NCBI GenBank assembly: GCA_003695825.1
Contig: RFHK01000132.1
Coordinates: forward strand, 1-34,214
DNA from: Gammaproteobacteria bacterium
GTDB lineage: Bacteria; Pseudomonadota; Gammaproteobacteria; Thiohalobacterales; Thiohalobacteraceae
Length of the DNA stretch: 34,214 nucleotides
Reading direction: 5' to 3'
Shown: piece by piece, positions 1 to 34,214 of the stretch
How the letters are laid out: every line of letters begins with the position of its first letter
Position numbering within the stretch: the stretch's first letter is position 1
Program-made: the position numbers and the translations under genes
Notes under the pieces: model-generated
The model's database searches: none
Told to the model about the DNA's origin: nothing
The model's input: the letters and a program-made list of their open reading frames with translations, nothing else

Positions 1-24
1 CCAGCTTCCAGCTCCCAACTCCCC
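1..24. repeat. Edge of a 7-bp tandem repeat tract downstream of metK
   Basis: The first bases read as successive heptads (CTTCCAG, CTCCCAA, CTCCCCC). They match the heptad family seen in full at 31682-31828 and, on the other strand, at 24057-24191. The tract lies right after the metK stop codon and probably continues beyond the window. It is too short here to judge alone; the call rests on the longer copies. Confidence 0.55.
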
Positions 25-1182
<1,158 letters not shown>

Positions 1183-1284
1183 CGGGGATCTGCTCCTTGC
1201 TTCCTGCGGCGGACCGCAACGAAAAAACCCGCTGGCCAAAGCACAAGCGGGTTTCCGTGGATCCATGCCTGTTTCGCTTTAGCC
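1183..1284 (-). promoter_or_regulatory. metK 5' leader with intrinsic terminator: candidate attenuator or riboswitch
   Basis: Between the predicted promoter and the metK ribosome site lies about 100 nt of leader. It contains a hairpin followed by a U-run (1222-1254). The first nine transcribed bases, GGCUAAAGC (1276-1284), are complementary, with one G-U pair, to GCUUUGGCC (1234-1242), which lies inside the loop of that terminator. Such a pair could form an alternative stem or a pseudoknot, so transcription into metK could be conditional. I cannot match it to a known SAM or SAH riboswitch class. The transcription start is predicted, not shown. Confidence 0.5.
1222..1254 (-). terminator. Intrinsic terminator in the metK leader
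   Basis: On the minus strand AAACCCGCU and AGCGGGUUU form a 9-bp stem around a 12-nt loop, followed by further U residues (six U in all). It lies about 40 nt upstream of the metK start codon and downstream of the likely promoter, so it would act inside the metK transcript rather than end an upstream gene. Confidence 0.75.
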
Positions 1285-1289
1285 GGATT

Positions 1290-1317
1290 TCTATAGCGCC
1301 CGCAATCTGAAATCAAA
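1290..1317 (-). promoter_or_regulatory. Predicted sigma-70 promoter of metK
   Basis: On the minus strand a TATAGA -10 (1290-1295) is preceded by TTGATT (1311-1316, 15-bp spacing) or TTTGAT (1312-1317, 16-bp spacing). Transcription would begin near 1283-1284 and give a leader of about 100 nt. Confidence 0.5.
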
Positions 1318-1359
1318 TCGGCGCTTCCCGGCGGATTCTAGGGGAGGGCACCGGGCAAG

Positions 1360-1692
1360 TCAAAGCAGGGGGGTGAGGCTGGCCGAGGCGTCCCGGGGGT
1401 CGATACGCAGCGTGAACCAGGCACAGCCGGCCTCGAGCACCGGCTCGTCGCCGCAGCTGCAGCACTGGACCTGGACGTCGAAGAAGACGGCGATGTGCGC
1501 CGTCGGGGCCGGGGCCTCGGGGTCGGGGACCCTGACGTCGAAGCCGAGGTCTTCGGCGAGCGCCCGGTCGCCGGCGGAGACGAAGCGCTCCAGTGCGAAG
1601 GCGCGCGCGGGCAGGCCGGCCAGTTCCCGCCGGAGGGTGTCGCGGAACGCCGGGGTGCGCCAGGCGGCGAGGCTCTCGGGCAGATGGATCAT
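1360..1692 (-). CDS. Conserved-looking small protein of unknown function
   Basis: A 110-residue protein that I do not recognise. It begins MIHLPESLAAW, has an amphipathic helical first half and a C-terminal half that looks like beta strands (AHIAVFFDVQVQ, CAWFTLRIDP). Three cysteines in a CCSC cluster near residue 80 and another about ten residues later could bind metal, but this is only a possibility. No signal peptide or membrane segment is visible. The gene lies upstream of metK on the same strand, with 177 bp between them holding the metK promoter and leader, so the two are probably not one operon. No clear ribosome site precedes the ATG; a TAGAAT sequence lies just upstream and could be a -10 for a nearly leaderless message. 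Confidence 0.6.
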   Translation of the reverse strand: MIHLPESLAAWRTPAFRDTLRRELAGLPARAFALERFVSAGDRALAEDLGFDVRVPDPEAPAPTAHIAVFFDVQVQCCSCGDEPVLEAGCAWFTLRIDPRDASASLTPLL

Positions 1693-1807
1693 GCCGCGAT
1701 TCTACCCCATCCGGGGCCTCCCGGTGCCCCGGCCGCGCTTGTCGCGGTCGGCGTGACGCGGCAGACTGTCGGCCACGAACCGGTACCCATCCCCAAGGAG
1801 GTGGCCC

Positions 1808-2368
1808 ATGGTTTCACTCGAGACGCCGGTGTGCGACTTCGGCTGGAAGGCGCCGGACTTCGCCCTGCCGGGCGTGGACGGCAAGGTCTGGACGCGCGAC
1901 GAATGCAAGGGCGAGAACGGCCTGCTGGTGATGTTCATCTGCAACCATTGCCCCTACGTGAAGGCCATCCGCGAGCGCCTGGTGCGCGACACCAGGGAGT
2001 TGCTCGACTACGGCATCGGCAGCGTGGCCATCATGTCCAACGACCCGACCGAGTACCCCGAGGACTCCTTCGAGAACATGAAGAAGGTGGCCGAGGCCTA
2101 CGACTTCCCCTTCCCCTACCTGTTCGACGAGACCCAGGAGGTGGCCCGCCGCTACGGCGCCGTCTGCACCCCGGACTTCTTCGGTTTCAACCGCCGCCTC
2201 GAATTGCAGTACCGGGGGCGGCTGGACGCCTCGCGCAAGGAGACCGCGCCACCCGATGCCCGCCGCGAGCTCTTCGAGGCCATGGTGCAGGTGGCCAAGA
2301 CCGGCAAGGGGCCGAAGGACCAGATCCCGAGCATCGGCTGCTCGATCAAGTGGAAGTCGGGCGGCTGA
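1808..2368 (+). CDS. Thioredoxin-fold / peroxiredoxin-like protein (AhpC-TSA family)
   Basis: A 186-residue cytoplasmic protein with a thioredoxin-like fold. The sequence APDFALPGVDGK near residue 15 is the usual entry to the AhpC/TSA-redoxin domain, and FICNHCPYVKAI around residue 45 carries the active-site CxxC as C-N-H-C. A later cis-proline-type region (YGAVCTPDFFGF, near residue 120) and a terminal GCSIKWK segment fit the thioredoxin-family proteins of about 180-190 residues found in many proteobacteria. Substrate and partner are unknown; a thiol-disulfide or peroxide-linked role is inferred from the family. An AAGGAGGT ribosome site precedes the ATG at good spacing. No signal peptide is present. 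It stands alone between metK and the carbon-metabolism run. Confidence 0.85.
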   Translation: MVSLETPVCDFGWKAPDFALPGVDGKVWTRDECKGENGLLVMFICNHCPYVKAIRERLVRDTRELLDYGIGSVAIMSNDPTEYPEDSFENMKKVAEAYDFPFPYLFDETQEVARRYGAVCTPDFFGFNRRLELQYRGRLDASRKETAPPDARRELFEAMVQVAKTGKGPKDQIPSIGCSIKWKSGG

Positions 2369-2646
2369 AGGGCGAGGCGCCAGGCGAATAAAGCGGTGCT
2401 TATACCTATATAAAATCCATTGACCCTTCTATTGCCCCGGCTAGGCAACTGATGGAAAATACGCGGCTCCGGCGGGGCGGGTCCCCGTCGTGCGCTGCGG
2501 AACAGGAACGAGAGGAGTCACCCAGGGCTGCGCTTGCCGATCGCCGCGGCTCCCGCCCCGCTGCAGACGAATTTCCGATCCCGGGCCCGGCCGGGGATCC
2601 GCTGAATCCGAAATCGCTGGAACCTGTCCTCAAGGAGAGAATGCCC
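2369..2646 (+). promoter_or_regulatory. Long upstream region of tkt with an AT-rich promoter zone and possible CbbR site
   Basis: These 278 bp hold no gene. An AT-rich patch at 2400-2423 contains TTA-N8-TAA (2400-2413) and TAA-N7-TGA (2411-2423), which fit the loose TNA-N7/8-TNA pattern of CbbR/LysR-type operators. TATAAA at 2409-2414 and TTGACC at 2420-2425 could be promoter elements, but no good pairing of -35 and -10 is visible. About 200 nt of GC-rich leader follow before the tkt ribosome site; I recognise no riboswitch in it. No cbbR gene is present in the window. Confidence 0.3.
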
Positions 2647-4644
2647 ATGCCTTCTCGCAGAGAGCTCGCCAATGCCGTTCGCGTCCTCAGCATGGACGCG
2701 GTCCAGAAAGCCAACTCGGGTCACCCGGGTGCCCCGATGGGCATGGCCGACATCGCCGAAGTCCTGTGGCGGGACTTCCTCAAGCACAACCCGAACAACC
2801 CGCACTGGTGGGACCGGGACCGCTTCGTGCTCTCCAACGGCCACGGCTCCATGCTGCTCTACTCCCTGCTGCACCTGACCGGCTACGACCTCAGCATGGA
2901 CGACCTGCGGAACTTCCGCCAGCTGCACTCCAAGACGCCGGGCCATCCAGAGTACGGCTACACCCCGGGTGTGGAGACCACCACCGGCCCCCTGGGCCAG
3001 GGGATCACCAACGCCGTGGGCATGGCCCTGGCCGAGCGCACCCTGGCGGCCCAGTTCAACCGGGAAGGCCACCACATCGTCGATCACTACACCTACGTGT
3101 TCCTGGGCGACGGCTGCATGATGGAAGGCATCTCCCACGAGGCCTGCTCGCTGGCCGGCACCCTGGGGCTGGGCAAGCTGATCGCCTTCTGGGACGACAA
3201 CGGCATCTCCATCGACGGGCACGTCGAGGAATGGTTCGACGAGGACACCCCCGGCCGCTTCGAGGCCTACGGCTGGCACGTGGTGCGCAACGTCGACGGC
3301 CACGACCCGGAGGCCATCGCAGCGGCCATCCGCGAGGCGCGCGCGGTCAACGACAAGCCTTCGCTGATCTGCTGCCGTACCGTCATCGGCTACGGCGCGC
3401 CCAACCTGTGCGGCAGCCACGACTGCCACGGTGCGCCGCTGGGCGAGGACGAGGTCAAGGCCACGCGCGAGAACCTCGGCTGGCCCTACCCGCCCTTCGA
3501 GATCCCGGACGAGATCTATGCCGCCTGGGACGCCCGGGAGAAGGGCGCCGAGGCCGAGGCCGAGTGGAATCGCCGCTTCGATGCCTACAAGGCGGCCTTC
3601 CCGGATCTCGCCGCGGAGTTCGAGCGTCGCATGAAGGGTGAGCTGCCCGCCGACTGGGAAGCGGTCACCCAGGCGTTCATCCGCGAGTGTGCCGAGAAGG
3701 GCGAGAGCCTCGCCACGCGCAAGGCCTCCAACCTCACCATCAACGCCTATGCCCGGGTGCTGCCCGAGTTCTTCGGCGGCTCGGCGGACCTGACGCCCTC
3801 CAACCTGACGGCCTGGAAGGAGGCGGTGCACGTCAACAAGACCGTGGCCGACGGCAACTACCTCTCCTACGGCGTGCGCGAGTTCGGCATGGCCGCGATC
3901 ATGAACGGCATGCGGCTGCACGGGGGCTTCCGTCCCTTCGGCGGCACCTTCCTGATCTTCTCGGAGTATGCGCGCAACGCCCTGCGCATGGCCGCCCTCA
4001 TGAAGATCAACCCCATCTTCGTCTTCACCCACGACTCCATCGGCCTGGGCGAGGACGGCCCCACGCACCAGCCCATCGAGCAGATCGCGACCCTGCGCCT
4101 GATGCCGAACATGTCGGTGTGGCGGCCCTGCGACACGGTCGAGACCGCCGTGGCCTGGAAGGCGGCCGTCGAGCGTACCGACGGCCCGACGAGCCTGGTG
4201 TTCTCGCGCCAGGGGTTGCCGCACATGGAGCGGACCCCGGAACAGATCGAGAACATCGCCCGCGGCGGGTACGTGCTGCGCGACTGCGAGGGTGAGCCCG
4301 AACTGATCCTCATCGCCACCGGCTCGGAGGTCTCGCTCGCGGTGCAGGCCGCGGAGGCGCTCGCCGGGGAGGGCCGCCGGGTGCGCGTGGTCTCCATGCC
4401 CTCGACCGACGTCTTCGACCTGCAGGACGCCGCCTACCGCGAGTCGGTGCTGCCCGCGTCCTGCACCCGCCGCCTCGCCATCGAGGCCGGCGTGAGCGAC
4501 TACTGGCGCAAGTACGTCGGCTTCGAGGGTGACGTACTGGGCATCGACCGTTTCGGCGAGTCCGCCCCGGCCAAGGACCTCTTCCGCCACTTCGGCTTCA
4601 CGGTGGAGAACGTCGTCGCGAAGGCCAAGGCGCTGCTGGGCTGA
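2647..4644 (+). CDS. tkt: Transketolase
   Basis: Transketolase moves two-carbon units between sugar phosphates in the Calvin and pentose phosphate cycles, using thiamine diphosphate and Mg. The 665-residue product is close in sequence to E. coli TktA throughout: [19 protein letters not shown] near the start, the [12 protein letters not shown] cofactor-binding stretch followed by the Mg-ligand region [10 protein letters not shown], and [11 protein letters not shown] in the pyrimidine-binding domain. The start is set at the second ATG of [14 protein letters not shown], since [12 protein letters not shown] aligns with the TktA N terminus and an AAGGAG site lies 9 nt ahead; the ATG at 2641 has only a 3-nt spacing. 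It heads the run tkt-gap-pgk-pyk-fba, 57 bp before gap. Confidence 0.97.
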
Positions 4645-4698
4645 GGCGGCCACCGGTTTTCGACCGCAATCGCAATTGGGATCAAGCCTGAGGAGTAG

Positions 4699-5703
<1,005 letters not shown>

Positions 5704-5711
5704 ACCCGAAC

Positions 5712-5741
5712 GGGCCGGTGCCGGGGACCCGGCACCGGCCC
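5712..5741 (+). other. Perfect 14-bp GC-rich hairpin between gap and pgk
   Basis: GGGCCGGTGCCGGG and CCCGGCACCGGCCC form a perfect 14-bp inverted repeat with a 2-base centre, starting 8 bases after the gap stop codon. No U-run follows, so it is unlikely to be a simple terminator. An intercistronic mRNA-stabilising or processing element is the likely role (inference). Confidence 0.7.
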
Positions 5742-5817
5742 CCTCCCGTTCCAGAGGGATCCGGCAAGTCCCGGGCTTGCCCGATCCCTTTGAGACCAGA
5801 AACCGGAGGGCAGCACC

Positions 5818-6999
5818 ATGTCCATTCTGAAGATGACCGATCTCGACCTGGCCGGCAAACGCGTGCTCATCCGCGAGGATCTCAACGTACCGCTCAAGGA
5901 CGGCAAGGTGGCCTCCGACAAGCGCATCCGTGCCTCCCTGTCCACCATCGAGACCGCCATGAACGCCGGTGCCCGGGTGATGCTCATGTCGCACCTGGGG
6001 CGGCCCAAGGAAGGGGTCTACGAGGAGCAGTTCTCGCTGCGGCCGGTGGCCGAGCACCTCTCGCAGCTACTCGGCAAGGAGGTGCGCCTGGTCCAGGACT
6101 ACCTGGAGCAACCGCCCCGGCTCGAGGACGGCGAGGTGGTGCTGCTGGAGAACGTCCGCTTCAACGTGGGCGAGAAGCGCGACGACCCGGAACTGGCGAA
6201 GAAGTATGCTGCGCTGTGCGACGTCTATGTCATGGACGCCTTCGGCACCGCGCACCGCGCCCAGGCCTCCACGCACGGCGTGGGGCTGTATGCCCCGGTC
6301 GCCTGCGCCGGGCCCCTCCTGGCCGCCGAGCTCGAGGCGCTGGGCAAGGCGCTCGAGAACCCGGATCGACCCATGGTGGCCATCGTCGGCGGCTCCAAGG
6401 TGTCCACCAAGCTCACGGTGCTCGACGCCCTCTCGAAGGTGGTCGACCAGCTCATCCCCGGCGGCGGCATCGCCAACACCTTCATCGCCGCGGCCGGTCA
6501 CCCGGTGGGCAAGTCCCTCTACGAGCCCGACCTGGTGCCCGAGGCCCAGCGCCTCATGGAGGCGGCGAAGGCCAAGGGCGGCGAGATCCCGATCCCGGTC
6601 GACGTCGTGGTCGGCAAGGAGTTCTCGGAGACGGCCCAGGCCACGACCAAGAGGGTCGAGGAGGTCGCCGAAGACGACATGATCTTCGACATCGGGCCCG
6701 AGACGGCCAAGATGTACGGTGAGCTGCTCGGGAAGGCCGGGACCATCGTCTGGAACGGGCCGGTGGGCGTGTTCGAGTTCGACCAGTTCGGGGAGGGTAC
6801 CCGGGCGCTGGCCGAGGCGATCGCCGCCTCGCCGGCCTTCTCGATCGCCGGCGGCGGCGACACCCTGGCCGCCATCGACAAGTACGGCGTGGCCGAGAAG
6901 ATCTCCTACATCTCCACGGGCGGCGGCGCCTTCCTCGAGTTCCTCGAGGGCAAGAAGCTGCCGGCCGTGGCGATGCTGGAGGAGCGGGCCCGCGGCTGA
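5818..6999 (+). CDS. pgk: Phosphoglycerate kinase
   Basis: Pgk transfers phosphate between 1,3-bisphosphoglycerate and ADP, running in the ATP-consuming direction during CO2 fixation. The 393-residue product has the expected two-lobed layout: [11 protein letters not shown] near residue 20 and MLMSHLGRP near residue 65 for phosphoglycerate binding, and [24 protein letters not shown] and GGGDTLAAI for nucleotide binding in the C-terminal lobe. A GGAGGG ribosome site precedes the ATG. It lies 114 bp after gap, across a strong hairpin, and 37 bp before pyk. Confidence 0.97.
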
Positions 7000-7006
7000 T
7001 CCCGCA

Positions 7007-7018
7007 CGACCCGGGTCG
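7007..7018 (+). other. 12-bp palindrome between pgk and pyk
   Basis: CGACCCGGGTCG is a perfect palindrome in the 37-bp gap between pgk and pyk. With no loop it would form only a short stem. It is noted because two other gaps of this run also carry GC-rich dyads. Confidence 0.35.
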
Positions 7019-7036
7019 CAGGCTGGACAGGTTCCC

Positions 7037-8485
7037 ATGCTGAGACGCACCAAGATCATCGCCACCATGGGGCCGGCCACGGACACCCCGGAGGCGCTCG
7101 ATGCCCTCATCCAGGCTGGGGTCGACGTCGTCCGGCTCAACTTCTCCCACGGCACGCACGAGGAACACGCGCGCCGTGCCGAGACCGTACGCAACCGGGC
7201 ACGTGCCCATGGCCGGCAGATCGGCGTGCTGGCGGACCTCCAGGGGCCCAAGATCCGCATCGAGAAGTTCGTCGACGGCAAGGTGTTCCTGGAGGAAGGC
7301 GCCCGCTTCGTGCTCGATGCCAACCTTCCCCCCGAGGCCGGCACCGTGGAGCGGGTGGGGATCACCTACAAGCAGCTGCCCGATGACGTGCGCCGCGGCG
7401 ACACCCTGCTGCTCGACGACGGCGCGGTGGTGCTCTGGGTGGAAGAGGTCAACGGGCCGGAGATCGTCTGCAAGGTGGTCGTCGGCGGCGAGCTCTCCAA
7501 CCACAAGGGCATCAACCGCCAGGGCGGCGGACTCTCGGCCAAGGCGCTGACCGACAAGGACCGTGCCGACATCCGGGCCGCGGCCGAGATGCGTGCCGAC
7601 TACCTGGCCGTCTCCTTCCCACGCTGTGCCGACGACATCCACGAGGCCCGCGAGCTGTTGCGCCAGGCCGGCGGCCACGGGGGGATCGTCGCCAAGATCG
7701 AGCGGGCCGAGGCCATCGCCAACATCGAGGAGATCATCGAGGCCTCCGACGCCCTGATGATCGCCCGCGGCGACCTGGGCGTGGAGATCGGGGACGCCGA
7801 GCTGCCGGCGGTGCAGAAGCGCATCATCCAGCTCGCGCGCACCATGGACCGGGTGGTGATCACCGCCACCCAGATGATGCAGTCGATGGTGGAGAACCCC
7901 ATCCCCACCCGGGCCGAGGTCTTCGACGTGGCCAATGCCGTGCTCGACGGTACCGACGCCGTGATGCTCTCGGCGGAGACGGCCACGGGCAAGTACCCGG
8001 CCAAGGCCGTGGCGGCGATGGACCGCATCTGCCGGGGCGCCGAGCGTGCCCGCACGGTCGTGGCGGTGGAACGCCGCCAGCAGATGCGCTTCAACCGCAT
8101 CGACGAGGCCATCGCCAAGGCGGCCATGTACACGGCCAATCACCTGGGCGTCAAGGCGATCGCGGCGCTCACCGAGTCCGGCGCCACGCCGCTTTGGATG
8201 TCGCGCGTCAGTTCCGGCATCCCCATCTACGCCTTGACCCGCCATGTGGAGACGCGTAGAAAAGTCACCCTGTACCGCGGCGTCTATCCGGTCAGCTTCG
8301 ATGTCACGACCACGGATCATGCCGAGGTGAACCGCGAGGCGATCGACGAGCTGGTGCGTCGAGGTGCCGTGCGCGATGGCGATCTCGTGATCATCACCAA
8401 GGGAGACCTCGCCGGCGTGCTGGGAGGCACCAACGCCATGAAGATCCTGCGCGTGGGCGAGCACCTGCGTCCCCAGGAAGACTGA
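7037..8485 (+). CDS. pyk: Pyruvate kinase
   Basis: Pyruvate kinase converts phosphoenolpyruvate and ADP to pyruvate and ATP and feeds fixed carbon to biosynthesis. The 482-residue product begins MLRRTKIIATMGPAT, has the LNFSHG substrate motif near residue 35, the catalytic lysine region IVAKIERAEA, the MIARGDLGVEIG signature and MLSAETATGKYP, then a complete C-terminal allosteric domain. Length and sequence suit the PykA-like (type II) enzyme. The open frame runs further upstream inside pgk, but the ATG at 7037 gives the family N terminus. The ribosome site is weak, so translation may depend on pgk. It is 37 bp after pgk and 90 bp before fba. Confidence 0.96.
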   Translation: MLRRTKIIATMGPATDTPEALDALIQAGVDVVRLNFSHGTHEEHARRAETVRNRARAHGRQIGVLADLQGPKIRIEKFVDGKVFLEEGARFVLDANLPPEAGTVERVGITYKQLPDDVRRGDTLLLDDGAVVLWVEEVNGPEIVCKVVVGGELSNHKGINRQGGGLSAKALTDKDRADIRAAAEMRADYLAVSFPRCADDIHEARELLRQAGGHGGIVAKIERAEAIANIEEIIEASDALMIARGDLGVEIGDAELPAVQKRIIQLARTMDRVVITATQMMQSMVENPIPTRAEVFDVANAVLDGTDAVMLSAETATGKYPAKAVAAMDRICRGAERARTVVAVERRQQMRFNRIDEAIAKAAMYTANHLGVKAIAALTESGATPLWMSRVSSGIPIYALTRHVETRRKVTLYRGVYPVSFDVTTTDHAEVNREAIDELVRRGAVRDGDLVIITKGDLAGVLGGTNAMKILRVGEHLRPQED

Positions 8486-8497
8486 GGCGCCGTGGCC

Positions 8498-8519
8498 GGC
8501 CGCCCCGCCGCGGGCGGCC
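8498..8519 (+). other. GC hairpin between pyk and fba
   Basis: GGCCGCCC and GGGCGGCC form a perfect 8-bp stem around a 6-base loop, without a following U-run. Like the gap-pgk hairpin it probably acts in mRNA processing or stability, not termination (inference). Confidence 0.5.
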
Positions 8520-8575
8520 AGCGCTCACGGCGGGCAGAGTCGCATCCACAACCCTGGCAACTCGAGGAGAAGACC

Positions 8576-9640
8576 ATGGCCCTGATTACACTGAGACAGC
8601 TGCTGGATCATGCCGCCGAGCACGGCTACGGCATTCCTGCCTTCAACGTCAACAACATGGAGCAGATGCACGCCATCATGCAGGCGGCGGCCGAGACCGA
8701 CAGCCCGGTCATCGTCCAGGCCTCCGCCGGCGCCCGCAAGTACGCCGGCGCCCCCTTCCTGCGCCACCTGATGCAGGCGGCCGTGGAGCTGTATCCCGAC
8801 ATCCCGGTGTGCGTGCACCAGGACCATGGCGCATCGCCCTCGGTGTGCCTGCGCTCCATCCAGCTCGGTTTCACTTCCGTGATGATGGACGGCTCCCTGC
8901 AGGAGGACATGAAGACGCCCTCCACCTACGAGTACAACGTGGAGGTGACCCGCAAGGTGGTGGAGATGGCACACGCCGGCGGGGTCTCCGTCGAGGGGGA
9001 GCTGGGCTGCCTGGGCTCGCTCGAGACCGGCATGGCCGGCGAGGAAGACGGCGTCGGTGCCGAGGGCGTGCTCAGCAAGGAACAGCTGCTCACCGATCCC
9101 GAGCAGGCCGCCGACTTCGTCAAGCAGACGGGCGTGGATGCACTCGCCATCGCCATCGGGACCAGCCACGGGGCCTACAAGTTCACGCGCCCGCCGACGG
9201 GGGACATCCTGGCCATCGACCGCATCAAGGAGATCCACGCCCGCATCCCGGACACCCACCTGGTGATGCACGGCTCGAGCTCGGTGCCGCAGGACTGGCT
9301 CAAGATCATCAACGAGTACGGCGGTGACATGGGCGAGACCTACGGCGTGCCGGTCGAGGAGATCCAGGAAGGCATCAAGCATGGCGTGCGCAAGGTCAAC
9401 ATCGACACCGACCTGCGCATGGCGGCCACCGGGGCCGTGCGCAAGTTCCTGGCCGAGAACCCCAAGGAGTTCGATCCCCGCAAGTGGCTCAAGGCCGCCA
9501 CCCAGGCCATGAAGGAGATCTGCAAGGCCCGCTACGAGGCCTTCGGCACTGCCGGCAACGCCTCCAAGATCAAGCCCATCAGCCTGGAGGACATGTACAA
9601 GCGCTACGAGTCCGGCGAGCTGGACCCGCGTGTGAACTGA
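8576..9640 (+). CDS. fba: Fructose-bisphosphate aldolase class II, Calvin-cycle subtype
   Basis: Class II (metal-dependent) aldolase joins dihydroxyacetone phosphate with glyceraldehyde-3-phosphate or erythrose-4-phosphate. The 354-residue product resembles the CbbA enzymes of autotrophs from its first residues ([19 protein letters not shown], then GIPAFNVNN). Metal and substrate motifs are visible: [50 protein letters not shown] and [16 protein letters not shown] ribosome site precedes the chosen ATG; upstream in-frame codons lie in the pyk-fba gap and do not look like protein. It is the last gene of the run and is followed by an intrinsic terminator. The symbol cbbA would also be appropriate. 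Confidence 0.96.
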
Positions 9641-9667
9641 TTCCGACACCTGCCGGAATCCCTCCCG

Positions 9668-9692
9668 GGGCGGCGCTTGCGCCGCCCTTTTT
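9668..9692 (+). terminator. Intrinsic terminator after fba
   Basis: GGGCGGCGC and GCGCCGCCC form a 9-bp stem with a TT loop, followed by TTTTT. It lies 28 bp past the fba stop codon and ends the carbon-metabolism transcript. Confidence 0.9.
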
Positions 9693-9713
9693 CATTTCGA
9701 GGGCGCTGTGGAT

Positions 9714-9834
9714 GCCACGGAAGGGGAGTGAGGTGTGAGGTGTGAGGCGTGAGGGGTGCGGAAGGAGAGCCACGGAGGCACGCGGAAGGACGAGCGCGGA
9801 AAAGAGTGGATGGGGAAGAGCGCGCCTCCGTGGC
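9714..9834. repeat. Intergenic repeat cluster: heptads and an 11-bp inverted repeat
   Basis: The 271-bp gap after fba holds the terminator and then repeats. CCACGGAAGGGGAGTGAGG (9714-9733) is a shortened copy of the sequence at 29786-29816. NGTGAGG heptads run from 9727 to 9761. GCCACGGAGGC (9769-9779) and GCCTCCGTGGC (9824-9834) are a perfect inverted repeat 44 bp apart. The same vocabulary recurs in the gaps at 24.1 kb, 29.8 kb and 31.7 kb. No gene is visible here. Confidence 0.65.
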
Positions 9835-9911
9835 CTCTGCGTTTCGGAACAGCGGTGTGTTTCGTGCTACCGTATGAAGGTTCCCTGGTCCGCTCGTCGA
9901 GGACGGAAAGC

Positions 9912-10166
9912 ATGCGCCTGAAGGGCATGGTCCCGCCCGACCCGGAGACCGAGGTCTCGCGGGTCCGCTACGCCGTGATTCGGACGCCGCGCCGCAACCG
10001 CAAGCGTTATCCCGCCGGTTGCGTCATCCCCGTGGCCTCCGCAGCGGAGGCCCGCGCGCGGGCCGAGGGCGATGCCCGGCTGCATCCCGCCGAGGTGGTG
10101 GGCCCGTCCAAGTCCTCCGAGGGCCAGTACATCTATTATCTCGTGGCCTGGCTGGACGAGGCCTGA
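9912..10166 (+). CDS. Small protein of unknown function
   Basis: An 84-residue protein that I do not recognise. It starts MRLKGMVPPDPETE, has a basic middle (RTPRRNRKRYPAG) and an alanine/arginine-rich helix, and ends SEGQYIYYLVAWLDEA. No signal peptide or membrane helix is seen. The frame is open further upstream, but that part crosses the repeat cluster, so the ATG at 9912 is preferred although its ribosome site (GGACGGAAAG) is weak. It lies 30 bp before the lipase gene on the same strand, so the two may be co-transcribed. Confidence 0.6.
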   Translation: MRLKGMVPPDPETEVSRVRYAVIRTPRRNRKRYPAGCVIPVASAAEARARAEGDARLHPAEVVGPSKSSEGQYIYYLVAWLDEA

Positions 10167-10196
10167 GGCGGGAAGGTACGGTCCGGGAGGTCGACG

Positions 10197-11018
10197 ATGA
10201 CGCAGGTGAAAGTCTCTCCCTACCGCACCCGGCTGGACCGGGGCAACGCCTACTGGATGGCGCGCCTCGCCCGCGAGGTCTACCGTGCGCGCTCCCCCAC
10301 TGACCCGGCCCCGGACGAGGAAGGGATCCTCGCGCGGCTGACGCAGGAGGACGGGGGTTTCCGTTCCGTGACGGGGGCCGATAGCGACAGTGCCCAGGCC
10401 GCGCTGATCGAGCACGAAGCTTACCTGTGCCTGGCGTTCCGCGGCACGGACGAGCTCGCCGACTGGCTGGACAACCTCGATGCCTTCCCCGTGCACCGGC
10501 TCTTCGGTGCCTTCCATCGCGGTTTCTGGAACGCCCTCGAGGACGTTTGGCCGCCGCTGGAGGCGCATCTGCGTCGCTTGCAGCGGGCGCGGCCCCGACC
10601 GGTGTTCCTCACCGGGCACAGCCTCGGCGGGGCGATGGCGACGCTGGCGGCGGCGCGCTTCGTGCACGAGGACAAGCCGTTCACCAGCGTCTACACCTTC
10701 GGACAACCCCGCGCCATGTCGCGCGAGGCGGCGCGGATCTTCAACGCCGAGTGCAAGTCGCGCTTCTTCCGCTTCTGCAACAACAACGACCTGGTCACGC
10801 GCGTGCCCGCGCGCATGATGGGCTACAGCCACGTGGGGTGCTGCCTGTACATCACCGAGGACGGGGAGATCCAGCGGGACCCGGGATTCTGGTTCCGGTT
10901 TGTCGATCACGTCGAGGGCGCCCTGGAGGCGCTGCGCGAGCGCGGCATCGACGCCATCGAGGACCATGCCCTGGACCGCTACCTCGAAGCCGTCACGGCC
11001 TGGCGGCTCAACGACTGA
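10197..11018 (+). CDS. Class 3 lipase family protein
   Basis: A 273-residue alpha/beta-hydrolase of the class 3 lipase family. The nucleophile elbow GHSLGGA places the serine at S142. D198 in NNNDLVTRVP and H212 in GYSHVG fit the rest of the triad. LCLAFRGTDELADWLDNLD (residues 78-96) is the typical oxyanion and lid-adjacent region of this family. No signal peptide is present, so it probably acts in the cytoplasm; the natural ester is unknown. A GGGAGGT ribosome site precedes the ATG. Its end overlaps the end of the convergent radical SAM gene by 11 bp. Confidence 0.9.
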   Translation: MTQVKVSPYRTRLDRGNAYWMARLAREVYRARSPTDPAPDEEGILARLTQEDGGFRSVTGADSDSAQAALIEHEAYLCLAFRGTDELADWLDNLDAFPVHRLFGAFHRGFWNALEDVWPPLEAHLRRLQRARPRPVFLTGHSLGGAMATLAAARFVHEDKPFTSVYTFGQPRAMSREAARIFNAECKSRFFRFCNNNDLVTRVPARMMGYSHVGCCLYITEDGEIQRDPGFWFRFVDHVEGALEALRERGIDAIEDHALDRYLEAVTAWRLND

Positions 11019-12750
11019 CCCCGAGCAGGCGCCGGGTCAGGTGCAGCCGCACTGCACTCTCTTCCGTGAGACTGTGGAACAGGTGGTGGGGCCCGGTGGC
11101 CCGTGCCAGCTTCGCGTCCAGGTCGGGGCGGACCTCGGCATAGAACTTCAGCAGCCGGCGATCGAAGCGGTGCAGGGCCCAGGTGAGCGGGTCCTTGCGC
11201 CGGCGCGAGAGGATCTTCTCCACGCCGTCTTCGTAGAGGTTGCCCAGGCACAGGTGCACCGCGTTGAACAGCGTCACCCAGCCGTTGAACCAGAACATCA
11301 GGTCGACGTCGAAGGCCTCGCCCGGCGGAGGGCCGGAGGTCAGCACCTGGTGCAGCAGCTCGCGTTCCTTGACGGTCTCGCTCTCGTCGAGCAGCGCGGC
11401 GCGGCCGTAGCCGTCGACGGTGGAACTGGTGAGCAGGATGGGGGCCTCGGGGTACCGGTGCAGGACGAAGCTGGCATCCTTGAGTACCCGGCCGCGTTGG
11501 CCGGTCAGCGGGTGGGTCTTCAGGCGCGGCGCGGGGGCCATGGAGAGCACCTCGACCCGGTGCCCGCGTGCGCCGAGGGCCTGGACCAGGCGGGCGAACA
11601 CACCCTTGTACAGCACGTCCCGGGAGAAGTTCAGCGCCGTCTGCTTGTGCACCAGGGCGAGCTGGATGCGGTCGGCGTAGCGGGGATAGCATTCGACGAT
11701 GTTGGCGATCTTCGCCACCGGGATGCGCTCGCGCAGGCGGCCCTTGCGGTCGACGATCACTTCCTGGTGGAACTCGTCGAAGCTGACCTGGAGCAGGACC
11801 CGTGCCTGCGGCCAGCCGGCGGGACGGGCGGCGAGGGCCTCATACATGCGCCCGAGCACCGCCTCCGTGGCCGCCCGGTCCTCGGCGAAGTCACCGTTGA
11901 GCAGGATGGCGAAGGTGGTCACCCGGCGCATGGCACGGATGCCGTCGTAGAAGGTGTCCAGGTGCCGGGTCAGGTCACCGCCGGTGAAGAGGACGCTGTC
12001 GGTCAGCGCCTCCACCGTGCGGTAGATGCGCTCGGCATCGGCCTGCTTCGGGCGCGGGGGGCGCCAGATGAACATGCAATGGCGGCAGGTCTGGGGGCAA
12101 CCCATGGCCGGGACGATGCCGAGCTTGGGGAAGCGGGGCGTGCCTGCGGCTTCACGGGCGGGATCCGGCAGGGCGTCGACCAGGGCGAGGCGCTCCCGGT
12201 CGTGCGCGTCGAGCATCTCGCGGTAGTGTTGCCTTTCCGCCTTCGCCAGGAGGCCGTAGGCCGCCTGGGTCGGGACCTGGAACAGGCCCAGGGAGCGCCA
12301 GACCGCGAGCAGGTGGTCGCGCAGCCGTACCGGGTCTCCCCCCTGGGCGGCGAGCAGCCGCAGCAGCTGGGCCTGCTGGACGGGACCGCCAGGCGGTGCC
12401 TGCAGCCAGTGGTGGATGTAGCCCTCGATGAAGTCCTCGGGGCGTTCGGCCTCGAGCAACAGGTCCATGAGGAAGCGGCGCGCGGGGTCGCGGAAGGCCG
12501 AGAGCAGCGGCGCCCGGTAGGGTTCGGCCACCTGGTCGCGCAGCCAGTGCCAGGCATAGAGGTAGGCGAGCGGGAAGGCGAGTTCCGCGGCCTGGGGACG
12601 TTCCCCGAGGAGGGCCGCCATGCCGCCGGACGTCAGGCGGTTCACCTCCGCCTTGAAGCGCCGGCGCAGGCCGTCGAGGTAGAGCCCGCGCAGGCGCGCC
12701 GTTTCGGCCGCTTCCCGCTCCGGGGTCTGGGAGATCGCGCTGCTCGGCAT
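11008..12750 (-). CDS. Radical SAM domain protein of unknown function
   Basis: A 580-residue protein. The radical SAM cluster motif is CPQTCRHC, with C218, C222 and C225 in CX3CX2C spacing, followed by a TGGD glycine-rich segment (VLFTGGDLTRH) typical of SAM binding. About 200 residues of helical sequence precede the radical SAM barrel, which is unusual, and about 150 residues follow the barrel. VLLQVSFDEFHQEVIVDRKG and LMFWFNGWVTLFNAVHLCLGN look conserved in character, but I cannot name the family or substrate. No extra ferredoxin-type cysteine cluster is seen. It ends tail-to-tail with the lipase gene and begins about 130 bp from the divergent tetR gene. TTATACT upstream could be its -10. 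Confidence 0.85.
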   Translation of the reverse strand: MPSSAISQTPEREAAETARLRGLYLDGLRRRFKAEVNRLTSGGMAALLGERPQAAELAFPLAYLYAWHWLRDQVAEPYRAPLLSAFRDPARRFLMDLLLEAERPEDFIEGYIHHWLQAPPGGPVQQAQLLRLLAAQGGDPVRLRDHLLAVWRSLGLFQVPTQAAYGLLAKAERQHYREMLDAHDRERLALVDALPDPAREAAGTPRFPKLGIVPAMGCPQTCRHCMFIWRPPRPKQADAERIYRTVEALTDSVLFTGGDLTRHLDTFYDGIRAMRRVTTFAILLNGDFAEDRAATEAVLGRMYEALAARPAGWPQARVLLQVSFDEFHQEVIVDRKGRLRERIPVAKIANIVECYPRYADRIQLALVHKQTALNFSRDVLYKGVFARLVQALGARGHRVEVLSMAPAPRLKTHPLTGQRGRVLKDASFVLHRYPEAPILLTSSTVDGYGRAALLDESETVKERELLHQVLTSGPPPGEAFDVDLMFWFNGWVTLFNAVHLCLGNLYEDGVEKILSRRRKDPLTWALHRFDRRLLKFYAEVRPDLDAKLARATGPHHLFHSLTEESAVRLHLTRRLLGVSR

Positions 12751-12823
12751 CTGCGTACCTGATCGAAAAACTCCAGTATAAGGGAAAAGCGTTCGCCCTG
12801 TCCGCCAACCGGCCGGGGCCGGC

Positions 12824-12873
12824 TTGCTCCCGGTGTTCCGGGCGTGCTAGAGTGCGCTGACCGAACGGTCGGT
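12824..12873 (+). promoter_or_regulatory. Promoter and TetR-type operator of the efflux operon
   Basis: TTGCTC (12824-12829) and TAGAGT (12848-12853), 18 bp apart, are a plausible promoter. Just downstream, GACCGAACGGTC (12859-12870) is a perfect palindrome within the wider ACCGA-N4-TCGGT. This matches the style of AcrR/TetR-family operators and lies 8-11 bp ahead of the tetR start codon. Autorepression by the TetR protein is the natural reading (inference). Confidence 0.65.
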
Positions 12874-12880
12874 TGGGGTC

Positions 12881-13552
12881 GTGATGGGCAGCCAGGACCG
12901 CCTTCCTTGCAAGGACGCCCCCCCGGAATCCCCGCCGGGTCCGGGAGCACAGGCCATCCTGCGCGTGGCCGAGGCGCTCGTCGCCGAGAAGGGCTTCGAT
13001 GCCGTCTCCGTCAACGACATCGCCCGGGAGGCGAGCGTGAGCAAGGCCAACGTCTTTCACCACTTCAAGTCCAAGGAGGGACTCTACCTCGAGGTCCTGC
13101 GGCATGCCTGCCGGCATTCCGCCCGGGCCCTGGACGCGGCCCTGGCGGAGAGCAGCGCGGATCCCCACGTGCGCCTGCAGCAGTTTTTCTTCCACCACCT
13201 CCGGGCCCTGCTCGAACACGCGCAGTCCTCGCGGTTGCTGCAGCGGGCGCTGCTCGAGGGGGCCTCGCAGCGGGGGCGGGAGCTGGCGGAGGAAGTCTTC
13301 GCCCACCATTTCTCCCGCCTGGTCGAGCTGGTGCGGGCCGGCCAGTCCAGCGGTTGCCTGCGCCGGGACTTCGATCCCGCGCTGCTCGCCTTCCTCCTGG
13401 TCGGGGCCAGTGCCTTCTTCTTCGAGACCCGGGCGGTGCTCCGGCACCTGCCGGAGGTGACCTTCGCCGAGCGCCCCGAGCGGTACGGCAGCGCGGTGTT
13501 CGACCTGCTCGCCCGCGGCTTCGCCCGGGCGCCCGGGGAGGTGGGCCGATGA
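12881..13552 (+). CDS. TetR/AcrR family transcriptional regulator
   Basis: A 223-residue one-component regulator. The N-terminal helix-turn-helix is clear at about residues 25-70: AILRVAEALVAEKGFDAVSVNDIAREASVSKANVFHHFKSKE, the standard TetR pattern with the FHHFKSKE recognition end. The rest is a helical ligand-binding domain that cannot be assigned to a ligand. Translation may start at the GTG at 12881 or the ATG at 12884. Its stop codon overlaps the start of the adaptor gene (ATGA), so the operon is translationally coupled. It probably represses itself and the efflux genes through the palindrome just upstream. Confidence 0.93.
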   Translation: MMGSQDRLPCKDAPPESPPGPGAQAILRVAEALVAEKGFDAVSVNDIAREASVSKANVFHHFKSKEGLYLEVLRHACRHSARALDAALAESSADPHVRLQQFFFHHLRALLEHAQSSRLLQRALLEGASQRGRELAEEVFAHHFSRLVELVRAGQSSGCLRRDFDPALLAFLLVGASAFFFETRAVLRHLPEVTFAERPERYGSAVFDLLARGFARAPGEVGR

Positions 13553-14643
13553 AGCGGCGGGTACCGGGCCTGGGGATCGCCGGGTTGCTGGCGTTGGCCG
13601 CCCTGGCCGGCGCGGCACCGGCCCCGGGTGGAGAGGAGACGGGCAGCGGGGCGCCGGCGTTGCATCCCGTCCCGGTGACGCTGACCACCGCCCGTCGGCG
13701 CGATCTCGAGGTCTGGGAATACGCGGTGGGGCAGCTCGAGGCCCGCACGGCACCCACCATCGCCGCCGAGGTGGGCGGCCGGATCACGGCGGTGCACTAC
13801 GCCGTGGGCGAGTCGGTGGAGGCCGGCAGGGTCCTGGCGGAGATCGACCCGGAGGACTACCGCCTGGCCCGGGACCTGGCCGCGGCCGACATCCGGCGCC
13901 TGGAGGCGCTGCTCCGGGTCCAGCGACTGCAGGTCGACCGCCTGCGTGCCCTGGTCCGGCGCGGTTCGGCGAACCAGTCGGACCTGGACGAGGCCGAGGC
14001 GCGTCTCGGCGCCCTGCGGGCCCAGCGCCTCGCCGCCCGCGTGCGGCTGCAGCAGGCCGAGCGCAACCTCGCCCGCACGCGGATCCGCAGCCCGGTCACG
14101 GGCCGGGTGGATGCCCGCTTCGTCTCGGTAGGGGACTACGTCAAGGCGGGTACGCCGCTGTTCCACCTCACCGCGCTCGGGCGGTTGCGGGCCCGCCTGC
14201 CCTATCCCGAATCCCTCGGGGACCGCCTGCGGGTAGGGTTGCCCGTGCGCCTGGAGACCCCCGGGGCCCCCGGGCGGGTCGTCACCGGGCGCATCACCGG
14301 GATCCGGTCCGTCATCGACCCGGCCAACCGGGCCATCGAGGTCCTCGTGGATTTCGACAATCCGGGGGACTGGCAACCGGGGGCGAGCGTCACCGGCGCG
14401 GTGCGCCTGGCCTTGCACCGGGGTGCCGTGGTGGTACCCGAGGTGTGCGTGGTGGCCCGCCCGGGCGGCAGCGTGGTCTACGTCGTCCGTGACGGCCGGG
14501 CGGTGGCCCGGAAGGTGCGCACCGGCCTGCGCCGGGCGGGCGAAGTGGAGATCCTCTCCGGGGTGCAGGCCGGGGAGTCGGTGGTCGCCGACGGCGCCGG
14601 GTTCCTCACCGCGGGGGCGCCGGTCGAGGTCGAGACGCCATGA
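13549..14643 (+). CDS. RND efflux periplasmic adaptor (membrane fusion protein)
   Basis: A 364-residue periplasmic adaptor that would join an RND pump to an outer membrane channel. The N terminus MKRRVPGLGIAGLLALAALAGAA is a signal peptide; there is no lipobox cysteine, so it is probably not a lipoprotein. A barrel-sandwich half-motif (PTIAAEVGGRITAVHYAVGESVEAGRVLAEID) is followed by an alpha-hairpin with coiled-coil character (residues about 105-175) and then RIRSPVTGRVDARFVSVGDYVKAGTPLF, the second half-motif. Beta-barrel and membrane-proximal domains follow (VLVDFDNPGDWQPGASVTGAV; VVADGAGFLTAG). It overlaps tetR before it and the RND gene after it by 4 bp each. Confidence 0.93.
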   Translation: MKRRVPGLGIAGLLALAALAGAAPAPGGEETGSGAPALHPVPVTLTTARRRDLEVWEYAVGQLEARTAPTIAAEVGGRITAVHYAVGESVEAGRVLAEIDPEDYRLARDLAAADIRRLEALLRVQRLQVDRLRALVRRGSANQSDLDEAEARLGALRAQRLAARVRLQQAERNLARTRIRSPVTGRVDARFVSVGDYVKAGTPLFHLTALGRLRARLPYPESLGDRLRVGLPVRLETPGAPGRVVTGRITGIRSVIDPANRAIEVLVDFDNPGDWQPGASVTGAVRLALHRGAVVVPEVCVVARPGGSVVYVVRDGRAVARKVRTGLRRAGEVEILSGVQAGESVVADGAGFLTAGAPVEVETP

Positions 14644-17600
14644 CGCTGCCGGAGCTCGCCATCCGGCGCCACGTGTTGACCTGGATGCTCAACGGCCTGC
14701 TGGTCCTCTTCGGCGTCCTCGCCTACCAGCGCATCGGGGTGGACCGCTACCCCTACATCGAGTTTCCCATGATCTCGGTGACCACCACGATGCCCGGGGC
14801 CAACCCGGAGATCATCGATGCCAGCATCACCAACCTCATCGAGACCGCGGTCAACAGCGTGCCGGGGATCGAGCACGTGCAATCGGATTCCTCGCCCGGG
14901 GCCTCGGTGGTGCGCGTCACCTTCCGCCTCACCAAGGACATCGACGTGGCCTTCAACGAGGTCCAGGCGAAGGTCAACCAGGTCCTGCGCGACCTCCCCG
15001 AGGAGGCGGACACACCGGTGGTCGCCAAGGTGGAATTCGGCGCCATCCCCATCCTCTGGCTGACCCTGCAGGGCGACCGGACGTTGCAGGAGCTCAACCA
15101 GTATGCCCGCAACGTGATCAAAAAACAGCTGGAGAACATCGACGGGGTGGGCGAGGTGCGCCTGGGGGGGCGGCGGGAACGCACCATCCGGGTCGAGCTC
15201 GACCTCGACCGCATGAACGCCTACGGCATCACCGCCCAGGACCTGGTGCGCGCCTTCCGCTCGGAGCACCTGCAGATGCCGGGCGGCTTCCTGGTCGGGA
15301 AGGACACCGAGTACCTCCTCAAGCTGGACCTGGAGTTCCACAAGCCCGCCGAGCTGGAGAACCTCATCGTGGCCTATCGCCACGGCGCCCCGATCCGTCT
15401 GCGCGACTTCGCCCGGGTGGTGGACGGGCTGGACGACGACCGCCGGCTGGCCCGCTTTGACGGCCAGCCGGCGGTGGGCCTGGGCATCGTCAAGGTCACG
15501 GGCGCGAACGCCGTGGCGGTGATCGATGCCGTCAAGCGCCGCCTGCGCGAGGACATCCTGCCCCGGCTGCCGCCGGGTATGCACCTCTCCATCGCGGCCG
15601 ACGATTCCGACCTGATCCTCGAGCTGGTGGGCGCGCTGAAGGAGCACCTGTTGCTCGGTACCCTGCTGACGGCGCTGGTGGTGTGGATCTTCCTCCGCAG
15701 TTTCCGGGCCACCGCCATCATCGCGCTCGCCATCCCGGTCTCCCTGCTGGCGGCCGTGGCGGTGATGTACTTCGCCGGGTACACCTTCAACACCATGACC
15801 CTGCTCGGGCTGTTGCTGCTCATCGGGGTGGTGGTGGACGACGCCATCGTGGTCCTGGAGAACATCCACCGCCACCGCGAGCGCATCGAGCCGGATCCGC
15901 GGCGTGCCGCCCTCGCGGGTACCCGCCAGGTGGTCTTCGCGGTGCTGGCCTCGAGCCTCACGCTGGTATCCATCTTCGCCCCGGTGATCTTCATGCAGGG
16001 CATCATCGGGCGCTTCTTCCGCTCCTTCGCCGTGGTGGTGACCTTCGGGGTGCTCGCCTCGCTGTTCGTGGCCGTGACCCTCACGCCCATGCTCGCCTCG
16101 CGACACCTGCAGGTTTCCCGCCACCATGGTCGGCTCTACTGGCTGCTCGACGCGGTGTTCCGGGGGCTGGACCGGGGGTACCGGACCCTGTTGCGCGGCG
16201 CCTTGCGTTTCCGCTGGACGGTCGTGGCCCTGACCCTGGCCGCGGTCTCCTCGAGCGGCTATTTCTTCGGCCACATCGGCAAGGGTTTCCTTCCCCAGGA
16301 AGACGAGGGGCGCTTCATCATCGCCTTCAAGACCCCCCTGGGGTCCAGCCTGGCCTATACCGACGGACGGCTGCGCAGGATCGAGGCGGTGCTGCGGGCG
16401 GATCCCGACATCGCCAGCTACTTCTCGACCATCGGTACCGGCGAGACCGGCCAGGCCAACAAGGGGATGGTGTTCGTGCGCCTGGTACCCCGCTCGCAGC
16501 GCAGCGCGCACATGTACCGGATCATCGACCGCCTGCGTGCACGGCTGGCGCGGATCCCCGGGGTGCAGGCCTTCCCGGCACCGGTGCCGCCGCTCGGCGG
16601 GCAGCGCGGTGAACCCTTGCAGTTCGTGTTGCTGGGACCGGACATCCGCAGCGTGGCCGAGTACAGTCATCGCCTCGAGCGCAAGCTCGACACCCTGCCG
16701 GAACTCGGGCGGGTGGACCTCGACCTGCAGCTGGAGCTTCCCCAGCTCACCTTCGACATCGATCGCGTCCGGGCCGCGGACCTGGGGCTGAGCACCCGGG
16801 ACGTCGCGCTGGCGATCGACGTGCTGGCCGGCGGCATGGACGTGGCCAAGTACAACGACCGGCCCGGGGACGGACAACGCTACGACGTGCGCCTGAAGGC
16901 CCGCGCGGGCAGCTTCCGGACCCCGGAGGACCTGCGGCGTATCTACCTGCGCAGTCGCACGGGAGCGCTGGTGCGCCTCGACTCGGTGGTGAAGGTGAAG
17001 GAAGGCGTCGGACCGGCCGTGGTGACGCGCTTCGACCTGCGTTACTCGGGCAACTTCTACAGCACGCCGCGTATCTCGCTGGGTGAGGCGGTCGCGCGGG
17101 TCGAGGGCGCGGCCGCCGGTCTCCTGCCGCCCGGGTACACCGTCAAGATGATCGGCCGGGCCGAGGAGTTCGGCAAGACGGCCCGGTACATGCTGTTCGC
17201 CTTCGTCACCGCCATCCTGCTCGTCTACATGGTTCTGGCCAGCCAGTTCGATTCCTTCGTACAGCCGTTCATCATCATGGTGGCCCAGCCGCTCGCCATC
17301 ATCGGGGGCGTGGCCGGGCTCTGGCTGTGCCACATGGGACTGAACATCTTCTCCATGATCGGGCTGGTGCTGCTGATGGGGCTGGTGGCCAAGAATTCCA
17401 TCCTGCTGGTCGATCTCACCAACCAGTTGCGTGCCCGGGGCAAGGGGATCCACGAGGCCCTGCTCGAGGCCTGTCCGATCCGGTTGCGGCCAGTGCTCAT
17501 GACCTCCTTCACCATCGTCTTCACCATGTTGCCGGCCGCCCTGGGCATGGGAGCCGGCGCGGACACCAACGGTCCGCTGGCGGTGGCGGTGATCGGCGGC

Positions 17601-17723
17601 ATGCTCAGCTCGACCTTGCTCACGCTGGTGGTGGTGCCGGCGGTCTACTCGCTGGTCGAGCATGGGCTCGAGCGGTTGCAGCGCCGCATCCGCACCGCGC
17701 GCCGGGAGGATGCCCCGGCATGA
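14640..17723 (+). CDS. RND efflux pump inner-membrane subunit
   Basis: A 1027-residue transporter of the hydrophobe/amphiphile efflux RND family, driven by the proton gradient. The duplicated layout is intact: an N-terminal helix, a large periplasmic loop, six helices including GVVVDDAIVVLEN with the paired aspartates near residue 400, a second N-terminal-like helix near residue 530, a second periplasmic loop and a last helical bundle (VLASQFDSFVQPFIIM, LVGLVAKNSILLVDLTNQLR-like). Two adjacent aspartates in TM4 and a lysine in TM10 fit a functional proton path. Substrates cannot be predicted. No outer membrane channel gene accompanies the pair, so a TolC encoded elsewhere would be needed. It ends at a bidirectional terminator. 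Confidence 0.95.
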   Translation: MTLPELAIRRHVLTWMLNGLLVLFGVLAYQRIGVDRYPYIEFPMISVTTTMPGANPEIIDASITNLIETAVNSVPGIEHVQSDSSPGASVVRVTFRLTKDIDVAFNEVQAKVNQVLRDLPEEADTPVVAKVEFGAIPILWLTLQGDRTLQELNQYARNVIKKQLENIDGVGEVRLGGRRERTIRVELDLDRMNAYGITAQDLVRAFRSEHLQMPGGFLVGKDTEYLLKLDLEFHKPAELENLIVAYRHGAPIRLRDFARVVDGLDDDRRLARFDGQPAVGLGIVKVTGANAVAVIDAVKRRLREDILPRLPPGMHLSIAADDSDLILELVGALKEHLLLGTLLTALVVWIFLRSFRATAIIALAIPVSLLAAVAVMYFAGYTFNTMTLLGLLLLIGVVVDDAIVVLENIHRHRERIEPDPRRAALAGTRQVVFAVLASSLTLVSIFAPVIFMQGIIGRFFRSFAVVVTFGVLASLFVAVTLTPMLASRHLQVSRHHGRLYWLLDAVFRGLDRGYRTLLRGALRFRWTVVALTLAAVSSSGYFFGHIGKGFLPQEDEGRFIIAFKTPLGSSLAYTDGRLRRIEAVLRADPDIASYFSTIGTGETGQANKGMVFVRLVPRSQRSAHMYRIIDRLRARLARIPGVQAFPAPVPPLGGQRGEPLQFVLLGPDIRSVAEYSHRLERKLDTLPELGRVDLDLQLELPQLTFDIDRVRAADLGLSTRDVALAIDVLAGGMDVAKYNDRPGDGQRYDVRLKARAGSFRTPEDLRRIYLRSRTGALVRLDSVVKVKEGVGPAVVTRFDLRYSGNFYSTPRISLGEAVARVEGAAAGLLPPGYTVKMIGRAEEFGKTARYMLFAFVTAILLVYMVLASQFDSFVQPFIIMVAQPLAIIGGVAGLWLCHMGLNIFSMIGLVLLMGLVAKNSILLVDLTNQLRARGKGIHEALLEACPIRLRPVLMTSFTIVFTMLPAALGMGAGADTNGPLAVAVIGGMLSSTLLTLVVVPAVYSLVEHGLERLQRRIRTARREDAPA

Positions 17724-17749
17724 AAAAGGCGGCCACAGGCCGCCTTTTT
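17723..17749. terminator. Bidirectional terminator between the RND gene and hdrB
   Basis: AAAAAGGCGGCC-ACA-GGCCGCCTTTTT is a perfect 12-bp dyad with an A-run on one side and a T-run on the other. It starts at the last base of the RND stop codon and lies 22 bp from the hdrB stop codon, so it can end transcripts from both sides. Confidence 0.92.
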
Positions 17750-17771
17750 CGTGTCCCGGCCGGGTGCCGGC

Positions 17772-18671
17772 TTACTTGTTCGCGATCTCCTCGAGCTTCT
17801 TCGCCGGGACCACCTGCCCGTCGAGGCCGGCCTCCTTGGCGCTCTTGCCGTAGGCCACGGCGAGGAGCTGCGAGTAGTAGACCACCGGCATCTTGAAGTG
17901 GGTGCCGAACTTCCGGTTGATCTGGTCCTGGTAGACCTCGACGTTCATCTGGCACACCGGGCAGGGTGTGACGATCATCTCGGCGCCGCCGTCGTAGGCG
18001 GCCTCGATGATGTCCTTGATGAGCGCCTGGCTCTTGTCCGGCTCGGAGAAGGCCAGGGCGCCGCCGCAGCAGGAGACCTTCTTCTCGTAGTCCTCCACGG
18101 GCTCGGCCCCGACGGTCTCGATCATCTTGTCGAGGTACTTTGGATTCTCGAAGGACTCGCCGGCGATCCCGAAGGGCCGGTTGGTCTGGCAGCCGACGTA
18201 ACCGGCGATCTTCATGCCCTCGAGCGGCTTCTTGACGTGCCGGCCGAGTTCTTCGTAGCCGAAATCCTCGATGAGCACCTCGACCATGTGCCGGACCTTC
18301 TTGTTGGCCTGGACCTTGAGCCCGGCCGCGGCCAGGGCCTCGTTGGTCTCCTTCATGAGTTCTTCGTCGGCATGCAGGCGCTCCTGGGTCTCGCGGGTGG
18401 CCAGCCAGCAGGCCGCGCAGGTGGCCACGATGTCCTGGTCCGGGTGGGCCTGCTCGGACAGCGCCATGTTGCGCGCCGACAGCGCCAGGCGCGGCAGCTC
18501 GCCGCCACCGGCATACCCGATGGAGGCCGAGCAGCAGTTCCAGTCCGGGATCTCGTTGAGTTCGATGTCCAGCACCTCGCACATGGCGTTGACGGACACC
18601 TGGTAGTTGGATGCCGAAGCCGCCTTTTGCGAGGAGCAGCCCGGGTAGAAGGAATAGGATTTCTTTGCCAT
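17772..18671 (-). CDS. hdrB: HdrB-like CCG-domain subunit of the Qmo/Hdr complex
   Basis: A 299-residue protein with two complete CCG domains: C12, C46-C47, C85, C88 and C161, C201-C202, C237, C240. In heterodisulfide reductase HdrB these domains bind non-cubane [4Fe-4S] clusters at a disulfide-active site. It is soluble, with no membrane helix. It is the last gene of qmoA-qmoB-hdrC-hdrB and has a GAGGAG ribosome site. In organisms where the membrane subunit QmoC is replaced by HdrC and HdrB, these proteins are thought to exchange electrons with QmoAB. The real electron partner here (a thiol/disulfide, ferredoxin or a quinone-linked protein) is unknown. Confidence 0.9.
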   Translation of the reverse strand: MAKKSYSFYPGCSSQKAASASNYQVSVNAMCEVLDIELNEIPDWNCCSASIGYAGGGELPRLALSARNMALSEQAHPDQDIVATCAACWLATRETQERLHADEELMKETNEALAAAGLKVQANKKVRHMVEVLIEDFGYEELGRHVKKPLEGMKIAGYVGCQTNRPFGIAGESFENPKYLDKMIETVGAEPVEDYEKKVSCCGGALAFSEPDKSQALIKDIIEAAYDGGAEMIVTPCPVCQMNVEVYQDQINRKFGTHFKMPVVYYSQLLAVAYGKSAKEAGLDGQVVPAKKLEEIANK

Positions 18672-18687
18672 TGCGGAATCTCCTCTC

Positions 18688-19305
18688 TCAGGCCTTCATG
18701 CCGATCTTGCGTTCCTCGATCTCCTCGGCCTTGGCGAGGATGGCGTGGAGGCCCTTGATGTCCTTGCACTTGTGGCCGCCGACGAGCTCGAACGGGTTCA
18801 TGCGCTTGGCCTTGAGCATGGCCAGGCCCAGGTCCTTGTTCTCGAGCGCGGTCTTGAGGCCTTCGCCGACCTTGAAGTAGAGCGCGAGTCCCAGCTTGAG
18901 CTCGTTGACCCGGCCGGTCTTGGTGAGGTTGTCCCAGAACAGCTGGGCGAACTTGGCCGTGGGCTGCTCCTTGGGCGCCAGGCCCAGGCGCTTCGCGTAG
19001 GTGGCCAGGCCGTGGATGATGTGCGTGATCGGCAGGCCGCGCGGGCAGCGGGCGATGCAGTTGTAGCAGGAGGTGCACATCCACATGGAATCGGACTTGA
19101 GCACCTCGTCACGCTTGCCGGCGCGGATCATCATGAAGAGCTCCTGCGGCGGATGCTCCCAGTAGGGACCGAAGGGGCAGGAGCCGGAGCAGACGCCGCA
19201 CTGCATGCACATCTTGACCCATTCGCCTTCCTCGACGTTGTGCTCCACTTCCTTGAGGAAGTTCTCGCGGTACTTTTCGATCATCTGCTGGTTGTAGTCG
19301 GTCAT
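18688..19305 (-). CDS. hdrC: HdrC-like ferredoxin subunit
   Basis: A 205-residue iron-sulfur protein with two CX2CX2CX3C motifs, C33/C36/C39/C43 and C77/C80/C83/C87, each ending in CP as in HdrC and QmoC. It lacks the C-terminal cytochrome b-like membrane part that QmoC has; the remaining 115 residues are soluble and helical. It would wire electrons between QmoAB and HdrB. The ATG lies 10 bp after qmoB, with an AGGAG ribosome site that overlaps the qmoB stop codon, so the two are translationally coupled; hdrB follows 16 bp later. Confidence 0.92.
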   Translation of the reverse strand: MTDYNQQMIEKYRENFLKEVEHNVEEGEWVKMCMQCGVCSGSCPFGPYWEHPPQELFMMIRAGKRDEVLKSDSMWMCTSCYNCIARCPRGLPITHIIHGLATYAKRLGLAPKEQPTAKFAQLFWDNLTKTGRVNELKLGLALYFKVGEGLKTALENKDLGLAMLKAKRMNPFELVGGHKCKDIKGLHAILAKAEEIEERKIGMKA

Positions 19306-19315
19306 GATCTCGCTC

Positions 19316-21580
19316 CTAGAACTTGAAGGGGCTCATACCGATCTCGTCGATCGTCTTGGCCATGTCGTTGATGAGCTTCGGCGCACGCTCGATGTCGGTG
19401 ATGGCGACCTCGTAGGTGGCCACGCGCTCCTTCTCGAGGTTGAGCTGCTGGAGCGTGTCGTCGATCTTGCTCATGCGGTAGTGGGCCATCTCCGAACCCT
19501 TCACGAAGTGGCACTGGTAGTTCTCGCCCTTCTGGCAGCCCATGAGGATGACGCCGTCGTAACCGCTGTTGAGCGCGTCGGTCACCCAGATGGTGTTGAC
19601 CGAGCCCAGGCAGCGGACCGGGATGACGCGCGCCCACTGGCTGTAGTGGATGCCCTGCATGGCGGCCATGTCGAGCGCCGGGTAGGCGTCGTTCTCGCAG
19701 GCGAGCACCAGGATGCGCGGCTTCTCGTCGAACTCGTCGGGGATGTCGACGTTCTTGATCTGCTGTCCGACAGTGTCCACCGAGTAGTTCTCGAAGGAGA
19801 TGACGCGCACCGGGCAGGCGCCCATGCAGGTGCCGCAGCGGCGGCAGCGCGACTCGTTGAACACCGGGTAGCGCTGCTCGTCCTCGTCGATGGCGCCGAA
19901 GGGGCACTCCACGGTGCAGCGCTTGCACTGGGTGCAGCCTTCCTTGCGGAACGACGGGAAGGAGAGGTCGCCCGAGCGCGGATGCGCGGCACGGCCCAGC
20001 TTGGCGTTCTCGATGGCCTGGATGGCCTTCAGGGCCGCACCGGTGGCGTCCTCCATGGCCTGCTCGGCGTCCATCGGGCGGCGTACCGGGCCGGTGGTGT
20101 AGATGCCGGTGCGGCGCGTCTCGTAGGGGAAGCAGATGAAGTGGGAGTCGGCGAAGCCGTATTTCAGCTGCGGCACGTCCGGTCCCTGGCGGTAGGTCAG
20201 GTTGAGGATGGACTCGACCGGGACGCTGACCTCGCCCTCGGCGTTCTCCTCGCCGCCGGCCTCGTCACCCTCGCTCTCTCCCTCGACGTTGGGCTTGGTG
20301 AGCGCCTCGATGTCGACGCCGGCATTGGGCACCATGCCGGTGGCGAGCACCACGAGGTCGGCCTGCTCGGTGTCTTCCTCGTCGAGGATGAGGTCCTTGA
20401 AGCGGACCTTGACGCTGCCGCCGTCGGCGGTCACCTCGGTGACCTTGCCCTTGCGGAAGGTGATCTCCTTGTCCTGGCCGGCGCGGTAGAAGTCCTCGCC
20501 CGGGGCGCCCGGGGTGCGCAGGTCGTCGAACAGGATGAGGGTCTCGATGTCCGGGTTCTGGTCCTTGAAGTACATCGCCTGCTTGATGGAGGTCAGGCAG
20601 CAGTGCCCGGAACAGTAGGGCAGGTGCCCTTCCTGGTCGCTGCGCTGGCCGGCGCACTGGACGAAGACGACCTTCTTCACCTCCTTGCCGTCGGAGGGGC
20701 GCTTGATGGGGCCGCCGTCGGCCTCGATGGCCAGCTTCTCGAGCCCCATCTGGTCGACCACGTCCGGGATACGGCCGCCGCCCATCTCGGGCAGGTTGGC
20801 GAGGTCGTAGGGCTTGAAGCCGGAGGCCTGGATGATGGCGCCGAAGTTTTCGGTCACCGTCTCGCCGGATTCCACGCTGATGTCGGCGGAGAAGCGGCCG
20901 GGCGCGCCCGAGGTGCGGGTCAGGTGGGCATTGAGGTAGACCGTGATGTTGGGGTGCGCCTCGATCTCCTTGGCCAGGGCGGGGACGGGATTGTCCACCA
21001 GCTGGTCGAAGGGGGGACGCGTGGGGATGTGCTTCCACACGTCGGCCATGGCCCCGCCGAGGCGGCCGCTCTTCTCCACCAGGGTCACCGGGTAGCCGGC
21101 CTTGGCGGCCTCGAGCGCGGCCTTCATGCCGGAGAGGCCGCCGCCGACCACCAGCACGCGCTCTTCGTGGCCCCGGTTCTCGTTGGGGTGCGGCGGGTTC
21201 ATGTGGCGGGTCTCGGCGCAGCCCATGCGGATGTAGTCGGCCGCCATCTCCTGGGTGGTCTCGCGCAGCTCCTCCTCGTCGGGACGCACCCAGATGACGC
21301 CCTCGCGCAGGTTCACGCGCGAGACGGCGCAGCCGTCGAAGTCGAAGGCCTCGGTCTTGGCGCGCCGCGAGCAGGCGGCGATGACGACGTGGTTGACGCC
21401 CTCGTTGTCGATGTCGTCCTGGATCATCTTCACGCCGTCGGCGCTGCAGAGGTAGTCGTGCTGGCGCACGATGTTCGACTTGCCCTCGCGCTCGGCGATC
21501 ATGGCCAGGTTGTCGCAGTCCAGGCGCTCGCCCAGACCGCAGCCCTTGCAGATGTAGGTTCCGATCTTCATGTCAGCCAC
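19316..21580 (-). CDS. qmoB: QmoB-like flavoprotein (HdrA-like with C-terminal MvhD domain)
   Basis: A 754-residue fusion of an HdrA-like FAD protein with a C-terminal MvhD-like domain, the layout of QmoB, which exchanges electrons with APS reductase. An N-terminal cysteine cluster (CKGCGLGERLDC) precedes the FAD site VVGGGLSG near residue 146. Two ferredoxin motifs (CTQCKRCTVECP and CRRCGTCMGACP) come near residues 560-600, then the MvhD part with CLGSVNTIWV and MGCQKGENYQCHFVKG. A highly acidic stretch of about 20 residues (GESEGDEAGGEENAEGE) near residue 440 looks like a loop insertion. GTG at 21580 is chosen as start because GGAGGG lies 8 nt ahead, against 17 nt for the ATG at 21571; this start is 4 bp after qmoA. 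Confidence 0.93.
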   Translation of the reverse strand: MADMKIGTYICKGCGLGERLDCDNLAMIAEREGKSNIVRQHDYLCSADGVKMIQDDIDNEGVNHVVIAACSRRAKTEAFDFDGCAVSRVNLREGVIWVRPDEEELRETTQEMAADYIRMGCAETRHMNPPHPNENRGHEERVLVVGGGLSGMKAALEAAKAGYPVTLVEKSGRLGGAMADVWKHIPTRPPFDQLVDNPVPALAKEIEAHPNITVYLNAHLTRTSGAPGRFSADISVESGETVTENFGAIIQASGFKPYDLANLPEMGGGRIPDVVDQMGLEKLAIEADGGPIKRPSDGKEVKKVVFVQCAGQRSDQEGHLPYCSGHCCLTSIKQAMYFKDQNPDIETLILFDDLRTPGAPGEDFYRAGQDKEITFRKGKVTEVTADGGSVKVRFKDLILDEEDTEQADLVVLATGMVPNAGVDIEALTKPNVEGESEGDEAGGEENAEGEVSVPVESILNLTYRQGPDVPQLKYGFADSHFICFPYETRRTGIYTTGPVRRPMDAEQAMEDATGAALKAIQAIENAKLGRAAHPRSGDLSFPSFRKEGCTQCKRCTVECPFGAIDEDEQRYPVFNESRCRRCGTCMGACPVRVISFENYSVDTVGQQIKNVDIPDEFDEKPRILVLACENDAYPALDMAAMQGIHYSQWARVIPVRCLGSVNTIWVTDALNSGYDGVILMGCQKGENYQCHFVKGSEMAHYRMSKIDDTLQQLNLEKERVATYEVAITDIERAPKLINDMAKTIDEIGMSPFKF

Positions 21581-21584
21581 GGTT

Positions 21585-22871
21585 TCAACCCTCCGTTCCC
21601 GCAACGCGATTGATCACCTGGATGGCGTGCAGTGCACTGGCGGTGGCACTCTGCACGGCCCGGTTGACGTCCAGGGCGTCCTCCGAGCACCCGGCGGCGA
21701 AGATGGCGCCGTTGGCCTCGTCTGGGACGATGAAGCCTTCCTCGTTGAAACGGACCTTGGCCGGGAAGGCGTCGGCCGGCACGCTCGGCTCCATGCCGAT
21801 CGCCAGCACCACCAGGTCGTGCGGATTGCTGTAGCGGTGATAGCCTTCGATGTCCACGCCGTGCAGGATGGGATTGCGCGTCTCCTTGTCCTCGGTGATG
21901 CTCGCCACCTTGGACTTGATGAACCGCGTGTTGGGATCTTCCTTCACCCGGCGGTGGAAGTCGTCGATGCGGTCGATGGCACGGATGTCGATGTAGTAGA
22001 TGCTGGCCTTGTAGTCGTCGCCGTACTTCTCGCGCAGGTAGGTGGTCTGCTTGAGCGTGGCCATGCAGCAGATGCGCGAGCAGTGCTTGAGGTGGTTGCG
22101 GTCGCGCGAGCCGGCGCACTGGATGAAGGCGACGTCCTTGGCCTCCTTGCCGTCGGAGGGGCGCAGGATCCTGCCGCCGGTGGGGCCGAAGGGGTCGGCC
22201 ATGCGTTCGAACTCGACCGAGGTGATGACGTTCGGGTAGCGGTCGTAGCCATAGGGCTGGATCTTGTTGGCGTCGTACGGCTTCCAGCCGGTGGCCCAGA
22301 TGATGGCGCCGACCGTGAGCTTGATCTCCTCGGGCTGCATGTCGAGGTCGATGGCGTCGTACTTGCAGGCCGCCTTCGCCTTCTCCGCGTCCGGCGTGCC
22401 GAGGATGCGCGGATCGATCACGTAGCGCTGGGGATAGGCCAGGTTGTGCGGCAGGTAGGCGCCCTTGCGCTTGCCCAGCCCGAAGTTGTATTCGTCGTCG
22501 AACTCGGCTTCCACGGCGCGTGCGCAGGCGCCGCAGGCGGTGCAGTTCTCGTTGACGTAGCGCGGGTGTTTCTTCAGGGTCACCGTGTAGTTGCCGGGCT
22601 CGCCCTCGACGGCCGTCACCTCGGTGAGGGTCATGAGCCGGAGGTTCTTGTTGGCCTTGGTACGGCGCAGGTTGATCTCCAGGCCGCACTTGGGATGGCA
22701 CAGCTTGGGAAAATACTTGTAGAGCTGCGCGACGCGCCCGCCGACAGAGGGGTTCTTCTCGACCAGGATCACCTGCTTGCCGCATTCGGCTGCTTCCAGC
22801 GCTGCGGACATGCCGCTGATCCCGCCACCGACCACGAGGATGGTCTGGTTGGTTGCGATTGCCTCCGGCAT
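21585..22871 (-). CDS. qmoA: QmoA-like FAD/iron-sulfur protein
   Basis: A 428-residue HdrA-like flavoprotein. The FAD-binding motif VVGGGISG is near residue 15. Cysteines C58 and C62 (CHPKCG), C110/C113/C116 (CTACGAC) and HCSRICC near residue 280 fit the HdrA/QmoA pattern. The ATG at 22871 is preferred over the upstream one at 22916 because a GAGGAGG ribosome site lies just ahead. It heads the operon qmoA-qmoB-hdrC-hdrB. In sulfate reducers and many sulfur oxidisers this complex links APS reductase (AprAB) with the electron-transport chain; aprAB and sat are not in the window. It is divergent from cbbQ, with a 371-bp gap. Confidence 0.93.
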   Translation of the reverse strand: MPEAIATNQTILVVGGGISGMSAALEAAECGKQVILVEKNPSVGGRVAQLYKYFPKLCHPKCGLEINLRRTKANKNLRLMTLTEVTAVEGEPGNYTVTLKKHPRYVNENCTACGACARAVEAEFDDEYNFGLGKRKGAYLPHNLAYPQRYVIDPRILGTPDAEKAKAACKYDAIDLDMQPEEIKLTVGAIIWATGWKPYDANKIQPYGYDRYPNVITSVEFERMADPFGPTGGRILRPSDGKEAKDVAFIQCAGSRDRNHLKHCSRICCMATLKQTTYLREKYGDDYKASIYYIDIRAIDRIDDFHRRVKEDPNTRFIKSKVASITEDKETRNPILHGVDIEGYHRYSNPHDLVVLAIGMEPSVPADAFPAKVRFNEEGFIVPDEANGAIFAAGCSEDALDVNRAVQSATASALHAIQVINRVAGTEG

Positions 22872-23242
22872 GGAATGTCCTCCTCGGATACCGTTGAACG
22901 TGAGACTCTGAGCCATTTCCGCGGGCGTCGGCGAGATCGCGCCGGCGCCGGGGAATTCCGCGGGGCCGGGAGCGGTGCCGCCCGTCCCGGGGCCGAATGG
23001 GGTTGCGGGACCGCCAGGGTCGCGAATTCAGGACGTGCAAAGATACCCTGACTGCCGGCGCTGCGCCATATCCCGACAGTCGTATCAGGATCGAAATTTC
23101 AAATAGATAAATAGAATGTATATATAAGGTATTGCTGATGATGCGGGCTGTGATTCCGCCACCCGGGTTGCGGGCTTTGTTGCACGCGGGAAGGCGTGCC
23201 GGGTAGAGTGGCCGAAGAAGCTGGCATCCAAGGAGGCGAGCC
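22872..23242. promoter_or_regulatory. Divergent promoter region of qmoA and cbbQ
   Basis: No gene is seen in these 371 bp. The region is GC-rich except for a striking AT-rich patch at about 23090-23135. On the plus strand TTTCAA (23097-23102) and TATATA (23119-23124), 16 bp apart, could drive cbbQ. The same AT-rich patch could hold a minus-strand promoter for qmoA, which would give a long leader. No named operator was recognised. Confidence 0.4.
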
Positions 23243-24055
23243 GTGCACGCCCGCGCCCTGAAACCGGAAGAATATTTCGTCGAATCAGAACCTTACTATG
23301 AGCCCGTGGGGGACGAGATCGAGGTCTTCGAGGCCGCCTGGAAGAACCGGCTGCCGGTGCTGCTCAAGGGGCCGACCGGCTGCGGGAAGACCCGCTTCAT
23401 GGAACACATGGCCTGGCGGCTCAAGCGCCCGCTCATCACGGTCTCCTGCCATGACGACCTGACCGCCTCCGACCTGGTGGGCCGCTTCCTGGTCACCGGC
23501 GGGGACACCCGCTGGGTGGACGGGCCGCTGGCGCGCGCTGTGCGCCACGGCGCCATTTGCTATCTCGACGAGATCGTCGAGGCACGCAAGGACACCACGG
23601 TGGTCATCCACCCGCTCGCCGACGACCGCCGGGTGCTGCCGATGGAGAAGCTGGGCGAGATCCTGGAGGCCAGCCCGGAATTCTGCCTGGCCATCTCCTA
23701 CAATCCCGGCTACCAGAGCGTGCTCAAGGACCTCAAGCAGAGCACCCGGCAGCGCTTCGTGGCGCTCAACTTCGACTACCCGAACCCGCAGCTCGAGGCC
23801 CGCATCATCGAGAAGGAATCGGGCATCGACCCCGAGATGGCCGAGCGCCTGGTCCGCTTCGCCCAGATGACGCGCAACCTCAAGGGCAGTGGTCTGGAAG
23901 AGGGCGCCAGCACCCGCCTGCTGGTGCACGCCGCCAAACTCATGAAGACCGGCATCAACCCGGTGGTCGCCTGCCGCACCGCCATCTCCGAGGCGCTCAC
24001 CGACGACCCCGAGATGCTCACCGCCGTCAACGAGCTGAGCGCCTCGGTGTTTTGA
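23243..24055 (+). CDS. cbbQ: CbbQ/NorQ-type MoxR AAA+ ATPase
   Basis: A 270-residue AAA+ ATPase. Walker A is GPTGCGKT (residues 43-50), Walker B is ICYLDEI (105-111). The rest, including VVIHPLADDRRVLPMEKLGE and FCLAISYNPGYQSVLKDLKQSTRQRF, is the CbbQ/NorQ pattern. CbbQ works with CbbO as a Rubisco activase that ejects inhibitory sugar phosphates; NorQ works with NorD on nitric oxide reductase. The Calvin-cycle genes nearby favour CbbQ, but no Rubisco or nor gene is in the window, so the choice is an inference. GTG is the start, with AAGGAGG 6 nt upstream. Its partner is 486 bp downstream, unusually far. Confidence 0.85.
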   Translation: MHARALKPEEYFVESEPYYEPVGDEIEVFEAAWKNRLPVLLKGPTGCGKTRFMEHMAWRLKRPLITVSCHDDLTASDLVGRFLVTGGDTRWVDGPLARAVRHGAICYLDEIVEARKDTTVVIHPLADDRRVLPMEKLGEILEASPEFCLAISYNPGYQSVLKDLKQSTRQRFVALNFDYPNPQLEARIIEKESGIDPEMAERLVRFAQMTRNLKGSGLEEGASTRLLVHAAKLMKTGINPVVACRTAISEALTDDPEMLTAVNELSASVF

Positions 24056-24056
24056 G

Positions 24057-24191
24057 TGTGAGGCGTGAGGTGTGAGGAGCTGGGAGATAGGAGCTGGAAG
24101 CAAGAAGCTGGAAGCAAGAAGCTAGGAGCAAGAAGCTGGAAGCTGGGAGGTAGGAGCTGGAAGTCGGAAGTCGGGAGTCGGAAGTCGGAAG
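24057..24191. repeat. 7-bp tandem repeat tract (about 19 units)
   Basis: Starting one base after the cbbQ stop codon the sequence keeps a 7-bp period: TGTGAGG, CGTGAGG, TGTGAGG, AGCTGGG, AGATAGG, AGCTGGA, AGCAAGA and so on to AGTCGGA. Units vary in a limited way around AGNNGGA. It is the reverse complement in type of the tract at 31682-31828. All three frames would give repetitive peptides and no plausible gene covers it. Confidence 0.85.
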
Positions 24192-24246
24192 GGATGTGGA
24201 CCGAGGACGACAGCGAACAAAGAATCGCCGAAGCGGCTTGTCGACG
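24188..24246 (-). repeat. Conserved block of the composite repeat (copy 1)
   Basis: These 59 bp, read on the minus strand, align with 31629-31688 on the plus strand with roughly 85% identity and one gap by eye. Shared cores include TTGTTCGCT and CATCCCTTCCGAC. In both copies the block sits beside the heptad tract in the same relative order, so tract and block form one unit. Confidence 0.7.
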
Positions 24247-24270
24247 TGTCTGCGAACCCTGACGCAGAGT

Positions 24271-24389
24271 GCGCAGAGGCACAGAGGACGCAGAGGGTAA
24301 AGCATTTGTCATGGTGATTGGTGGAAGTGATGGCGAATCGGGAGCCCTGAATGGCGAGTGTTCCCTCTGTACCCTCTGTGCCTCCGTGT
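24271..24389. repeat. Imperfect 27-bp inverted repeat of GCACAGAGG type
   Basis: Arm one (24271-24297) and the reverse complement of arm two (24363-24389) match at 21 of 27 positions, sharing the core GGAGGCACAGAGG or close variants, with about 65 bp between. It lies between cbbQ and the cbbO-like gene. A second small dyad, GGGATATCC and GGATATCCC, flanks the last part of this gap near 24459 and 24507. The whole 24056-24541 gap shows only such repeats and no gene. Confidence 0.6.
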
Positions 24390-24541
24390 TCTCCGTGTTA
24401 TGCATCAATGGAGCCGGGCGAAACGCTGTTTCGATTCCTGATCTGGTCCATCTCAACGGGATATCCTCAACAAGGATGCTTTCACGGGTTTTGTGGATTT
24501 CGTGGCGGATATCCCTGCCCGGTATCTGACCGTGCATTTCC

Positions 24542-27500
24542 ATGACTGACGAGTTCGACCTGATCCTGGAGCCCGAGGGCGACTACGCGCTGCTGGACTT
24601 CGGCGGGGGCCGCCGGCTGGAGCGCTGGGGCGAGTACCTCGTCGACCGCCCGGACCGCGCGGCCAGGGGCCGCCCCGCCCGGGAGCGGTGGACGCCGGAC
24701 TGGCAGTTCGTGGGCGACCAGAAGGGCGGACACTGGCGGGCGGCCCGGCCGGGGTTGCCGCGCCAGTGGCGGGTGCGGTTGGGAGACTTTCACGTGCGGG
24801 TGGCGCTCGGGCCGCATGGCAGCGTGGGCGTCAAGCCGCGGGCCTTGCTGGCCGCCGCCTGGGCGCGGGCGCGGCTCGAAGGCTGCTACCACCTCGACGA
24901 GATCCGGGTACTCAACCTGTTCGCCGGCAGCGGGCTGGTCACGCGGGCCTGTGTCGCCGCCGGCGCCGACGTGGTGCACGTCGACGGCAGCGAGCGGTTG
25001 ATCGCGCTGGCCCGGGAGGAGGTCCACTCGCCGCAGGTCGAATGGGTGCACGAGGACGCCATGACCTGGGTCGAGGGCGCCCTGCGCCGCGGCGAACGCT
25101 TCGACCTGCTGATGCTTTCCCCCCCGTACTTCGGCCGCGGGCCCCACGGCAAGGTCTGGGACACCGAGTGCGACATGGCCCACCTGATGAAGAAGCTGCC
25201 CGCCCTGGTCTCCGAGACGTGCCGCGGCATCTGGCTGGGCGGGGACGAGGAAGGCTGGAGTGCCGCGTCCCTGGCCCGCCTGCTGCGCGATGCCCTGCCC
25301 GGGCGAACCCTCGAGACGCATCACCTGGCGATACGGTGCGCCGACGGCCGCCTGCTGGCTTCCGGCGTGGCGGCCTGCTGGTTCGACGAGAGCGACGATG
25401 CCTGGATGGGGGCCGACCGACCGCCCCTGGATGCCGCGCGCATGGAGGAGCGCCTCGACGTGCCGCTCGATCCCGTGCTCTCCTCGCGCCGCACGGCCGG
25501 CGGCATCGCCCGCGAGCTGGCCGGTTTCGAGCGCGAGCAGCAGGAGTTCGTGCTCCACTGGGTGAACGTCATCGCGCACACCAACGCCGAGATGGCCTAC
25601 CAGTTCGCCGCGGCCTCGCCCCGGGCCTTGCGCCTCATGGACCGCGACGGCGTGGAGGGCTGGCTGATCGCGGCCATGGACGCCTACGACCGCACGGGGC
25701 TCTATGCCGGCATCGAGGCTCTGCAGAAGGTGGAGGAATATGCCGCCTTGCAGGCGCGGCGCCAGAGCGGCCTGGCGCTGGAGAAGGTGGTCAACGTGCT
25801 CGAGGCCTTCGTGCACGGGCTCAACGGTCGGCGGCTCGCCATCGAGGCCGGCGAGGTGCCCTGGACCGACACCGAGACCCTGTACCTGCCGCCCCTGCTC
25901 GACCGGTATCCCGAGCGCGAGACCAACTTCCGGCTCTACGAGGCCATGGCCCTGCACCTCTGGGCGCAGACCTGGTATGGCACCTGGCGGGAAGACCCGG
26001 CCGCGCGTGCCGACCAGTCCCCCTGGCCCGAGCGTTACCTGCGGCTGTTCCACGCCCTGGAGACGGCCCGGCTGGATGCCTGCATCGCCCGCGACCTGCC
26101 GGGCATGGCGCGCGAGATGGCCGCGCTGCGCGCCGGGCACGCCTGGCCGGCGGCCTGGGCGGGGGCGCTCGCCGACGTCGCCCGGCCCGGCGCCACCGTG
26201 GAGACGGTGCACGACTGGTTGCCGCGGTTGCTCGAGCTCGACGAGACCCCGGCGCCGCTGCCCTACCAGGGTGAACTGCGGCCGCAGGAGGTGGCCCGGG
26301 TGCGGGCGGCCCGCATCGAGGCCGACCGGCGCCGCTTCCGTCTGATGTTGCTGCGCATGGAAGAGGAATTGCGCCGGCGCCTGGAGCAGGCACGCGGCGA
26401 GACGGAGCCCCGGGAAGCTGGGGAGACACCGCCGCGCAACCCGCTGGAACGCTTCGAGCTGAAGCGTCCCGACGAAGCCGTTCCCCCGGAAGACCTGGTC
26501 GATGCCTGGGAGATCACCCTCGACGGCAAGCCGATCCCGCCGCCGGAGGAGGCCAGGGCGGTCATGGCCTCGATCCTCCAGGACCTGGGCGAGATCCCGG
26601 ACACCTACCTGCACGCCGCCGGCGAGGGGCCCTACGATCCGGACCTGGAACTGCCCCAGCCGAGCCCCGAGGACGTCTGGAAGGGGGCCTACCACGAGGA
26701 AGGGGCCTTCCACTACAACGAGTGGGACTACGAACGCCAGCACTACCGCAAGCACTGGGCGGTGCTGCGCGAGCTGGACGTGCAGCCGGTGCACGACGGA
26801 TTCGTGGAGGAGACGGTGCGCCGCTACAGCGGCGTGGTCAAGCACCTGCGCCGCACCTTCGAGGCCTTGCGCGGCGAGGACCGGTTGCTGAAGAAGCAGC
26901 CGCACGGCGACGACATCGACCTCGACGCCGTGGTCGAGGCCTGGGCCGACAGCCATGCCGGCATGGAGATGTCCGACCGGCTGTTCACCAAGATGCACAA
27001 GCTCGAGCGCAACATCGCGGTCCTGTTCATGGTGGACATGAGCGGTTCCACCAAGGGGTGGATCAACGACGCCGAGCGCGAGGCGCTGGTGCTCCTGTGC
27101 GAGGCGCTCGAGACGCTGGGAGACCGTTATGCCATCTACGGTTTCTCCGGGACCACCCGCAAGCGCTGCGAGGTCTATCGTATCAAGCGCTTCGACGAGC
27201 CCTACGACGAGGCGGTGCGCGCGCGCATCAGCGGTATCCGGCCACGCGACTACACGCGCATGGGCGTGGCCATCCGCCATCTCTCGAGGCTGCTGGCCGA
27301 GGTGGAGGCGAAGACCCGGCTGCTGATCACGCTCTCCGACGGCAAGCCCGACGACCTGGACAACTACCGCGGCGCCTACGGCATCGAGGACACGCGCATG
27401 GCGCTGATCGAGGCCAAGCGCGAGGGCATCCATCCCTACTGCATCACCATCGACACCGAGGCGATGGACTACCTGCCGCACATGTACGGGCCGGTCAACT

Positions 27501-27571
27501 ACACGGTGATCGACGAGGTGCGCAAGCTGCCGCTGAAGGTCTCCGACATCTACCGCCGCCTGACGACCTGA
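24542..27571 (+). CDS. cbbO: Fusion protein: RlmI-like SAM methyltransferase + CbbO/NorD VWA domain
   Basis: A 1009-residue protein. Residues about 10-285 form a complete class I methyltransferase of the RlmI-like type: LLDFGGGRRLERWGEYLVDRP at the start, motif I LNLFAGSG (124-131), an acidic residue in HVDGS (D148), and SPPYFGRGPHGKVW (193-206), where the family usually has DPP. Residues about 315-1009 match CbbO/NorD: REQQEFVLHWVNVIAHTNAE at the start of that part, a charged middle, and a C-terminal VWA domain with a full MIDAS (D832-M-S-G-S836, later threonine in RDYTRMG, aspartate in LSDGKPDD). The VWA part would partner the upstream CbbQ. Usual CbbO/NorD proteins lack the methyltransferase. 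An internal ATG at 25442 could start a CbbO-only form but lacks a good ribosome site. Confidence 0.88.
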   Translation: MTDEFDLILEPEGDYALLDFGGGRRLERWGEYLVDRPDRAARGRPARERWTPDWQFVGDQKGGHWRAARPGLPRQWRVRLGDFHVRVALGPHGSVGVKPRALLAAAWARARLEGCYHLDEIRVLNLFAGSGLVTRACVAAGADVVHVDGSERLIALAREEVHSPQVEWVHEDAMTWVEGALRRGERFDLLMLSPPYFGRGPHGKVWDTECDMAHLMKKLPALVSETCRGIWLGGDEEGWSAASLARLLRDALPGRTLETHHLAIRCADGRLLASGVAACWFDESDDAWMGADRPPLDAARMEERLDVPLDPVLSSRRTAGGIARELAGFEREQQEFVLHWVNVIAHTNAEMAYQFAAASPRALRLMDRDGVEGWLIAAMDAYDRTGLYAGIEALQKVEEYAALQARRQSGLALEKVVNVLEAFVHGLNGRRLAIEAGEVPWTDTETLYLPPLLDRYPERETNFRLYEAMALHLWAQTWYGTWREDPAARADQSPWPERYLRLFHALETARLDACIARDLPGMAREMAALRAGHAWPAAWAGALADVARPGATVETVHDWLPRLLELDETPAPLPYQGELRPQEVARVRAARIEADRRRFRLMLLRMEEELRRRLEQARGETEPREAGETPPRNPLERFELKRPDEAVPPEDLVDAWEITLDGKPIPPPEEARAVMASILQDLGEIPDTYLHAAGEGPYDPDLELPQPSPEDVWKGAYHEEGAFHYNEWDYERQHYRKHWAVLRELDVQPVHDGFVEETVRRYSGVVKHLRRTFEALRGEDRLLKKQPHGDDIDLDAVVEAWADSHAGMEMSDRLFTKMHKLERNIAVLFMVDMSGSTKGWINDAEREALVLLCEALETLGDRYAIYGFSGTTRKRCEVYRIKRFDEPYDEAVRARISGIRPRDYTRMGVAIRHLSRLLAEVEAKTRLLITLSDGKPDDLDNYRGAYGIEDTRMALIEAKREGIHPYCITIDTEAMDYLPHMYGPVNYTVIDEVRKLPLKVSDIYRRLTT

Positions 27572-27596
27572 CGCCGGAGTGACAGCCCCTGCCGGG

Positions 27597-27637
27597 TTGT
27601 GTGACAGGTCGCGTGAATTATACTGATTATCGTTATC
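27597..27637 (+). promoter_or_regulatory. Promoter overlapped by a Fur-box-like sequence
   Basis: TTGTGT (27597-27602) and TATACT (27619-27624) are 16 bp apart. TATACTGATTATCGTTATC (27619-27637) agrees with the 19-bp Fur box consensus at 16 positions and covers the -10. This predicts iron-dependent repression of the downstream GGDEF/EAL gene. No fur gene is in the window. Confidence 0.6.
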
Positions 27638-27677
27638 GACGAGGGGGGTGCCTGCACGGGGCGGGGAGGAAGAAGCG

Positions 27678-28223
27678 ATGACGGAGGAGACCGGTGCGTA
27701 CCTGGACGGGAGCAGGATCGACGAGCTTCTGTCCCGGCTGCAGCGATTCCATGCATCCTACGGTGCCCTGCTGACCGACGCCATGGAACGGCGGGTCCTC
27801 GAGGGTTTCCGCCGGTTTCTCGAGGGCCTGCTCGAGGGCGAGGACGTGGCCGGCCCGCTGGCCCGCGAGTACCTCGAGGCCGGCGTTCCCTTCGCCCTGC
27901 TGATGGCGAGCTTCGGTCACCTGGAGCAGGACTTCGTGCGCCTGGCCGCTGCACACCTCCCGGAGCCGGTGGCCCGCTACCCCGAACTCGCCCGCCGCTT
28001 CGAGGAGGCCAAGCGCGAGGCGGCGCGCGCCTACCTGGTCGCCGAGGCGGAGCGGGCCGAGCCCCCCCGCTGCCGTCCCTGCAGGACCGCGTCCTCATCC
28101 GCCTGCTGCGCGAGTGGATGGACGCGGTGCGCGCGGCCGTCCGCGGCGACCTGTCCCGCTTTCCCCTGGTGGCGGCGGGCGAGAGCGCCTTCGCGCGCGC
28201 CCTGCGCTACCCGGAGAGCATGA
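27678..28223 (+). CDS. N-terminal part of a GGDEF/EAL protein, ended out of frame after a C7 tract
   Basis: The ATG at 27678 has a GGAGGA ribosome site and starts MTEETGAYLDGSRIDELLSRLQ. About 128 residues of helical sequence follow, a sensory-type domain I cannot name. At 28062-28068 there is a run of seven C. After it this frame turns into cysteine/arginine-rich sequence without protein character and stops at 28223. If the run had eight C, the frame would pass through EPPPLPSLQDRVLIRLLREWM into the ORF starting at 28118, giving one protein of about 675 residues. The gene is therefore either mutated, phase-variable, read by slippage, or carries a sequencing error. Confidence 0.7.
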   Translation: MTEETGAYLDGSRIDELLSRLQRFHASYGALLTDAMERRVLEGFRRFLEGLLEGEDVAGPLAREYLEAGVPFALLMASFGHLEQDFVRLAAAHLPEPVARYPELARRFEEAKREAARAYLVAEAERAEPPRCRPCRTASSSACCASGWTRCARPSAATCPAFPWWRRARAPSRAPCATRRA

Positions 28224-29704
28224 TGATCTGCCTCGATCTCAAGCTGTGCGACCAGATCGAGGAACAGTACCGGGGCATCGTGCGCCAGGGCGCGGTGCTC
28301 CATGCCCTGCTCGTCGCGGGACGCCACGAGCAGGCCTACCTGGCCTGGCAGGACCTGCGGCAGCGCGTCGGCCAGCTGGAGCAGCTGCTCGGGGCACTCT
28401 ACCTGGAGGCGCGCAGCAACGGCATCGGGCGCTTCCTCGGCTTCGTCCAGGCCGCCCTCTACCTGCCCGGTCGCAAGTACCTGGCCGTGGTCAACCTCCA
28501 GCACCTGGACCATATCAACAAGCTGTACGGCAACGAGGTCGGCAACCGGGCCCTGGACCGCGTCGAGGCCATGCTGCGGGAGGAATTCGAACGCCACCGG
28601 GAGTGGCTGCTCTACACGCGGGGCATCGCGGGCGATTTCTACCTGCTCGGGCTCGGCGTGGAAGCCGACCGCTTCAGGGGGCTGCTCGAGCGGCTCGCGG
28701 CGCGCGGTCGCCGGGACAGTGGCTCCGAGCTGCCCGTGGACGCAGGTTTCCGCCTGCAGGGCATCGAGATCACCCGCCTGGGAGAAATCTCGACCGAGGA
28801 CCTGCACCTGGTCATCCAGTACCTCACCGACCGGGCCCACCGGGATGGGGCGGTGCTGGAGACCAGCGCGGAGGCGGTCGAGGCCATGCTCGACTGGCTC
28901 AGGGAACGCTATCGCCAGGCCCTCGACCTGCGCACGCGCCTCATCGAAGAGGCTACCGATATCTTCATCCAGCCCCTGGTCACGCTCGACGAGAGCCGCG
29001 AGATCCACGCCTTCGAGGTCCTCGGGCGGTTTCGCGGAGAGAACGGCTACCTCAGCGCGGGGCTGTTCATCGACGACCTCATCGCCCTGGGGCTGGCACC
29101 GCTGTTCGACCGGCTCGTGCTGCAGGCGGTGATCCGCCATGCCCCCACGCTCGCGAAGGTCACCTCGCGCCTGTTCGTCAACGTCTCGGCCGCGTCCCTG
29201 GCTCAGCCCGACTACGTCCAGCGGCTCGTCGACGCCCTGCACGGGCCGTTGGAGGGCTTCGAGGTCGTCATGGAACTGACGGAACAGGTGCTGCTCGAGC
29301 ACCGTGCCCTGGTGCGCGACCTGCATGAGGAGCATGGCCTCACCTTCGCCATCGACGACTTCGGTACCGGCTATTCCACGTTGCAGCTCGTCATCGAGCT
29401 GGCCCTGGAAGGCACCGTCAGCTACCTCAAGCTGGATGGGTCCCTGACCCGCCAGCTGGGCATCACCGAGGCGAGCGAACGCATCATGCAGATCACGCGA
29501 CAGATGGCGAAGGAACTCAACCTCGTGACCGTGGTGGAGTTCATCGAGACCCTCGTGCAGGCCGAGCGCCTCGAGGCCCTGCAGATGGACCTCGGCCAGG
29601 GCTACCTGCTGGGCGTCCCCGACCCGGTGCCGGTCTGGCAGGGCAAGCTCGCCTACCTCCGGTCCAAGGCCTCCCTGCCCGGCGAGAGCGGGTTCACGTT
29701 CTGA
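28118..29704 (+). CDS. Degenerate GGDEF plus EAL domain protein (c-di-GMP), frameshifted from its N terminus
   Basis: This 528-residue frame holds the main part of a cyclic-di-GMP protein. The GGDEF-like region (residues about 118-200: YLAVVNLQHLDHINKLYGNEVGN) has AGDFY at 171-175 in place of GGDEF and is probably inactive. The EAL domain (about 280-515) keeps its phosphodiesterase residues: EVL at 300-302 in place of EAL, N355, E386, D413-D414 in DDFGTGYS, K438, E474 or E477 and Q494. It may thus degrade c-di-GMP. No ribosome site precedes 28118 and the sequence upstream in this frame reads as coding back to the C7 tract, so the true start is probably 27678. Promoter and Fur-like box are upstream. 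Confidence 0.8.
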   Translation: MDAVRAAVRGDLSRFPLVAAGESAFARALRYPESMMICLDLKLCDQIEEQYRGIVRQGAVLHALLVAGRHEQAYLAWQDLRQRVGQLEQLLGALYLEARSNGIGRFLGFVQAALYLPGRKYLAVVNLQHLDHINKLYGNEVGNRALDRVEAMLREEFERHREWLLYTRGIAGDFYLLGLGVEADRFRGLLERLAARGRRDSGSELPVDAGFRLQGIEITRLGEISTEDLHLVIQYLTDRAHRDGAVLETSAEAVEAMLDWLRERYRQALDLRTRLIEEATDIFIQPLVTLDESREIHAFEVLGRFRGENGYLSAGLFIDDLIALGLAPLFDRLVLQAVIRHAPTLAKVTSRLFVNVSAASLAQPDYVQRLVDALHGPLEGFEVVMELTEQVLLEHRALVRDLHEEHGLTFAIDDFGTGYSTLQLVIELALEGTVSYLKLDGSLTRQLGITEASERIMQITRQMAKELNLVTVVEFIETLVQAERLEALQMDLGQGYLLGVPDPVPVWQGKLAYLRSKASLPGESGFTF

Positions 29705-29785
29705 ACGGGCGACGCCCGGAAGCCGATGCCGGGCGGGATGCGGGCGACGACTCGAACCGGAAGCTCGCAGGCATCTGGGGGATAT

Positions 29786-29816
29786 GGCCACGGAAGCACG
29801 CGGAAGGGGAGTGAGG
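29786..29816 (+). repeat. 31-bp dispersed repeat, inverted copy at 31824-31853
   Basis: This sequence (core CACGGAAGCACGCGGAAGG) matches the reverse complement of 31824-31853 with a single-base difference. A shortened copy lacking 10 bp is at 9714-9733. The two long copies face each other across the HemN-like gene. The 229-bp gap 29705-29932 holds no other feature except the ribosome site of the next gene. Confidence 0.75.
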
Positions 29817-29932
29817 CGTGTACTGCTGCCTGCACGGCATCCGTGTTATTTTCCATCGCCGACGGGGGGATGCGCACGCCTCGGGGGGAGCGGGCGCCAT
29901 GGAAAAAGCAACCACCAACAAGGAGGACTGGA

Positions 29933-31549
29933 ATGGAACACGTCAGCGAATGCTTCAACAAGCGGTCGCGCCTGGTGCGTGGCCATGCCGTGCAGGACCC
30001 GGCCCGCCCCTTGCACCGTGGGGACCCGGGCACCCTCGAGGCGAGACTCGCCTCCCTGCTCAGGATCCAGAACGACTTCTTTCCCTGCTTCGACTGGACC
30101 TTCCCCCCGCCGCTGTTGACCAAGCAGTCTCCCCCCGCCTCCGCCGAGGCGCTCTTCTCCGGGACCTCGATCCTCCCCGGCCGCTATTCGATCTACCTGC
30201 ACAGCCCGTTCTGCAAGACGCTGTGCAATTTCTGCTACTACGCCGTGCTGCCGGGGAAGGGCATCCAGCGGGCGGAGACCTACGTGGACTACCTCTTGCG
30301 CGAGATGGCCCTCTACGCCGACGTGCTCGCCGACGCGGAATGTGAATCGGTCTACTTCGGAGGGGGAACGCCCACCTTCCTCGACGACGGGCTCCTGTCG
30401 CGGATCTTCGAGGGCCTGCACCGGTACTTTCGCATCGATCCTGCCGCCGAGATCACCATCGAGGCGGCGCCCGGCACCCTCGGGCGCGACAAGCTGGCCC
30501 ATTTGCAGTCACTGGGTGTCAATCGCCTGAGTTACGGTATCCAGACCCTCGACGAGGCCCTGCTCGCCGGCATGAACCGCCATTACCGCGTCGCCGAGGC
30601 CGAGCGCGAGCTCGTCGCGGCGGTCGAGGTGATCGGAAACGTCAACGTGGACACCATGTACGGTTTCGACGGCGAGCGGGAGGACACGCTGCCGGCCACG
30701 CTGGAACGTTTCGTGGAGCTGGGCGTGCCCTCGGTGTCCATCTATGCGCTCGACAAGCAGCGCAGTCAGACCAAGCAGAACTTCGAGCCGCCGAAGGACG
30801 CGCTCTACGAGTACAAGATCCGCCAGTTCGCGCGGGCCGAGGCCCTGCTCAGGGACCGGGGATTCCGTCCCGTATTGCAGAACGTCTTCCTCGATCCGGA
30901 CCGGGCCTCTTACATCCACCAGGTGCGCCGCTGGGACAACCTGCCGCTGCTCGGGTTGGGGCTCAACAGCCAGGGGTATGCCCCGGCCACGCCCTACCAG
31001 AACCTGGGCAGCCTGAAGCTCTATTGCGAGGCCATCGACGCCGGCCGCATTCCGGTCTCGACGATGGAGCGGCTGGACCGCGAACTCGATTTCTGCCGCG
31101 AACTCACCAGCAAGCTGCGCTTCACGCAGGTGTCACGGGCCGAGCTGCATTTCAAGTACGGCGTGGACATCGACGAGGTCTTCGGCGATCTCACCCGCGC
31201 CCTCGAAGGGCTGGGTTTCGTCGAACGAGCGGGAGAACTGCTGCGGATGACGCCCAAGGCGGCCTACTACAACAACATCATTCCCATGCTCTATGCGCCG
31301 GACGCCTTCAAGGAGCGGCTCACGGGCCTGCCGGAGGAATACATCGAGCGCTTTCCGGTGCCCTACGTGCTCACCGGACTGGGGGCGTGCCAGTCGGCCC
31401 CGTTCCGTTTCCGGGATCGCCCACGGGAACGGCGCCTGCACGCCGACCGGAGGCGGGGACGGGCGGAGGGGCACGCTCCGGCCCAGGAGCGCCGGGCCGG
31501 GCCGGGACGCCGCGCCACGGACCACGCCGGTCTGCGCATCGCGGCCTGA
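29933..31549 (+). CDS. HemN/HemW-like radical SAM protein with a basic C-terminal tail
   Basis: A 538-residue radical SAM protein related to oxygen-independent coproporphyrinogen oxidase and HemW. The cluster motif is FCKTLCNFC with C94, C98 and C101 (CX3CX2C); VYFGGGTPTFL is the glycine motif and NVDTMYGFDGE and SIYALD fit the family. Whether it acts in haem synthesis, haem insertion or another reaction is not clear. Residues 494-538 are a low-complexity tail with 14 arginines in 45 residues and look unlike the rest; no better frame was found there. The start is the ATG at 29933 with an AAGGAGG ribosome site, not the longer frame from 29726, which crosses a repeat. Confidence 0.85.
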   Translation: MEHVSECFNKRSRLVRGHAVQDPARPLHRGDPGTLEARLASLLRIQNDFFPCFDWTFPPPLLTKQSPPASAEALFSGTSILPGRYSIYLHSPFCKTLCNFCYYAVLPGKGIQRAETYVDYLLREMALYADVLADAECESVYFGGGTPTFLDDGLLSRIFEGLHRYFRIDPAAEITIEAAPGTLGRDKLAHLQSLGVNRLSYGIQTLDEALLAGMNRHYRVAEAERELVAAVEVIGNVNVDTMYGFDGEREDTLPATLERFVELGVPSVSIYALDKQRSQTKQNFEPPKDALYEYKIRQFARAEALLRDRGFRPVLQNVFLDPDRASYIHQVRRWDNLPLLGLGLNSQGYAPATPYQNLGSLKLYCEAIDAGRIPVSTMERLDRELDFCRELTSKLRFTQVSRAELHFKYGVDIDEVFGDLTRALEGLGFVERAGELLRMTPKAAYYNNIIPMLYAPDAFKERLTGLPEEYIERFPVPYVLTGLGACQSAPFRFRDRPRERRLHADRRRGRAEGHAPAQERRAGPGRRATDHAGLRIAA

Positions 31550-31628
31550 CCCGCATAGTGCACCCCGGCGGAGGTGGGTGAGCCGGCACCCGCTTCCGCC
31601 TGGGTGCGTCCTGTGGGTGCGCAGAGGC

Positions 31629-31688
31629 ATCGACGCGCCGCTTCGCGTTTCATTGTTCGCTATCGCCCTCGATCCGCATCCCTTCCGA
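31629..31688 (+). repeat. Conserved block of the composite repeat (copy 2)
   Basis: The plus strand here aligns with the minus strand of 24188-24246, with shared cores TTGTTCGCT and CATCCCTTCCGAC and about 85% identity by eye. It leads directly into the heptad tract. Confidence 0.7.
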
Positions 31689-31828
31689 CTCCTGACTCCT
31701 GACTCCTGACTCCTGTCTTCTGACTTCTGTCTTCCAGCTCCCAGCTCCTAGCTCCTAGCTCCCAGCTCCCAGCTCCTAGCTTCTTGCTCCCAGCTCCTAG
31801 CTTCTTGCTCCCAGCTCCTTACTCCTCA
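31682..31828. repeat. 7-bp tandem repeat tract (21 units)
   Basis: Twenty-one consecutive heptads with units CTCCTGA, CTTCTGA, CTCCCAG, CTCCTAG and CTTCTTG, drifting from a CTCCTGA type to a CTCCYAG type. It is the inverse orientation of the tract at 24057-24191. The whole gap 31550-31952 (403 bp) holds the conserved block, this tract, a 30-bp dispersed repeat and a terminator; no gene is seen. Confidence 0.88.
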
Positions 31829-31853
31829 CCCCCTTCCGCGTGCTTCCGTGGCC
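31824..31853 (-). repeat. 30-bp dispersed repeat, inverted copy of 29786-29816
   Basis: Reverse complement of 29786-29816 apart from one missing base. It overlaps the last heptad and is followed at once by the terminator of the SOR/ABM-like gene. Confidence 0.75.
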
Positions 31854-31855
31854 CT

Positions 31856-31884
31856 AAAAAAGCGGGCGTCGTCCTGACGCCCGC
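31856..31884 (-). terminator. Intrinsic terminator of the SOR/ABM-like gene
   Basis: On the minus strand GCGGGCGTC and GACGCCCGC form a 9-bp stem with a 5-base loop, followed by TTTTTT. It lies 68 bp past the stop codon of the gene at 31953-32405. Confidence 0.88.
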
Positions 31885-31952
31885 AACTTCTCCCAACGGA
31901 GAACACACCACAGCAAGGCAAGAGCCTGCGTTTCGCTTGCGGCCCCGTCCGG

Positions 31953-32405
31953 TCAGGCCGCCTGGAACCGCGCCTTGGCGGCGCGGGCGGCGCGTGCCTC
32001 CTCGGGGCTGTAGGCGGCGCCGGACCAGAGCATCTCGTAGGCGATCTCCTCGTTGCCGTTCTCGCACAGCTCCAGCACGCGCCGGAACAGCGGCTGGAAG
32101 GTCTCGGAGCGGTGCGAGGCCTCGTGGTCCTCGAAGCTCCGCCAGAAGGTGACGATCAGCACCTCGCGGCCCTTGAGCGGGCTTTCGACCGCCTGGCCGA
32201 TGGTGGAGCCTTCGTTGGAGACCCGGCCGCTGTTGACGCAGACGAAACCGCCCACGAAACCGGTGTCCGAGTGATAGGTCTTGACGTTCTCGCACAGCTC
32301 GGCGACCCGTTCCTCCAGGTCCTCGAGCGTGTACTCGGGCTTCAGGATGACCCGGTTGATGGTGACCACCCCGTTGGGGGAAAAGTTCGGGATGAGTCCG
32401 GTCAT
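31953..32405 (-). CDS. Small ferredoxin-like-fold protein resembling half of sulfur oxygenase reductase (SOR/ABM-like)
   Basis: A 150-residue cytoplasmic protein with the look of a dimeric alpha/beta-barrel (ABM-type) domain. From memory of the Acidianus ambivalens SOR sequence, GFVG (50-52 region), VLIVTFWRSFEDHEASHR and LFR line up with GFVG, VLQYTFWKDWKDHEEMHR and LFR of SOR, and EIAYEMLW with EPIYEIIY. This places H94, H98 and E120 on the SOR iron ligands H86, H90 and E114; C38 lies near the active-site C31. SOR is about 310 residues with two such domains, so this would be a single-domain relative. A generic antibiotic-biosynthesis-monooxygenase protein is the main alternative, since H-rich helices occur there too. 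AAGGAGG precedes the ATG by 8 nt. Confidence 0.6.
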   Translation of the reverse strand: MTGLIPNFSPNGVVTINRVILKPEYTLEDLEERVAELCENVKTYHSDTGFVGGFVCVNSGRVSNEGSTIGQAVESPLKGREVLIVTFWRSFEDHEASHRSETFQPLFRRVLELCENGNEEIAYEMLWSGAAYSPEEARAARAAKARFQAA

Positions 32406-32438
32406 GGCACTGTCCTCCTTCTCGTATCCGATGCCCCT

Positions 32439-32467
32439 ACTATTGGGTTCCTGAGTAAAATAGTCAA
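32439..32467 (-). promoter_or_regulatory. Promoter with IscR/Rrf2-like site upstream of the SOR/ABM-like gene
   Basis: On the minus strand TTGACT (32462-32467) and AATAGT (32439-32444) are 17 bp apart. The sequence TTGACTATTTTACTCAGG (32450-32467) resembles the IscR-bound sequence of the iscR promoter type (TTGAC-N-A-TTTACTCGG). An Rrf2-family regulator sensing Fe-S or redox state is therefore plausible. This is a resemblance from memory, not a scan. Confidence 0.45.
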
Positions 32468-32524
32468 GAATAAACCCGAGACAGGAGGTGGTTGTCCGGA
32501 TCCCGGTGGGTCGGTGGTGGGTCG

Positions 32525-33892
32525 TCAGCCGGCGAACAGGAAGATGCGCGCGTTGCCGCGCACGATGTTGAGCCGCAGGGCGCGCCCGCCGTGCGCCAGC
32601 ACCTGGCGCAGGGCCTCCAGGTCGCCCACGGGCTGGCCGTTGGCCGCCACGATGATGTCACCCGGCCGCAGGCCGAAGGCCGCCGCCGGACTGCGCGGGT
32701 AGACCTCGGCGACCCGCACACCCTTGATCCGCCCGAATTCGGGCATGTCTTCCTCGATGTCCTCCAGGCGGGCGCCGGCCAGGCGGGGATGCAGGCGCCC
32801 ACCCTCGACGACGGCATGCTCGGGCGCGGCGAGGCGGGTGGTGATGGTGAACGGCCGGCCATTGCGCAACAGGTCGATGCGGATCTTCTGCCCGATGCGC
32901 AGGGTACCGACCCGGGCCCGCAGCTCGGCGGCGGAGCGCACCGGGTGCCCGTCGATGCGCAGGATCACGTCGCCCGGCTGCAGGCCGGCACGGGCGGCCG
33001 GGGAGTGGGCGAAGACGCGGGTGATCACGGCCCCGCCGCCCGGGCGGATACCGAAGGCACGGGCCAGGTCGGGCGTGACGTCCTGGGCGAGGATGCCGAG
33101 CTGGCCGCGGCGCACGTGGCCGTAGCGGATGATCTGCTCCATCACGGAGCGCGCCATGTTGATGGGGATGGCGAAGCCGATGCCCACGTTGCCGCCGCCG
33201 GGGGCGATGATGGCGGCGTTGATGCCGACCAGCTCACCCCGGAGGTTGACCAGGGCTCCTCCGGAATTGCCGGGGTTGATGGAGGCGTCGGTCTGGATGA
33301 AGTCCTCGAACCCCTCGATGCCCAGGCCCGTGCGGCCGAGCGCACTGATGATGCCGGAGGTGGCCGTCTGGCCCAGCCCGAAGGGGTTGCCGATCGCCAC
33401 CACGAAATCGCCGACCTGGAGCTGGTCGGAGTCGGCCATCGGCAGGGCCACCAGGTCGGGGGCTTCGATGCGGATGACGGCGATGTCGGAGGCGGGATCG
33501 CTGCCGATCAACCGGGCGTCGAACTGGCGGCCGTCGGCCAGGCCCACGCGAATGCGGTCGGCGTTCTCGATGACGTGGTGGTTGGTGAGGATGTAGCCCT
33601 TCTCGGCGTCGACGATCACGCCCGAGCCCAGGCTCTTGGTCTCGCGCTGGGCCGGCAGCTCCGGCAGGTCGAAGAAGCGCCGGAAGAAGGGATCCGAGAG
33701 TAGCGGGCTGACCACCACGTCGACATGGCCCACGGCGGAGATGTTGACCACGGCCGGCATCGCCCGCCGCAGCATGGGGGCCAGCGTGGGTAACGGCTTG
33801 CCGTCGACGGCCACCGGCAGGTGGGCCGGGGCCGCCGGCGAAGCGAGCGCCAGGAGCAGCACCCAGAGCGCACCGAGGCGGCGGGCGGACAT
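32525..33892 (-). CDS. degQ: Periplasmic serine protease, DegQ/DegP (HtrA) family
   Basis: A 455-residue envelope protease and chaperone for misfolded proteins. The N terminus MSARRLGALWVLLLALASPAAPA is a signal peptide. The trypsin-like domain has its triad at H106 (TNHHVIEN), D136 (ASDIAVI) and S210 (GNSGGAL). Two PDZ domains follow (about 265-350, with GLQPGDVILRIDG, and about 365-455, with GLRPGDIIVAANG). It could equally be called DegP or MucD-like. It starts 4 bp after the stop codon of the hsp20 gene; its ribosome site GGAGGG lies in the end of that gene, so the two are coupled as a stress operon. Confidence 0.93.
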   Translation of the reverse strand: MSARRLGALWVLLLALASPAAPAHLPVAVDGKPLPTLAPMLRRAMPAVVNISAVGHVDVVVSPLLSDPFFRRFFDLPELPAQRETKSLGSGVIVDAEKGYILTNHHVIENADRIRVGLADGRQFDARLIGSDPASDIAVIRIEAPDLVALPMADSDQLQVGDFVVAIGNPFGLGQTATSGIISALGRTGLGIEGFEDFIQTDASINPGNSGGALVNLRGELVGINAAIIAPGGGNVGIGFAIPINMARSVMEQIIRYGHVRRGQLGILAQDVTPDLARAFGIRPGGGAVITRVFAHSPAARAGLQPGDVILRIDGHPVRSAAELRARVGTLRIGQKIRIDLLRNGRPFTITTRLAAPEHAVVEGGRLHPRLAGARLEDIEEDMPEFGRIKGVRVAEVYPRSPAAAFGLRPGDIIVAANGQPVGDLEALRQVLAHGGRALRLNIVRGNARIFLFAG

Positions 33893-33896
33893 CGGG

Positions 33897-34214
33897 TCAG
33901 CCCTCCACCGGGATGCGCACCTGCGGGCCGCGGTGCAGCTTGGGCAGGCGCAGGTGGAGCACCCCCCGGCGGTAGCGGGCCTGGGCCCGTGCCTCGTCGA
34001 CCTCGGCGGGCAGGGGAATGACGCGCTCGAATTCCCCGTAGGCGCACTCGAGCACGTGATAGCGGCCCTGCACGCTCTCCGTCTCCACCCGCTTGACGCC
34101 GCGGACGTGGAGCGCGTTGCCCAGCACGGCGATGTCGAAGTCGGCGGCCTCCATGCCGGGGACCTCCAGGCGCACTTCCACGCGGTCGTCGGATTCCCGC
34201 ACCTCGGCCGGCAA
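33897..34214 (-). CDS. Hsp20/alpha-crystallin family small heat shock protein (partial)
   Basis: The C-terminal 105 residues of a small heat shock protein; the gene runs off the window edge, and the first codon seen (TTG) is probably internal. The alpha-crystallin domain is visible: VEVRLEVPGMEAADFDIAVLGNALHVRG, YGEFERVIPLPAEVD and ARYRRGVLHLRLPK, followed by RIPVEG. Such proteins hold unfolding proteins in the cytoplasm. It is coupled to the downstream degQ gene. Confidence 0.9.
   Translation of the reverse strand: MPAEVRESDDRVEVRLEVPGMEAADFDIAVLGNALHVRGVKRVETESVQGRYHVLECAYGEFERVIPLPAEVDEARAQARYRRGVLHLRLPKLHRGPQVRIPVEG

Follow-up and report, generated by a model that had tools for sequence, protein, structure and literature searches.

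The metK leader of a gammaproteobacterium of the family Thiohalobacteraceae is very probably a SAM-II riboswitch with predicted control of transcription

According to the relevant passages of the papers cited here, the SAM-II riboswitch (Rfam RF00521, SAM_alpha) is sporadic in gamma-proteobacteria and is associated with terminators in alpha- and beta-proteobacteria (PMC2258182), and sequences from Bordetella and Coxiella were already listed in 2005 (Corbino 2005, PMC1273637). The P2a helix of typical SAM-II has 5 bp in 60% of cases (PMC6061858), and tandem SAM-II is known from 44 examples (PMC9481103). The 2014 survey, in its sections on these regulators, placed SAM_alpha in Rhizobiales and Rhodobacterales only and gave beta-proteobacterial metK no known methionine regulator (PMC4239095). 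The same work presented as new, with no ligand named in its description, a metXZ element of beta-proteobacteria, which comprises two pseudoknotted pairings and a terminator upstream of metX or metZ (Leyn 2014, PMC4239095). For the Burkholderia sRNA Bp2_287, RT-PCR was reported and a location upstream of methionine genes was given (PMC3521395). In the open-licence PMC literature, no paper was found that links SAM-II to the metXZ element, to Bp2_287 or to metK of gamma-proteobacteria.

The window analyzed here was the whole stretch of 34,214 nucleotides of contig RFHK01000132.1, in which the metK gene, encoding an S-adenosylmethionine (SAM) synthetase of 385 aa, occupies positions 25..1182 of the minus strand (ATG at 1182, stop codon at 25–27). 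The identity of the product was established by a profile match to TIGR01034 (626.5 bits against a cut-off of 309), and solved SAM synthetases aligned along its full length, with 648.6 bits for the structure 1fug, presumably the E. coli SAM synthetase. On the minus strand, the order of elements was promoter, H-type pseudoknot aptamer (1325–1272), terminator (1254–1222) and metK. The promoter (1335..1363) was of the sigma-70 type, with TTGACT (1363–1358) and TAGAAT (1340–1335) separated by 17 nt and 10 of 12 consensus matches; it was the sole site found within 800–1700 (shuffle mean 0.0), and the aptamers of relatives had a similar site at the same upstream position. Since this was the only promoter-like site and was similarly placed in relatives, transcription should start near 1328, as predicted from the sequence. 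The Shine–Dalgarno sequence of metK, AAGGAG, read from the sequence at 1193..1198 of the minus strand, was located past the terminator and outside the aptamer. The initial annotation of this DNA had proposed a promoter, a leader and a terminator upstream of metK, all of which were retained, but the leader it called unassigned matches SAM-II (RF00521).

This match covered the whole model (1–79) at 1258..1334 of the minus strand and scored 25.8 bits, with an E-value of 2.8 × 10−4 in a 164-nt search with relaxed thresholds and 8.5 × 10−4 in a whole-genome search. Helix P1 was formed by AGCGCC (1320..1325) and GGCGCU (1295..1300), all on the minus strand, with SAM-II spacing and six of six pairs standard in the RF00521 alignment, and its 3′ strand was also identified by covariation. 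The conserved SAM-II L1 strand, with the loop GAUUUGA (1313..1319), was located by the RF00521 alignment and the aligned aptamer columns. Helix P2a combined UUUC (1309..1312) with GAAA (1272..1275), the latter identified by covariation, and the P2b strand UUGC (1302..1305) was paired with GCUAA (1283–1279) inside the pseudoknot 3′ strand GGCUAAAGC (1276..1284), which is alternatively the 5′ strand of the antiterminator. The joining bases of the minus strand were AGA between UUUC and UUGC, a single G between UUGC and GGCGCU, and AUAGAAAUCC between GGCGCU (1300–1295) and GGCUAAAGC. The motifs GAUUU, UUGC and GCUAAA, which we take to be the SAM-binding core nucleotides of the published SAM-II structure, were all present in the window, and the core columns 12–16, 30–33 and 60–65 were invariant or nearly so in the aligned aptamers. 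The range originally marked, 1183–1295, excludes the 5′ half of the aptamer; because it begins inside the aptamer, the terminator and its partner strand had been seen and no known class recognized. Addition of the missing 5′ 40 bases gives a fit to SAM-II with its core and both pseudoknot helices, so that the statement of a leader unlike any familiar riboswitch is not supported, whereas the accompanying guess of SAM-type control is.

Covariation was evaluated in an alignment of 11 aptamers of the family (A1), which omits two RF00521 matches of one genome (G001: L010 and L012, E = 0.01–0.05) consisting of sequence without the motif; a covariance model, R1, was built from A1, the window being partly in its training set. 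With the pseudoknot included, 92.7% of the A1 cells were standard pairs versus 82.6% in shuffled alignments, and both-side changes were found in six pairs (three of six in P1 and three of four in P2a). The covariation score of A1 was 0.307 versus 0.094 in shuffles, none of 500 shuffles reached 0.307, and slid versions gave a maximum of 0.101. A larger set comprised 109 aptamers, the best-scoring R1 matches from 100 loci searched, in which 97.0% of P1, 70.6% of P2a and 100% of P2b cells were paired, conservation in this set being inflated by relatedness and by selection with R1. In this set, P1 had both-side changes in three pairs, and P2b (UUGC with GC-U-AA) was invariant and paired in all 107 distinct sequences. 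The covariation score of the 109 aptamers was above all shuffles; the count of pairs with both-side changes (6) was matched by 68 of 500 shuffles. A lack of covariation in relatives, which the initial annotation had raised against its own proposal, did not hold for the aptamer, in which P1 and P2a covary.

Within the family, RF00521 matches at E up to 0.1 were found in 6 of 11 genomes, none of them over the cut-off. In the class, this model matched 118 of 369 genomes at E up to 10−3 and 30 of 369 over the cut-off versus 178 of 369 for R1 at E up to 10−3 (the two sets were drawn in the same way and held the same genomes where listed), which constitutes an annotation gap; none of 14 control genomes was matched by RF00521. 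Two metK leaders of another family, both also found with R1, exceeded the RF00521 cut-off (36.7 bits in G112 and 38.8 bits in G228). Downstream of the 109 aptamers, 71 genes for a Cys/Met-metabolism PLP enzyme (metZ type), 15 metK and 4 metF genes were found, and the other ORFs included five for MoxR-like ATPases, one metN-type ABC gene and some singletons. ORFs were assigned as the longest frame, with wrong-frame artefacts at L110, L115_513, L193_301 and L216_301; the gene downstream of L110 is metK, and at L206 no ORF reached 90 aa. The Pfam domains found on representatives were Cys_Met_Meta_PP, MTHFR, ABC transporter with NIL domain (metN type), LysR and AAA_5. The 15 aptamers upstream of metK (14 and L110) were distributed over 14 loci and six families. 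Among 80 named metK relatives (L013–L092), R1 matched a single one at E < 0.3, the Herbaspirillum-labelled L090, and the element is accordingly no general feature upstream of metK. Separately, SAH riboswitch RF01057 was observed over its cut-off at 8 of 10 metK loci scanned (L111, L125, L127, L130, L136, L169, L221 and L090), where SAM-II-metK neighbours an SAH switch; the window stops at metK, so such a neighbourhood would lie outside its bounds.

At curated Rfam cut-offs, no match was found anywhere in the window, and default annotation misses the element because 25.8 bits is under the RF00521 gathering score of 36 bits, which is a curation threshold and not a structural feature. This score, the failure of the first reading to place the leader and a P2a shorter than in typical SAM-II (PMC6061858) could be taken to indicate a new class of leader RNA with another ligand, such as SAH or methionine. 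Such a class is, however, very unlikely: every SAM-II core nucleotide is retained, R1 recovers, on the same strand, 30 of the 37 RF00521 over-cut-off places among the matches listed, and the targets metZ, metK and metF are the usual SAM feedback set. In addition, SAM-I, SAM-V, SAM-SAH and SAH riboswitches were absent among the nine Rfam matches to the leader at E up to 10; the covariance-model search suggested in the initial annotation thus gave a match to SAM-II under its cut-off and none to these four. By its anatomy, covariation and gene context, the leader is very probably SAM-II, a predicted SAM binder with predicted SAM-dependent termination. We infer SAM as the ligand, the direction of control and actual termination, and regard it as highly probable that the leader is a SAM-II riboswitch by which transcription of metK is switched off.

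The intrinsic terminator hairpin with its U-tract (1222..1254, minus strand) consisted of the arms AAACCCGCU (1254–1246) and AGCGGGUUU (1233–1225), the loop UGUGCUUUGGCC (1245–1234) and the U-tract at 1227–1222, and folded with −17.9 kcal/mol versus −9.8 in shuffles (z = −3.2; 2 of 200 shuffles equally good). A pattern scanner detected no terminators; it admits loops of 3–8 nt, and the loop here has 12. The antiterminator 3′ strand GCUUUGGCC (1234..1242, minus strand), located in the terminator loop by pairing and folding, pairs with the nine bases of GGCUAAAGC (1284–1276), and the pairing is extended by AAAUCC (1290–1285) with GGGUUU (1230–1225). The duplex reached −18.9 kcal/mol versus a shuffle mean of −10.9 (z = −3.5), equalled by none of 100 shuffles. 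The originally reported pairing of the 5′ end with nine terminator-loop bases is real as a pairing, but GGCUAAAGC is not the 5′ end because the promoter lies at 1363–1335 and the start near 1328; the proposed switch design, a terminator with an alternative pairing before metK, is supported. In equilibrium folding of the window leader, the terminator probability was 0.05 in the free RNA and 0.998 with the aptamer strands blocked, and a two-state switch is well supported by these models. At low SAM, free AAAUCCGGCUAAAGC would pair with two segments of the terminator, GCUUUGGCC and GGGUUU, and the polymerase would continue into metK. At high SAM, P1 and the P2 pseudoknot would fold around SAM and sequester GCUAAAGC, the terminator would then form, and transcription would end near 1222, which overall would amount to end-product feedback on SAM synthesis. 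The direction, with metK switched off at high SAM, is suggested by analogy with SAM-II biology as presented in passages of PMC1273637 and PMC9373788.

Among the 109 aptamers, a terminator was found within 160 nt past the aptamer in 82 (strict finder). The pairing of the pseudoknot strand with the terminator region had a mean z of −2.15 in these leaders, with z < −2 in 46 of 82, and in 52 of 82 no more than 5 of 100 shuffles were as good; the antiterminators of the G112 and G228 metK leaders were no better than shuffles (z = +0.66 and +0.91). For the antiterminator, the check for covariation in relatives therefore gave a divided result, with complementarity conserved in many leaders but not in all. 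The free state favoured the antiterminator (terminator probability < 0.5, equilibrium) in 32 of 82 leaders and in 2 of 13 upstream of metK, and the blocked-aptamer (“bound”) terminator probability above 0.5 in all 82 follows from the imposed constraint. In the other leaders, according to these models, the antiterminator would have to form first, before the 3′ arm of the terminator is made. That most metK leaders do not switch in equilibrium folding, together with a window score under that of many relatives' aptamers, might point to a constitutive leader, i.e., a fixed terminator or remnant hairpin beside a decayed aptamer, but this is exceedingly improbable, since no core position is lost in the window and its alternative pairing is, with that of G002, the strongest among the metK leaders. 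Nor is attenuation by a leader peptide, with ribosome stalling on a short ORF selecting between terminator and antiterminator, a credible substitute for the SAM-II switch. An ATG at 1266 opens a 413-aa ORF that continues into metK in the same frame, and a weak match to Rfam Trp_leader scored 17.2 bits against a cut-off of 41 (E = 0.26); this ATG, however, is missing in the same-genus relative L110 and has neither a Shine–Dalgarno sequence nor a run of Met codons, and the conserved portion of the leader is the structured aptamer.

Second copies of tandem arrangements had no terminator within 160 nt in nine of nine cases (strict finder) and instead had an inverted repeat over the Shine–Dalgarno sequence in examples read by eye; the genome of the window contained a single copy and no further ones. 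As a separate observation, tandem SAM-II was located upstream of MoxR-like AAA ATPase genes at L247 (G128:C37, 456–5104), L115, L143 and L165. The ATPase gene of L247 was followed by one for a DUF2201_N/VWA_CoxE protein and one for a divergent SAM synthetase with 28% identity to the window MetK and 140 bits with TIGR01034 (cut-off 309), which retained HPDK and GGGAWSGKD; this odd MoxR-VWA-MetK-like operon, with predicted double SAM control, occurs at least partly in the genus of the window (G002). Tandem SAM-II was also found upstream of ORFs without a Pfam match (L150, L216, L204 and L116) and directly upstream of a second metK paralogue with 59% identity to the window MetK (L113, G007:C174), and at L249 a protein further downstream resembled the PADLOC candidate PDC-S11 (38 bits).

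The plus strand of the leader was matched by RF02424 (“Burkholderia sRNA Bp2_287”) with 27.8 bits (E = 7.5 × 10−5), which falls under the cut-off of 70 bits. At E up to 10−3, RF02424 matches were found in 21 of 185 genomes of the class, with the R1 aptamer on the opposite strand at 20 of 20 loci examined. Of 60 genomes from the family to which the L090 genome belongs, 18 were matched by RF02424, and R1 at E < 0.1 was found at 15 of 20 loci, each time on the opposite strand; the other five (L232, L238, L240, L242 and L244) had no R1 match at E up to 0.1. Combined, RF02424 was antisense to the aptamer at 35 of 40 loci tested, and the loci with antisense RF02424 were observed within L107, L147–L165 and L227–L246. 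A SAM-II core was found by pattern at 14 of 20 RF02424 loci of the L090 family, upstream of genes for metX and metZ/metY-type proteins, these names being assigned by reading the sequences. On this sequence evidence, the strand described by RF02424 appears to be antisense to SAM-II-type leaders. The plus-strand match would also suit a functional RNA of the Bp2_287 family on that strand, but there is hardly any likelihood of this, given the opposite SAM-II-type aptamers at these loci, downstream genes of the metX or metZ type that share the strand of the aptamer, and a U-tract and promoter that suit the minus strand only. The metXZ element, as far as its published description goes, is most likely the same SAM-II element, the identity resting on that description and not on its figure or alignment.

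It is possible, although doubtful, that the beta/gamma leaders constitute a SAM-II subclass apart. Its marks would be a short P2a, a near-fixed CAG(C/A) linker preceding UUGC and the use of the pseudoknot strand as antiterminator, so that a single strand would be contested by ligand binding and antitermination while the RNA is being transcribed; the subclass might also have a distinct kinetic or ligand preference. If so, many Gammaproteobacteria (as delimited by GTDB) would have in this subclass a main SAM sensor, up to now described piecemeal as the metXZ element and RF02424. Inclusion of beta/gamma sequences in RF00521 and a re-oriented RF02424 would give metZ, metX, metK and metF a regulator in many genomes, and a leader in which one strand serves both the ligand pseudoknot and the antiterminator offers a compact test system.

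Compared with the known systems, as the cited passages describe them, the element of the window would share SAM sensing, predicted in its case, upstream of metK or met genes with SAM-SAH, SAM-V and SAM-I (PMC4239095), whereas none of the three models matched its leader at E up to 10. It covers the same DNA as Bp2_287, likewise upstream of methionine genes (PMC3521395), which, however, models the strand opposite the promoter, aptamer and U-tract. With the metXZ element it has in common pseudoknotted pairings and a terminator, and the RF02424 loci of the L090 family carry the SAM-II core before metX and metZ-type genes. Tandem SAM-II and SAM-II/SAM-V systems (PMC9481103) have counterparts in relatives of the window, with a terminator first and a ribosome-site hairpin second, whereas the window itself has a single copy. 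The likeness to SAM-II (Corbino 2005, PMC1273637) extends to the P1 hairpin, the P2 pseudoknot, the GAUUU, UUGC and GCUAAA core, the promoter just before P1, the terminator between P2 and the ORF, and the methionine-pathway targets. Unlike typical SAM-II, the element of the window has metK as its target in a GTDB class holding gamma- and beta-proteobacteria, a P2a of 3–4 pairs, a score under the Rfam cut-off, and an antiterminator that is the pseudoknot strand itself.

Follow-up and report, generated by a model that had tools for sequence, protein, structure and literature searches.

Pairs of a MoxR AAA+ ATPase and a VWA protein serve in the maturation or repair of enzymes: NorQD inserts iron in cNOR (PMC9976466, PMC13036017), CbbQO reactivates RuBisCO (PMC4660213), and RavA-ViaA is reported to modulate the flavo/Fe-S respiratory enzyme fumarate reductase (PMC10585395). 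For NorD, the N-terminal domain has been proposed to be the source of target specificity and the leverage point (PMC9976466, PMC13036017). A methyltransferase is not mentioned in the NorQD and CbbQO papers (PMC9976466, PMC13036017, PMC4660213), and the open papers that were searched contained no description of an architecture that unites a methyltransferase with a VWA protein. Among the known electron-transfer modules of sulfur oxidisers is QmoAB-HdrCB (PMC6397845).

The stretch of DNA that was analysed, the window, comprises 34,214 nucleotides of a gammaproteobacterial genome of the Thiohalobacteraceae (GenBank assembly GCA_003695825.1, contig RFHK01000132.1). In an initial annotation, it had been proposed that a complete RlmI-like methyltransferase (MTase) is fused to a CbbO/NorD-type VWA protein next to a CbbQ ATPase. 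Inspection of the open reading frames of the window revealed a single uninterrupted frame on the plus strand from an ATG start at 24542 to 27571, which encodes 1009 amino acids. The product starts with a class I MTase domain, continues with a helical part and ends in a VWA domain of the NorD type, the MIDAS of which is intact. The features of the locus are the following:

17772..18671, minus strand, HdrB-like CCG protein
18688..19305, minus strand, HdrC-like iron-sulfur protein
19316..21604, minus strand, QmoB-like HdrA protein
21585..22916, minus strand, QmoA-like HdrA flavoprotein, divergent from cbbQ (NCBIfam HdrA2 match)
23243..24055, plus strand, CbbQ/NorQ-type MoxR AAA+ ATPase of the Qmo-linked clade (AAA_5 E 1e-33, CbbQ_C E 3e-31)
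24056..24541, no strand, intergenic gap of 486 bp between cbbQ and the fusion gene, with 7/14/28-bp tandem repeats
24542..25390, plus strand, N-terminal MTase domain, residues 1-283, class I SAM-methyltransferase of the 2IGT family with degenerate motif IV (SPP) (profile match, AlphaFold2, family alignment)
24911..24934, plus strand, MTase motif I LNLFAGSG, SAM-binding glycine loop, residues 124-131 (family alignment)
25115..25141, plus strand, MTase motif IV LSPPYFGRG, Ser in place of the Asp of DPP, residues 192-200 (family alignment)
25391..25432, plus strand, inter-domain linker, the fusion junction, residues 284-297 (low pLDDT at 283-291; start of unfused relatives)
25433..26398, plus strand, helical domain, residues 298-619 (predicted helices 298-619; conserved with unfused relatives)
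26399..26686, plus strand, linker with little structure that connects the helical to the VWA domain, residues 620-715 (low pLDDT across most of 620-721)
26687..27568, plus strand, C-terminal VWA domain, residues 716-1009, with the equivalent of the NorD finger at about 770-808 (phmmer to NorD chains)
27035..27049, plus strand, MIDAS DMSGS (D832, S834, S836), completed by T905 and D933 (alignment of 15 members)

Curated Pfam profiles matched both ends of the protein weakly, just below the cut-off (methyltransferase at residues 119-226, 26 bits; VWA at residues 827-934, 23 bits), and therefore stronger tests of the motif-based assignment were needed. With a profile of six relatives, residues 9-264 aligned end to end with 2IGT, an Agrobacterium SAM-dependent methyltransferase (E 2.8e-38), and RlmI/YccW (3c0k) was second (E 3e-10). 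An AlphaFold2 model of residues 1-290 (pLDDT 83, pTM 0.83) also had 2IGT as its best fold match (E 6e-26), the N-terminal part included, in line with the proposal of a complete MTase fold. All three motifs that had been named were found in place, i.e., LNLFAGSG, HVDGS (residues 146-150) and LSPPYFGRG. Judged by these matches, the domain belongs to the 2IGT family, which is itself related to RlmI. In contrast to the earlier term RlmI-like, the nearest family is that of 2IGT and not RlmI itself, and membership in RlmI, the 23S rRNA m5C1962 methyltransferase, was rejected (NCBIfam 19.5 bits versus a cut-off of 712). The remaining 719 residues matched NorD chains in phmmer searches (9qhd E 7e-54, 9qh6 E 4e-52). 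The homology covers the finger and the MIDAS, the five residues of which did not vary among the 15 members, fused and unfused, that were aligned, in support of the proposed VWA/MIDAS partner. In a full-length model the MTase domain, a linker, the helical domain, a second linker and the VWA domain follow one another, with a relative placement that is not confident and an MTase domain that is unfixed (pTM 0.37). Unfused VWA relatives start at the equivalent of residues 293-300, exactly at the fusion junction. A separate VWA protein translated from an internal start was considered and rejected; the ATG that could serve as such a start, at residue 301, lacks conservation.

This in-frame fusion was found in 13 genomes. 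It is full-length (about 1000 codons) in 11 of them (the window, G006/L032, G005/L004, G055/L034, G100/L033, G109/L035, G214, G272, G293, G299 and G165) and cut by contig ends in two (G077, G195). One of the carriers, G005, is a 100% complete genome in a single contig, and G006 is a Thiohalobacter MAG. The junction is conserved among the fused copies, and their MTase parts share 35-68% identity across the 13 genomes. Of 321 genomes drawn from the class, 12 contained the fusion and three a solo copy of the same MTase lineage. In a draw of 299 genomes of the phylum, the only fusion was that of the window, and all remaining hits, with E 5e-47 or weaker, were to 2IGT-type enzymes that are free-standing. 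A plasmid search yielded partial VWA matches only. Neither a frameshift nor an assembly join was found at the junction, adjacent separate genes for the MTase and an intact VWA protein were not found in any locus examined, and a sensitive profile scan of all loci did not find an MTase remnant beside unfused VWA genes. The proposed fusion is thus genuine, and it recurs in related genomes. With moderate support, the VWA tree fits one origin of the fusion and one apparent loss, that of G093, which lies inside the fused clade and seemingly has lost the MTase domain; G293 is set apart in this tree with weak support. Because the unfused relatives lack the MTase domain and G093 has apparently lost it, the core function does not depend on the domain.

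In the family alignment, the motif IV Asp (DPP) is present in all 18 free-standing outgroup enzymes, in all three solo copies and in a divergent free-standing copy (L109), versus only two of the 13 fused copies, L035 and L114 (2/13 versus 22/22 free-standing; Fisher p 2e-7, phylogeny ignored). The forms found in fused copies are SPP, TPP, NAP, RPP, RPR, PVP, QPP or DPP, and the earlier suggestion that catalysis is altered is thus probably correct. The last Gly of motif I (residue 131) is kept in 13/13 fused, 3/3 solo and 18/18 outgroup copies. The motif II acid is absent in three fused copies (L034, L115, L114), the outgroup-conserved Thr130 and acid at 148 of motifs I and II are altered in many of them, and positions 40, 105, 130 and 160, constant in outgroup and solo copies, vary. 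Invariant among the fused copies are, among others, W54, G93, D207, G229, W231 and W239. For the pair L110/L111, dN/dS was about 0.21 in the MTase domain versus 0.18 in the rest of the protein, and for L034/L115 it was about 0.09 in the MTase domain, with dS near saturation. The same-genus genome G001, the copy of which is cut by a contig end, is not included in these values. The mean identity among fused copies was 0.42 for the MTase domain, 0.44 for the helical domain and 0.84 for the VWA domain. By its dN/dS, the fused MTase domain stays under purifying selection. As the motif IV Asp is mostly lost while the domain is kept under this selection, it is probably in the main a maintained pseudo-methyltransferase with a non-catalytic role. 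This suggests that the fold was recruited as a handle, not as an enzyme. Losing the motif IV Asp does not by itself prove that the domain is inactive.

The three solo MTases (G141, G253, G104) stand alone with htrA and hsp20 genes alongside, as in several fused loci, and they keep DPP. QmoA, the Qmo-type CbbQ and the Qmo-linked VWA clade were not found in these three genomes. Since the solo copies persist there, the MTase has, or had, a role that is independent of the AAA+/VWA machine, and the motif is canonical in these copies. In the single-contig genome G141 (L105 8665-10413), an intact solo MTase is located between a cbbQ remnant and the remnant of a VWA end, and this locus is caught in decay. 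The VWA remnant is in frame behind the MTase stop, which fits both the fission of a fused gene and a retained pre-fusion state. The divergent free-standing 2IGT-type MTase of L109 (8609-10489) precedes a MoxR-like AAA+ gene by a few hundred bases, at a contig end, possibly as an independent link of this MTase family to MoxR, possibly by chance.

The cbbQ gene lies upstream of the fusion gene and adjoins it in most loci; in G299 (L112 6321-8745) about 2.4 kb of other sequence separate the two. With this adjacent CbbQ/NorQ-type AAA+ gene and a C-terminal VWA domain with a complete MIDAS, the locus has two hallmarks of a MoxR AAA+/VWA remodelling pair. The CbbQ of the window belongs to a clade with 68-85% identity among its members, versus 53-65% to other CbbQ/NorQ copies. 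Many of the other CbbQ copies of related genomes are located within a few kb of RuBisCO. A second CbbQ/VWA pair of the window genome (L188 1-5985, G000:C138) adjoins a COX1-family/NorB-like gene and is probably NorQD. Within the NorQD/CbbQO kind, the pair of the window forms a branch of its own, which differs from the RuBisCO and NO-reductase pairs present in the same genomes. The CbbQ neighbour had been recognised correctly as to type, but its Qmo-linked clade is not that of RuBisCO CbbQ. Several genomes contain a second member of the same VWA clade (L136, L138, L143, L145, L147, L150; 51-55% identity), with differing neighbours in the loci inspected (histidine kinase, M19 peptidase, GGDEF/EAL). 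Arrays of 7/14/28-bp repeats occur in intergenic regions of the window at 24078-24191 and 31687-31826 (AGCTGGAAGC... and CCAGCTC..., mutually similar in reverse complement). Downstream, at 29726-31549, a HutW/HemW-like radical SAM protein is encoded, a relative of which also follows the fusion gene in G005. Rfam gave no match in the window.

The genetic link of the pair to qmoAB-hdrCB extends beyond the window. Among 321 genomes, 42 contained both the VWA clade and QmoA, 15 only the VWA clade, 15 only QmoA and 249 neither (odds ratio 46); the counts treat genomes as independent that partly share ancestry, and incompleteness of MAGs may have produced false absences. When both were on one contig, they lay within 5 kb in 18 of 24 genomes. 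The 15 genomes with the VWA clade but without detected QmoA include G272 (L110; 97% complete), which keeps an intact fusion and in which no CbbQ, QmoA or RuBisCO was found. To our knowledge, no assembly factors of QmoAB-HdrCB have been described.

A comparison with NorQ/NorD shows the same arrangement of a CbbQ/NorQ-type ATPase beside a VWA protein, a VWA domain that is alignable including the finger and MIDAS region, and an N-terminal helical part with a long linker, at the same place where the linker of NorD is unresolved (PMC13036017). In contrast to NorD, the protein carries an extra N-terminal MTase-fold domain, and the genetic partner of the pair is qmoAB-hdrCB, not norCB, beside which it is not located. 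Gene order, module types and a perfect MIDAS are shared with CbbQ/CbbO (PMC4660213), but the pair is not beside RuBisCO, which is on contig C36, and the VWA identity is only about 31-36%. With the 2IGT family the MTase part shares its whole length and the fold; it differs in being fused, in the loss of the motif IV Asp in 11/13 copies, the window copy among those without DPP, and in the replacement of several outgroup-invariant residues. RavA/ViaA resembles the pair as a MoxR/VWA pair that modulates a flavo/Fe-S respiratory complex (PMC10585395). It belongs to another subfamily and has no MTase domain, and the relation of the window pair to Qmo is deduced from genome context.

From this comparison the following model was derived. 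The 1009-aa protein would provide the VWA part of a NorQD/CbbQO-type MoxR AAA+/VWA remodelling machine and have the neighbouring CbbQ-type ATPase as its partner, and the pair would most likely be dedicated to the neighbouring QmoAB-HdrCB flavo/iron-sulfur complex, or to a partner of it. By analogy with NorQD, the VWA finger may plug the ATPase ring, the MIDAS may hold on to an acidic residue of the target, and the energy of ATP hydrolysis may be used to twist the VWA domain against an N-terminal anchor. An active stand-alone 2IGT-family methyltransferase would have become the in-frame N-terminal extension of the VWA protein, and most fused copies would then have lost the motif IV Asp while the domain stayed under purifying selection. 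The MTase fold would serve as an extra module for target recognition or leverage, with SAM/SAH binding possibly kept in some species; such an addition would suit the role in specificity and leverage proposed for the N-terminal domain of NorD. A remodelling machine for QmoAB-HdrCB or its partner, with an MTase-fold pseudo-enzyme module for target binding or leverage in its VWA subunit, is given close to an even chance. The proposal that sulfur oxidisers have an AAA+/VWA machine dedicated to QmoAB-HdrCB maturation, in which a recruited pseudo-MTase forms the head for target binding or ligand sensing, is put forward somewhat more tentatively.

Several other explanations were weighed. An artefact of assembly or annotation has a negligible probability, even though the window comes from a 209-contig draft, as the fusion is also present in the single-contig G005 and 11 further genomes with a conserved junction; an assembly join is ruled out by this recurrence in 13 genomes. 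A RuBisCO activase, i.e., a CbbO with an added domain, would be in accordance with the adjoining CbbQ-type ATPase, with the fact that most genomes tested are autotrophs with RuBisCO, and with the transketolase, GAPDH, pyruvate kinase and aldolase genes elsewhere in the window. However, most of the fused genomes tested have separate CbbQ copies a few kb from RuBisCO, the VWA domain shares about 41% identity with the NorB-side pair but about 31-36% with other CbbO-like proteins, the genetic linkage is to qmoAB-hdrCB, and G272 carries the fusion with no RuBisCO found there. This explanation is thus very improbable, and genome context speaks against reading the activase that had been suggested initially as one of RuBisCO.

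The remaining alternatives concern the MTase domain. It could still be active with changed chemistry and methylate the target or an RNA during maturation; SPPY resembles motif IV of amino-methyltransferases, and motif I and the motif II Asp are retained in the window copy, together with an [S/T]PP[Y/F] motif that also occurs as TPPF in L032. DPP is kept in two fused copies, and because solo copies with DPP persist without the VWA protein, the domain probably descends from an enzyme that acted on a substrate of its own. Against continued activity stand the patternless variation of motif IV in fused copies (NAP, RPR, PVP, QPP, RPP) and the three copies that are devoid of the motif II acid, and it is regarded as unlikely. 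With DPP lost repeatedly, a non-catalytic role is favoured over the idea of the initial annotation that the protein modifies its target as well. Its second idea, a domain that senses SAM or SAH and gates the remodelling machine, would explain why the glycine loop of motif I is conserved in all fused copies while motif IV decays. The change of Thr130 and of the acid at 148 in many of them does not agree with it, and we know of no precedent for such sensing in MoxR/VWA systems. Sensing is possible but not general, as residues of the cofactor site are eroded in several fused copies, and as an explanation for the family it is quite doubtful. It is also improbable, and more so, that the domain is a passenger, a neutrally decaying relic of a chance gene fusion. 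The loss of motifs, the fact that the MTase has diverged faster than the VWA domain, and the absence of the MTase from unfused relatives and apparently from G093 would fit a relic, but 13 genomes that have diverged deeply all retain the reading frame, dN/dS lies at about 0.09-0.21, the six residues named above are invariant, and the helical domain, itself no passenger, diverges to a similar extent.

The dedicated remodelling machine with an MTase-fold module would represent a previously unremarked MoxR/VWA branch tied to QmoAB-HdrCB, and thus a specific candidate for an assembly factor of this complex. The family offers a natural series, from a free, active-looking enzyme to a fused, degraded enzyme, a VWA protein without the domain, and the enzyme alone after loss of the machine, which is well suited to study how an enzyme turns into a structural module. 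If the model is true, the protein would combine a novel target of a chaperone with a novel function for the SAM-methyltransferase fold.
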